From contig JAADHS010000216.1 of the NCBI GenBank assembly GCA_013151745.1, positions 1-55,258 of the forward strand: a stretch of DNA of 55,258 nt, in the 5' to 3' direction. The notes under the pieces are model-generated. The model saw only the letters and a list, made by a program, of their open reading frames with translations. It had not been told where the DNA came from and did no database searches. The stretch comes from Gammaproteobacteria bacterium. GTDB lineage: Bacteria; Pseudomonadota; Gammaproteobacteria; JAADHS01. Below, in pieces: positions 1 to 55,258 of the stretch (positions within the stretch are counted from its first letter, which is position 1; every line of letters starts with the position of its first letter). The translations under genes and the position numbers were made by a program.

Positions 1-105
1 TATCTAAAAGAGCGTGCGCCGTTTTGGAAATGTGAAACAACCCGGTCAGGTGATGACCGTTGGGTGGAGCATAATTCCGAAGACCCTGGCGCGGCAGCAA
101 AATAA
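1..105 (+). CDS. moaE: Molybdopterin synthase catalytic subunit, C-terminal fragment
   Basis: The window opens inside a reading frame that gives 34 residues and stops with TAA at 103-105. The peptide contains YLKERAPFWKCE, then a GDDRWVE stretch, which is the characteristic C-terminal end of MoaE. In that family the Lys of the K-x-R-x-P-x-W-K region belongs to the active site that moves sulfur from MoaD thiocarboxylate onto precursor Z to make molybdopterin. Only the tail is present, so length, start and operon partners (normally moaC and moaD upstream) cannot be judged. Family assignment is by recognition of this conserved tail. Confidence 0.85.
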   Translation, partial: YLKERAPFWKCETTRSGDDRWVEHNSEDPGAAAK

Positions 106-111
106 GGATCA

Positions 112-137
112 CCGTAAAAATTAGTTTACATTTACGG
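112..137 (+). terminator. Possible weak terminator after moaE
   Basis: The arms CCGTAAA and TTTACGG (7 bp, perfect) flank a 12-nt loop and are followed by GGTTTTC. It lies 6 bases after the moaE stop. The stem is AT-rich and the T-run is short, so the terminator role is an inference. Confidence 0.35.
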
Positions 138-287
138 GTTTTCAATCACTATTGTAGCAAGGTGAATAGTTAAAGTGTGTCACTGACGAACAAAGCTTCC
201 GCGTCCTGCTCACACCCCTCCTACCTCCCTGTAGACAACGTAGCTACAATGAGTGAGTGGAAAATCAAAAATGTGAAATGATTTTTG

Positions 288-314
288 AGGCTGCCCTAGG
301 AATCAGGACAGCCT
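288..314. terminator. GC-rich hairpin upstream of the SPOR/barrel gene
   Basis: AGGCTGCCCT and AGGACAGCCT form a 10-bp stem with one G-T pair around a 7-base loop. There is no T-run on either side, so this may be a factor-dependent terminator or a leader structure for the gene starting at 360. The rest of 106-359 shows no reading frame worth calling. Confidence 0.35.
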
Positions 315-359
315 CCTAGTGTAGCGTCCTATACTGTTTGACGACTCAGAGGCTCACAA

Positions 360-2585
360 ATGTCGCAAGACAAGGCGCAGTTTGCAAGCTATGGCCATCA
401 CCCTTGCCAAAAACTGGAACGCGGAAAAAAGGCTGATGGCTTTTGTTTTGCTAGAAATTATAGCCCCATTATTTTCATAATCACACTATTTTTATGGGGG
501 AGCCCCCCCGTGATTGCGAATCAAAGTAGCTCGACTGTGGCGGTGATACCGAATTTAATACCACTGAATTCGGCTGCATGGCATCTCGATAGACCCATAA
601 CTAAGCAGCCACTCATCGTCCTGGCTCAAACGGCCTCTTTGCTTCCCAAGCTGGAGCCAAAAATAAATCGAGAAGTTCTTGCTGAATATGCTGCCGAAGC
701 CTTGGCGCAAAAACATTTAGAACGTTTGCAAAATAAAGATTCGGGACACATCCGGGTTGAACGAAACATAAAACAGCTCACACGTGTCTTTTTAGGCCCC
801 TTTCAAAATCGGCTTGCAGCGCAACCAATTTTGGATAAACTCAACGAACGTCGTATCTTGTTTAGATTTAGCTTTGATAATAAACGACAGACTTACTTCA
901 TCCGTTTAGGGGCATTTTCAAAAAATCAAGATGTAGAACGATTTAGCTTACAATTAAAAAAATTAAGAATTGGTAGTGTAAAAAAAATCCCGGTCAAATT
1001 AAATGTCTATCAAGTGATCAAATTTACCGTGCCTCAAAAACCCTCAAAAACGGTTGATATTCCCAAAGCCTCTGCTCCCAAAATTATGGTGAAACCCGCC
1101 CCGGTTAAACTCGTGAAACCTCCTGTGGTGATAGAAGGTTTGGGTATAGCACATTTATTTCTCGACAAAGACAAAGGGCGTGATCCCGTTACAGAAAACA
1201 AGGATTCGGACAATTCGATAACATCAGAAAAAGAAGCACTGGATGACTTGCTAGAAGGTTTTGATGATACATCAACATTATCTCATAATAAATCGCCCGA
1301 TCGCGTTACTGACTCGGCAAACGATGAATTATTCGATCACATGGATTTCAAAAAATCATTCACTTCCGATCAATCCAAATGGAATTTAACCACACTCATT
1401 TCACTTAGTAGCGCCTATCGCTATGACGATCAAACTCGTGTAGCCGGTAACACCGAATATGATGGACTGTCCCAACTAAAAATAAAATTACTGCCTGAGC
1501 TACGCTATAAATTCAGTGAAAACTGGAGCAGCGTTATCAGTGCCTCCGCATTTTATGATGTTGTTTATGCCTTAAAAGGCACAAATAAATACACCAGTGA
1601 AACATTAGACGAACATGAATCTGAATTAGAATTTCGCGATACCTACATTCGGGGCACCTTAAGTGATAATCTTGACATTACAGTTGGCAGACAAATTGTT
1701 GTGTGGGGAAAATCTGATTCGATTCGTGTCCTCGACATTCTCAACCCGCTTGATTCTCGCGAACTGGGTATGGCGGATATTGAAGACCTGCGCTTACCTG
1801 TTGCCATGGTTAAAGCAGATTATTATTTTTCTCAATGGAACCTAAGTGCCATCGCCATACCTGAAATTCGCTTTGACAAGCGCCCTGCATTTGGTAGCGA
1901 GTTTTATATTTCAGACAGAAGGCCGTTACCCGAAGATATTCCGGATGATTTAAACAATTCAGAATACGCATTAGCACTAGAAGGTATTTTCACTGGCTGG
2001 GATTTGTCATTTCATCTGGCTAACGTCTACAACGACCGGCCAAACATGATACTTAATGAAAATAAACAACCTATCAAACAAATTCATAGCAGGTTAAATC
2101 TTGCGGGTGTTGCCACAAACATCGCTTGGGGTAACTGGTTATTCAAGTTTGAATCTGCCTACATTGATGGTCTTAAATTTGCCAGTATAGACACGCCATT
2201 TGCCCGGCTAGATCTTTTGTTTGGTGCCGATTATTCCGGCTTTTCCAATACCCTGTTAACAGTAGAAGCCGCTAACCGAAGAATATTGGATTATGATGAA
2301 ATATTATCGACATCAATTGATCAAACAGAAAAAGATGAAAGCACAATGGCATTACGTTATTCCGGAAATTTCTTACGTGAAAAAATTAACATCGTAGTCT
2401 TAGCTGTGATATTCGGAAATAATTTCGATGCCGGTGCTTATTATAGAAGCTCAGTAAAATATGAAGTGTTTCATTCAACCTCATTAACTTTTGGCACTAT
2501 GATTTATCAAGGAGGTGATAATTTTTTACTCAAAGGAATCGAGAAAAATGATCGAATGTTTTTTGATCTACGCTATAGTTTTTAA
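360..2585 (+). CDS. SPOR-like domain fused to outer-membrane beta-barrel (DUF1302-like)
   Basis: 741 residues. The N-terminus has a long polar lead and then a hydrophobic stretch (about residues 35-52) ending near VIANQ, so a signal peptide is likely. Residues about 135-215 hold two repeats of the R-V-F-L-G-P-F / Y-F-I-R-L-G-A-F type, typical of SPOR domains that bind denuded peptidoglycan. After a Pro/Lys-rich linker and an acidic region, residues about 330-741 are alternating polar/aromatic beta strands ending in DLRYSF, a C-terminal Phe as in outer-membrane barrels. A motif with NPLDSRE and DLRLPV resembles DUF1302-type barrels. The protein would link the outer membrane to peptidoglycan. 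It is monocistronic, with AGAGG upstream of the ATG. What passes through the barrel is unknown. Confidence 0.6.
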   Translation: MSQDKAQFASYGHHPCQKLERGKKADGFCFARNYSPIIFIITLFLWGSPPVIANQSSSTVAVIPNLIPLNSAAWHLDRPITKQPLIVLAQTASLLPKLEPKINREVLAEYAAEALAQKHLERLQNKDSGHIRVERNIKQLTRVFLGPFQNRLAAQPILDKLNERRILFRFSFDNKRQTYFIRLGAFSKNQDVERFSLQLKKLRIGSVKKIPVKLNVYQVIKFTVPQKPSKTVDIPKASAPKIMVKPAPVKLVKPPVVIEGLGIAHLFLDKDKGRDPVTENKDSDNSITSEKEALDDLLEGFDDTSTLSHNKSPDRVTDSANDELFDHMDFKKSFTSDQSKWNLTTLISLSSAYRYDDQTRVAGNTEYDGLSQLKIKLLPELRYKFSENWSSVISASAFYDVVYALKGTNKYTSETLDEHESELEFRDTYIRGTLSDNLDITVGRQIVVWGKSDSIRVLDILNPLDSRELGMADIEDLRLPVAMVKADYYFSQWNLSAIAIPEIRFDKRPAFGSEFYISDRRPLPEDIPDDLNNSEYALALEGIFTGWDLSFHLANVYNDRPNMILNENKQPIKQIHSRLNLAGVATNIAWGNWLFKFESAYIDGLKFASIDTPFARLDLLFGADYSGFSNTLLTVEAANRRILDYDEILSTSIDQTEKDESTMALRYSGNFLREKINIVVLAVIFGNNFDAGAYYRSSVKYEVFHSTSLTFGTMIYQGGDNFLLKGIEKNDRMFFDLRYSF

Positions 2586-2934
2586 TTTTCATTAACGATA
2601 GTATTTGAGTATAACGCAGAAACTTAATACGTTTGCACTGAAGAGCAAACTTTACATTAAAGCGATTCAAATCGCTTTTGAGGAACTACAAGCTCGGGCG
2701 TAGCTGCGTAACATCAGTGAATAAGGAGCACTGACGGCCATAGAACACACAGAGAAGGCCGTTAGTTAGTCCGAGAGTCTCAGAGCCCTGTCTGCCTTTC
2801 GTAGTCAGGCGCGTTAGCAACGGCTTTAGTGACCGTAAAACCATTGAAGCTGGCTTGATTCATCTTCACGAAATGTCACATTATTGGGAAATAACAAGCC
2901 CGATCGATCATAGAGCGATAGCTCTGGGGAAAGG
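2586..2934. other. Non-coding stretch between the barrel gene and tRNA-Leu
   Basis: No convincing gene. It holds the perfect hairpin at 2659-2678 and a short inverted repeat near 2911-2925 (AGAGC-GATA-GCTCT), which lies just 3' of the tRNA on the minus strand and might stop its transcription. Confidence 0.5.
2659..2678 (+). terminator. Hairpin terminator after the barrel gene
   Basis: AAAGCGAT-TCAA-ATCGCTTT is a perfect 8-bp stem with a 4-base loop, ending in a short T-run, 73 bases after the stop at 2585. An 18-base core (2662-2679) recurs exactly at 36872-36889 next to gap, so it may belong to a genome-wide repeat type. Confidence 0.5.
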
Positions 2935-3021
2935 TGGTGCCGAGAAAAGGACTTGAACCTTCACGGGGTTACCCCCACTAGCACCTGAAGCTAGCGTGTC
3001 TACCAATTCCACCACCTCGGC
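2935..3021 (-). tRNA. tRNA-Leu (anticodon CAG)
   Basis: On the minus strand the RNA starts GCCGAGG, pairing with CCTCGGC at the 3' side, then discriminator A and an encoded CCA (2935-2937). The D-arm contains GGTAGACAC, the anticodon stem-loop is CTAGC-TTCAGGT-GCTAG with CAG at 34-36, a long variable arm follows (class II), and the T-loop is GGTTCAAGTCC. All arms close, and the length of 87 is normal for tRNA-Leu. Confidence 0.97.
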
Positions 3022-3169
3022 ATAGGTATATAACAGAACGGCGGACGTGACTGTAACTGGAAGCGACAGCAGTGTCAATAGTAAAAAAAGGAGAAAAAAA
3101 CCCGCAGAGAAAACTAGCTATTGCACCGGGGCGCTTTCTAGCACTTTTCTTCTCTGTAGGTTGCAATAT

Positions 3170-4681
3170 TTATGCTACTTTTTCAAGCTCAAATAATTTA
3201 GAAATGACCTCAGCCTCAAGTTGTATGCCTGACATAGCTTGCATTTTTTCTAACGCCTGTTTCTTAGTGATCGCTTTTCTGTAAGGTCGTTCTGACAACA
3301 TAGACGTATAGGTATCTGTTACAGCCAGTATTTTCGCCCCCATTAGAATTTCTTCACCGATTAAGCCCCGCGGGTAACCACTACCATCGAGTCTCTCATG
3401 ATGCTGCCCTATGATTTTTTTTAACTCTGCCAAATCGTTTTCTCTGTGATCAGCAACCATTTCTATTATTTCTTCACCTGCCAAGGTATGATTTTTTATG
3501 GTTTGCCAATCACTCTCTGTTAAAGCTTGTTTTTTATTCCAGATCGAACTTGGAATTGAAATCGTGCCAATATCGTGCAAGGTTGCAGCCTGTTCAAGCA
3601 CGGCTAATTCATTGATATTTAGACCCAGTCGGTGACCCAGTTCTACAGATAGAGCACGAATGGATTGTGAATGGTTAATGCCACTTTCTGCCGAAACAAA
3701 CCCTCGCTTTTTCTCCATTAAATGAGCCATTTTTGCTAATGTTCGTAGCATCGCTTCTGTACCGCTGGCCACATTGGCTAATGGATCATAGGCAACAACT
3801 TTATTACCCCCACTTTCTTTAGCATAAAACATTCGGTTATCTGCTGCGCCAATCAAGCTCTTTTGATCCATACCATCTTCTGGATAACTCGCCACACCAA
3901 TACTCAACGACAGCTTGACCCGTTTTGCTTTGATGGAACATTTTTTTAAAAATTTCTGCCGTAAACGATCCGCCACCTCAACACTGCCTTCCTTACTTGT
4001 TTCGGGTAAAATCATCGCAAACTCATCACCACCATAACGATAAACAGTATCACCATCACGCAGTATATCCTCGAACACGCTTGTTGCTCTAATCAACATA
4101 TCATCACCAAAACTATGTCCGTGGAGATCGTTAGCATACTTAAAACCATCTATATCAATAATGACGGTAGAAAAAGGTCGCCGATAGCGATTCGCCCTTT
4201 GGAATTCTTGAGTCAACGTTTCATCAAAATATCGTCTATTATAGAGATTGGTCAATGGGTCAGTGATCGCTTGATGATAGAGTTTATTTTGCAATTCGAT
4301 CTGCTGACTAATATCCACAATAGTACAAAAAATAAATTTTTCTTTACCTTCGCGAATAACATGATAGGAAAGCTCTGCGGATAGCTCTAGGCCATTTAAC
4401 GCTTTCATTTTAATTTCTAGCTTTTTACTAGAAACAATTTCTTTTTTTTCAGAAACTAAAAAAAATCGCTCAATTTCACCCGATTCACCATTGACGATAA
4501 AATCAGTCAATGTACTCCCGGTCATGCTTTCTGTATCACAACCCGTCATGGTTTTTATTTTTTCATTCGCATAAATAATTTCACCCGAGTCAGATAAAAA
4601 CAAAACGCCACAAGGCGCATGCTCAACAAAATAGTCAATTGACGAAGCAGATAATGAGAATATTTTTTGAGACGGCATCAT
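3170..4681 (-). CDS. PAS-GGDEF-HD-GYP cyclic-di-GMP signalling protein
   Basis: About 503 residues counted from the ATG at 4681; a GTG at 4693 would add four. An N-terminal PAS domain (about 18-135) precedes a diguanylate cyclase domain (about 140-305) with intact GGDEF at 221-225 and an RxxD inhibitory site (RDGD, 212-215). A C-terminal HD-GYP domain (about 325-500) has the HD pair in HDIGT (373-377), HH at 431-432 and DGSGYP (436-441). In most HD-GYP phosphodiesterases the HD pair is followed by IGK; here the Lys is Thr. No membrane segment or signal peptide is seen, so it is cytosolic and probably senses its signal through PAS. The gene is monocistronic and reads toward tRNA-Leu. The cyclase is predicted active; phosphodiesterase activity is less certain. 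Confidence 0.9.
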   Translation of the reverse strand: MMPSQKIFSLSASSIDYFVEHAPCGVLFLSDSGEIIYANEKIKTMTGCDTESMTGSTLTDFIVNGESGEIERFFLVSEKKEIVSSKKLEIKMKALNGLELSAELSYHVIREGKEKFIFCTIVDISQQIELQNKLYHQAITDPLTNLYNRRYFDETLTQEFQRANRYRRPFSTVIIDIDGFKYANDLHGHSFGDDMLIRATSVFEDILRDGDTVYRYGGDEFAMILPETSKEGSVEVADRLRQKFLKKCSIKAKRVKLSLSIGVASYPEDGMDQKSLIGAADNRMFYAKESGGNKVVAYDPLANVASGTEAMLRTLAKMAHLMEKKRGFVSAESGINHSQSIRALSVELGHRLGLNINELAVLEQAATLHDIGTISIPSSIWNKKQALTESDWQTIKNHTLAGEEIIEMVADHRENDLAELKKIIGQHHERLDGSGYPRGLIGEEILMGAKILAVTDTYTSMLSERPYRKAITKKQALEKMQAMSGIQLEAEVISKLFELEKVA

Positions 4682-4693
4682 AGATAAAGACAC

Positions 4694-5164
4694 TCATAAT
4701 AGTATTGTATTTGTGCAAAGTACCAATGTAGCAGATAACTTGATAACTTCAAATTCAAAACTAAAATTTTTTATATGAAAGCTTGATGCTGGATTAGAAA
4801 ACAGCTAAAAAATAGGTACATACACTTATTTTACAGCCGTTTTCGAGCTACTGTAGGGTAATCCCGACATCATTTTTATCGGGTCTCTATTTTATCCTGT
4901 TATGGCAGGATTCAAAATAAGCTGGATATCTTCAACAGAAAAAGGCTTGGAATTGTCTGCTGAAGCGGTATATCAAGTACGGCTTCTTTGCAATCGCGAT
5001 CACACCATAGACTACGACATCGGCTTCTGAAAGCGTGTTGGGTATCGCTATATTTTTACGTCGTGCCATAGCCCAATTCAAAACCACATCAACACTGCAT
5101 TCAACAAACTGAGGCATTCATTGTTCCCCAGTGATTGCACCTCTTATGAAGCAATAACGAAACA
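4694..5164. other. Non-coding stretch with hairpins and a possible gene remnant
   Basis: Two hairpins lie at 4863-4883 (CCCGA...TCGGG) and 4894-4911 (ATCCTG-TTATGG-CAGGAT). On the minus strand 5117-4932 is an open frame of 61 codons whose middle (ADVVVYGVIAIAKKP) faintly recalls the C-terminal part of a response-regulator receiver domain (Lys-Pro after a beta strand). It has no clear ribosome-binding site and stops abruptly, so it is more likely decay or chance than a gene. Confidence 0.3.
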
Positions 5165-5827
5165 CTACCAACCAATTTCCTGACCCGTATAATCATAAAA
5201 TCGTCCTGCATCTGCTGGCGTGATACCCTCGAGAACCTTACGAATACCCTTGACGCTTTCTGTAGTTGATATTAAGGCACCTGGCCCCGTCATATCCGTT
5301 AATACCCAGCCCGGGTGCATCACCACCACAGTCACACCATATTCCTGGGCAAGATCAATAGAAAAACTTTTCATTACGGCATTAAGTGCGGCCTTGGTAG
5401 AGCGATACACATAGCTACCACCTGAGCCATTGTCACTCATCGAGCCCATTTTTGAACTCATTGCTGTTACTATTTTATGTTTACTCATACCCACATTTTC
5501 CGCAAACGTCGAAATCAAATGAAACGGCGCTACGGTATTAATACGAAAGCTTTCCAACCATGCCGTCTCATCCGTTGTATGCCCATAGACTCCCGCGTTG
5601 TGGAACAAAATATCAATAGATTCATTGCCCAGCTGCTGTTTCAATTGTTTGATAGCCGCCTGATCCGTTACATCCAATTGATGTAAATGAACGTCACCTT
5701 GCAATTGCTCCAGTTCCCCCCCTGGCGTACGGTAAGTTGCATGTACTTTCCAGCCTTCAATCAAATACTGCCTGGCCAATTCCAGACCTATTCCACGGCT
5801 CGCACCGGCTACAAATAAAGTTGGCAT
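5165..5827 (-). CDS. SDR-family NAD(P)-dependent oxidoreductase
   Basis: 220 residues, normal for a classical short-chain dehydrogenase. The nucleotide-binding motif GASRGIG lies at residues 8-14, NAG near 77-79, and the catalytic Ser followed by YVYRSTK, where the Y-x-x-x-K pair is Tyr-Arg-Ser-Thr-Lys. HPGWVLTDM after the active site is typical of the C-factor/CsgA-like subgroup. A strong GGAG lies 7 bases before the ATG. The gene starts 14 bases after the yciB stop, so the two are probably co-transcribed. The substrate cannot be read from sequence. The enzyme is cytosolic. Confidence 0.88.
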   Translation of the reverse strand: MPTLFVAGASRGIGLELARQYLIEGWKVHATYRTPGGELEQLQGDVHLHQLDVTDQAAIKQLKQQLGNESIDILFHNAGVYGHTTDETAWLESFRINTVAPFHLISTFAENVGMSKHKIVTAMSSKMGSMSDNGSGGSYVYRSTKAALNAVMKSFSIDLAQEYGVTVVVMHPGWVLTDMTGPGALISTTESVKGIRKVLEGITPADAGRFYDYTGQEIGW

Positions 5828-5841
5828 AAACGCTCCTTCAT

Positions 5842-6393
5842 TTAATTTGAGTCATCCTGCTTCACTTTCAACGATGCTATTTTGGAAATATAAAATAACT
5901 GTGCTGTCATAAAAAGTAAAGTTAAGCCCATAATACCGAATAGTTTAAAGTTAACCCAGGTGTTGGTTTCGAAAGAAAATGCGACATAGAGATTTAAACA
6001 CCCCATCGCGATAAAAAAAACAGCCCATGACCCATTTAATTTTATCCAGGTCACCGCAGGCAAGATAAAATGCTCACCAAGCATTCTTTCTACAATGGTT
6101 TTTTTACCAATAAACTGACTACCCAGCATCACGAGGCCAAATAACCAATTAATTACCGTGGGCTTCCATTTGATAAAATCTTCATTTTGGGAAATCAAGG
6201 TTGCTCCACCCAATACCACCATCAAACCCAGTGTAATCAGATGCATCTTTTCAAATTTTCGATGCTGAAACCAATGAACAGCAACCTGTAATATTGAAGC
6301 AACAATGGCTGCCACCGTTGCTGCGTAAATATCTTCCATTTTATAAACAACAAAAAACACCAACACCGGTAAAAAATCTAAAAAAAACTTCAT
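5842..6393 (-). CDS. yciB: Inner-membrane septation protein YciB (IspZ family)
   Basis: 183 residues with five or six hydrophobic helices. The N-terminus MKFFLDFLPVLVFFVVYK, the internal GGATLISQNEDFIKWKPT and the downstream LNLYVAF....WVNFKLFG are hallmarks of the YciB/septation protein A family. It is an inner-membrane protein linked to envelope integrity and septation in enterobacteria. Its start has GGAG five bases upstream. It leads a two-gene unit with the SDR gene. Family length is about 180, so the gene is complete. Confidence 0.95.
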   Translation of the reverse strand: MKFFLDFLPVLVFFVVYKMEDIYAATVAAIVASILQVAVHWFQHRKFEKMHLITLGLMVVLGGATLISQNEDFIKWKPTVINWLFGLVMLGSQFIGKKTIVERMLGEHFILPAVTWIKLNGSWAVFFIAMGCLNLYVAFSFETNTWVNFKLFGIMGLTLLFMTAQLFYISKIASLKVKQDDSN

Positions 6394-6893
6394 ATTGACT
6401 CCATAATCACAACAATAACCCGCAAACGAACCGCTTCATAATCTTAAAATCCGCACATCAACTCGTCCAACTGCGGATTCTAGGATAATAACTCAAATTT
6501 CGGAGCTCAAATAAAAACTCAGCCGCAAGCAACCGAGTGTTAAGAGAAAAATCGCCATAGCATTGCGATGTAGCGATGAATATTTTCAAAAATGGATATT
6601 TAGAATAAATTTAAGGGCTATCGCTTTCATATTTTAAGGCTATTTTGTATTGGTTCAGCGTGAATCAGAGCGCTCCCGTTTCATGGGTTAAACTCGGAGA
6701 TAATTGTTATCAAATTCAGATTTCACAAGAAAATAAAAGCCATTTTACCTGATCAAAAAGTAGCCCTAAAAGTCTATTGGACGACTCACCAGTTAAGGGG
6801 TAAAAAGCGAGCTCCGCGACGATACCGTCACAACCTCATCAGCTAAAACTGAATCGGAGTCCCCTGGTCGTTTACCTATTGGAAAGCTACACT
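6394..6893. other. 500-base intergenic region upstream of yciB
   Basis: No credible reading frame on either strand. It should hold the yciB promoter and the 3' end of the wzz transcript. The part near 6800-6870 has scattered short inverted repeats, such as GAGCTCCGCG against CGGAGTC, but no clear terminator and no riboswitch I recognise. Confidence 0.5.
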
Positions 6894-8006
6894 TCAAGAC
6901 TTAGCATAAATTTTCGATCTAAATTCAGCAATAAACACTAAAAATATACCTGCCATCAAACCCAGCATTACTGCGAGAATGATCAAAAGAGACTTTCGTG
7001 GTTTCTCTATTTGATAAGGAACATGTGCAACGGCATCGATTGTGACAGCCGACAAAACTTCAGGATTTATTGATATCGCTTCCATATAAGCGAGTTTTTC
7101 CTGAAGATCTCGAAACGCCTCATTAAAAGGCGCGTCCGATTTTCTTTTTTCAAGCACTGATATTTCTTCTTTCAACGCTTTTACCCCTCTCATATACAGG
7201 GGAATCTGGCTCGTATTAATAACGAGTTCTGATGTCGTTGTTTTCATCATGCTGGTGAATGTACCCGTACCCTTTATATCCAGTGCTTCAGCAATAAGCA
7301 ACGCTTCTTTTAAGGCGACAATTTTGTCATGTCTTCTTCTCTCAGAAAATTTTAATTTATTATTTAATTGCGTACGAACTTGAATAATTTCTGACTGAAT
7401 CCCCGCATTAATATCACCAGACAACTGGAAAACAGTGCGTTTGTTGGCTGTATCAATAATCTGATTTAACCATTTTGCTGCTAATTTCGGATTGCTGTCA
7501 CTAAAACTAACCGTCACAAACGATGTGTTTTCTATATCAGCTTGCACCTTGAGTCGTTCATTAAACAGTCCTTCGAACACACGGTCAACATTGACGTCTT
7601 TCATCGATTTTCTACCGACATAGTGTCTGATCAGATTGTGACTATCGAAAAATTCACGGCGCATACCTTGAGAGTTCAAATTATTAAGAAAAGCAATGTA
7701 TACACTCTCCGCCGTGTATCGATCATCACCGTCAACACCTTCTATACCCTGTAAATTTATCAATAAAGCTTGAATTTGTTGCTGCTGTGGTGGTAACAGA
7801 GAGGTATTTGCTTTATACACAGGCTCCGCAAAAAACAAATAAACCAACATCAGTAACACAGACACAAAAAAACTAACTACAATAATTATTTTTCGTTTAG
7901 CGATCACGCGCCATAAATCGACTAAACTGATTTCATCGTTCTCGTGCATCGTCGGAGTGAGATAGACCGGAACCGGAATGGGTTGAGTGTTAGTTTTTTT
8001 ATCCAA
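6894..8006 (-). CDS. Wzz-type polysaccharide chain-length determinant
   Basis: 370 residues. A cytosolic start with EISLVDLWRVIAKRK is followed by a membrane helix (about 40-62), a long periplasmic domain with helical and coiled segments, and a second helix (about 340-362) preceded by the Pro-containing VPYQIEKPRKSL motif. This is the polysaccharide co-polymerase (Wzz) layout. No C-terminal tyrosine kinase is attached, so it fits O-antigen or exopolysaccharide length control. The start appears to be TTG with AGGA nine bases upstream; an ATG at 7949 is an alternative. It is last in a minus-strand block after rfaH-like and manC. No Wzx, Wzy or glycosyltransferase is nearby. Confidence 0.85.
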   Translation of the reverse strand: MDKKTNTQPIPVPVYLTPTMHENDEISLVDLWRVIAKRKIIIVVSFFVSVLLMLVYLFFAEPVYKANTSLLPPQQQQIQALLINLQGIEGVDGDDRYTAESVYIAFLNNLNSQGMRREFFDSHNLIRHYVGRKSMKDVNVDRVFEGLFNERLKVQADIENTSFVTVSFSDSNPKLAAKWLNQIIDTANKRTVFQLSGDINAGIQSEIIQVRTQLNNKLKFSERRRHDKIVALKEALLIAEALDIKGTGTFTSMMKTTTSELVINTSQIPLYMRGVKALKEEISVLEKRKSDAPFNEAFRDLQEKLAYMEAISINPEVLSAVTIDAVAHVPYQIEKPRKSLLIILAVMLGLMAGIFLVFIAEFRSKIYAKS

Positions 8007-8066
8007 CGAGTGATTTCCTATTTATATTTTGCATTGAACACAGCTAAGGAAATAAAAAATAGAAGA

Positions 8067-9539
8067 TCACCGGCCATAAACATCTTCAAATCGCACAATA
8101 TCATCTTCACCCAAATAACTCCCCGACTGAACTTCAATTAACTCTAAAGGCACTTTGCCCGGGTTTTCTAATCGATGTGTCACCCCTAACGGAATATAGG
8201 TCGATTGATTTTCAGTCAGTAAAATTTCTTCATCACCTTTGGTGACTTTAGCTGTGCCTCTGACCACGATCCAATGTTCGGCACGGTGATAATGCATCTG
8301 TAATGATAATGCGGCACCGGGATTAACCGTGATGCGCTTAACTTGAAAACGATCGCCGCGATCAATGCCTTCGTAAGTTCCCCAGGGACGGGAAACTTGT
8401 TGATGTATTTGATGCTGTGTTCGCCCTTCTTCTTTAAGCCGGTTGACAACAAGTTTAATATCTTGGGCATGATCTTTGTGGGCAACTAAAACAGCATCCG
8501 CTGTTTCTATAACAATGGCATCTTCTAACCCAACCATCGCGACTAAACGAGACTCTGATAACGCTAAGGTGTTTTTTGTATTAAAGGCATAAACATCCCC
8601 TTTAACAACATTACCTTGTTCATCTTGTTCACCAATTTCCCATAGGGCAGGCCAGGCACCCACATCGGACCACCCGGCATCCAGGGGAATAACCACAGCA
8701 GATAAAGCATCAATAGCCGTAGATTCTGTGACATGCTCCATCACCGCGTAATCAATAGAGTCACTGGGACAACTCTGAAAAGCTTTTGTATCCACTCGGT
8801 AAAAGTCGCTATCTGCTTCTCCATTTTCATAGGCCATACGACAGGCCTGAGCCATATCGGGATTGAACTGTTCAATGGCCGTTAACCAAGTTGTTGCCTG
8901 CATCATAAACATACCACTATTCCATAAATACTCCCCTGATTCTAAATACACTGTTGCGCGTTCTAAATCAGGCTTTTCAACAAAAGCCGCTAAAGAAAAA
9001 GCATTTTTTGCGCCTTGTATAGTATATAGCTCACCTTTTTTGATGTATCCATAGCCTGTTTCTGGGGCTGTAGGCACAATGCCAAAAGTAACTAAAGCCC
9101 CTTGAGACGCAACGTCAAAGCCTTCTTGTACTGCATTGTGAAATGACATTTTATTTTGTATAACATGATCAGCGGGCATCACCAACATCATGCCATCGCC
9201 GTGATCTGCGACAATAGACAGCGCGGCTACTGTCAGTGCTGGAGCCGTATTACGACCGACCGGTTCAAGCAAAATTTTTTCATAAGTTCTATCGAGTTGA
9301 CGAATTTGCTCTGCAACTAAAAATCGGTGTTCTTCATTACAAATGACCAAAGGGGGGTTGATTGCACCATTAGCCACAACATCTCCAGATAACGAGAAGC
9401 CATCTAGCCGTAGAACCGTATCTTGCAGCATGGTGTCATCCCCATGGAGCCGCAATAGTTGCTTAGGGTAGTGCTCGCGTGAAAGTGGCCAAAGACGGGT
9501 TCCCGACCCTCCTGACAATATAACGGGCTGCAAATCCAT
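8067..9539 (-). CDS. manC: Mannose-1-phosphate guanylyltransferase / mannose-6-phosphate isomerase
   Basis: 490 residues, the usual size of the bifunctional ManC/AlgA/CpsB enzyme. The N-terminal nucleotidyltransferase has the pyrophosphorylase signature LSGGSGTRLWPLSREHYPKQ (residues 8-27) and FVEKP near 187. The C-terminal cupin (about 375-490) has RPWGTYEGID and the metal-binding QMHYHRAEHWIVV of type II phosphomannose isomerases. It converts mannose-6-P/mannose-1-P and GTP to GDP-mannose, a precursor for exopolysaccharide or LPS sugars. It lies between the RfaH-like gene and wzz. The gene looks intact. Confidence 0.95.
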   Translation of the reverse strand: MDLQPVILSGGSGTRLWPLSREHYPKQLLRLHGDDTMLQDTVLRLDGFSLSGDVVANGAINPPLVICNEEHRFLVAEQIRQLDRTYEKILLEPVGRNTAPALTVAALSIVADHGDGMMLVMPADHVIQNKMSFHNAVQEGFDVASQGALVTFGIVPTAPETGYGYIKKGELYTIQGAKNAFSLAAFVEKPDLERATVYLESGEYLWNSGMFMMQATTWLTAIEQFNPDMAQACRMAYENGEADSDFYRVDTKAFQSCPSDSIDYAVMEHVTESTAIDALSAVVIPLDAGWSDVGAWPALWEIGEQDEQGNVVKGDVYAFNTKNTLALSESRLVAMVGLEDAIVIETADAVLVAHKDHAQDIKLVVNRLKEEGRTQHQIHQQVSRPWGTYEGIDRGDRFQVKRITVNPGAALSLQMHYHRAEHWIVVRGTAKVTKGDEEILLTENQSTYIPLGVTHRLENPGKVPLELIEVQSGSYLGEDDIVRFEDVYGR

Positions 9540-9584
9540 ATATTTATTTCCGTATTCGTTTAAATTAGTATCTAAATTATTATA

Positions 9585-9768
9585 CCCTATCGTTGCATAA
9601 AAAATTAGGCTCAGGTGCTTTTAGAGCAGTATATAAGACACGAACGAACTATTTCTGGACTAATCCTGGTGACACTAGATGAATCCCAGAAAACAGGCAT
9701 ATCGTGCCTTGAATGCTGCTATAAAAGCAGTGAAATGGTTCCAAATTACAATTTATGCAACAATAGGA
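9585..9768. repeat. Imperfect long-armed inverted repeat between rfaH-like gene and manC
   Basis: CCCTATCGTTGCATAAA (9585-9601) and TTTATGCAACAATAGGA (9752-9768) are inverted copies matching at 15 of 17 positions, 150 bases apart. A small CTGCT/AGCAG hairpin lies inside. The arrangement fits a small non-autonomous element or a structured leader of manC. I found no good ops element (GGCGGTAGCGT) here. Confidence 0.5.
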
Positions 9769-9799
9769 TAGACACAATTGATATCTCTACCTCTCTCCC

Positions 9800-10297
9800 C
9801 TATGCTGAAACAACAGCATGGGTTGCAACGGTTATTTTGTTATCCCGCCCTAGTAGTTGCAGCAAAACAATCACTCGCTCTTCGCCATTTTTGCTTTCGA
9901 ACAAGCCCTTCATACCTGTAAAGGGACCGTTAATAATTTCGAGGCTATCACCCGGTACCCAATTCGGGTGATGACTTGTACCATCAACGAAATATTGTTC
10001 TTGACGTTGAATATTTTCAATTACACGATGTTGAATCGTCGCGGGTGTATTACCGAACCGCACCATGTTGAGTACACCAACAGTAGAACGTATCGGGCTA
10101 AAATTATCGACACCCCTGTTCAGTTGCACAAATAAGTACCGTGGAAAAAGAGGTTCTGTAACCTGCTGCCAGCGTTTGCGTCGATGACGGGCACTGCTGA
10201 TTTGTGGGCAATAAGCAATATAGCCTTGACGTTCCAGGTGTTCAACAGCTACGGATTCTTTCCGCGGCTTGGTTTGCACAACGTACCACTGATGCAT
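9800..10297 (-). CDS. RfaH/NusG-type transcription antitermination factor
   Basis: From the ATG at 10297 the product is 165 residues, matching RfaH, and it starts MHQWYVVQTKPRKE, the NusG N-terminal domain beginning. It continues with EHLERQGYIAYCPQ, EPLFPRYLFVQL and VRFGNTPATI, all close to the RfaH pattern, and ends in a KOW-like domain (PGDSLEIINGPFTGMKGLF). An upstream in-frame ATG at 10378 would add 27 residues with no family similarity, and that stretch is the decayed end of a MarR gene in another frame. RfaH-type factors bind paused RNA polymerase and suppress Rho termination in long polysaccharide operons. It lies just upstream of manC and wzz, as expected for an EPS locus regulator. 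Confidence 0.88.
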   Translation of the reverse strand: MHQWYVVQTKPRKESVAVEHLERQGYIAYCPQISSARHRRKRWQQVTEPLFPRYLFVQLNRGVDNFSPIRSTVGVLNMVRFGNTPATIQHRVIENIQRQEQYFVDGTSHHPNWVPGDSLEIINGPFTGMKGLFESKNGEERVIVLLQLLGRDNKITVATHAVVSA

Positions 10298-10301
10298 CCT
10301 A

Positions 10302-10541
10302 CTACTCTCCCTCTGTGATGGACTCAAGCTGCGCGGCTCCTTTGCGTAAGGCATCGAGCTCTTTAACCAGGTCGTCATATTCCTATTGTTTGTGCCTGAA
10401 AAACTGCAGAGTCACTATGGCTTTTTCTTCCATGCCTTTTTTGGTTAATAGATATGCATAACCTAACTTACTTTGACTACAGCCAAAATTGCATACCTTG
10501 ATCCACTCTTTGTTGATCAGTGCATTGAGGCAGTAAATTTT
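10302..10541 (-). pseudogene. Truncated, stop-interrupted EPS-associated MarR-family regulator
   Basis: Read on the minus strand from 10541, the frame gives KIYCLNALINKEWIKVCNF, then LGYAYLLTKKGMEEK and FFRHKQ, an in-frame TAG at 10383-10385, then EYDDLVKELDALRKG up to the second stop at 10302-10304. This matches the C-terminal two-thirds of the MarR-type EPS-associated regulators: the recognition helix region, the LLTxKGxxEK wing and the terminal coiled coil. The N-terminal helix-turn-helix start is missing: an in-frame stop lies at 10542-10544 and the comEA 3' hairpin abuts. So the gene has lost its 5' end and carries an internal stop. It sits directly before the RfaH-like gene, the usual neighbour. 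The family name is from memory of the motif pattern. Confidence 0.72.
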
Positions 10542-10550
10542 TTATAAGCA

Positions 10551-10586
10551 GGCTACTTTTACATCACTATATGTGTAAAAGCAGCC
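10551..10586 (-). terminator. Hairpin after the comEA-like gene
   Basis: GGCTACTTTTACA (10551-10563) pairs with TGTAAAAGCAGCC (10574-10586), 13 bp with one wobble. It lies 16 bases after the comEA stop and at the breakpoint of the truncated MarR gene. There is no long T-run, so efficiency is uncertain. Confidence 0.6.
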
Positions 10587-10602
10587 TTGCCATGCGTAAT
10601 TA

Positions 10603-10896
10603 TTATTTCCCTGCCTCCGCAGCAACAGGAACAACTATAATATAGTTGCGGTTTCGCTCTACTGTTTTCACACCAATGCCTTTCACTTGCGTTAAAGCTT
10701 CAGCGGATTGAAAATCACCGTAAGTTTCACGGAACTCAACAATGGCCTGGCCGCGTAACTGACCCACCCCATCCAACGCATCAGCTAACTCAGCACCGCT
10801 CGCTGAATTAATATTGACGCTATATCCTGCAACGACACTACTTGAAAAAACAAGCATTAAAGCACCGACACCACCAAAAAACTCATTTAAACTCAT
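10603..10896 (-). CDS. ComEA-like helix-hairpin-helix protein
   Basis: 97 residues. A hydrophobic N-terminal stretch (about 10-25) acts as signal peptide or anchor. Residues about 27-90 carry VNINSASGAELADALDGVGQLRGQAIVEFRETYGDF and VKGIGVKTVERNR in two blocks, the tandem helix-hairpin-helix pattern of ComEA. The family binds double-stranded DNA in the periplasm and helps DNA uptake; many gammaproteobacterial homologues are short like this. GGAGA lies before the ATG. No other competence gene is adjacent, apart from the pilin at the far end of the window. Confidence 0.9.
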   Translation of the reverse strand: MSLNEFFGGVGALMLVFSSSVVAGYSVNINSASGAELADALDGVGQLRGQAIVEFRETYGDFQSAEALTQVKGIGVKTVERNRNYIIVVPVAAEAGK

Positions 10897-11002
10897 GATT
10901 TATCTCCGCTTTTATCAGTAATCTATAAAACAAACAATCGAAAGCCTATCGCCCCTACACTTATGTGTCGCAACGATGCATATAGATTAGCAATCTGATA
11001 TT

Positions 11003-11713
11003 TCAGGACATAGAGCAAATTTCTTCTGATAGTGCAAGCAAAACACTTAAGGGCTTGTCAGCCAAAGTAATGGGGCGACCCACAACCAAGTAGTTCGCAC
11101 CGTTCAAAATCGCTTCACCAGGTGTCATTATTCGTTTTTGATCACCAACAACTGAGCCAGTTGGCCGAACCCCCGGAGTCACCAGTAAAAAATCGGCACC
11201 CAACTCGGCTCGCAACACCTTAAGTTCGAGAGGCGAACAAACCACGCCATCCAGACCAACAGATTGCGCCAAACGCGCAAGACGTAATACATTATCCTCG
11301 GGACTCCCCTTCAGCCCGACTTCGGACAAGTCCTCTTCGTCCATACTGGTGAGAATAGTCACACCAATTAACAAGGTGCTGGATTGCTTTGAATCAATTG
11401 CGGCTCTTGCCGCTTCAAGCATTTTTCGAGCACCCAGGGCATGAACATTGATCATCCATACGCCCAAATCTGCCGCCATCGCACAAGCTTTGGCAACGGT
11501 ATTAGGAATATCGTGAAACTTTAAGTCGAGAAACACTTCGTAACGCATATCAACCAAACGCTTAACAAAATTCGGCCCCGCTGACGTAAACAATTCTTTA
11601 CCCACTTTTAAACGACATTGTGCTGGATCTAATTGTTCTACTAATGCTAAAGCATCAGACTCACTAGAATAATCCAATGCAACAATAATTTTTGACTCAG
11701 TTTTCATATTCAT
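11003..11713 (-). CDS. pyrF: Orotidine-5'-phosphate decarboxylase
   Basis: 236 residues, full length. The active-site motif [12 protein letters not shown] (about residues 62-73) supplies the catalytic Asp-Lys-x-x-Asp set. IIVALDYSS starts the barrel, and [17 protein letters not shown] near the C-terminus is the phosphate-binding region. It makes UMP from OMP in the last step of pyrimidine synthesis. The ATG follows the lapB stop directly (TAAATG), so the two are translationally coupled. A second ATG two codons later is possible. Confidence 0.98.
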
Positions 11714-12880
11714 TTATTCAAACCCTAAGCTCTCAACCGGTTTAACACGATTCCAGCTTTTGCAACTGGGACATAACCAGTGTAATAACTTGCCCGAAAA
11801 CCCGCATTGCCTGCATTGATAGAGGGGCTGATTTTTCATCATGCCAATTAAAGTTTTACGAATCACGCGAAAGGTATCCCGTAACTCACCCTTATTTTTA
11901 GCTAAATTCAGATCAACCAGTCGATGCAAACCGGCTAGTGAAGGCATGCGACCTAAATAATTGGCCATGTATATGGCAGCATCGTGATCGCCACGATGCT
12001 GTCGTAACAATTCTGATAATACCAACACGGCTTTAGTGCATGCATATTGTCTCAACAGCCCCTGTAAATAATCTTGCATCTCATCGAGCCGATCAAGCTG
12101 GTAGTAACATTCCAACATAGGGTCAATGACCTCAGATAGATAGTCAGGATCCTGATCCGCTACACGCTGATAAGCGCTTACCGCCTCTTCAAATACACAA
12201 TTTTCCGCCAAGCCTCGGGCTTTTAGAATGGAAGCTCGTACGCACAGAGGATCGCTGCGCAAGGCTTTATCGATATACTCCTGAGCCCTATTAAAATCAC
12301 GCTTTTGATTAGCTACAACGGCCATTTCACAAGCATATTGCGCCAAAACAGGCTGATAATTTCCACGCTCCGAACCCGCTAGAATTTTCACCACTTCTGT
12401 GGCTTTTAGCCACTCTTTTTCTTGCTCATATATTGTTTTAAGCAAATCCAAAGCGGAGACATTAACAGGTTCTACTCGAATCAAGTCATGCAATAAACCT
12501 TCGGCTCTATCTAACAAACCCGCCCGCAGGTAATCACGACCCAGCTCTAATAAAACTAACCTACGTTGCTTTTCATCAAAATCATTACGAGACAAAATAT
12601 TTTGATGAATGCGTATGGCCTGATCCACCTCACCACGACGGCGAAACAAAACGCCAACGGTAATTTGCGTTTCAACCTCTTCGGAATTTTCAGACTCCAA
12701 CAAACGAAAAAAAACTTCGATCGCCTTATTGGGCTGCCCATTAAGCAGATAATTCAAACCTTTGAAATATTCGGGAGAAATATTCTGTGAAACGGGAGAA
12801 GCAGACAAAAAAGATCTTCTAGCAAACCACCATCCTGAAGCGGCTGCCACAGGAAGTAGCAACCACAACAAGAGAAACAT
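11714..12880 (-). CDS. lapB: Lipopolysaccharide assembly protein LapB (YciM)
   Basis: 388 residues, family length. An N-terminal membrane helix (about 2-20) is followed by tetratricopeptide repeats (about 35-350) and a C-terminal rubredoxin-like zinc site with CRQCGF and CPSCKSW (about 356-377), which is the hallmark of LapB. In E. coli it sits on the inner membrane and controls LPS synthesis by directing FtsH to LpxC. It starts three bases after the lapA stop and ends directly at the pyrF start, giving the conserved lapA-lapB-pyrF unit. Confidence 0.97.
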   Translation of the reverse strand: MFLLLWLLLPVAAASGWWFARRSFLSASPVSQNISPEYFKGLNYLLNGQPNKAIEVFFRLLESENSEEVETQITVGVLFRRRGEVDQAIRIHQNILSRNDFDEKQRRLVLLELGRDYLRAGLLDRAEGLLHDLIRVEPVNVSALDLLKTIYEQEKEWLKATEVVKILAGSERGNYQPVLAQYACEMAVVANQKRDFNRAQEYIDKALRSDPLCVRASILKARGLAENCVFEEAVSAYQRVADQDPDYLSEVIDPMLECYYQLDRLDEMQDYLQGLLRQYACTKAVLVLSELLRQHRGDHDAAIYMANYLGRMPSLAGLHRLVDLNLAKNKGELRDTFRVIRKTLIGMMKNQPLYQCRQCGFSGKLLHWLCPSCKSWNRVKPVESLGFE

Positions 12881-12883
12881 ATT

Positions 12884-13189
12884 TTAGATTCCAGAACCTT
12901 CAAGTGAGACGGTACGCAACTGTGAAGACACCGCTTTTTTCTTTTCTCGTGCTTCAGTTCTGCGCATAATCGCGATTTGTCGTTTCAACTGCAGTACTTT
13001 AAAAAAACAAACGATAAAACCTACCGCGATTCCCACACAAACCGATGCCGCAACAACCAAGGCTTTGGGTAACTCCCATATGCCATAATAATAACTCAGT
13101 TCTATCGAACCTTTATTGAGCATCGTAAAACCAACAACCATCACCGCTAGAGCAGCTAACCCAATCAACACTAAAATTCGACTCAGCAT
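12884..13189 (-). CDS. lapA: Lipopolysaccharide assembly protein LapA
   Basis: 101 residues from the second ATG (13189), which has AGGGG six bases upstream; an ATG at 13195 lies too close to that site. There are two membrane helices (about 5-25 and 42-64) separated by a short loop with the SIELSYYYG..ELPKALVV pattern of LapA (DUF1049), then a basic cytosolic tail. It works with LapB in LPS assembly and is co-transcribed with it. Confidence 0.93.
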   Translation of the reverse strand: MLSRILVLIGLAALAVMVVGFTMLNKGSIELSYYYGIWELPKALVVAASVCVGIAVGFIVCFFKVLQLKRQIAIMRRTEAREKKKAVSSQLRTVSLEGSGI

Positions 13190-13301
13190 AATCATCCCCT
13201 ATTGCTATCCTGTACAACAGCATCGACGCTGCCAAACAAGTTTATTTTTAGAGCTATATTAGCATGATAAACTAGGTAGCAGCCAAAACCCAGCCTTGCC
13301 G

Positions 13302-13682
13302 TTAGTTAATTAACGATCCACCCGCTATTTCATTAGATCGACCGGCACTCATCGCCTCGTTATCATCTTCATCAGGAGAATCGTCCACCACAATTTGAGC
13401 TTTACTATTATTAACGCGTTCGCGAAGTTCTTTGCCTGGCTTGAAATGGGGAACATATTTCCCGGAAAGCGGCACTGAAACTCCGGTTTTTGGATTTCGT
13501 CCAACTCGAGGAGGTCGATAATGCAGCGAAAAACTACCAAAACCACGGATTTCGATACGTTCACCGCCAGCCAGGGTTTTTGCCATATGCTCTATCATCA
13601 CCTTAACCGCAAATTCAACATCCTTGTAGCTCAAGTGTTTTTGTCTTTGCGCTAACAACTCAATTAATTCAGATTTGGTCAT
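13302..13682 (-). CDS. ihfB: Integration host factor subunit beta, with acidic tail
   Basis: From the ATG at 13682, with GGAG six bases upstream, the product is 126 residues; an upstream ATG at 13763 overlaps the rpsA terminator and lacks a good site. [14 protein letters not shown] and [22 protein letters not shown] are the HU/IHF core, with the Arg-Asn-Pro beta-arm tip that intercalates DNA. The core ends near [10 protein letters not shown] at residue 92. The remaining about 34 residues ([10 protein letters not shown] and a Gly/Ser-rich end) are an unusual acidic extension compared with the usual 94-100 residues. The position after rpsA is the standard gammaproteobacterial order. Confidence 0.95.
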
Positions 13683-13745
13683 TAAAACTCCTTCACTCGG
13701 CCCAAACCGGACTACACTACAATAATTATCGCTCATAAAAATCAA

Positions 13746-13783
13746 AGGGCGCTGGTGGTTCAAGTCACAATAACAAGCGCCCT
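13746..13783 (-). terminator. rpsA terminator
   Basis: On the minus strand AGGGCGCT and AGCGCCCT form an 8-bp GC-rich stem, followed by TTTGATTTTTA, starting 13 bases after the rpsA stop. It separates rpsA from ihfB, which must have its own promoter or rely on read-through. Confidence 0.8.
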
Positions 13784-13795
13784 ATCTGTCTATTT

Positions 13796-15487
13796 CTATT
13801 GCTCGTCGCTGCGGCCTTCCATTTTTTCTTTTAGAAGATCACCCAATGTCGTTGCACCCTGAGAGCCTGTATTGCGACTATACTCCTCAATAACCTCAGC
13901 TTCATCTTGATAATCTTTCGCTTTAATAGATAAAACCAATACTCTATTTTTTCGATCAACACCCATAAATTTCGCTTCTACAGCATCACCCACATTCAAT
14001 ACTGTACGGGCATCTTCAACGCGCTCCTGGGCAATTTCTGATGCTCGCAATTGACCTTCAATCCCTTCACCCAGGTTAATAACCGCACCCTTAGCATCAA
14101 CTTCGCTCACCGTACCTTTAACGATGCTACCCTTTGCATTTTCAGCAACGTAAGAAGAAAAAGGATCTTGCTCTAACTGTTTCACGCCTAAAGAAATACG
14201 CTCTCTGTCTGCGTCAATCGCCAAAACAATCGCTTCAATGTGATCTCCTTTTTTATAACCATGCCCACTCGTTGTACTTTCTTCAGAACCATTCCAGGAC
14301 AAATCAGACAAATGCAATAGACCATCAATACCGCCATCAAGACCAACGAAGATACCAAAATCGGTAATAGATTTAATCTGCCCTTCGACTTTATCGCCCT
14401 TGTTGTGTGTTGCTGAAAACGCTTCCCATGGATTCGTTTGGCATTGCTTCATACCCAGAGAAATACGACGACGTTCTTCGTCTATATCCAGAACAACCAC
14501 TTCAACTTCTTCATCAAGATGTATCATTTTTGATGGATTGACATTCTTGTTTGTCCAGTCCATTTCAGAAACGTGAACCAAACCTTCAACTCCACTTTCG
14601 ATTTCGACAAAACAACCGTAGTCTGTAATATTAGTGATTTTGCCAAACAAACGGGTCGCAACCGGGTAGCGTCGCGCTAAATTCACCCAGGGATCTTCAC
14701 CCATTTGCTTCAGACCGAGTGAGACGCGATTACGTTCTCGATCATATTTTAGGACTTTAACAGAAATTTCATCGCCCACATTCACAAATTCCGAAGGTTG
14801 ACGAACACGCCGCCATGCCATATCGGTAATGTGCAATAAACCATCTATCCCACCCAAATCAACAAAAGCACCATAATCGGTTAAGTTTTTAACAATCCCT
14901 TTTACAACCTGCCCTTCTTCCAGATTTTCAAGCAGTTTCGTACGTTCAGCATCCGACTCGCGTTCCACAACCGCACGACGAGAGACGACAACGTTATTGC
15001 GTTTACGATCTAATTTGACAACTTTGAATTCCAGCTCTTTGCCTTCCAGGTGACCCAAATCTCGTACTGGGCGCACATCAACTAAAGAACCCGGTAAAAA
15101 GGCACGGATCGTTTCAACATCGACCGTCAAACCACCCTTAACTTTACCTGTGATGATACCGGTCACCGTCGCCCCAGTATTTAAGGCTTCCTCCAATTTA
15201 ACCCAGCTGCGTGCTCGTACTGCCTTCTCTCGCGATAGTTTAGTTTCACCAAACCCATCTTCTACCGCTTCCAGTGCAACTTCAATCTCGTCACCCACCG
15301 ATATGTTCGATGTTCCGTCTTCATTATAAAATTGGTCAATCGGAATCATACTTTCCGATTTAAGTCCTGCACTAACCACCACGGCGTCAGGCCGAACTTC
15401 AACTACGGTTGCGGTCATAATTGAACCGGGACGCATCTGCTGGGACGCTAGACTTTCTTCAAATAACTCTGCAAAGCTTTCACTCAT
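13796..15487 (-). CDS. rpsA: 30S ribosomal protein S1
   Basis: 563 residues from the ATG at 15487, which gives [13 protein letters not shown], as in E. coli S1. A TTG two codons earlier is not needed. Six S1 RNA-binding repeats can be followed, each with a G-x-V-x-x-x-T/I-D-(Y/F)-G-x-F-V-type core, for example [18 protein letters not shown] and [19 protein letters not shown]. The protein binds mRNA on the small subunit and helps initiation on weakly marked starts. The last stretch is acidic/basic mixed. It lies between cmk and ihfB, the conserved order. No strong Shine-Dalgarno is present, in line with autogenous control known for rpsA. Confidence 0.98.
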
Positions 15488-15501
15488 CGCCAAATAACCT
15501 T

Positions 15502-15520
15502 GTGTGTTTTAACAACACAC
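15502..15520 (-). promoter_or_regulatory. rpsA leader hairpin
   Basis: GTGTGTT and AACACAC form a perfect 7-bp stem with a 5-base loop, ending 14 bases before the rpsA ATG. Gammaproteobacterial rpsA leaders are known to use hairpins in place of a strong Shine-Dalgarno for S1 feedback. Applying that role to this hairpin is inference. Confidence 0.45.
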
Positions 15521-15624
15521 TCCAAATATGTAAAAGTTAGTAAATAAAACAAGGGGCGGTGATCTACCGACAACCTACCCTCACCCAACTAAAATCCCTA
15601 CGGAATAGAAGCATTATAGATAGT

Positions 15625-16335
15625 TTAAACAACTCTAGACTCTTTAAATTTCATACTGCAATTATTCCACAATGACATCACACGTATAAAAACAGCGTCA
15701 ATATCAAGCTCTGTGGTATCAATCTGTACGGCATCATCGGCGGGTAACAGCGGGGCTACTTCTCGCTGCTTATCACGCGCATCTCTTGCAGACAATACAA
15801 CTTGCAGGTCTTCTAGCGTAACATCATTCCCCTTGCCCTTCAACTGCTTATATCGTCTTCTCGCACGCTCATTCAAGCTTGCCGTTAAGAAAATCTTCAA
15901 CTCGGCCCCAGGGAAAATCACGGTACCCATATCGCGCCCATCAGCAACCAGACCGGGCGGCTCTAAAAACGCATGCTGCCGATTCATTAGCGCCTGACGC
16001 ACAGCGGGTAATATCGCTACAATGGAAGCATCTTTACCGCTCAGCTCACTCCGAACAACATCGGTAACTCTTTCTCCTTCAAGAAAAATATCTGTTTTTT
16101 GATGTTCACTATCGAATGTAAACTGAATATCCAGATGACCCGCAAGCGTAACCAACGCCGCTTCATCGTCAAGCGGAATCGAATGATGACGTGCTGCCAA
16201 ACCCAACAAACGATACAAGGCACCGCTATCAAGAAAATGAAACCCCAACTCTTGAGCGACAAGACGACTGATCGTTCCTTTGCCTGTCCCGCTCGGACCA
16301 TCAATGGTTATCACTGGAATGTTCTTCTTTATCAC
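15625..16335 (-). CDS. cmk: Cytidylate kinase
   Basis: 236 residues from a GTG at 16335 with AGGAG six bases upstream. An ATG at 16362 would add nine residues but has a poor site. The P-loop GPSGTGKGT follows VITID, DSGALYR and the NMP-binding region (LVADGRDMGTVIFP) are family signatures, and RRRYKQLKGKG is the lid region. It phosphorylates CMP and dCMP. The aroA stop is about 50 bases upstream, so it is probably in the same transcript as tyrA-aroA. The length is family-typical. Confidence 0.97.
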   Translation of the reverse strand: MIKKNIPVITIDGPSGTGKGTISRLVAQELGFHFLDSGALYRLLGLAARHHSIPLDDEAALVTLAGHLDIQFTFDSEHQKTDIFLEGERVTDVVRSELSGKDASIVAILPAVRQALMNRQHAFLEPPGLVADGRDMGTVIFPGAELKIFLTASLNERARRRYKQLKGKGNDVTLEDLQVVLSARDARDKQREVAPLLPADDAVQIDTTELDIDAVFIRVMSLWNNCSMKFKESRVV

Positions 16336-16385
16336 CTCAATCTCCTGGCACCATGCCTCCATTGCCCAGCACCAATATTATTACT

Positions 16386-17693
16386 TTACTCCACGCCCAA
16401 ACCAGTCGAACTTGCCAAAGAGATAAAATTCGGAAATGAAGTGCGGATATTTTCGCATTCTTTAATGTTTATTTCGCTCTTTGCTCGCAAAGCTGCCATC
16501 GCAAAAGACATGGCAATACGATGATCGCCCAAACTGTCGACTACGCCACCTTGATACGCACCACCTTTAATAATAATACCATCTTGTTGCGGCTGAGCAT
16601 CGACACCCAGCACGGCCAACCCCTCAGCCATGGCTCGGATGCGATCACTTTCTTTGACACGCAACTCTTCTGCACCGGTCAATACAGTCGTTCCCTCGGC
16701 ACATGCCGCAGCAACAAACAAAGCAGGAAACTCATCTATCGCCAATGGAACCTGATTTTTCGGTATATTGATACCATGCAAAGGACTATATTTTACTCGA
16801 ATATCAGCAACAGGTTCCCCCCCCATTTCATGCTTATTACACAAAGTAATATCCGCGCCCATTGCCTTCAATATAGTAATAACCCCTATCCTTGTTGGGT
16901 TAACACCTACATGCTCGATCATCAAATCAGAGCCTGGGGCGATAGCCGCACCGACCATAAAAAAAGCAGCGGAAGAAATATCTCCCGGTACATTTATATT
17001 CATCGCCGTCAAACGCCCACCGCCTGCCAAACTGACACTATCTTCATCACGCACAACTTCATAACCAAAACCACTTAACATACGCTCGGTATGATCTCGG
17101 GTCGGCGCGGGCTCTATAATCCGGGTTCTACCCTGCGCATACAATCCCGCCAATAATAAACTTGATTTAACCTGCGCGCTCGCAACAGGCATAGCGTAGT
17201 GAATTCCGGTCAAATTTTGCACGCCATGAATCATCAAAGGCGGCATACCCTCAGCATCTGTATCGATAACCGCGCCCATCGCCGCTAATGGCGTCGTCAC
17301 GCGTCGCATCGGCCTTTTCGAAAGGGAGGCATCACCGGTCAGAGTAACAGCAAACGACTGAGCAGCTAATAACCCGGCCAGCAAACGCATCGAGGTACCC
17401 GAATTGCCTAAGTCCAATGGCGCAGCAGGCTGAGCTAACCCCCGCATACCCACACCATGAATCACTACGGCACCCTCAGCCGGACGTTCAATACGAACCC
17501 CCATCGCACGAAAAGCATTTAAGGTGGCCAAACTGTCTTCACCTTCTAAAAAACCACTGACTTCAGTGATCCCTTCGGCCAAAGAGCCTAACATAATGCT
17601 ACGATGGGAAATCGATTTATCCCCCGGCACACGAATACGCCCGACCAGCGCACCGCCGGGCTGCACTTTGAGTTTTTCTATTTCATTTTTCAT
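16386..17693 (-). CDS. aroA: 3-phosphoshikimate 1-carboxyvinyltransferase (EPSP synthase)
   Basis: 435 residues. VPGDKSISHRS (residues 23-33), LGNSGTSMRLL near 95, TGDASLSKRPMRR near 118, DEFPALFVAA near 313 and LRVKESDRI near 343 are the conserved PEP- and shikimate-3-phosphate-binding motifs. It catalyses the sixth step of the shikimate pathway. It starts two bases after the tyrA stop. In Pseudomonas the two are fused; here they are separate but tightly packed. The gene is complete. Confidence 0.98.
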   Translation of the reverse strand: MKNEIEKLKVQPGGALVGRIRVPGDKSISHRSIMLGSLAEGITEVSGFLEGEDSLATLNAFRAMGVRIERPAEGAVVIHGVGMRGLAQPAAPLDLGNSGTSMRLLAGLLAAQSFAVTLTGDASLSKRPMRRVTTPLAAMGAVIDTDAEGMPPLMIHGVQNLTGIHYAMPVASAQVKSSLLLAGLYAQGRTRIIEPAPTRDHTERMLSGFGYEVVRDEDSVSLAGGGRLTAMNINVPGDISSAAFFMVGAAIAPGSDLMIEHVGVNPTRIGVITILKAMGADITLCNKHEMGGEPVADIRVKYSPLHGINIPKNQVPLAIDEFPALFVAAACAEGTTVLTGAEELRVKESDRIRAMAEGLAVLGVDAQPQQDGIIIKGGAYQGGVVDSLGDHRIAMSFAMAALRAKSEINIKECENIRTSFPNFISLASSTGLGVE

Positions 17694-17695
17694 GG

Positions 17696-18556
17696 TTATT
17701 TTCCGGAATAACGATCTTTTGCTGCCTTAGCTCGGCTAAACGTCGCAAATAAGGCATCACCGTCGGCACGATGGATTGCTGTTCTCAATTGCGCAACACC
17801 TTCAATATATCGATCCAATAAGGGCAAGATCGCCTCACGATTCCCCATAACGATATCCCGCCACATAAGAGGATCGCTAGAGACTATACGGGTAAAGTCT
17901 CTAAAACCTCCTGCCGCATAGCGAAATATTTTCTCGCTATCGCCCATTGCCACCAGCATATCGACTAGCGAATAAGCCAAAACATGAGGTAAATGACTGG
18001 TTGCCGCCAACACTTCATCGTGATGTTCTACAGTCAACGTTTCAACCTCCGCCCCTGCCGCGCGCCACATCGCCTCAACCTCATACAGCGCCGCCGAATC
18101 GGTTTCAAAAATCGGGGTCAAAAGTACTTGGCGCTGATCGTAAAGTTCGGCAAAAGACGCGTCCACACCACTGTTTTCAGTACCTGCAATAGGGTGTCCG
18201 GGCACAAAAAAAGGGAGCATTTGATCATCAAAAGCAGCTTTGGCCGCGGCGACCACCGTCCCCTTGGCACTCCCCACGTCGCTAATAATGGTACCGGCGT
18301 CAACAACCTCGGCCAAACGATGAAACAGCTCTGGCATCACGCTCATAGGAACCGCAACAATGATCAATTTAACACCACGCACGGCGTCGGCTAAATCAGT
18401 CGTAAAACGATCCACTACCCCTAACTCAACCGCACGCTGCAACTGCTGGCGATCTCGCCCAAAACCGATAATTTCGTCGCAATAGCGAACCCGTTTGAGT
18501 GATCGAGCTAACGAACCACCAATCAAACCCACACCAATAACCAACATGCTGCTCAT
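17696..18556 (-). CDS. tyrA: Prephenate dehydrogenase (TyrA)
   Basis: 286 residues from the ATG at 18556 (MSSMLVIG); an in-frame ATG at 18571 would add five residues but lacks a ribosome-binding site. The Rossmann motif GVGLIGGSLA starts the chain, SDVGSAKG and FVPGHPIAGTENSGV (about 118-132) form the substrate site, and the helical C-terminal domain contains ATSHLPHVLAYSLV. It oxidises prephenate to 4-hydroxyphenylpyruvate for tyrosine. No ACT or chorismate mutase domain is attached. The start lies inside one arm of the large inverted repeat at 18554-18706, so that element shapes its translation signals. Confidence 0.95.
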   Translation of the reverse strand: MSSMLVIGVGLIGGSLARSLKRVRYCDEIIGFGRDRQQLQRAVELGVVDRFTTDLADAVRGVKLIIVAVPMSVMPELFHRLAEVVDAGTIISDVGSAKGTVVAAAKAAFDDQMLPFFVPGHPIAGTENSGVDASFAELYDQRQVLLTPIFETDSAALYEVEAMWRAAGAEVETLTVEHHDEVLAATSHLPHVLAYSLVDMLVAMGDSEKIFRYAAGGFRDFTRIVSSDPLMWRDIVMGNREAILPLLDRYIEGVAQLRTAIHRADGDALFATFSRAKAAKDRYSGK

Positions 18557-18706
18557 AAGTGCACCCGCCATAATTATTTTAACATTTATTGGACTTTTTC
18601 GCGTGACTCCGCGTTGCAGCTCCGGTCACATAGCTCACTATGCTTGATTCACGCGAAAAATCCTGCAGAAATTGAGTCAAAATAATTATGGCGGGGCACT
18701 TAAATG
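18554..18706. repeat. Nested palindromic element between pheA and tyrA
   Basis: The outer arms (about 30 bases, sharing AAAATAATTATGGCGGG with small indels outward) lie at about 18554-18585 and 18677-18706. The inner arms TTTTTCGCGTGA (18595-18606) and TCACGCGAAAAA (18649-18660) are a perfect 12-bp pair. A CATAG/CTATG hairpin lies in the centre. The left arm contains the tyrA start codons. The element occupies the place where hisC is often found. Confidence 0.75.
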
Positions 18707-18718
18707 TTAGTGACAGCT

Positions 18719-19801
18719 TCACAAAACCGACTTGGGGTAAGATCCTAATAACTTAACCATAACTGAAGTCTCTTCCAGCTCTTGCACTGCAGCAGCAACA
18801 TGTGCTTCTTCAATATGACCTTCTATATCGATAAAAAAGACATAGTCCCACGTTCCTCTACGAGAAGGCCGGGACTCTATACTCGTCATAGAAACCTGGT
18901 GATTGACAAAGGGTGTCAATACTTTATGCAACGTCCCGGGCTGGTTGCCTGTCGTCACTAACAATGAAGTTTTATCAACACCGCTAGACGAAGGAAAAGC
19001 AGCACTCAACACCAGGAAGCGAGTGATATTATTCGCATTATCTTCAATGCCGGTTGCTAATATATTATGTTGATAAATTTCAGCAGCACGCTCACCCGCA
19101 ATAGCCGCCGCACCAAGCGTCTCTGTAGCAATACGTGCAGCTTCAGCATTACTTCTTACTGCAATCTGCTCAGCACCGTGCAAATGGGCATTCAGCCAAT
19201 TTTTGCACTGCGCCAATGCCTGTTGATGCCCATACACCACTTTGATTTCATTTAAGGCGTCACGGCGACTCAACAAACAATGGCGAACACGCAACGCCAC
19301 TTCACCACATATTTTTAGAGAAGAATCGAGAAACATATCCAAGGTCAAAGTAACACTGCCTTCGGTAGAATTCTCTACCGCCACGACACCATAATGAACT
19401 CGCTCTGACTCAACCTCATGAAATACATCTTCAACACTCGTCACCGGGATCATCCTGGAGGCCTGACCAAAATGTTTGCGAGCAGCCTCTTGAGTATAGG
19501 TACCTTCCGGCCCCAAAAAAGCGACAGCTAAAGGCTGCTCTATCGCCAAACAGGCAGCCATAATTTCACGAAAAATTCGCGCCATGGCTTTAGGCTCTAG
19601 ATCACCACAATTTCGTGCCATGACCCGGCGTAGTACTTGCGCCTCTCGCTCAGGCCGGTAGTAAACCGTATTCGCCTCACGCCCCTTCAATTCTGCAACC
19701 TGTAGAGCGCAAGCAGCACGCTGAGCAATCAAATTTTGAATCTGCACATCCAGCTCATCGATACGTAACCGCACGGATTCTAATGACGGGTTGTCGCTCA
19801 T
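18719..19801 (-). CDS. pheA: Bifunctional chorismate mutase / prephenate dehydratase (P-protein)
   Basis: 360 residues. An AroQ chorismate mutase domain (about 1-90) has LRIDELDVQIQNLIAQR and YYRPEREAQVL. The prephenate dehydratase domain (about 93-270) starts FLGPEGTYTQEAA and has GVVAVENSTEGSV and NNITRFLVL, the Thr-Arg-Phe catalytic motif. A C-terminal ACT domain (about 280-358) with ESRPSRRGTWDYVFFID gives phenylalanine feedback. It makes phenylpyruvate. It starts 12 bases after the serA stop. The gene is complete. Confidence 0.97.
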   Translation of the reverse strand: MSDNPSLESVRLRIDELDVQIQNLIAQRAACALQVAELKGREANTVYYRPEREAQVLRRVMARNCGDLEPKAMARIFREIMAACLAIEQPLAVAFLGPEGTYTQEAARKHFGQASRMIPVTSVEDVFHEVESERVHYGVVAVENSTEGSVTLTLDMFLDSSLKICGEVALRVRHCLLSRRDALNEIKVVYGHQQALAQCKNWLNAHLHGAEQIAVRSNAEAARIATETLGAAAIAGERAAEIYQHNILATGIEDNANNITRFLVLSAAFPSSSGVDKTSLLVTTGNQPGTLHKVLTPFVNHQVSMTSIESRPSRRGTWDYVFFIDIEGHIEEAHVAAAVQELEETSVMVKLLGSYPKSVL

Positions 19802-19813
19802 ATCAAAACCAGA

Positions 19814-20977
19814 CTACAATGAACGTACGGACAAAACACCCTGAATAGAGGCAATTTCATCTATGACTGATTTTGGCACAGGCTTATCCACATCTGCCAT
19901 GGTATAGGCGATATCCCCTTTGGATTTATTAATCATATCGACGATATTTAAATCTGATTTTGCCAATGCAGTAGAAATTTGACCCAGCATATTGGGCACA
20001 TTAGTATTAGAAATAGCAATGCGATAACCTTCCGTTCTCGGCATCACCACCTCAGGAAAGTTAACCGAATTCACTATATTGCCATTTTCAAGAAATTCTC
20101 GAATCTGATCCGCAACCATGATTGCACAATTCTCTTCAGCTTCTTTAGTTGACGCACCCAGATGCGGCAAAGCAATCACACCCTGTTGGTTTTTTAACAA
20201 ATTACATGGGAAGTCACAAACATAACTGTGCATCTTTCCCGATTGCAGCGCCTGTAACACGGCGACGTTATCCACTATACCAGCACGTGCGAAATTCAAA
20301 ACCACGAGCCCATCTTTCATATTCTCTAAACGCTCTTTGCTGATCAATCCCCGAGTTGCGTCCACCTCCGGCACGTGTAAAGAAACCATATCAGACTGAT
20401 TCAATAATTCATCCACACTATTCGCTTGCTGCACAGACGAAGACAATTGCCAGGCACTTTTTACTGTAATTTGCGGATCAAAACCGATCACATTCATACC
20501 CAAACTTAATGCCGCATTGGCCACCTTAACGCCAATCGCACCCAGACCGATAACACCTAATGTCCGACCTGGCAGCTCAAAACCAACATAATTCTTTTTA
20601 CCTGCCTCCACCTGCTGATTTAAACTGGCATCATCACCCTCAACATGACGCGCAAACTCCCAGGCCGGACAAATATTTCTTGCCGCCAACAACATGCCCG
20701 CGAGCACTAGCTCTTTCACCGCATTGGAATTAGCTCCAGGCGCATTAAAAACGGGAATACCCAAACTGCTACACTGATCAACAGGAATGTTATTGACACC
20801 TGCGCCCGCACGACCAATTGCGCGTACTGATTCGGGTAATGCCATCCCATGCATTTTATATGAACGTAATAATATAGCATCAGGATGCTTTATTTCTGAA
20901 GCGATTTCGTAATGGTCACGAGGCAACTTTTCCAAGCCTACCACCGAGATATTGTTCAAAGTTAAAATTTTATACAT
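19814..20977 (-). CDS. serA: D-3-phosphoglycerate dehydrogenase
   Basis: 387 residues from the ATG at 20977 ([11 protein letters not shown]); a TTG at 20989 would add four. The catalytic domain has [13 protein letters not shown] (about 56-68), the NAD-binding [14 protein letters not shown] (about 140-153), the Arg-containing [10 protein letters not shown] and [14 protein letters not shown] with the catalytic His. A C-terminal ACT domain (about 318-387) would bind serine. This is the short, roughly 390-residue bacterial type. The ATG overlaps the serC stop by eight bases, so translation is coupled. Together the pair converts 3-phosphoglycerate to phosphoserine. Confidence 0.94.
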
Positions 20978-22052
20978 TCGTTTTCTCAAAGTGCTTCATA
21001 AAGTCAACCAAGGCATCTACACCCGCTTCAGGCATTGCATTATAGATACTGGCTCTCATACCACCAACTGAGCGATGCCCCTTCAAGGTGATCAAGCCCG
21101 CTGCTGCGGCCTGAGCTAGAAAAGCTTTATCCAGATCAGCATTAGCTAATGTGAAAGGAACATTCATTAATGAACGATTCGCTTTACGCACCGGGTTAGC
21201 ATAAAAATCCGAGTCATCTATCGCAGCATAGAGCTTTCCTGCTTTACGCTGGTTCTGCTCTGCCATGGCACTTAACCCGCCATGCTCTTGCAACCACTCA
21301 AACACCAAGCCGGCTAAATACCAACCGTAAGTCGGCGGGGTATTGTACATAGAATCATGATCCGCTATGACCTTGTAATCGAGCATGGAAGGCGCACCTT
21401 CTAGCGGTGAGCCTATCAGATCTTCGCGTACAATCACCAAAGTTAAACCCGCTGGCCCGATATTTTTTTGCGCGCCTGCATAAATCACCCCATAACGAGA
21501 GACATCGATAGGCCGAGATAAAATTTCTGAAGACATATCAGCGACAAGAGGCACATCCCCGACATCAGGAAGACTGGAAAAACGCACACCACCGATGGTT
21601 TCATTTGGAGTAAAGTGCACATAGGCGGCATCATTGCTAAACTGCCAGGCTGATTCATCGGGCACTTCATTAAAGTGACTGGCTTCAGCATTAGCAACCA
21701 GATTCACCTTACAATAACGTTGCGCTTCAGCGATGGCTTTTTTCGACCAGGCACCTGTATGAAAGTAATCCGCTTGCTTTTTGGCTCCCAATAAATTGAT
21801 GGGGACAGCGGCAAATTGTGTACTCGCCCCTCCTTGAATAAAGAGTACTTTATAGTTGTTTGGAATATTCAGCAGCGCACGCAAATCCGTTTCTGCTTTC
21901 TCTGCAATAGACATAAATTCCTTGCCACGATGACTCATTTCCATCACCGACATGCCGGTTCCCTGCCAATCCAGCAGTTCTTCCCTAGCCCGACTCAATA
22001 CCGCTTCAGGTAACATGGCAGGCCCAGCACTAAAATTAAACACACGAGACAC
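20970..22052 (-). CDS. serC: Phosphoserine aminotransferase
   Basis: 360 residues. [15 protein letters not shown] starts the chain, [14 protein letters not shown] binds the cofactor phosphate, and [14 protein letters not shown] carries the PLP lysine (about 197). The C-terminal [16 protein letters not shown] is conserved. It transaminates 3-phosphohydroxypyruvate to phosphoserine and also serves the PLP pathway. The start is GTG with AGGAAA upstream. It is placed after gyrA and before serA, as in many gammaproteobacteria. Confidence 0.97.
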
Positions 22053-22165
22053 TTTTATTTTTTCCTATTGTTATTACTCAAAAAATGGATCCGTAGCACT
22101 TGCTATTCAGATTTTTAACTGTATGTTTTATTCATCTCCACACGAGATGATGACATCTTGACACC

Positions 22166-24754
22166 CTATTCAACGCTATTTGTTTCGTCATCTTCAATAT
22201 CTTCTTCAGCCTCGTCCACGGGTGCCAATCCAACCAGGGTCTCGCCTTTGCCCAAGGCAATAACACGAACCCCTTGGGTGTTACGCCCTGTGATAGAGAT
22301 TTCACTGACTCGAGTCCGCACCAACGTCCCACCATTTGAAATCAACATCACTTCTTTATCACTGCTAACCAGTTTCGCACCCACAACCTTGCCATTACGA
22401 TCATTAGTTTGAATCGAAATCACACCCTGACCACCACGACCTTTAACCGCATAACTATCCACTGAAGTCCGTTTACCATAACCGTTAACCGTCACAATAA
22501 GAATGTTCTTTTCATCGTCAGCAACAGCCTCTCCTGTATTACTGATAATAAGCGAAATTAATTTATGGTCTTCATGAATACGAATGCCTCGCACCCCACG
22601 TGCCGTCCTGCCCATTGCCCGAACCTTGGTCTCATTGAAACGAATGGCTTTACCTGCATCAGTAAACAGCATCACATCACTTTGGCCACAGGTAATATCC
22701 ACACCAACAAGCTCATCATCGTCACGCAAATCCAGTGCAATGATGCCATTTGTTCGTGGGCGAGAAAAATCTGTTAATGGCGTTTTCTTCACTACACCGC
22801 GACGGGTTGCCATAAATATGAATTTTTCAGCATCATATTCCCGAATGGGCAATACGGCGGTAATTCGCTCACCTTCTTCCAAGGGTAAAACATTAACAAA
22901 GGGTCTACCACGCGCAGCTCGTCCAGCCTGCGGGATACTGTAAACTTTTTTCCAGTACACTTTGCCACGACTGGAAAAACACAACAAAGTATCGTGCGTA
23001 CTGGCAACAAACAGTTTATCGATGAAATCCTCATCTTTCATGGAGGTTGCCGCTTTACCTCGCCCTCCACGCTTTTGTGCTGTATACGCAGTTACGGGCT
23101 GAGACTTCACATAGCCCGCATGCGACAACGTCACCACCATGTCTTCTTCGGTGATGAGATCCTCAACTTCCAGATCTTCTTGCGTTGTTACAATGATGGT
23201 TCGGCGTTCATCTGCATAACGATCACGAATATCTTCCAGTTCTTCTCTAATCACCTCCATAAGCCGGGCATGACTATTGATGATCACCATGAGCTCTTGA
23301 ATTATCTTTAATATTTCTTCAAATTCTTTGACGATTTTTTCTTGCTCAAGCCCCGTCAAGCGGTGTAATCGTAATTCCAGAATCGCTTTAGCCTGACGCT
23401 CCGACAAATGGTACTCACCGTCAAGCAAACCGAAATGAAGTTCCAGGTCTTCCGGACGAGAACTATCACTGCCCGTACGCTCCAATAGCGAAGTGACCAA
23501 GCCCGGCGGCCAACTACGCGCCATTAATTTTTCTCTTGCTGTAGAAGGATTCGGCGCGGCCTTTATTAACGCAATAACGTCATCAATATTAGCCAAAGCC
23601 ACGGCCAAGCCTTCCAGTTCATGTGCTCTTGAACGTGCTTTGCGTAATTCGAAAATGGTTCTACGAGTCACCACTTCTTGTCGATGACGCACAAAAGCTT
23701 CTAGAATCTCTTTCAAATTCAGTAGTTTTGGCTGATTGTCAATGAGTGCAACCATGTTAATGCCAAATACATTTTGCATCTGGGTTTGCTTATACAAATT
23801 ATTAAGCAAGACCTCTGGCATTTCACCGCGCTTCAGCTCAATGACCATACGCATGCCGTCTTTATCAGACTCATCGCGCATCTCACTAATGCCTTCTATC
23901 CGTTTTTCTTTTACTAGGTCGGCAATTTTTTCTAGCAAAACGGCTTTATTCACTTGATAGGGCAATTCAGTCACCACCAGACGCTGTCGCCCAGCGGTGC
24001 CCATATCTTCAACATGCGTTTTAGCTCTGATATAGATGCGACCTCGCCCAGTCTGGTAGGCCTGGTAAATCCCGCTGGCGCCATTAATGGTTCCCGCTGT
24101 TGGAAAATCAGGACCAGGGATATGCTCTAATAATCCAGAAATCTCTATTTCTGGATTATCCATTAGAGCTAGCGTTGCATCGATTACCTCACCTAAATTA
24201 TGCGGCGGAATATTAGTCGCCAAGCCAACGGCAATCCCTGCCGAGCCATTAACCAATAAGTTGGGGACACGCGTAGGAAAGACGTTAGGCTCACGTTCAG
24301 ATTCATCGTAATTAAGTGAAAAATCAACCGTTTCTTTATGCAGATCAGCTAACAGCTCATGAGCAATACGAGACATGCGTACTTCGGTATAACGCATTGC
24401 TGCGGGCGCATCGCCATCAACCGAACCAAAATTACCCTGGCCGTCAATCAGCATGTAACGCAGTGAAAATGGCTGCGCCATACGAACAATTGTGTCATAC
24501 ACCGCCGTATCACCATGCGGGTGATATTTACCTATAACATCACCCACCACCCGTGCCGATTTTTTATAGGATTTATTCCAATCATTACCCAATTCACTCA
24601 TCGCATACAAGACACGTCGATGAACGGGTTTTAGCCCATCTCTGACATCGGGTAAAGCTCGCCCTACAATGACGCTCATCGCGTATTCCATGTAGGAATT
24701 TTTCATCTCATCTTCAATATTTATATGAAGAATTTCTTTTGCAGCCTCAGACAT
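22166..24754 (-). CDS. gyrA: DNA gyrase subunit A
   Basis: 862 residues. The catalytic Tyr is at 122 in [11 protein letters not shown]. The quinolone region reads [11 protein letters not shown] with Thr at position 83 and Asp at 87. The C-terminal half has the beta-pinwheel repeats including the GyrA-box (QKRGGRGK near 555) and ends in an acidic tail ([11 protein letters not shown]). It forms the A2B2 gyrase that supercoils DNA. Thr83 replaces the Ser of E. coli and is the wild-type residue in Pseudomonas. The gene has its own extended -10 promoter. Confidence 0.99.
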
Positions 24755-24802
24755 AAGTCAAGCGCATCTCACACAATTGATGGGAAAGAATTCAAACGCG
24801 CG

Positions 24803-24811
24803 ATTATAGCA
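24803..24811 (-). promoter_or_regulatory. Extended -10 promoter of gyrA
   Basis: The minus strand reads ATGCTATAAT, a perfect TATAAT with the TGn extension, about 50 bases upstream of the gyrA ATG. There is no good -35 hexamer at the standard spacing, which extended -10 promoters do not need. Confidence 0.65.
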
Positions 24812-24884
24812 TATTTGAAAAACTGGTACGCAGCTATCTATATAAGCATGCCGGAGTAATAACCAGGGAGACTGGCCAACGTAT

Positions 24885-25928
24885 TTATATTTTACTCATC
24901 AAAACACTTAATTTTTCTACGGATGGTTGCTCAACTCGCCCTCGCTCCGTCACTAAGACATCAATTAAACCCGCAGGCGTGACATCAAAAACCGGATTCC
25001 AAGCTTGTGCGCCCGCAGCGGCAATGCGACGCCCATAACTAAAATGCAATTCCTCAGCAGATCGCTCCTCAATTGGGATTTGCTCTCCATTCATCGCATT
25101 CATGTCCAAGGTCGAAGTGGGCGCCACAACCATGAATTTAACACCGTGATGGCGTGCCAACACAGCCAAACTATAAGTCCCTACTTTATTTGCAACATCA
25201 CCATTCGCGGCAACACGATCAGCCCCGACAACGATCCATTTTATTCGTTTGAGCTTCATCAAATAAGCTGCTGCACCTTCTGCCAACAAGGTGACCGGAA
25301 TATGATCCTCTACCATTTCCCAGGCAGTCAGCCTCGCTCCTTGCATCCAAGGCCTTGTTTCATCAGCATAAACATGATTAATTTTCCCTTGAGCAAAGGC
25401 TGAGCGAATCACGCCAAGCGCCGTTCCGTAGCCTCCGGTAGCCAGTGCACCGGCATTGCAATGGGTGAGTACACCTGAATCCAACCCAATTAAATCCGCA
25501 CCTAAATCACCCATTTTTTGATTGGCCACAATATCATCAGTATGAATTTTTTTTGCCAAAGATAACAATTCTGTTTCAGGGTGACCCGTAATCGAAGCAA
25601 AATGAGCCTTCATGGTTTTTAAAGCCCAAAACAGATTGACCGCAGTAGGCCGAGATTGAGCCAGACACTCTAGATCAGGCTCAATCTTGGAACGCCAGTT
25701 TTCAGCATCCTGAGCATAAGCTGCACGCGCAGCAAGCACAACGCCATAAGCTGCCGCTATGCCAATCGCAGGCGCACCGCGAACAACCATGTGCCGGATA
25801 CCTTCAGCAACGGCAGCGGCATCACTGTACTCTATATAGGCAACCGTTTCCGGCAAAACACGCTGATCCAACATTCTCAGCTTCTCATCACGCCAATCAA
25901 CAGCCTTTACTAAATTGAAATCACTCAC
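24885..25928 (-). CDS. mtnA: S-methyl-5-thioribose-1-phosphate isomerase
   Basis: 347 residues from a GTG with GGGAGA six bases upstream. [15 protein letters not shown] (about 49-63), [19 protein letters not shown] with the catalytic Cys (about 157-175) and [19 protein letters not shown] are the signatures of the methionine-salvage aldose-ketose isomerase. [19 protein letters not shown] holds the catalytic Asp. It lies upstream of gyrA on the same strand, the arrangement known from pseudomonads. No other mtn gene is in the window. It is divergent from the gene at 26065. Confidence 0.96.
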
Positions 25929-26064
25929 AATTTTCTCCCATCATAAAAATTTTGTGCATCATATAACAGCTTGACCCTGGCATCAATATAAAGTCCTTTC
26001 CCTACCATGCCGATAGGATCAAAAACGTTAATACTGTTTTGAGCATTCATAAAAAGAAAGAGCT

Positions 26065-27129
26065 ATGCAAATAATCAACCGAAAATCATATTTACTTTTC
26101 ATATGCATCTCTATAATAAACAGCCCAGCATGGGTCGCTGCTGATCCTGGCGTGCACAAAAAAATCGACGAAATAAAACGGGTAATGCCGCCGCCTATGA
26201 CCCACACCGATCTGGGCTGTACCCAACAAATGGAACAGCAACCTCATATTAAACTCATGGCAAAAACTAAACAGCAGGATCAATACGGAACCCTTAATCT
26301 CGGCTGTATCCCAGTCATTACAAAAACTCAAGCATTACTTGATGCCAACGTAACCCAAGCATTAGAAGATACCGTTGCTTATCTCACCAACCGCAGCTCT
26401 GTCATCCGTCTCTACATCGATATTGTTGGATCCGATTCAAAAGACAAAACATTACAAACACGTTATCGCAAACAAGCGTTCGCAATAAAACAATATCTCA
26501 CTGAAAAAGGCGTTTATGCTCACCTTAAAAATACGAGAAAAAAACATTTTAGTTCTGTATTGCCTGATAAAGAAAAAAGAAAAAATATAAAACATGTTGC
26601 TAAAAAAACAAAAAAAACAGCGGTCAAAATAAAAACAAAACCAAACCCACCTGACCCCTCCAAAAATTATGCATACCACATGGACAAAAACCAACGAATG
26701 CCGGGGCACGCATCAATCACCCAATACAAAAATCAAAAAATAAACCGCTTTGAATTCATTCCATTAGAAAGCATTTATTTTCCACACAACCAAGACCAGC
26801 TTACAAGGCGCGCCAAAACAACGCTTGATGAAGCAGCGGAATATATTATGAATTCGCGACAGACAACAAAAGTCATCATTGAAGCTCATGCTGACCATAC
26901 TGCAAACACCAAAGACAGCTATCAACTTACTGATCGCCGCGCACAAAAGGTAAAGGATCATTTACTTAACCGGGGCGTACCCATCGCATTACTGGAAATT
27001 TCCAGCAGAGGAAAAACCACCCCCGTTGATGAAAACTGGACACGCTCTGGACAAGCCCGAAACCGGCGAGTAACACTTTATATCATTACCCAGATCGCAT
27101 TAATACATGAATCATTACGTGAGAAATGA
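26065..27129 (+). CDS. Exported OmpA-domain protein, first gene of an uncharacterised envelope cluster
   Basis: 354 residues. A signal peptide (about 1-26, ending WVAAD) is followed by a region with two Cys (LGCTQ and LGCIP) and a degenerate OmpA-like fold (about 90-150, SVIRLYIDIVGSDSKDKTLQTRYRKQAFAIKQYLTEKGV). A Lys-rich linker (about 165-205) leads to a full OmpA domain (about 235-345) with IYFPHNQDQL, IIEAHADHTANTKDSYQLTDRRAQKVKDHL in two blocks and ARNRRVTL, where the Asp and Arg that bind diaminopimelate are present. It probably binds peptidoglycan in the periplasm. The second, degenerate repeat is unusual. It starts a plus-strand run of five genes. Confidence 0.75.
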   Translation: MQIINRKSYLLFICISIINSPAWVAADPGVHKKIDEIKRVMPPPMTHTDLGCTQQMEQQPHIKLMAKTKQQDQYGTLNLGCIPVITKTQALLDANVTQALEDTVAYLTNRSSVIRLYIDIVGSDSKDKTLQTRYRKQAFAIKQYLTEKGVYAHLKNTRKKHFSSVLPDKEKRKNIKHVAKKTKKTAVKIKTKPNPPDPSKNYAYHMDKNQRMPGHASITQYKNQKINRFEFIPLESIYFPHNQDQLTRRAKTTLDEAAEYIMNSRQTTKVIIEAHADHTANTKDSYQLTDRRAQKVKDHLLNRGVPIALLEISSRGKTTPVDENWTRSGQARNRRVTLYIITQIALIHESLREK

Positions 27130-27238
27130 TCTCGCACCACGTCCTTGCTTAAGAATGAAACACAACAACGCACTAAACTAAAGAAATCACCCGCTATGCC
27201 GAAAAAGTTAAAGGGTTAGATTATTAATCGGATTAATT

Positions 27239-29065
27239 GTGGCGGAAGGTTTGAAAACGAGACAATGGGGCGTAGTCATGGCACTGCTCAGTGCGTTGCT
27301 ATATATCGTTGCGCCTAACGTAAATGCAACATCGCAAAAAAATGATACGCGACCCGCCTCCCTGGATGAACTCCATATCATCACCAATACTCAACTACAC
27401 AGCACAAAATCTTCAATCGCCAGCCTGGCCTCTATACTCCAACAACACAAAAAAATTAATTTCTGGAATTTGACTAAAAAGCAGACTTTAACTTCAGTTG
27501 AACTTGGCCATTTTTCAGAACAAACCAGAAAATCCAAACAATCTCCATTTTCTTCTCCAAACAAAAAAAGTCTATTCGACCTTTTTTCATTCATCAGCAA
27601 ACAAGAAAAGCAACAGAAAACAGTCCGCCATATTTTTATTGTATTTGACGAACACTCACCCGTACCGATTTTAACAAACAAAGAATACAATAGCATTTCG
27701 CCACTAATAAAAAGATTTCAAGAAAATAATATAAGCATTTCCACTATACATTTAGGCTCCACCTCTTCGGCTAAAAATTTCCACCTCCATGCTCTAACAA
27801 TTGCGACTAATGGCCGATACCAGAGCATCGCCAATATAGAAAAACTAGAAAAAGAGTTTTTAAACCTCATCTCTTTTTCGCTAAAACTAAATTATCTGCC
27901 TTTTCATGACAATCTGGTACGTATAGACAATAATACGGACAAAATCAGCTTCTTATTATTCGGTACAAATAAAAACTTACCAATTCAGTTTATTCCACCA
28001 CAAGAAGAAAAATTTAATCAATACAACTATCCAGACAATGTCCATTGGTTACAAGAAAAAAACTTCGAAATCATTCATATCGATAAACCAGAAAAAGGAA
28101 CATGGCAAATAGATGCTCAGTCTCACCCTATGGATAAAGCGATTATCTCGTCCGCCTTTCAAGTTGAAATAAACTCCATACCATTGCAGCTTTTTCCTCA
28201 TTCTGCACAAACTTTGTCTATAAAATTGACCCAGGAAAATAAACATATCACGGCTCCCAAAATACTCGACCATGTTGTTATCAAAGTAACCATGCTCAGT
28301 ACACAAGGTACAGAACAAACATGGTTTCCTATGGATAACGGTCGCAATGGAGATAAACAGGCTGACGATGGTATTTATGGCGTGCAGCTTAGCGATGCGT
28401 TATTAGCCGGTCAGTATCATTTAAAAATTGACGTTGATGGTCATTTATTTCAGCGCCAGATTAACACTTCGCTCAACGTCGTTACAAAGCCCTTTGAATT
28501 TTTTATCCTCCTCTCTGAGGATGCTTCTCAACATACCATTACTGTTGTACCCTATGCAAAATTGATCCATGCTGAAACAACAACCATCACGGCCTCTATT
28601 ACCTCCGCTAGCGGAAAACAAAAAGAAATCCGATTAAACCGTAAAAATAACTTTGAATGGCAGCTTGCTCTTGATAATACTCCGGAACTTTCTCCTTATG
28701 TTGTTGAATTAAATATTGCAACCATCACCTATAAAGGGAAATCTCTGAGTATTTGGCTAGACCCTATGACAGTAGGACAAAAACCAACTCAAATAAGAAA
28801 AACAGTCACTCACAAACACCATGACTTAATCGATCATGATAATTCGATAACATCAGCGGATACCCTAATAGAAAATAATAAGGGATCTATATTGAGTAGC
28901 GACGAAAAAATAGAGTCAACCCCTTTGGTTTGGATAACGCCAGAAATACAATTCGTATTAATTAACTTTTTACTGCTCATGCTCATTCTAATTACATTTC
29001 ATTTTTGGAGTCGCTATGACAAAAAATGGATTTACAAGCTAAGAGGGATGTTATCCTATGATTAA
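27239..29065 (+). CDS. Degenerate von Willebrand A-like protein with C-terminal membrane anchor
   Basis: 608 residues from a GTG; an ATG at 27278 would drop the basic residues of the signal peptide, so GTG is preferred. After the signal peptide (about 1-31), residues about 40-210 follow the vWA pattern: RHIFIVFDEHS, then NISISTIHLGS and LTIATNGRYQSI, but the first strand (LHIITNTQLHS) lacks the DxSxS metal site. Around 360-380 is DNGRNGDKQADDGIYGV, common after vWA domains in exported proteins. A membrane helix lies at about 572-590, with a short basic tail inside. It overlaps the next gene by eight bases. The layout recalls the TIGR03503-type family, but I am not certain of that. Confidence 0.55.
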   Translation: MAEGLKTRQWGVVMALLSALLYIVAPNVNATSQKNDTRPASLDELHIITNTQLHSTKSSIASLASILQQHKKINFWNLTKKQTLTSVELGHFSEQTRKSKQSPFSSPNKKSLFDLFSFISKQEKQQKTVRHIFIVFDEHSPVPILTNKEYNSISPLIKRFQENNISISTIHLGSTSSAKNFHLHALTIATNGRYQSIANIEKLEKEFLNLISFSLKLNYLPFHDNLVRIDNNTDKISFLLFGTNKNLPIQFIPPQEEKFNQYNYPDNVHWLQEKNFEIIHIDKPEKGTWQIDAQSHPMDKAIISSAFQVEINSIPLQLFPHSAQTLSIKLTQENKHITAPKILDHVVIKVTMLSTQGTEQTWFPMDNGRNGDKQADDGIYGVQLSDALLAGQYHLKIDVDGHLFQRQINTSLNVVTKPFEFFILLSEDASQHTITVVPYAKLIHAETTTITASITSASGKQKEIRLNRKNNFEWQLALDNTPELSPYVVELNIATITYKGKSLSIWLDPMTVGQKPTQIRKTVTHKHHDLIDHDNSITSADTLIENNKGSILSSDEKIESTPLVWITPEIQFVLINFLLLMLILITFHFWSRYDKKWIYKLRGMLSYD

Positions 29066-30155
29066 TATACACTCCAGCCTATATTACCTATTACTAGAAG
29101 CGCTCGTCGTTTTTATATTATTAACAGCTGTATTGTCATTTTTTCAAATCAGACATTATTTAAAGCGTAAAAAAACGCTCATCGATATTGTATATAAAAT
29201 AAAAGAAAATGGATCACAAAGGAAGGAAGAACTCATCCGCTTGTTAAAAGAACAAGGCTTACCCGATGAAGAGCAGTTACTCATGATCAGCAGTGAAATC
29301 ATGAAAAACGAAACCATATTCTATCAATATATCGTTCATGCCCTGGTAAAAATTGACTTAAACCAACTGTCTGATCTGGATAAACATGTTGAATCACTCA
29401 TTCACAGTATAAGCAAGGCAAGTTTAAAGAAAAAAATAGAGACTCGGGATGGCCTGGAGAAAATTGTATCCAATTTATCAGAGCTACACACGACAGTACA
29501 AGAAATAAGAGACGAACAAAACCAGCTTATGAAGATGGTAATCTGCACACCCACCCCCATTGAGAATCCAGCACTAAATAAGCAGGAAACCCAAAGTGAG
29601 AGCGCTGAAGAGAGCATAGTTGATGTAACAACGTCAGAAACGGTAAAAGAGGTCGATGAAAAAACTGAACAATCACTTAGAAAAGAAGAGATAGATACAA
29701 ATAATGAACCTCTATTAGAGGAACAAGAAATTTCATCCAAAGCCACAAAAGACGTTGACCCTGATAACATTCAGACTCAAAAAAATCGACCTGTTGATCA
29801 ACCAACAATGCCCGAAGAAGAAAATATCGCCACAAAACAGAACGACCCCCAACCAACCAGTCTTGCCATCGAAGACGATATCGACGCTATATTAGACGCG
29901 GAAATCAAACCCACTGAAAAAAAACCAGAAGAAGTTGATATTGACGCCTTAATCGAAGAAGTCGCCGATGAAAACAAAAATGTACTTATAGAAAAAAGTT
30001 CACCCAAGGTTAAACAACAAACGTCGAACGATAAAGCCGATGATATTTTAGATGAACTCAATAATATTGAGTCGTTACAAACTGAGGAAACTACGCACCA
30101 AAGTATGGAAACTGAACCCCCGCAGGAGGAAGAGCTAGAGGAATTACTCAAATAA
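29058..30155 (+). CDS. Membrane-anchored protein with long acidic tail
   Basis: 365 residues. One membrane helix (about 9-30) is followed by a basic stop (RHYLKRKK) and a helical region (about 40-165) with KEELIRLLKEQGLPDEEQLL and a coiled coil (LEKIVSNLSELHTTVQEIRDEQNQLMKM). The rest is low-complexity and acidic, with repeated D-I-D-A-(I/L)-(L/I) motifs (EDDIDAILDAEI, EVDIDALIEEVAD, ADDILDELNN) and an end of EEELEELLK. These repeated short helices look like docking peptides. The ATG overlaps the upstream stop, so it is coupled to the vWA-like gene. Function unknown; the tail is probably cytosolic. Confidence 0.5.
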   Translation: MINIHSSLYYLLLEALVVFILLTAVLSFFQIRHYLKRKKTLIDIVYKIKENGSQRKEELIRLLKEQGLPDEEQLLMISSEIMKNETIFYQYIVHALVKIDLNQLSDLDKHVESLIHSISKASLKKKIETRDGLEKIVSNLSELHTTVQEIRDEQNQLMKMVICTPTPIENPALNKQETQSESAEESIVDVTTSETVKEVDEKTEQSLRKEEIDTNNEPLLEEQEISSKATKDVDPDNIQTQKNRPVDQPTMPEEENIATKQNDPQPTSLAIEDDIDAILDAEIKPTEKKPEEVDIDALIEEVADENKNVLIEKSSPKVKQQTSNDKADDILDELNNIESLQTEETTHQSMETEPPQEEELEELLK

Positions 30156-30332
30156 ACTTGGCATCAAAACACACAATATAAAAAAGTGATTCACCCTTTC
30201 TTTGCCACCATAAATCTATCTTAAATCTCAGCCCTGTTACTGTGGATCGTTAAAAATGTGACCTTCTCCCTAATAGTTCAAACATTTAAACCGATACCAT
30301 TAACAATATTTTCAACCCGGGACAGCTCAGGA

Positions 30333-30875
30333 ATGCTCAAACTTTTTAACAATTCACGCTGGCCTCTCCTTGTCTTTTCTTTGCTAATATGCCTTTTTTT
30401 TCCTCCATTAAGCTATTCCGAAGAACTTGAAAATCAAATAATTAACGAACAAATTCAAAACCTGAAAAAAGAAGTACTAAAACTCAATCGAGACCTTTTT
30501 ATTCTTGAAGAAGAACTACTATTCCCAGCAAGCACTCAAATCGTTGTTTTTGTTTCACTCAATACAGATGACTTGTTTGCATTGGATTCTGTCGAACTTA
30601 AAATAAATAATAAGACGGTAGCACAGTATCTTTATACCGATAGAGAACTTGATGCACTACATCGAGGAGGTGTCCAGCAATTATTCAGCGGCAATATTCG
30701 TTCAGGAAAAAACGAATTGATCGCCTTTTTTACCGGCAAAGGCCCGCATAAGCGAGAATATCGACGCGGTGCCACATTCGAAATAACGAAAACAGATGAA
30801 ATTAAATACATTGAGCTGATCATTCAAGGTAACACCCTTAAGCAACAACCTGAGTTTGTTATTAACGAATGGTAA
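30333..30875 (+). CDS. Small exported coiled-coil protein, unknown function
   Basis: 180 residues from the ATG at 30333, which gives a clean signal peptide (MLKLFNNSRWPLLVFSLL...SYS). An upstream GTG at 30258 would add 25 residues with no signal-peptide logic. The mature part starts with a coiled coil (about 30-65, NEQIQNLKKEVLKLNRDLFILEE in outline), then a beta-rich domain (QIVVFVSLNTDDLFALDSVEL, KNELIAFFTGKG) that looks immunoglobulin-like. Its stop overlaps the start of the TPR gene by seven bases (ATGGTAA). I do not recognise the family. It is probably periplasmic and acts with its neighbours. Confidence 0.5.
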   Translation: MLKLFNNSRWPLLVFSLLICLFFPPLSYSEELENQIINEQIQNLKKEVLKLNRDLFILEEELLFPASTQIVVFVSLNTDDLFALDSVELKINNKTVAQYLYTDRELDALHRGGVQQLFSGNIRSGKNELIAFFTGKGPHKREYRRGATFEITKTDEIKYIELIIQGNTLKQQPEFVINEW

Positions 30876-32773
30876 GGTACAGAATACAACGCCAAAGAAT
30901 AAATCTGGTTTTATTTTTAATGATAACGTTGTTCATGCCTCTTTCAGCACGGAGCGATGATGGCTCAACTACACCCTCACGCACCAGCGGCATCCATCAC
31001 AGCAACGTACTTTATTATTTTTTACAGAAAAAATATTTACCCGCAATATCCAAGTCATTATTTTTTAAAAAAACAGAACGATACAACCCTGAAAAACATG
31101 ACGGGAATTTGCTTCTGGGGGCTCTTTATCTTTCGTATGGACTCTATAATGATGCAAAAAAATTATTTATCATAGTCGCAGACAACAGTGATCAACCCGC
31201 CCTCAGAGATAAAGCCTGGCTGTATTTGTCTGAAATATTCTATCGTCGCGGTGAATACAACAATGCACACTCTGCATTAAACCGCATAAAACAAACCTTG
31301 CCTTCTACCTTTGAAGCAAGAAAAATTATATTAAATGCCAATATCTTTCTCGCTCAAAATAAATATGAGAAAGCGGTTGAGCTATTGCGTAATATCAAAG
31401 AAAAAGAAACGATTTGGACTCACTATGCTCGTTTTAATCTTGGGGTTGCACTCATCAAACTTCAGCAAAAAAAACAAGGCATAGAAGTAATCGAAACGAT
31501 CACAAACAACAAAAAACATTTACATCCAGAAGCGGCCGCATTACGCGACAGGGCGAACATTGCGTTAGGATACACCGCTTTGAATAACCAACAAACTACA
31601 TCTGCACGTCGTTATTTTGAACAGGTTCATCTTCACGGCCCTTATTCCAACCAAGCACTTTTTGGTTTAGGACAAGCCTGGCTCATTGAACAACAACCTA
31701 GCAAAGCTATTCATACATGGAAGGAACTCAACAACAGAAATAATCATGGCGCAGCCGTTCTCGAATCCAGCCTGGCTATTGCAAAAGCTTACATTGCAGA
31801 AAAAAAGCATAGTCAAGCGCTCATTTATTTAAATAAAGCCATCAACACAATTGATGCTGATGTCACGCTACTGCAACAAACTATTATTGATATTGATTCA
31901 AATCATCTCATGAATGAAATTTTGCTCGATAAAATAGAACTTGATAAAACGCCATGGCAGTGGGACCCTGGCAAGCTACCTAAGGCACTAAAAAGATACG
32001 CCATCGCCAAATTAGTTTCTAGTCATGATTTTATAGAAGCACTAAAAAGTTATCGCGATCTCGAATATATTAATAAACAATTTAAGACATGGAAAAACAG
32101 CATCTCAGCTTTTTCGACCATGTTGAATACCCGTAGACATGGTTATAACAATAAACTACCTCTCACTTTGAAAAAATACAAATCACTCGGCATAGCTGAA
32201 ATGAATATTCGTTATAACAATCTAGCCAAGGAGCTACAACGTATAGAAAACAAGAACGACCTTTTGGCACTTAAAACAGCAGAGGAAGCAACATCGCTTA
32301 AACGCAGCACTGAGGTTAATTCTCGACTTGTAAAAATCGGCTCCTTTCTTTCACCAGAAAAAATACAAAATTATCAAGAAAGAGCGCGGCGTACGCAAGG
32401 TCTTCTTTATTGGAAAATAGCAAATAATTACAAGCCCCGGTTACATGTCACTAAAAAATATTTACAAGAATTAGCATTTGAAATTGAGGAAGCGACATAT
32501 CTTCGAACCGAATTAGACAAGGCACAACAGCGAGAACCTGCGTTATTTGAACACTATCAAAATCGAATTTCTGAACTCAGAAAACGGGTTAACCATATGG
32601 AAATCGAGTCGGAAAAATTGATAGCGGCTCAAAGAAAACAAATAGAATCAGCAGCAACAGTACAATTAAATAAACAGATAAAACGTCTTACGCATTATAA
32701 AGAACAGGCTCAATACGCAATTGCACAAATATATGACCTGGCCCTCACAACAAAGAGTAACGAAGAAAACTGA
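30869..32773 (+). CDS. Exported tetratricopeptide-repeat protein, last gene of the envelope cluster
   Basis: 634 residues. A signal peptide (about 1-28, LVLFLMITLFMPLSARSDD) precedes TPR units (about 45-330), for example LLGALYLSYGLYNDAKKLF, AWLYLSEIFYRRGEYNNAHSA and ALFGLGQAWLIEQQPSKAIH. The C-terminal third is helical and coiled-coil with no membrane helix. Such exported TPR proteins act as scaffolds for envelope complexes. It is translationally coupled to the preceding gene. A weak hairpin at 32779-32804 (CACAAAA/TTTTGTG) follows the stop. The specific role is unknown. Confidence 0.6.
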   Translation: MVRYRIQRQRINLVLFLMITLFMPLSARSDDGSTTPSRTSGIHHSNVLYYFLQKKYLPAISKSLFFKKTERYNPEKHDGNLLLGALYLSYGLYNDAKKLFIIVADNSDQPALRDKAWLYLSEIFYRRGEYNNAHSALNRIKQTLPSTFEARKIILNANIFLAQNKYEKAVELLRNIKEKETIWTHYARFNLGVALIKLQQKKQGIEVIETITNNKKHLHPEAAALRDRANIALGYTALNNQQTTSARRYFEQVHLHGPYSNQALFGLGQAWLIEQQPSKAIHTWKELNNRNNHGAAVLESSLAIAKAYIAEKKHSQALIYLNKAINTIDADVTLLQQTIIDIDSNHLMNEILLDKIELDKTPWQWDPGKLPKALKRYAIAKLVSSHDFIEALKSYRDLEYINKQFKTWKNSISAFSTMLNTRRHGYNNKLPLTLKKYKSLGIAEMNIRYNNLAKELQRIENKNDLLALKTAEEATSLKRSTEVNSRLVKIGSFLSPEKIQNYQERARRTQGLLYWKIANNYKPRLHVTKKYLQELAFEIEEATYLRTELDKAQQREPALFEHYQNRISELRKRVNHMEIESEKLIAAQRKQIESAATVQLNKQIKRLTHYKEQAQYAIAQIYDLALTTKSNEEN

Positions 32774-32884
32774 ACGCCCACAAAACCCGACAAACCCTTT
32801 TGTGAGTTAGTCTCAACTTAATCCGACGCAACTACTTTTGTGTGATATCGCATCATAAAATGACAGCCTCCTAAAAACGCAAAA

Positions 32885-32923
32885 AGCCCTGCTATCAACT
32901 GTTTAAAAGATAATAGCAGGGCT
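32885..32923 (-). terminator. fba terminator
   Basis: On the minus strand AGCCCTGCTAT pairs with ATAGCAGGGCT (11 bp, perfect) across a 17-base loop and is followed by TTTTTGCG. It sits between the convergent TPR gene and fba and is a classic intrinsic terminator for the minus strand. Confidence 0.88.
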
Positions 32924-32939
32924 AGAAGTACTGTGTTGT

Positions 32940-34004
32940 TTAGTTTACTTTTGGATCCAGTTCTCCAGTGGCATAACGAGCCATCATGTCATCCAAAGAA
33001 ACCACTTTGATTTTTGAAGCTTGTCCTGCTGCACCAAAGGCTTCATATCGAGCTTTACAAATTTCTGACATGGCTTTGGTTGCTTCTTTAAGAAATTTAC
33101 GAGGGTCGAAGTTTGCTGCATTTTCTTTAAGATGTTTGCGAACGGCACCCGTAGAAGCCATACGTAAATCCGTATCGATGTTAACTTTACGCACACCATT
33201 TTTGATGCCATCAACAATTTCTGAAACAGGTACACCATATGTTTGACCCATATCACCGCCATAGTTGTTGATGATTTCTAACCATTCCTGGGGTACAGAA
33301 GAAGAACCATGCATAACCAGATGAACAGAGGGAATACGCTCATGAATTTCTTTCACGCGATCTAGTCGCAGAATTTTACCCGTCGGCTTAGATGAAAATT
33401 TATAGGCGCCATGAGAGGTACCAATCGCAATCGCCAAGGCATCAACACCCGTTTTTTTAACGAAGTCAGCCGCTTCTTCTGGATCAGTTAATAATTGATC
33501 CATATCCAGCTTTCCTACCGCGCCGTGGCCGTCTTCTTCGCCCATCTCACCCGTTTCAAGAGAACCCAGGCAACCCAGCTCACCTTCCACGGAAACGCCA
33601 CCGGCATGAGCCATTTTTACCACTTCACGAGTCACGTCAACATTGTACTCAAAAGAGGACGGGGTCTTCATGTCCGCCATTAATGAACCATCCATCATGA
33701 CAGAAGAAAAGCCAGACTGAATTGAACGCAGACAGATCGCCGGCTCTGAACCGTGATCTTGATGCATCACAACCGGGATATGAGGGTATTGCTCCGTGGC
33801 GGCTAAAATTAAATGACGCAGGAAGGGCTCACCCGCATAGTTACGCGCACCGGCTGAGCCTTGCATAATAACGGGGCTGTTCACCGCATCAGCCGCTTGC
33901 ATGATAGCGTGAACTTGCTCCATATTATTCACGTTAAAAGCGGGAATACCGTAATCGTTTTCTGCTGCATGATCCAAAAGCTGACGCAATGAAATAAGAG
34001 CCAT
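32940..34004 (-). CDS. fba: Fructose-bisphosphate aldolase, class II
   Basis: 354 residues from the ATG at 34004 ([19 protein letters not shown]), with AGGAG seven bases upstream; an earlier frame extension to 34031 has no such site. VVMHQDHGS carries zinc-binding His. [25 protein letters not shown] and [11 protein letters not shown] are class II motifs of the longer type found in Calvin-cycle and methylotroph aldolases. It cleaves fructose-1,6-bisphosphate. It is last in the tkt-gap-pgk-pyk-fba run. Confidence 0.97.
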
Positions 34005-34058
34005 AAAAAATCTCCTTATATAGTGATTCAATTAAAATTTATTGTTCTGAAAAAATAT

Positions 34059-35501
34059 CTACTGAGGTTCCACCATGTCTCCGACACGAACAATTTTCAT
34101 TGCATTGGTACCGCCACCACAGCCCACAAGATCACCTTTAGCTATAATAACCAGGTCGCCATCACGCACCACTCCACGATGCACTAATTCAGCAACAGCC
34201 TTTTTATTGGCCAGCGCATGATCCGTTGTACTGATTTCAAATTTAACAGGGTAAACACCTCTGAATAAGGTCACTTTTTGCTGTGTTTTAATATGGGGTG
34301 TGAGTGCATAAATAGGAATACCGGAACTAATACGAGACATCCATAAAGGGGTGGAACCTGACTCGGTTAATGCGGCTATCGCCTTCACTCCGACATGATT
34401 GGCGGTATACATTGTTGCCATTGCAATCGCTTCATCAACACGTTCAAACTGTGTATTGATACGATGATCCGATACTTTTGCCAAAGGCTGATGTTCCGCC
34501 CGACGACACACCCGATCCATCGCGGCCACGGCTTTGGCCGGATACTTTCCAGCAGCAGTCTCAGCTGACAACATAACGGCATCGGTGCCATCTAATACCG
34601 CATTGGCAACATCAAAAACTTCCGCCCGAGTGGGAATCGGACTTTCAATCATTGACTCCATCATTTGCGTCGCAGTAATCGCGATCGTATCCATTGATCG
34701 AGCCATTTTAATGATCTTTTTTTGTACCGCAGGCAGTTCAGCATCTCCAATTTCAACACCCAGATCCCCACGCGCAACCATAACGACATCCGATGCTGCG
34801 ACAATGGCTTCCAGATCATCTACCGCCTCAGCCCGTTCAATTTTTGAAACGATGCTGCCGTGTCCACCTGCTTCACGAAGCAACTGACGCGCCAAATTAA
34901 CATCAGCAGCACAACGAGGAAAAGAGATCGCAACATAGTCCGCTTGAATTTTTGCGGCGGTCTTAATGTCTTCACGATCTTTTTGGGTGATCGCATCGGC
35001 CGATAGACCACCACCTTGACGATTGATTCCTTTATTATTTGAAAGCGCTCCCCCCAATACAACCTGACAACGAACTTCTCCGTCAACGACTTCCTCCACC
35101 CACAAAGTGACCCGGCCATCATCAAGTAATAACGTATCGCCTCGACTGACATCATCGGCCAGTTTTTTATATGTCACCCCGACTCTTTCCTGGGTACCGT
35201 TAAGCGGATCATGATGAATATCAAGAACAAACTGCTCGCCTTCGACCAGCTCTATTTTTCCGTCTTTGAAGCGATCTATGCGAATTTTCGGCCCTTGCAA
35301 GTCAACGAGCACGCCGATTGGACGACCATTTACTGCTGCCCGCTCTCTCACTAACGCCGCCCTGGCTATATGATCTTCCGCGTTCCCATGAGAGAAATTA
35401 AGGCGCACCACGTCCAGACCCGCTTCTATCATGTCATCAATCACCGCCTTACTCTCAGAAGCCGGGCCCAGGGTTGCAACTATTTTTGTTCTTCGTAGCA
35501 T
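34059..35501 (-). CDS. pyk: Pyruvate kinase
   Basis: 480 residues from the ATG at 35501 (MLRRTKIVATLGPAS); the TTG before it is not needed. MVARGDLGVEIG (about 240-251) and ATQMMESMIESPIPTRAEV (about 275-293) are the catalytic signatures. LDDGRVTLWVEEV is the B-domain. The C-domain ends near GDLVGCGGGTNAMKIV. It makes pyruvate and ATP from PEP. It sits between pgk and fba on the same strand, with gaps of about 55 bases. Confidence 0.97.
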   Translation of the reverse strand: MLRRTKIVATLGPASESKAVIDDMIEAGLDVVRLNFSHGNAEDHIARAALVRERAAVNGRPIGVLVDLQGPKIRIDRFKDGKIELVEGEQFVLDIHHDPLNGTQERVGVTYKKLADDVSRGDTLLLDDGRVTLWVEEVVDGEVRCQVVLGGALSNNKGINRQGGGLSADAITQKDREDIKTAAKIQADYVAISFPRCAADVNLARQLLREAGGHGSIVSKIERAEAVDDLEAIVAASDVVMVARGDLGVEIGDAELPAVQKKIIKMARSMDTIAITATQMMESMIESPIPTRAEVFDVANAVLDGTDAVMLSAETAAGKYPAKAVAAMDRVCRRAEHQPLAKVSDHRINTQFERVDEAIAMATMYTANHVGVKAIAALTESGSTPLWMSRISSGIPIYALTPHIKTQQKVTLFRGVYPVKFEISTTDHALANKKAVAELVHRGVVRDGDLVIIAKGDLVGCGGGTNAMKIVRVGDMVEPQ

Positions 35502-35558
35502 CAAACGCTCTTTAAATTTTCAAATAATAGACAGATGGTTTTTTAGTATTCGCTATTT

Positions 35559-36734
35559 CTATTTAGCTCGTTCTTCCAGTATGGCAACAGCAGGTAGTTT
35601 TTTACCTTCCAAAAATTCAAGGAATGCGCCACCGCCCGTAGAGATATAAGAGATTTTATCTGCAATATCGTATTTATCAACCGCGGCCAACGTATCCCCT
35701 CCACCGGCAATAGAGAATGCTGAACTTTCTGCAATCGCCATAGCAATTGATTTCGTACCTTCGCCAAACTGGTCAAATTCAAAAACACCAACAGGGCCAT
35801 TCCAAACAATCGTCCCTGCGTTTTTGATCACCTCCGCCAACGCTGCAGCACTATCCGGACCAATGTCAAAAATCATATCGTCATCAACAACCTCTGCGAC
35901 TGTTTTCAACGTCGCTACTGCGGTTTCAGAGAATTCTTTTCCACAAACAACATCGGAAGGCACCGGGATATCCCCCCCTCGTGCTTTAGCATCCGCACTC
36001 AGTTTATTAGCGATATCGGTCAGGTCTGCTTCATAAAGCGACTTACCTACATTATGCCCCGCTGCAGCGATAAAAGTGTTGGCAATTCCGCCGCCTACAA
36101 CGAGCTGATCAACTACTTTGGAGAGCGACTGCAAAACAGTCAATTTTGTCGATACTTTAGAGCCGCCAACAATAGCAACCATGGGGCGAGCTGGATTATC
36201 AAGTGCTTTACCCAGTGCTTCTAACTCACCCGCCAATAACGGCCCCGCACAAGCTGTGGCGGCAAATTTAGACACGCCATGAGTCGAACCTTGTGCACGA
36301 TGAGCCGTACCAAAGGCGTCCATCACAAACACATCGCATAGAGCGGCGTATTTTTTTGCCAAAGCATCATCGTTTTTCTTTTCGCCAACATTAAAACGAA
36401 CGTTCTCAAGGACAACAACGTCACCCTCGTTAAGTTCAACGCCATTCAAGTACTCTTTCGCCACACTGACTTCTTTGCCCAACAAACCAGCCAGATGTTT
36501 AGCAACGGGTGCAAGAGAAAATGCTTCAGCATACTCACCCTCAACAGGCCGTCCCAGGTGTGACATAATCATCACCTTCGCGCCTGCGGCCAACGCTTTT
36601 TGTATCGTCGGTAACGATGCACGAATGCGCGCATCAGATGTTACCTTGCCATCTTTAACAGGCACATTCAGATCTTGGCGAATTAACACTCGTTTGCCGG
36701 TCAAATCTAAATCAACCATCTTGATTACAGACAT
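35559..36734 (-). CDS. pgk: Phosphoglycerate kinase
   Basis: 391 residues from the second of two adjacent ATGs, which has AGGAG at a six-base spacing. [39 protein letters not shown], the substrate region [15 protein letters not shown] and the nucleotide-binding [12 protein letters not shown] are all intact. It interconverts 1,3-bisphosphoglycerate and 3-phosphoglycerate. It lies downstream of gap, as in most gammaproteobacteria with this block. Confidence 0.98.
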
Positions 36735-36887
36735 CATGTACTCCTAAAAACGTATCCTGAAAACCATGCAAGGTAATTTTTCACCATCAAACCGACCTGT
36801 TTTCAGCTAAAAGGCCGCTCCTGCAAAAAACGCTGTTTTACCAGGGTGCAGAAGCGATATTTTATTTTGTCGCGATTCAAATCGCTT

Positions 36888-37892
36888 TTACGATGTTGCT
36901 ACATGGCGTACAAAACGCATCATATTACAAGTGTAACCATATTCGTTATCGTACCAAGCGACCAATTTAACAAACGTACCATCGAGTGCAATACCAGCTC
37001 CGGCATCAAAAATTGAAGAATAACCCACCCCACGAAAGTCTGTAGAAACGACTTTATCATCGGTATAAGCTAAAGTTTGACTCATATCGCCAGACTCAGA
37101 AGCCGCTTTCATCGTTGCACAGATCTGCTCGTAAGAGGCCTCGCTATTCAACTCTACAGTCAAATCAACAACAGAAACATCCGAGGTCGGTATACGAAAA
37201 GCCATACCCGTCAATTTGCCATTTAACTCTGGAAGCACAACACCAACGGCTTTAGCCGCCCCCGTAGAGGAAGGAATTATATTTTCCAAAATACCCCGGC
37301 CACCGCGCCAATCTTTCATTGAAGGGCCATCCACTGTTTTTTGAGTTGCGGTAGCCGCATGAACCGTGGTCATCAAACCTCGTTTGATACCAAATTTATC
37401 GTTAATCACCTTAGCCAAAGGCGCTAGACAGTTCGTGGTACAAGACGCCGCAGAAACGATATTTTGACCGGCATAAGTGTTGTGATTAACACCAAAAACA
37501 AACATGGGCGTACCATCTTTAGAGGGTGCAGATTGAACCACTTTTTTGGCACCAGCATCAATATGCGCCTGGCACGTTTCTTCTGTCAGGAAAAACCCTG
37601 TACATTCAAGAACAACATCAACCTTAACGTCGCCCCATTTGAGATCAGCAGGATTCCGTTCAGCGGTCAAACGAATTTTGTTACCGTTGACAATCAAGCT
37701 GCCATTATCTACAGAGATCTCACCGTCAAAGCGACCGTGTACGGAGTCATATTGCAGCATATACGCCAAATAATCCGCATCCAGCAAGTCGTTAATCGCC
37801 ACTATTTCCATATCTTGAAACTCTTGCGCTACTGCACGAAATGCCATACGGCCAATACGACCAAACCCATTTATACCTACTCTAATCGTCAT
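36888..37892 (-). CDS. gap: Glyceraldehyde-3-phosphate dehydrogenase, type I
   Basis: 334 residues. [10 protein letters not shown] binds NAD, and [12 protein letters not shown] (about 150-161) holds the catalytic Cys. [14 protein letters not shown] and the end [15 protein letters not shown] are conserved. Thr in HAATATQ and the overall pattern fit the glycolytic, NAD-dependent type. GGAGAG lies before the ATG. An 18-base sequence shared with 2662-2679 overlaps the stop (36872-36889). Confidence 0.98.
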
Positions 37893-38307
37893 TTATAGCT
37901 CTCCAAAGGTTTTAAAAATTAAAAATTCTGGTAATTACTCAGCTCACGCCTGAAGTCCGCTATTTTTGCGTTGATCTTCAGGGGACACCTAGGAGGCTTG
38001 CCCGAGACAGGCTGACTTCGGCAACTGCATTGCCTTTATGCCCGGCTCTTAGGTGCTATCTCGTACATCCATGTACTCGTACTGCGCCCAAGCTATTCTC
38101 GGACTGCGCCTCTCAGAAAAAATGATCATTCATCCTTAGACAATTGACATTTTTCGCACTTAAGCTGACCTATTTCAGTGGCAATCTGAACAGTGACTAT
38201 GTAATCTTGACTACTCTCTGAGTCGTTACGAATTCTGTACCTGAAAAGGCGAAGGATGAAACCACGACAGTTTCATCCTTTCCAGCGAGTCCAGCGTATA
38301 TTTTTTA
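37893..38307. other. Non-coding gap between gap and tkt with palindromic repeats
   Basis: No gene. An imperfect inverted repeat (CACCTAGGAG near 37986 against CTCTTAGGTG ending 38055) is followed by the palindrome GTACAT-CC-ATGTAC (38063-38076) and two direct ACTGCGCC copies (38080-38107). The tkt terminator follows at 38252-38280. The gap promoter should lie in the left part. Confidence 0.6.
38252..38280 (-). terminator. tkt terminator
   Basis: AAGGATGAAAC and GTTTCATCCTT form a perfect 11-bp stem with a 7-base loop, 28 bases after the tkt stop on the minus strand, followed by CGCCTTTTCAG. The T-run is short. Confidence 0.7.
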
Positions 38308-40305
38308 TTAACTGCAGACCGCTTCGACCGCTTCAACAACATTTTCAACCGTAAAGCCAAAATGTTTCATCAGATCATCAATAGGCGCTGATTCACCGAA
38401 GGTGGTCATACCAATTACCTTGCCATCAAAACCAACATACTTCATCCAATAATCCGCTGTTCCTGCTTCAACAGCCACGCGAGCTCTTACTGCATTGGGT
38501 AACACTTGCTCTTTATAGCTCTCATCCTGGGCATCGAATACATCCGTTGAAGGCATCGAAACCACACGTATTTTACGACCTTTTTCAATCAATACTTTTG
38601 CCGCATCCATGGCCAGCCCCACTTCGGAGCCAGTGGCAATGATAATCGCCTCGGGTGTCCCTTCACTTTCTAATAAGGTATAGCCACCCCGGCTGATGTT
38701 TTGCAATGTTGCGTTATCGCGCTCCTGATGTGGTAAGCCCTGGCGAGAAAAAATCAAGCTTGTTGGCCCATCGCTACGCTCAATAGCCGCTTGCCATGAA
38801 ACCGCGGACTCCACCGCGTCAGCAGGTCGCCATACCGACATATTCGGGATATAACGCAACGTTGCGGTTTGTTCAACGCCTTGGTGTGTTGGCCCATCTT
38901 CACCCAAACCAATAGAGTCATGGGTAAAAACAAACAGGCTACGTACTTTCATTAAAGCAGCCATGCGTAATGCATTTCTAGCATACTCAGAAAACATCAA
39001 GAACGTGGCACCATAAGGTATGAAACCCCCATGTAAGGCAGCCCCATTCATGATCGCCGCCATACCGAATTCACGTACGCCGTAGTGAATGTAATTGCCA
39101 TCCGTTTCGTTCTTGCTGATGCTTTTCGAGCCAGACCATAAGGTCAAATTTGAGCCGGCCAAATCAGCTGAGCCACCCAGTAACTCAGGTAATACGGGAC
39201 CATAGCCATTCAGAGCGTTTTGCGATGCTTTACGAGATGCTATTTTTTCAGCTTTAACATTAACTGCGTTGATAAAATCAGCTGATTTTTGTGCCCAATC
39301 ACTGGGTAAATCACCCACTATGCGTCGCTCAAATTCAGACGCAAGTTCGGGGTAAGCGGCTTTATAGGCCGCAAACTTATCATTCCAGGCTTGCTCTGCT
39401 TGTGCACCTTTTTCTTTAGCGCTCCAACCAGAAGAAATATTTTCTGGAATAACAAAGGGTTCATATTTCCAGCCCAAATTTTCTCGGGTGGCTTGCACTT
39501 CTTCGTCACCGAGTGCCGCACCATGACAATCGTGACTGCCCGATTTATTGGGCGAACCAAAGCCAATGACGGTTTTACAACAGATCATTGAAGGTTTGTC
39601 ATGAATTGAGCGCGCTTCTATCACTGCTTTTTTGATGGCTTCAGGATCGTGCCCATCGACATCGGCAATAACATGCCAGCCATAGGATTCAAAACGCTTG
39701 GGCGTATCATCCGTAAACCAGCCTTCAACATGGCCATCAATTGAAATACCGTTGTCGTCCCAGAAGGCAACGAGCTTGCCAAGACCCAGTGTACCCGCAA
39801 GAGAGCAGGCTTCATGGGAGATGCCTTCCATTAAACAGCCATCACCCAGAAAGACATAGGTAAAGTGATCAACAATATTATGTTTATCTTTGTTAAATTG
39901 ACCGGCCAGCACTTTTTCTGCCAGCGCCATACCAACACCATTGGTAATCCCCTGACCAAGCGGGCCAGTGGTCGTTTCCACACCTGGCGCATACCCATAT
40001 TCCGGGTGGCCTGGCGTTTTCGAATGCATTTGACGAAACTGCTTGAGATCATCCATTGACAAATCATAGCCCGTCAAATGTAATAAAGAATAAATCAGCA
40101 TGGAGCCATGACCATTAGACAAGATGAAACGATCACGATCTGCCCAGTCTGGATTAGCTGGGTTGTGCTGCATAAAATCGTTCCACAATACCTCTGCTAT
40201 GTCCGCCATCCCCATTGGGGCTCCAGGATGCCCAGAATTTGCTTTCTGAACGGCGTCCATACTTAATGCGCGAATAGCGTTGGCTAGCTCTCTTCGTGAG
40301 GGCAT
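38308..40305 (-). CDS. tkt: Transketolase
   Basis: 665 residues, full length. [19 protein letters not shown], the thiamine-diphosphate motif [16 protein letters not shown] (about 150-165) and the C-terminal [17 protein letters not shown] are signatures. The conserved His residues near SNGHGSM and TGPLGQG are present. It moves two-carbon units between sugar phosphates. AGGAG lies before the ATG. It opens the minus-strand carbon block, although the 415-base gap to gap suggests a separate transcript. Confidence 0.98.
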
Positions 40306-40570
40306 GTGTCTCTCCTCGTAAAATTTAATCAGTTTGCTTTAGAGTTATTTTCTAAGAATCTCGCCTGGCTCAGCCTAAGCGAAGCGGCAAATATTACCAC
40401 AAAATAGAACAACATGCCTAAATCCTCAAGGAGATAAAATACTCGAAGAATATAGACAATCAGCAGCTTACAAAAATATTATAATATAGAATAGACCAAT
40501 ACCCGAAAAAGATATTGATTGTTATAGAGTATGGTTCATCACGCCTTTCACTTCGTTGAACAAAAAATCG

Positions 40571-41524
40571 CTACTGCAACGAAATCTGACCATTATTTTG
40601 GCGACGAAAGCGGGAAAAAAATCGTAATATTTCTTTATTCGCATTAATCAACTGGGTCGCCGAGGGTGCGCCTGGCCATTCATGATCTATCCCCTGCAAT
40701 TGCCACAAAGAGACTTCGGCCTCTTGTTCACAACCGGAATAAACGATTAAATTTGCCTTTTGTCCTGCATAGTTTGTCCCCAAACCACCGAAGATAGAAC
40801 GAGCCACGTTATACTTTGATTTACACTGATTAAATTTAGCCCACTGCTCTATATTCTCTGCCACACTGGTATGCACCGCCTTATTAAAGAGAAAGCCTGT
40901 GGTGCTACCTTTATAAGGCGCTTGAGAATCATCAATACTGTGCACATGCATGACCGGTACAAATCGGGTCGGCGCAAACTGCTCCAAGACGATGGATCCC
41001 GCAACGGGAGCTACAGCCGCAATCAAGTCAGCCGCTTCGATTGCCAACCGGTATGCCATCATGCCACCATTGTCAAAACCGGTGGCGTAGACTCGCTCAC
41101 GATCCAAAGGAATATATTCCTCAACATCACGAACAAGTTGCCGTACAAAAGCAACATCATCTACTTTTTTCGACACTGCCGACCCACAACATTGGCCAGC
41201 ATTCCAGGTCAACCTTTTTTTACTCCATCTTCCTGAACCATTGGGATAAACCACTGCATAGCCCATTTGATCAGCGACCTTATCCATTTGCACCGCTTCC
41301 TGAAACTGTTGAGCGTTGTTTTTTCCACCATGAAAGTTAATAACCAAAGGCAAGGCATTCACTTCGGAAGATAAAGGCGGAACATGGAGGATATAGGCTC
41401 TTTCCTTCCCGTTAATTTCAATTTCAAAGGTATGGTTTCCAGCCTCCAAATTCGCCCATGCCATCGACATCGGTACAAAACACACAAAGAGGGCAAAAAG
41501 AGATAACGGTATCAATCTATTCAT
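40571..41524 (-). CDS. Exported PHB-depolymerase/LpqC-like alpha/beta hydrolase with Asp nucleophile position
   Basis: 317 residues. A signal peptide (about 1-25, ending AWA) is followed by an alpha/beta hydrolase with NFHGGKNNAQQF as oxyanion region and WNAGQCCG, typical of poly(3-hydroxybutyrate) depolymerase-like and feruloyl-esterase-like enzymes. The nucleophile elbow, normally G-x-S-N-G, reads G-F-D-N-G-G, with Asp at 151 (codon GAC). The other triad residues look present: Asp near 198 (HSIDDSQAPY) and His at 281 (GIDHEWPG). So it is either inactive, a binder, or an Asp-nucleophile enzyme. It is monocistronic and divergent from uvrD. Confidence 0.82.
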   Translation of the reverse strand: MNRLIPLSLFALFVCFVPMSMAWANLEAGNHTFEIEINGKERAYILHVPPLSSEVNALPLVINFHGGKNNAQQFQEAVQMDKVADQMGYAVVYPNGSGRWSKKRLTWNAGQCCGSAVSKKVDDVAFVRQLVRDVEEYIPLDRERVYATGFDNGGMMAYRLAIEAADLIAAVAPVAGSIVLEQFAPTRFVPVMHVHSIDDSQAPYKGSTTGFLFNKAVHTSVAENIEQWAKFNQCKSKYNVARSIFGGLGTNYAGQKANLIVYSGCEQEAEVSLWQLQGIDHEWPGAPSATQLINANKEILRFFSRFRRQNNGQISLQ

Positions 41525-41623
41525 TGTTTAATGATACCATCACTTAAGGAATAGAAATTAAATAGCTTATATAAGTTATTTAATTTCCATTCCTAAACCT
41601 GTTTCTACGGTAAAATAAATCGC

Positions 41624-43804
41624 ATGCAAACAAATAAACTACTCGACATTTTAAATGACGAACAACGCCGCGCTGTCTCTACAGAAGACAATGCAGTTCT
41701 TATTTTAGCCGGCGCCGGCAGTGGTAAAACACGCGTACTCGTACATCGTATTGCCTGGCTAGTACAACAACAGGGCATTTCTCCCAGCAATATACTGGCC
41801 GTGACGTTTACCAATAAAGCCGCGCAAGAAATGCGCGACCGAGTTGAAAAAATGCTACAAATGCCACTTCGAAACATGTGGTTAGGTACTTTTCACGGTC
41901 TCAGTCATCGCTTGTTACGCAGCCATTGGCAACAAGCTAAATTAGCCCAGTCTTTTCAGATTATAGACTCGGACGATCAACTCCGCTTGATCCGTCGTAT
42001 TAGTAAAGAACTAGGTTATAACGATGAAAGTTTCCCGCCAAAAAAAACACAGCTTTTCATCAATCAAAAAAAAGACCAGGGTTTACGAGCACAAAATATT
42101 GAAAGCTATGACAACCCGAAGACAGCGGCGCTGATCCATATATTCAAAACTTATGATGAAACCTGCCAGCGCAGCGGTATGGTTGATTTTGCTGATTTGC
42201 TGCTCAAGGCACACGAACTACTGCGCGACAACCCGGATCTACTTGAACATTATAACCAACGATTTCGTTGTATCCTGGTCGATGAGTTTCAAGATACCAA
42301 TACACTACAATATGCTTGGTTGCGACTACTCAGTCACAGCCACAATAGTATTTTTATCGTCGGTGACGATGACCAGTCTATTTATGGCTGGCGAGGCGCA
42401 CGCGCCGATAATCTACAACGTTTCGAGACAGATTATAAAAACACCAGCATCATTCGACTCGAACAAAATTATCGGTCAACCAGCACGATATTAAGCGCAG
42501 CGAATGCGCTGATTGAGCATAACGGCAGCCGTTTGGGAAAAAACTTATGGACCCAGGATAAAGCCGGTGAACCCATTACCCTTTATTGCGCTTTTAATGA
42601 TATTGATGAAGCACGATTTGTCATCAGCCAAATTAAACAATGGATGACGGAGGGCAACTTACGCCGCCACGCGGCAATACTCTATCGTTCCAATGCACAA
42701 TCACGACAATTTGAAGAGCATTTAGTACAACAAGCGATCCCTTACAAAATTTATGGTGGTTTGCGCTTTTTTGACCGTGCAGAAATCAAAGATGCGCTGG
42801 CTTACCTGCGTCTCGTCGAAAACCGACTTGATGACGCCTCTTTTGAACGCGCCCTCAATACACCACCACGCGGCATTGGTGAACGCAGTCGCAGCGTTAT
42901 CAGAGACATTGCACGTGAACAACAAATCACACTGTGGCAAGCGGCAATTAACCTCATTCAGCAGCAAAGCTTGCCTGCCAGAGCATCCAATGCCATCAAA
43001 CAGTTTCTTGATCTGATTGATACGATGACTGAACAAACAACAGGATTACCACTGGGTGAACAAGTGGATACGGTCGTGCAACTCAGCACATTACTTGACC
43101 ACATAAAAAAAGACAACAGCGAACGCGCTCAATCACGCCTGGAAAACCTGGAAGAATTAGGCAACGCCGCCAGGCAATTTAATCAAGAAGCCTTTGAGGA
43201 AGACTTAAGCCCACTCACTGCTTTTTTAACGCATACCGCTTTAGAAAATGGCGGTGCCCAGGCTGAGAACTGGGATGATTGCGTACAGCTCATGACACTG
43301 CATTCCGCCAAGGGTTTGGAGTTTCCATTGGTTTTTCTTTGTGGCTTGGAAGAAGGGCTTTTTCCTCATCAATTTTCAAAAGACGACCCGGAAAAAATGG
43401 AAGAAGAACGACGCCTTTGTTATGTCGGTATCACCCGCGCCTGTCAGAAACTAATTATGACTTACGCCGAACAAAGAAGACTGTATGGCGAAATACGAAG
43501 CTGTCTGCCTTCACGTTTTCTCAAGGAAATACCCGCAACGCTATTACATGAAATAAAACCACATGTGTCTCGTCCGGATTACAACGCCAGACCACAGACA
43601 AAGAGATCAACAACACCGAAACCAACCCGGAGAATAGCACAAGGGAGTTGTGGCGGGTTTCATATTGGGCAACCGGTTACACACAAAAAATTCGGCCCCG
43701 GCATTATTCTAAATCATGATGGCAACGATCAAGTTGAGATTCAGTTTGAACGTGTGGGGTGTAAAACCCTGGCACTTTCCTTCGCCAAGCTACAAGCCAT
43801 ATGA
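41624..43804 (+). CDS. uvrD: DNA helicase II (UvrD)
   Basis: 726 residues. Walker A AGAGSGKT (about 30-37), VTFTNKAAQEMR, the Walker B DEFQDTN, GDDDQSIYGWRGA, LEQNYRST and VQLMTLHSAKGLEFPLVFLCGLEEGLFPH are the superfamily 1A motifs. The C-terminal Tudor-like segment (about 680-724, GQPVTHKKFGPGIILN) marks UvrD/PcrA and sets it apart from Rep. It unwinds DNA 3'-5' in mismatch and excision repair. The stop is five bases from the repeat element at 43809. Confidence 0.96.
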   Translation: MQTNKLLDILNDEQRRAVSTEDNAVLILAGAGSGKTRVLVHRIAWLVQQQGISPSNILAVTFTNKAAQEMRDRVEKMLQMPLRNMWLGTFHGLSHRLLRSHWQQAKLAQSFQIIDSDDQLRLIRRISKELGYNDESFPPKKTQLFINQKKDQGLRAQNIESYDNPKTAALIHIFKTYDETCQRSGMVDFADLLLKAHELLRDNPDLLEHYNQRFRCILVDEFQDTNTLQYAWLRLLSHSHNSIFIVGDDDQSIYGWRGARADNLQRFETDYKNTSIIRLEQNYRSTSTILSAANALIEHNGSRLGKNLWTQDKAGEPITLYCAFNDIDEARFVISQIKQWMTEGNLRRHAAILYRSNAQSRQFEEHLVQQAIPYKIYGGLRFFDRAEIKDALAYLRLVENRLDDASFERALNTPPRGIGERSRSVIRDIAREQQITLWQAAINLIQQQSLPARASNAIKQFLDLIDTMTEQTTGLPLGEQVDTVVQLSTLLDHIKKDNSERAQSRLENLEELGNAARQFNQEAFEEDLSPLTAFLTHTALENGGAQAENWDDCVQLMTLHSAKGLEFPLVFLCGLEEGLFPHQFSKDDPEKMEEERRLCYVGITRACQKLIMTYAEQRRLYGEIRSCLPSRFLKEIPATLLHEIKPHVSRPDYNARPQTKRSTTPKPTRRIAQGSCGGFHIGQPVTHKKFGPGIILNHDGNDQVEIQFERVGCKTLALSFAKLQAI

Positions 43805-43808
43805 ACTC

Positions 43809-43927
43809 TATACCCGTAGCGATTGTTGTTAGGTATTAGTTGTGCCCGGCTATTGCGAGGAGTTTTAACGCCGCCATGGAATGAAGGGGACGTGCAATCA
43901 GACCTAACAACAATCGCTACGGGTATA
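43809..43927. repeat. MITE-like palindromic element, copy A
   Basis: The arms 43809-43834 and 43902-43927 are perfect 26-bp inverted repeats starting TATACCCGTAGCGATTG; 67 bases lie between. It fills the gap between convergent uvrD and the symporter gene. No coding capacity. A related element is at 53817-53998 and a half copy at 48078. Confidence 0.85.
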
Positions 43928-43930
43928 TAG

Positions 43931-44824
43931 CTATTTGGTCTCTCGGCTCGAAAACTGGAAGCCTGGCCAGCGCGCGATGATGCCCGCCAAAACAACCGTC
44001 ATGACAATAACCATCACCACACCGTAGGTTGCGGGTGCAATCGCAAAAAGGGAGTTATGACCTAAGTGCGTTATTGCAATCGTCATGGCCAATGGAATAT
44101 TTTGAATACCTGTTTCAACGGCAATAGTCGCTTGAGTTGAACGACTCAACTTAAACAGGCGAGCTACACTATAGCCAAATAAAGTCGTTAACAGACAAAG
44201 CATTGCCGCAACCAACCCGGCTTGAACCAGGTAGGGTAATATATGTTGCCGTTGATCTATCAAAAAAACGGCAATACCAACCAGAATAAAAACACTTGAC
44301 CCTACTCTCATTTTAGATTTTGCAGTATCGGCAAAAACAGGCCATCGACTGCGAATAAACAAACCTAAACCAATCGGAATAAGCGTTAACACTGCAACGG
44401 GCAAAACAAGCTGAACGGCCGAAAAAGACACCGAATCGGTACCGCCCATAAACTGGTCTAAAGCCAGACTCACCCAAAAAGGAATTGAAACAATAGCGAT
44501 AAGACTTGACAATGTCGTCAGCGTAATTGACAGAGCTGTATCGCCTTTTAACAATAGCGTCAGCACATTGGAAATAATTCCGCCCGGCGCTGCCGCAATA
44601 ATAATAAACCCAACGGCAAGTTCCGGCTCTAAGGAAAATAGCTTGACCAGAAAAAAGGCGGTCGCTGGCAAAAAAACAAGCTGAAGGGTAAGCGCAATAA
44701 TGACCGCCTTCGGCTTGATCATCACGCGCCTAAAGTCATCTGTATTCAGGCTTAACCCCAAGCCAAACATAACCGAAATGACCAAAATGGGAAAGAGTAT
44801 TTGAATCAAAGAATGGGCTTCCAT
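43931..44824 (-). CDS. Bile acid:sodium symporter family transporter
   Basis: 297 residues from the ATG at 44824, with AAGGA seven bases upstream; a TTG at 44848 would overlap the regulator. Nine or ten membrane helices can be traced. IAAAPGGIISNVLTLLLKGD and the later VETGIQNIPLAMTIA are the two conserved regions of the BASS family, in which the helices cross near the sodium sites. The substrate is unknown; bacterial members carry organic anions including keto acids. It starts 10 bases after the regulator stop, so the two probably share a transcript. Confidence 0.92.
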   Translation of the reverse strand: MEAHSLIQILFPILVISVMFGLGLSLNTDDFRRVMIKPKAVIIALTLQLVFLPATAFFLVKLFSLEPELAVGFIIIAAAPGGIISNVLTLLLKGDTALSITLTTLSSLIAIVSIPFWVSLALDQFMGGTDSVSFSAVQLVLPVAVLTLIPIGLGLFIRSRWPVFADTAKSKMRVGSSVFILVGIAVFLIDQRQHILPYLVQAGLVAAMLCLLTTLFGYSVARLFKLSRSTQATIAVETGIQNIPLAMTIAITHLGHNSLFAIAPATYGVVMVIVMTVVLAGIIARWPGFQFSSRETK

Positions 44825-44834
44825 TACGGCGTCC

Positions 44835-47800
44835 TTAACGAGACCCAAAATTCGGGAGTTTTCGATATTCGCACTCAGTTTCTGTAGATGGTTTTACGCT
44901 AAGCTCGATCATCAATACCTGCTTACAGACATGATAGGTACTCGCGGCATCGGAAAACCGGTCTTGTGATCTGAACAATTTCATCAACATCTGGTAAGCT
45001 TTTTCTTCTTGCGGAAATATGCTGGTTATCTTATTCAGGCATCTTTCTGCTTCTTTGGTACCGTTGTTACACAGCCAATAATTTGCTAATTGATATAAGG
45101 AAAATAGCAATTTAGAGCGTATTTTTTGTCGCTGCTGAATGACAATGGGGAAAGAATCTTCAGCATATAAAAAATCTCCGTAGTAGTCACGACTCAAAAA
45201 GTCTTCGTGTTTTTTTATACAATTTTCAGTAGCTCGTTTATCTTTGATAGACAAACTTAATGTATTGATCTCAAGATCTAAAGCCCATATGTCGAGCCAA
45301 CATAATTTTTTATTAAGCGATAACATGCCTTCACGATTGATTATTACATCGCGCAAACCTAGTATTTTTCTTAAGCGAAAAAGTGTCGTATCAAACAACT
45401 GATGTGCCGCATCCCCATCGGCATCAGGCCATACAACTTCGCTGATGACTTCTTCGCGAATATGACTTCCACCAAAAGCAATTAAGGTTTTCAGCAAGGC
45501 ATAAACTTTAGGTCGATTGCGACCGGGTGACTCTAATCGTTTACCGTCAATATAAATTTCAAAACGACCCAAGGTATAGATACGAATGGGCCAAGGCCAA
45601 CAGTCAACATCATAGAATGGCTCTTTGGGTATTAATCGACGTTGTCCAATAATTCTTTGCGCGGTCGCAGACTCAACATCATGTCGCAAGGCTTGCGTCA
45701 GTATATGTGATAATTCACGTTCACAAACCCACAACCCAGTCAGTAAATTATACTTCTTGGCGAGTAACAAGGATGTTTTCAAATAACTCAAAGCCGAATC
45801 TTGCTGGCCAAGGAACCAATCGAAAATAGCAGACAGGAGCTGAACTTGAAACTGGTGAAAATAACTCTGCGAATGAAGTGCAATGTCTTTCGCTATATTC
45901 ATATGGTATCGGGTTTTTTTGATATCGCCTTTTAACATACAAAGTTGTGCTTGGGAAAAATGTGCCGCGCTTTGAAAAAAGGGTAAACCGGATGCTGTTG
46001 CCGCCTGCAAAAACGCCTCAGCATGATAGTATGCCGTTTTTTTATCATTGCTTCTAAATGAATACGTCGTATGAAGGTTGTGATATAGAGCAAGATGAGT
46101 CTGACCTGAGTCATTGATATGCGGAGCCGCGATCTTTAACAACTTTTTCGCCTCATCATTATTGTGTGCCATCAAAGCCGCTGCCGTTGCGTGTGTCAAC
46201 AACCCAATATTTAACAAGGGCAAATTATATTCTTTAATACGCTCCAGGCCTTCTTTTGCTATCGCTAAAGATTCTTTCGCCTTGGCTGTTGTCATCCACA
46301 AAAATCCGGAATGAATGATGTGCCACAAAATATTTGGCACATGCTCAGGAACATTTCCGAGTTGTTTTTCCAAGATGCTGTGATATATTTCTGCACGATA
46401 AAAATCGCCTTGCCAAAGACGATGCAATATGAGAGAAAGTTGTCTTTTAATTTTCAAGCCGGGAGACAACTCTGTCATCGGTATATTATCAATACGCTTA
46501 AGCCATAGATCAAAATTTTGATGATTGGGTGCACGATGCAGTAACGCTGAAAACATACTCAGAGTTAATGCGTTCAAGGCTGCTATGGTCACTTTCTGAT
46601 CAAATAAAAGTCGCAGTTGATCCGCTTTTTTGATCCACTCGTCTAAACTTGAAAATTCATTTCGTTCCAAGATATAACTATCCATAACACCCACCAAGGA
46701 CAAGCATTGACCCGTAGCATCCTGTTTCGAAGCAAAAAACTTTTCTGCCAGAATAAAATCCTGCCGTGCAACGGGGGGGCGCATCGCAACGAGACATATC
46801 CCTCGCCAATACAATAACCAGCCTGATGCCAAAATGGTTTCTACCGGAATATGTTGCAAGCATTTCATTAAAAGTTGCATACGATTACTGGCCATTAATT
46901 TTTCTGCGTGCAACATTGTAAACTGTGTAAGACGTGCCCCGTCCGCGATCAAAACCAGCAAGGTCACCGCCGCTTCTAAGGCCCCTTCTTTTTCCAGCAA
47001 CTGGACTGAGGTATCAAGCACATATTGTAAATTTTTCTCACTCAAAGTTTTCTTGCTTTGTGCGATCAAGAGTGTTCGAAACAAAGGGTGATAGCGATAG
47101 ACTATCTCTGTGTCCGTAGTACGATAAGTAAAATAACGCTGGTCGTGGAGTTTTTGTAGTATATGACCCACCTGTGGGTTCTGCGTCAGTACCACTGCAT
47201 GCTCGATGGGTACATCCGATAAATAGCAGGTGCAATACAAAACCCCCAATGTTTCATTATCGATGTGTCGCAACACCTCATGGGTAAAATACTTAAACAG
47301 TTCTTCTTGTGTTTCAAAGGCATGTAGAGAAGTATTGTCTATATTGTCACTTCGTGTCAGCAACAAAGTCAATCCTGCAGCCCACCCTGCCATCATTTTC
47401 TGAAGCTTGTTGCACTGCTCTTGAGATAACGCATTAATGTCATGAATGCTTGCAAGCTGAATCAGCTCCTGATTACTAAAGTGGAGATCTTTTTCTCGTA
47501 GCGTAAAAATAAGTTGATTGAGATGCAAACGGGAAAACTCGCCAGGTAAGGCATGCCGACCAAGAATAAAAATTCGTCCATTTACAGGCAGTTCTTCAAT
47601 GGCGATCGTAATGACATCGACCCATTGCTGGGAAGAGCATTCGTGAATATCGTCAAAAATCAGATAAAAAGGTTGATCCAGTCGTTGATACACCGCTTGA
47701 AAATAATGGCGAGAAAACGACTTTATATTTAAAACATTTTCAGGCTGATAAGAAGGTATCGTTTTACGGCGTTTTGCTGTGGCCTGTTTTATTGCATATG

Positions 47801-48056
47801 TAAAATGAACGAAAAAACTGGTCAAATCCGTATCGCCCTCATCAACGCAATACCAAACCGACATAATTTGTTTCGATTCGACATAATTAGAAACCAGAGT
47901 TGTTTTGCCATAACCAGGGGGAGCAAGAACGGCCGTAACAGGTCGAGCGGCTGCATTGTCGAGAAGCTCAAAGAGGCGAAGTCGAGTTAAGGCCTTGTGC
48001 AGCAAAGGGCGATAGACCTTGCGCGAGCCAGACAACGTTCGCTGTTTTGATGTCAA
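44835..48056 (-). CDS. Large regulator: MalT-like STAND ATPase with SARP/BTAD output
   Basis: 1073 residues from a TTG with GAGG eight bases upstream; the N-terminal region before the P-loop requires this start. Walker A APPGYGKTTL (about 44-53), DDIHE (Walker B) and GWAAGLTLL are MalT/LuxR-type STAND ATPase motifs. Helical TPR-like repeats follow to about residue 820. The C-terminal part has an OmpR-type winged helix (LGRFEIYIDGKRL, WPDADGDAAHQLFDTTLFRLRKILG) and a BTAD domain. MalT itself ends in a LuxR helix-turn-helix, so this is the less common SARP-ended form. It probably senses a small ligand and activates neighbouring genes such as the symporter or the exported protein at 48277. Confidence 0.88.
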   Translation of the reverse strand: MTSKQRTLSGSRKVYRPLLHKALTRLRLFELLDNAAARPVTAVLAPPGYGKTTLVSNYVESKQIMSVWYCVDEGDTDLTSFFVHFTYAIKQATAKRRKTIPSYQPENVLNIKSFSRHYFQAVYQRLDQPFYLIFDDIHECSSQQWVDVITIAIEELPVNGRIFILGRHALPGEFSRLHLNQLIFTLREKDLHFSNQELIQLASIHDINALSQEQCNKLQKMMAGWAAGLTLLLTRSDNIDNTSLHAFETQEELFKYFTHEVLRHIDNETLGVLYCTCYLSDVPIEHAVVLTQNPQVGHILQKLHDQRYFTYRTTDTEIVYRYHPLFRTLLIAQSKKTLSEKNLQYVLDTSVQLLEKEGALEAAVTLLVLIADGARLTQFTMLHAEKLMASNRMQLLMKCLQHIPVETILASGWLLYWRGICLVAMRPPVARQDFILAEKFFASKQDATGQCLSLVGVMDSYILERNEFSSLDEWIKKADQLRLLFDQKVTIAALNALTLSMFSALLHRAPNHQNFDLWLKRIDNIPMTELSPGLKIKRQLSLILHRLWQGDFYRAEIYHSILEKQLGNVPEHVPNILWHIIHSGFLWMTTAKAKESLAIAKEGLERIKEYNLPLLNIGLLTHATAAALMAHNNDEAKKLLKIAAPHINDSGQTHLALYHNLHTTYSFRSNDKKTAYYHAEAFLQAATASGLPFFQSAAHFSQAQLCMLKGDIKKTRYHMNIAKDIALHSQSYFHQFQVQLLSAIFDWFLGQQDSALSYLKTSLLLAKKYNLLTGLWVCERELSHILTQALRHDVESATAQRIIGQRRLIPKEPFYDVDCWPWPIRIYTLGRFEIYIDGKRLESPGRNRPKVYALLKTLIAFGGSHIREEVISEVVWPDADGDAAHQLFDTTLFRLRKILGLRDVIINREGMLSLNKKLCWLDIWALDLEINTLSLSIKDKRATENCIKKHEDFLSRDYYGDFLYAEDSFPIVIQQRQKIRSKLLFSLYQLANYWLCNNGTKEAERCLNKITSIFPQEEKAYQMLMKLFRSQDRFSDAASTYHVCKQVLMIELSVKPSTETECEYRKLPNFGSR

Positions 48057-48077
48057 TATGATGTCCTCATACCATTG

Positions 48078-48103
48078 TATACCCGTGGCAATTGAGATTT
48101 AGG
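48078..48103. repeat. Solo half of the TATACCC repeat family
   Basis: TATACCCGTGGCAATTGAG resembles one arm of the elements at 43809 and 53817 (TATACCC(G/A)TAGCG). No matching opposite arm is found within 200 bases. It lies 22 bases upstream of the regulator start, inside its promoter region. Confidence 0.45.
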
Positions 48104-48229
48104 ATTCGTTGAAGTCAGCTTATTGTAAGCCACTTGAATTTAGTATTTTCCATACTGGCTCATTAATCTTAACACAGGAATTATCCTAATGAATATTTGA
48201 AGCCTGTTGCTTATTTGAGTCAGTTTATT

Positions 48230-48246
48230 GCGCGTCAATGGCGCGC
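48230..48246. promoter_or_regulatory. Inverted repeat upstream of the exported protein gene
   Basis: GCGCG-TCAATGG-CGCGC is a perfect 5-bp dyad of high GC in an AT-rich region, 30 bases before the ATG at 48277. It could be an operator, possibly for the divergent regulator. This is inference. Confidence 0.3.
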
Positions 48247-48276
48247 ACATATTAATTCTTCATGGAGGTAGAACAG

Positions 48277-49053
48277 ATGAAATCAAAAATACTGATCGGT
48301 GGTTTAAGCTATGTGTTGCTCTGTCTGATGACGATGTCCGTGGCGTTTGCTCACGAGAAGACGGTTATTTATGGTAAGTCCGTTGTGATGGGCGTACAGG
48401 TCATGACGGAGGATGGTTTTATAAAACCTGAACCTGGCATCACAGATGAAAATGAAATTCTTTATAATATCCCCTACTCCTCCAACCCTGATATTGTTAT
48501 TGAACCCGTCCCCTTGAGACAAGTCCCGACCTTATATATGACTGATGGCGTTTTCGGAGCCGTCAACCCAGCCGACATTAGAACTGGAGAATTCACTCCC
48601 GTACCCGTGGTCATTGATGAGCCGATCAGTGCAGATAATCAGATGCGCGGACTGGCTCCTGCTGGCACTCCAAATCCAATCACATACGGTGACTGGGTGA
48701 ATATCGGACACTCCAAACTTATAGTTAAGGTTCTTAACAATGGAACGACAAAGGTAAAAATGAAAGTCAGAGGTTTGCTGCCAAATAGTCTTTATACCGT
48801 TTGGCAGTTTAATTTGATGGGGCCACCGGGGCCTTTTGCAGGCATTCCCAACGTACTCGCCACGAATGATAAGGGGAATGCAACTCTGAAGCGCACGCTC
48901 CCTTATAATCTATTAGAAACGGTCAGGACGCTAGATCTCATTTATCACTCAGATCACAGTGTTTATGGCGGCACACCCTCTCGAATAAACATATTTGCTG
49001 GCCATGATCAACACGTCCAGCTACAATTTAACGTACAGGCGTCACAACAATAA
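48277..49053 (+). CDS. Exported protein of unknown function
   Basis: 258 residues from the ATG at 48277, which has a perfect GGAGGT seven bases upstream; an ATG at 48262 precedes that site. A signal peptide (about 1-25, MSVAFAHEK) is clear. The mature part is beta-rich with no Cys. Residues about 140-250 contain GLLPNSLYTVWQFNLMGPPGPF and LIYHSDHSVYGGTPSRINIF, with His/Asp-rich segments (HSDHS, GHDQH) that might bind metal. I do not recognise the family. It is divergent from the SARP-type regulator, so that protein may control it. Confidence 0.7.
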   Translation: MKSKILIGGLSYVLLCLMTMSVAFAHEKTVIYGKSVVMGVQVMTEDGFIKPEPGITDENEILYNIPYSSNPDIVIEPVPLRQVPTLYMTDGVFGAVNPADIRTGEFTPVPVVIDEPISADNQMRGLAPAGTPNPITYGDWVNIGHSKLIVKVLNNGTTKVKMKVRGLLPNSLYTVWQFNLMGPPGPFAGIPNVLATNDKGNATLKRTLPYNLLETVRTLDLIYHSDHSVYGGTPSRINIFAGHDQHVQLQFNVQASQQ

Positions 49054-49067
49054 GCAGGAGACTCGAC

Positions 49068-49101
49068 TTGCTCAAGTGTGCTCTGTGGCACACTTGAGCA
49101 A
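49068..49101 (+). terminator. Strong hairpin after the exported protein gene
   Basis: TTGCTCAAGTGTGC and GCACACTTGAGCAA form a perfect 14-bp stem with a 6-base loop, 14 bases after the stop. No T-run follows, so it may protect the mRNA 3' end or work as a terminator with weak release. Confidence 0.6.
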
Positions 49102-49170
49102 ATATGACGCCCTAATCGAGTTACAGTGGCGAGAGGGACATAGTAGCAGAGATATAAAAAAAACGGTCTC

Positions 49171-49195
49171 CAGAGCAACTGGGTCGGTTGCTCTG
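49171..49195 (-). terminator. Terminator of the OmpA/DUF4398 lipoprotein gene
   Basis: On the minus strand CAGAGCAAC pairs with GTTGCTCTG (9 bp, 7-base loop), then GAGACCG and a run of eight T. It lies 22 bases after the stop at 49218. A clear intrinsic terminator. Confidence 0.85.
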
Positions 49196-49217
49196 ATTGT
49201 AAGCAGCACGTCTAATG

Positions 49218-50123
49218 CTAATGACCTGTTTCGCTAATGATTAATTCCACACGACGATTTTTAGCTCGCCCCTCAGCAGAATCATTGGACGCTACCGGGG
49301 TGCTTTCCCCCAATCCTTCGCTAGACACACGGTTGGACGCAACGCCCTGTGTAATCAAAAAGGTCTTCACTGACGTTGCACGCTTCTCCGATAACAACTG
49401 ATTATAAGCCTCTGCGCCGCTGGCATCACTGTGACCTCTAACCACGAGTGTCGCCTCAGGGGCCGTCGTAGTGAGCGCTTCGGCGATGTTAATCAGTTCA
49501 GACTCGAACTCATGAGGCAAGGTCGCCTTATTAGACGCAAAGCTCACATTATTAAAAGTCACTGTGGTTAAGCCTTCCGCGCGTACGACGTCCGCACCCG
49601 CATCTTCAGCACGCTGTAATGCTGCTTGCAATTCGGCTTCATGCTGTTGTTGCAGCTTTTCCTGAGCCAGTCTTTCTTCTTCCAGCCGTAGTGCTTCAGC
49701 CGCATCGCGATCTTGTTTTGCGAGCTTGGCTTGATCCAATTCCGTTTTCAATTGAGCCAACTCTGCTGCTTCCCCGCCACCTTGCAGCATCGTTTGAGCG
49801 GTCAAGGCTTTTTGTTCTGCAATGTAAGCCCAGTGGTCTACACCTTCTTGATCATCGCCGGGTCGAAAAAACTTCAGCGAGTCGTTTTTATATTGTGATT
49901 TTGCCAGCGCCTGATCGGCTTCAGCCAAGTATTGAGCTGCGGCTTCATTTTCAGAAGAGGCCGGATCACTTTTTATCTCAGCAATGATCCCTTTTGCACG
50001 CTCAAGTGACGCGTTGTGATGAGCTGGCGTTGTGCTGCAACCAGAGATAAGTGCCGCTGCACCCATCAGCCCGATGACGGCGTAATAACGTGTTTTTTTT
50101 GAATAGAAAACTGATTTATGCAT
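49218..50123 (-). CDS. OmpA-family lipoprotein with DUF4398-like N-terminal region
   Basis: 301 residues. The lipobox LISGC puts the lipidated Cys at 29. Residues about 35-120 are helical with the spacing of DUF4398 proteins, then a Glu/Gln-rich coiled coil (about 120-175), then an OmpA domain (about 185-300) with VVRGHSDASGAEAYNQLLSEKRA and GRAKNRRVEL holding the peptidoglycan-binding Asp and Arg. It is an outer-membrane lipoprotein that ties the membrane to the cell wall. It lies 43 bases downstream of a second DUF4398-type lipoprotein, a common pair. Confidence 0.9.
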   Translation of the reverse strand: MHKSVFYSKKTRYYAVIGLMGAAALISGCSTTPAHHNASLERAKGIIAEIKSDPASSENEAAAQYLAEADQALAKSQYKNDSLKFFRPGDDQEGVDHWAYIAEQKALTAQTMLQGGGEAAELAQLKTELDQAKLAKQDRDAAEALRLEEERLAQEKLQQQHEAELQAALQRAEDAGADVVRAEGLTTVTFNNVSFASNKATLPHEFESELINIAEALTTTAPEATLVVRGHSDASGAEAYNQLLSEKRATSVKTFLITQGVASNRVSSEGLGESTPVASNDSAEGRAKNRRVELIISETGH

Positions 50124-50166
50124 GATTAAATGGTCCTTAAATGTAAAGGTCGTTATAGGTATAGAG

Positions 50167-50535
50167 TTATGGCATTAGTTTTGCGATTTGCTCGCGTAAG
50201 GCGCTAATTTCACTGCTACGTTCATTTTTCTTCGATTCAACACCTGCCCGCTCAGACTCTACAATGCTCTTTTCTGCATATTGCTGAGCATCCTGATAAC
50301 GATTTTCTCCAAGGGCACTTTTCGCCAACGTAATGTTTTTATTGGCTAATTCCATTATTTTCGGGGCATATTTTTCCGCACCAGCAGTATTGGCCATATC
50401 AAGCGTACTTGAGGCTTTAGTAACGAAACTCTGAGTCTGGGTTTGCAAAGTGCTGCACCCTGTTACAAGCAATACCGCGCCAGCGGCAAGCGTGACCACA
50501 GTGAATTTTTTTATACTCTGACGATACTTAAGCAT
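50167..50535 (-). CDS. DUF4398-type lipoprotein
   Basis: 122 residues. LLVTGCS is the lipobox with Cys at 27. The rest is helical: AGAEKYAPKIMELANKNITLAKSALG and RYQDAQQYAEKSIVESERAG in outline, the DUF4398 pattern, and then a coiled-coil end. It is probably anchored to the outer membrane and partners the OmpA lipoprotein downstream. Function in the cell is not established. Confidence 0.85.
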   Translation of the reverse strand: MLKYRQSIKKFTVVTLAAGAVLLVTGCSTLQTQTQSFVTKASSTLDMANTAGAEKYAPKIMELANKNITLAKSALGENRYQDAQQYAEKSIVESERAGVESKKNERSSEISALREQIAKLMP

Positions 50536-50742
50536 AATTTTTTCCTTCTAAATCAAGAGGTATTATAAGATCAAGACGAGTTCAGCAGCGCCTCAAGTTC
50601 TTGATACCTTCACTCGAGACCGTTTTCGACTTAACTCTCAGTAAAGCTTGTATTATACCACTGAAAATTATGTCATAAGAAGTATTTATTGTGGTAAATT
50701 ACAGAACAGAAATAAAACATTAACTCTTATGCAGGTTTCACC

Positions 50743-53715
50743 ATGTCTGAAAACAAAGATGCAAAATCAAGCCGCTTTTTTGGCTCACGGCCTTTGCGTA
50801 GCTGGCGACTCTGGGGGTTGCTCTTCTTTTTCACTTACACTTTGTTTGGCTTTATTGGCGCACCCTACATTATCAAATCCCAACTTATTGCAAAAACCCC
50901 TGAATTATTAAACCGCCAGCTTTCAATCAGCGAAGTACACGTCAATCCCTTTACCTTCGCAATAACGATACAAGACCTCTCCCTTGCAGATTTAGATGAA
51001 GTCGAACTGATGGGCTTGAAAAAACTTTATATTAATTTCGACACCTTTTCGCTGTTCCGTTGGGCCTGGACATTCAGTGACATTAGTTTTACACAGCCCA
51101 GGTTTAATCTCCGAATTGATCCATCCGGTGCGCCAAGTTTTGCTGATCTCATCAACACAGACCCCCCGCCCGCCCAGGAAAACATGGACGCAGCCAAAGA
51201 AACCCCCTTGCCCAGGGTGGTAATTCAGCGATTTCATGTCAGTAGCGGGCAATTTAATTTTGAAGACCGATCCATCGCCACACCTTTCAAACAATTAATA
51301 GATCCTATTAATTTTAATTTAATGGATTTTTCTACGCTACCTGAAAAAGAAGGCCCTTATGCTATTTATGTCAAAGTTCCTGGAGAAGGGGTCATACGCT
51401 GGCAAGGTGATATTTCAGTTAACCCACTACGATCCACAGGAAGCTTGAAGTTAAGTTCGCTACCCTTGACGACGGCATGGCAATACGCTCAGGATCATTT
51501 AAAGTTTTCTCTGGATTCAGGTTTTCTCTCAGGCGAGCTTGGTTATGATTTTTATATGGGTGATGCCGGGCCAGAATTTTTCACTGACGATCTACAAATA
51601 CAGGTCACTGAAGTAGAAATTCAGGATCCATCCTATAAAAAAAGCGTCCTTGCTCTACCCAACATCTCACTTTCAGGTGGGCAGTTTGATTTGCGTCAAC
51701 AGACTTTAAGTATTGCTGAATTTGCTATAAAAGGAGGCGACATTGATACCTTTATGGATGCAGATGGCAACGTACATCTCGCTCAATTATTGACCCCCAT
51801 AACAGCAGAGACCCCGCCACCTGCCCAAGATGAAGCTGAACCTAAAACAGAAGATAAACCCTGGACGTTTAAATTAGATCGGGCGTCGATAAAGGCTTTT
51901 AATATTCGATTTATTGACCGCACCACGGAACCCCACACAGAAATTCGCCTAACTGACACAACCATTGATTTGACGGACATCACCAACCAGACAAATGATC
52001 AATTTGATCTTCAGGCCAACCTGACGTTAAATGATAAAGGCTCATTGAAAATATCAGGGAAAGTAGCCGCTTTAGAACCGATGGCAGATCTGACACTAGA
52101 CATAACAAACATCCCCCTGGTTGATTTTCAGGCTTACCTCAACCAAACAACCAATATTGATTTACTATCCGGTCATGCCGCTTTACAAAGTCAATTCTTT
52201 TATAAAGAATCGGTCAATGACGCGGATATCACGCTCTCGGGTCAATTGAAAATCATGGACTTTTCCGCAAAAAATCGTTTGGGCGGAGGCGAAATTATGT
52301 CCTGGAAAACACTGGCATTAAATGAGATTAACTTACAGTTATCGCCAGACAAACTCGATATAGACTCGGTTTCACTGGATCAATTGAATAGCCGTATCAT
52401 CATCGCAAAAAATGGTGATATCAATGTGTCGAGCTTAGCGAAAACGGAGGAACCTACTGCCAACCCACCAGTAGAAAAGAAAAAAGAAGCAGACAAAACC
52501 CCAGACTCCTTTCCTATATCAATCGGCGTAGTCCGTTTAAAAAACAATACCTTCTCCTTTGTTGACAATACCGTCACACCTCGCTTTTCTTCGCGCTTCA
52601 AAAAAGCCAACGGGACGATCAAAGGCTTGTCTTCAGATCATTCCGCTCGTGCAGATGTCGATATTTCAGGCCGAATCGATGACCACGCCGCCCTGCTAAT
52701 TACAGGAGAAATTAACCCTTTAAGTGAAAAGTTGTATACCGATTTAAAATTAACATTCACCGACTACAGCATGGCCGCTTTAACGCCGTATACCGGACGT
52801 TATATTGGCAATGCAATTGATAAAGGACGAATGTCGTTTGAATTGAACTACCACATTGCAGACAACAAGTTAACAGGTGAAAATAAAATTTTATTAGACC
52901 AGTTCACTTTAGGTAGAAAAATCGACTCTGCCGATGCTCTCAGTTTGCCCGTCGGGCTTGCTATTGCCTTACTCAAAGATACCAGAGGAATGATAGATCT
53001 TGATGTCCCCGTAAAAGGGGACTTAGATGATCCAAAGTTCCGCCTGGGTGGCCTGATTTTTAAAGCATTGGCTAATATTATTACTAAAATTGCCACATCA
53101 CCGTTTAAGATGCTATCCAAACTGGCAGGGGGTGGCGAAGATATGGATAAGGTATTATTCATTCCAGGCGAGCTGAATCTCTTACCCGAGCAAAATAAAC
53201 GATTGGAAACCCTCGGTAAGGCACTTAAAGAAAGGCCGCAATTGGCACTGGAAGTGAGAGGACAATTTAATCAACGTGATAAATTGGTTTTGCAACAACA
53301 AAAACTAATGGCCCGATTAAATGCCACCGGCGATTTACCTTCTGCCGATGCTCCGCTTGATACGTTATCACTCAGTGTATTAGAAAAAAATTATTCTGCA
53401 CAAGCAGGCGAAGAGGCCATGAATAGCCTAAAATCAAAACATACTCAAATAAATGAAGAGGCCACAGAAAAAGAAGCTATCGTGATTGACCCCGATGAAT
53501 ATAAAGCTGCCGTACTGGATTCTTTAATGCAGTTAGAAACGGTGAGTGAGGGTGAATTAAGAGATTTAGCCAGATCACGCGCTGACACCATACGCAATCA
53601 CTTTGTTAATCAGGGTGGCTTAGAGGCCAATCGTATTTTTGTTTTAGAGGCCGAAGCCGATACCAGCGAAGAAAAAGAAGGGGTCAGTACTCTTTTTACC
53701 TTAGTCGCAAAATAA
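50743..53715 (+). CDS. DUF748/AsmA-like envelope protein
   Basis: 990 residues. A short basic N-terminus is followed by one membrane helix (about 22-45) and a very long beta-rich periplasmic region. YIIKSQLIAKTPELLNRQLSISEVHVNPFTF near 50-80 is the DUF748 start. Repeats of AsmA-like strands continue (LTLDITNIPLVDFQAYL, LKLTFTDYSMAALTPYTGRYIG). The DMDKVLFIPGELNLLPEQNKRLETLGKAL region (about 800) resembles the end part of this family with an OmpA-like strand. AsmA-like proteins bridge the membranes and carry phospholipid or affect envelope assembly. Long for the family but intact. It is divergent from the lipoprotein pair. Confidence 0.88.
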   Translation: MSENKDAKSSRFFGSRPLRSWRLWGLLFFFTYTLFGFIGAPYIIKSQLIAKTPELLNRQLSISEVHVNPFTFAITIQDLSLADLDEVELMGLKKLYINFDTFSLFRWAWTFSDISFTQPRFNLRIDPSGAPSFADLINTDPPPAQENMDAAKETPLPRVVIQRFHVSSGQFNFEDRSIATPFKQLIDPINFNLMDFSTLPEKEGPYAIYVKVPGEGVIRWQGDISVNPLRSTGSLKLSSLPLTTAWQYAQDHLKFSLDSGFLSGELGYDFYMGDAGPEFFTDDLQIQVTEVEIQDPSYKKSVLALPNISLSGGQFDLRQQTLSIAEFAIKGGDIDTFMDADGNVHLAQLLTPITAETPPPAQDEAEPKTEDKPWTFKLDRASIKAFNIRFIDRTTEPHTEIRLTDTTIDLTDITNQTNDQFDLQANLTLNDKGSLKISGKVAALEPMADLTLDITNIPLVDFQAYLNQTTNIDLLSGHAALQSQFFYKESVNDADITLSGQLKIMDFSAKNRLGGGEIMSWKTLALNEINLQLSPDKLDIDSVSLDQLNSRIIIAKNGDINVSSLAKTEEPTANPPVEKKKEADKTPDSFPISIGVVRLKNNTFSFVDNTVTPRFSSRFKKANGTIKGLSSDHSARADVDISGRIDDHAALLITGEINPLSEKLYTDLKLTFTDYSMAALTPYTGRYIGNAIDKGRMSFELNYHIADNKLTGENKILLDQFTLGRKIDSADALSLPVGLAIALLKDTRGMIDLDVPVKGDLDDPKFRLGGLIFKALANIITKIATSPFKMLSKLAGGGEDMDKVLFIPGELNLLPEQNKRLETLGKALKERPQLALEVRGQFNQRDKLVLQQQKLMARLNATGDLPSADAPLDTLSLSVLEKNYSAQAGEEAMNSLKSKHTQINEEATEKEAIVIDPDEYKAAVLDSLMQLETVSEGELRDLARSRADTIRNHFVNQGGLEANRIFVLEAEADTSEEKEGVSTLFTLVAK

Positions 53716-53816
53716 GTACCCCAAGGGCACTTCTTTCAGAGCGGACACCTTAATTGATGATCAAACTTTTTTCGCATAGAGTTTAGTATCCGCTCGAAAA
53801 CGATCCAACCTCATAC

Positions 53817-53998
53817 TATACCCATAGCGTTATGAATTGAGGTGTTTTCACGCACACCTGCATCTCATTTTCGGTTTTTCTTCAATCAAAAAAACTCAAC
53901 TTAGCCCGCTAGGTCTGCGTTTTTTTTTCAATCAGAAAAACAGAATCTAAAGCACATTTGCACGCGCTAACACCTAAATTCATAACGCTATGGGTATA
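53817..53998. repeat. MITE-like palindromic element, copy B
   Basis: The arms 53817-53846 and 53969-53998 are 30-base inverted repeats with one mismatch, starting TATACCCATAGCGTTATG. The 122-base centre has two similar TTTTTCTTCAATCA / TTTTTTTTCAATCA segments. The outer 13 bases match copy A at 43809 at 12 positions, though inner arms differ. No coding capacity. Confidence 0.85.
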
Positions 53999-54037
53999 TG
54001 CCCGTCGCAAAGCATATCTTTGTACTGAAAACCTTAG

Positions 54038-54355
54038 GGGACTGACCCGATACGCCATGTAAAAAACCCACAACTTCATTTTGGCGAAGTCAATATTGCC
54101 AAAATCCACATCGAAGCACGCTCTCCTATTGTCAACAATGAACCCAAAACGTCACTTTCTGACCCTGAAGGTCACTTGACTCTCAATAACGCCCCCCTTA
54201 AAGCCAACATTCAAACTGAAAAAATACGAATCAGCATAAAAACCACCGTCGCGCCTGAACCGGAGTGTGATGCCGTTCACAAAACCGAAACCCACTTCAC
54301 GATGAAAGGCGTACTAATAAAAAAATTGACCTTTTTGGCATACGCAATGCAATGA
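54038..54355 (+). pseudogene. Relict open frame without a start codon, upstream of pilA
   Basis: After a TAG at 54035-54037 the frame stays open for 105 codons to TGA at 54353-54355. It reads VKNPQLHFGEVNIAKIHIEA, then SLSDPEGHLTLNNAPL and ending LIKKLTFLAYAMQ. There is no ATG or GTG near the beginning (first Met near the end). The composition looks protein-like with alternating beta-type residues. It may be the 3' remnant of a gene cut by the repeat element at 53817-53998. I do not recognise the family, and chance cannot be excluded. Confidence 0.35.
54336..54351 (+). promoter_or_regulatory. Sigma-54 (RpoN) promoter of pilA
   Basis: TGGCAT-ACGCA-ATGCA matches the TGGCAC-N5-TTGCA consensus at 9 of 11 positions, with the GG and GC pairs at correct spacing. 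It is about 112 bases before the pilin ATG. RpoN with PilR drives pilA in Pseudomonas and relatives; applying it here is inference from position and match. Confidence 0.65.
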
Positions 54356-54463
54356 CGGTAACTGAACATCACGAGTCCAGACTCAACGATTACAGAAAAA
54401 CACACTGGCTCCCGATAAACAAAATTGAACGATTTATTCAACGTCTCACCAGGAGAAAAAAAC

Positions 54464-54913
54464 ATGCTAAAAATCAACATGCAAAAAGCACAAAAAGGTT
54501 TCACCTTAATCGAACTCATGATCGTTGTGGCGATCATTGGTATATTGGCAGCGGTAGCGATACCGGCTTATCAGGATTATACAGTTCGTGCTAAAGTTTC
54601 AGAAATTATGGTAATTGCCTCTAAAGACAAAGGCTCCGTATCAGAATATTTTATATCAACAAATGGCATGGCAACAGGCGCAGCTTCTGCAGGTGTTAGC
54701 GTAGACGCAGCTCAAAGTGATTATATCTCAGCTATCACTTATACTCAGACCTCTAGTACAATAGCAGATGTGACTTATACTGTAACGAATCTAGGAGATG
54801 CGGCTGGCGATATTGAGTTTAGAGGCACTGGTAGCGCAACTGGTGTTAAGTGGGTATGTAGTGGTGCTGCAACCACAGTACCGAGCAAGTACCTCCCCGC
54901 CAATTGTCGCTAA
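54464..54913 (+). CDS. pilA: Type IVa major pilin
   Basis: 149 residues from the ATG at 54464 with AGGAG eight bases upstream; in-frame codons before it lack such a site. The leader [12 protein letters not shown] is cut by PilD after Gly12, leaving [27 protein letters not shown] with the methylated Phe1 and Glu5. The variable region is Ser/Thr/Ala-rich. Two Cys near the end (WVCSGAA and PANCR) form the C-terminal disulfide loop. It polymerises into pili for twitching, adhesion and DNA uptake. It is followed by a strong terminator and a membrane protein gene. Confidence 0.95.
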
Positions 54914-54931
54914 TTAACCACTCAAATAAAC

Positions 54932-54965
54932 AATAAGCCTTCAGCAATGAAGGCTTATTTTTCGG
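54932..54965 (+). terminator. pilA terminator
   Basis: AATAAGCCTTCA-GCAA-TGAAGGCTTATT is a perfect 12-bp stem with a GNRA-type tetraloop, followed by TTTC. It starts 18 bases after the pilA stop and overlaps the upstream region of the next gene, so that gene is read at a lower level or from its own promoter. Confidence 0.9.
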
Positions 54966-54967
54966 TC

Positions 54968-55258
54968 ATGCCAAACTATAAAGCAGTACCTGGACAACTC
55001 GTCACAAAATCAACACTTGCCTTATTTTTACTTGCCATACTCCTGACTATTGTCGTTTACAGCCCCGGACTCTCTGGCGGGTTTATATTCGATGATTTTT
55101 ACAATATTGTCGAAAATAAAGCATTAAAAATTGACAGTCTTGACAAAGACTCACTGACTGCCGCCGCGCTTTCAGGACAGGCAGGACCTCTTAAGCGCCC
55201 GATTAGTGTATTAAGCTTTGCATTTAATTATTACGCAGCTGATGAGTTTTCCCCCTAC
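54968..55258 (+). CDS. Polytopic membrane protein, N-terminal part; possible pilin glycosylation enzyme
   Basis: 97 residues from the ATG at 54968 run off the window. One membrane helix (about 16-35, LALFLLAILLTIVVY) is followed by SPGLSGGFIFDDFYNIVENKAL, a pattern seen in GT-C-type and TPR-bearing membrane proteins encoded next to pilins, where the acidic pair faces the periplasm. RPISVLSFAFNYY is also typical. Homologues at this place are thought to glycosylate the pilin, but the diagnostic parts lie outside the window. The start codon lies inside the tail of the pilA terminator. Confidence 0.6.
   Translation, partial: MPNYKAVPGQLVTKSTLALFLLAILLTIVVYSPGLSGGFIFDDFYNIVENKALKIDSLDKDSLTAAALSGQAGPLKRPISVLSFAFNYYAADEFSPY

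Follow-up and report, generated by a model that had tools for sequence, protein, structure and literature searches.

The closest described counterparts of the genes discussed here are the machines of the Agl-Glt and Nfs type. For gammaproteobacteria a core complex has been reported which consists of GltC, GltD, GltE and GltG, of AglR, AglQ and AglS and of an additional gene that has no homologue in myxobacteria, and the authors call this complex one of unknown function (Luciano et al. 2011, PMC3169522). The Agl-Glt/Nfs core complex has also been treated by Wartel et al. (2013, PMC3858216). In Myxococcus xanthus the periplasmic protein GltC binds GltA and GltB, two small barrels of the outer membrane (PMC4488436).

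We analysed a stretch of 55,258 nucleotides from a gammaproteobacterium (contig JAADHS010000216.1 of assembly GCA_013151745.1), in the following called the window. Two of its genes, D and E (30258–32773), very probably encode periplasmic parts of a trans-envelope machine of the Agl-Glt core-complex type driven by the proton-motive force, the three preceding genes A to C being mere neighbours.

Arrangement of the five genes

The open reading frames A to E are all on the plus strand between mtnA/gyrA and fba/pyk, both sets being on the minus strand, and all five are present where an earlier note on this DNA had placed them. The two overlaps described in that note are real as well and comprise 8 nt between B and C (29058–29065) and 7 nt between D and E (30869–30875). 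They had been taken as a sign of fixed stoichiometry; this does not hold, because the D/E junction varies among 80 relatives, with a short overlap in 17 and a gap of 0–42 nt in 59 of them. The A-richness relative to the neighbourhood is borne out: the GC content of the five genes is 37–40% as compared with about 45–48% in the neighbouring genes, owing to proteins rich in lysine and asparagine and to codons ending in A. The homologues in two further genomes of the same family, G001 and G002, likewise have a GC content somewhat below that of the adjacent fba and pyk. Between 25900 and 33000 there are fewer promoter-like sites than in shuffled sequence, and terminator-like sites are about as frequent as in the shuffles.

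Three units in place of one system

Gene A (26065–27129, plus strand, 354 aa) codes for an exported protein and is divergent from and linked to mtnA. The OmpA domain proposed from the sequence is present (Pfam OmpA, 63.6 bits versus a cut-off of 27.2). A clear full-length relative is found only in G002, where it is also divergent from mtnA and lies on a different contig from the B-C and D-E genes; the other genomes compared gave no full-length match. To judge from these neighbourhoods, A belongs neither to the B-C nor to the D-E unit.

The earlier note had combined all five genes into one envelope machine. Such a dedicated machine would fit the common strand, the tight spacing and the two overlaps, and in the set of 56 genomes searched, 17 of which contain D and 15 a TIGR03503 protein, B and D co-occur somewhat above expectation (nine shared genomes, Fisher 0.007). 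In addition, G001 has the two pairs within 12 kb. Nevertheless, B-C is found near D-E in one of 49 D-bearing loci, this one being from a genome of the same family; in G002 the pairs are separated by 33 kb on one contig and in other families they are on different contigs. Within the window's family, D-E adjoins fba and pyk in each of the three genomes. The five genes are thus not conserved together, and since B-C is rarely near D-E and A is unlinked and sits beside mtnA, they are not one system. By synteny, the apparent five-gene cluster is a set of three unrelated units (A, B-C and D-E) that sit together by chance, and a single machine built from all five is highly improbable. The idea of a trans-envelope machine survives for D and E and is given up for A, B and C.

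The pair B-C

Gene B (27239–29065, plus strand, 608 aa from a GTG start) is a distant member of the TIGR03503 family with a choice-of-anchor-X domain and a C-terminal transmembrane segment. It resembles the family in that the match spans most of the 374-position model and in that it has a conserved partner, C; it differs in scoring 120.9 bits, which is below the curated family cut-off of 305.6 bits, and in the loss of the MIDAS metal motif, which is missing in B and its same-family homologues, whereas other TIGR03503 members keep the residues DxSGS. The former description as a membrane-anchored vWA-like protein therefore stands as far as the anchor and a weak vWA match are concerned, but the argument from an adhesion-type fold fails with the degenerate MIDAS, and a role of B as a metal-dependent adhesin is rejected. 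No mention of TIGR03503 was found in the literature searched.

Gene C (29058–30155, plus strand, 365 aa) encodes an N-terminal transmembrane segment, a cytosolic coil and an acidic tail with two exact copies of DIDA[IL] and one DDIL. These repeats, noticed before, are genuine, as two DIDA[IL] copies did not arise in any of 20,000 shuffles of the tail. The G001 homologue shares the tail element DIDAL-EVA-EN as well as an ELExLL-like motif at the C terminus, the latter being present in the G002 homologue too; the recurrence suggests a putative short docking motif. Most of the TIGR03503 genomes examined have B and C side by side, and on this gene order B-C is a conserved pair of its own and not part of the D-E unit. 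Downstream of C, G001 and G002 have genes for a response-regulator/TPR protein and a histidine-kinase-like protein (L039:3851–6183 and L041:1771–4104); the window has neither of them at the corresponding place.

The proteins D and E

Gene D (30258–30875, plus strand) codes for 205 aa when read from the GTG; however, the signal peptide favours the ATG at 30336 as the start. The AlphaFold2 model (pLDDT 86) predicts a long helix (52–88) and an eight-strand beta-sandwich. The previous characterization as a small exported coiled coil was thus right about the export and too narrow about the structure, and we regard D as a putative exported adaptor. A fold search in the PDB returned generic beta-sandwiches with a best E value of 5e-3.

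Gene E (30869–32773, plus strand, 634 aa) encodes an exported TPR protein, in agreement with the earlier reading; its C-terminal part has long helices. Fold searches yield generic TPR proteins, and in the databases the top hits are likewise general TPR families, YbgF and MamA among them. The GltC model NF033756 gives 11.8 bits on the window's E (E value 0.08), which is barely a match. The model matches two of 44 E proteins, and its best E value on the E of a relative is 2.7e-4, again a weak match, over GltC positions of about 220–447. Because the match to the model is weak and TPR repeats cause false matches, the assignment to GltC is based on gene order, by which E most likely takes the place of GltC.

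The gene row around D-E

When the single D protein was searched against 84,980 species genomes, 80 D loci were obtained, among them loci from the cultured Pseudohalioglobus lutimaris and Mangrovimicrobium sediminis (L121 and L123). Draft genomes from metagenomes are over-represented in the sampling, and the profiles used for the neighbourhood counts were built from the first loci found and favour relatives of these. In all 80 loci E directly follows D. The next gene, F, encodes a TPR protein of about 940 aa and follows E in 65 of 71 loci by script and in 68 after reading three artefacts of start calling (L120, L128 and L142); the true exceptions are L073 and L074 from the window's family and L137. 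The usual order then continues with G (a TPR lipoprotein with a weak GltE match), H (90 aa), a TolQ/ExbB gene, two ExbD genes and a gene for a TonB-like protein with an AgmX/PglI tail. This C-terminal domain of the protein after the second ExbD reaches 59.7, 70.6 and 75.1 bits with NF033768 (cut-off 40). The GltG-like protein stays below the GltG equivalog cut-off and has no FHA domain reported, and a GltD model is not among the 25 most-matched families listed for F. Of the 56 loci that extend 8 kb or more downstream, 41 also contain an AglR-like TolQ/ExbB gene and 15 have no motor gene nearby; some of these 15 form a group with D-E-F-H only. In L104, L117 and similar loci, unrelated genes come after D-E-F-H and motor genes are missing from the vicinity. 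One typical gammaproteobacterial D-E-F locus, L091, is on a contig labelled as a Halobacteria archaeon, a label that is probably a binning error.

The presence of D and of the GltD-like F is identical in the 56 genomes: 17 have both and 39 have neither (Fisher 1e-14), F being counted as present only for strong matches below 1e-100. In addition, E and F are fused in G024 to a single frame of 1415 aa (L051:2281–6528, minus strand), and F and G are fused in G019. On the order and co-occurrence of its genes, the row around D-E is the gammaproteobacterial Agl-Glt core complex of Luciano et al. (2011), whose extra gene may be D or H. The earlier note could name no system for these genes; for the D-E pair there is a named one, albeit functionally unassigned.

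As in the Agl-Glt/Nfs core complex, a TolQ/ExbB-type and two ExbD-type subunits, a TonB-like protein with an AgmX/PglI tail, a large TPR protein, a TPR lipoprotein and a TPR protein in the GltC position are encoded in one row. In contrast to it, the genes are distributed here over at least three contigs, E is duplicated and most relatives link to a redox and outer-membrane set. The inferred motor layout is also that of the M. xanthus gliding machine (AglRQS-GltA-K) and of the Nfs spore-coat machine, and the barrel pair that accompanies D-E in relatives may be analogous to the one bound by GltC. On the other hand, the Group A proteins of the gliding machine (GltA, B, F and H–K) are reported to be absent outside Myxococcales and Bdellovibrionales, and gliding is not expected in the gammaproteobacterial carriers.

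Linkage to outer-membrane and redox genes

Genes for HZS-alpha proteins, which mostly carry two CxxCH motifs, are present within 10 kb upstream of D-E in 40 of the 49 loci with room, and occur in 8 of the 17 D genomes as compared with one of the 39 others. The TIGR04565 (OMP_myx_plus) barrel is found in 10 of the 17 and in none of the 39, for which the chance is about 5e-7. In the papers searched we found no description of a link between the Agl-Glt core complex and such a redox and outer-membrane set. The linkage suggests that the machine may move or assemble surface redox proteins. The set has DUF3570 and a thioredoxin-like protein in common with the DUF3570/ApbE flavinylated electron-transfer clusters (PMC8238504), but most DUF3570 copies here lack the flavinylation motif [ST]GA[ST], and we reject flavinylation of DUF3570 in this case.

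Dispersed loci in this genome

In the window D-E is flanked by fba and by A-C and has no motor genes. These are on another contig, C46, where a paralogue of E, E', is located behind a phosphoribulokinase-like gene and is followed by F, G, H, AglR, two ExbD and a GltG-like gene; thus F and G follow E' and not the E of the window. The tail of the TonB-like protein of C46 is the one matching NF033768 AgmX/PglI with 59.7 bits, and its next match is GltG. A third contig, C113, carries genes for an HZS-alpha haem lipoprotein, an SH3-barrel protein, a TIGR04565 outer-membrane barrel, a redoxin and DUF3570 and, divergently, for a DUF1585-like protein (weak match), a LamG lipoprotein and a putative Tat-exported protein. 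In line with our main reading, and with the same high confidence, we suggest that the machine is split here over three loci, the window carrying D-E, C46 the motor with the TPR stack and C113 the outer-membrane and redox set. The assembly is a draft in 292 contigs, and the real distances between the three loci may be smaller than this distribution suggests.

The E proteins of the window's family form two well-supported clades, one comprising the E of the window and the copies beside fba in G001 and G002, the other E' and the motor-locus copy of G002. The motor-locus E of G001 begins with a stretch matching the helix of D (E value 4e-5 in a search of six sequences), and the same region of E' matches it marginally (0.04). 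Since the C46 copy is without a full D and a separate D gene is not present there, the D of the window is, by sequence comparison, the one complete copy that this genome was seen to contain.

Mode of action and alternatives

Gene order, co-occurrence, fusions and domains all point to D and E as parts of an Agl-Glt machine. We infer that the TolQ/ExbB-ExbD-ExbD stator (AglR, Q and S) would move the GltG-like, TonB-like arm with its AgmX/PglI tail, which would act through the outer-membrane TPR lipoproteins F and G on E and D, and that these in turn would be coupled to beta-barrels of the outer membrane and to the surface cargo of the barrels. The D-E of the window would use the motor of C46 in trans.

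The weak GltC match of E and the 15 loci without a motor gene nearby speak against this reading, as does the separation of D-E from the motor in the window's family, since the pair could have left the machine. It would then be a paralogue which serves the C113 surface redox set, or has another role, without a motor. The two E clades, of which one is accompanied by the motor and the other lies beside fba and lacks it, fit this view, as does the position of the window-type D-E of G002 directly after one copy of the set from HZS-alpha to DUF3570. However, in most other families D-E directly precedes F and the motor, and as the C46 copy is without a full D, a motor that needs D would have to use the copy of the window. 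We therefore consider a departure from the machine unlikely, though it is the more serious of the two alternatives for D-E. The other one, an ordinary TPR pair for cell-wall functions or polysaccharide export unlinked to Agl-Glt machines, is suggested by the generic TPR families among the best matches of E; the identical distribution of D and F (17 of 17), the conserved gene order, the E-F fusion and the partner with the AgmX/PglI tail make it very hard to uphold.

Within the Agl-Glt reading, a more specific and tentative suggestion is that the gammaproteobacterial core might be a motor which deploys or moves a surface redox assembly, and that the lineage of the window broke this machine up into three loci and kept its single full D next to fba. 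The assembly might possibly consist of the HZS-alpha haem lipoprotein, the lectin-like LamG lipoprotein, the putative Tat-exported protein, the redoxin, DUF3570 and the TIGR04565 barrel.

The Agl-Glt core complex was recognized in 2011 as a conserved motor unit of many non-gliding gammaproteobacteria and has had no assigned function since then. D, the TIGR04565 barrel and the haem/redoxin set, whose co-occurrence is exclusive or strong, extend this complex. The extended set names a candidate outer-membrane end and a candidate cargo and so makes the question of function testable. The dispersed layout in the lineage of the window separates the periplasmic adaptors from the motor and helps to tell core from accessory parts.
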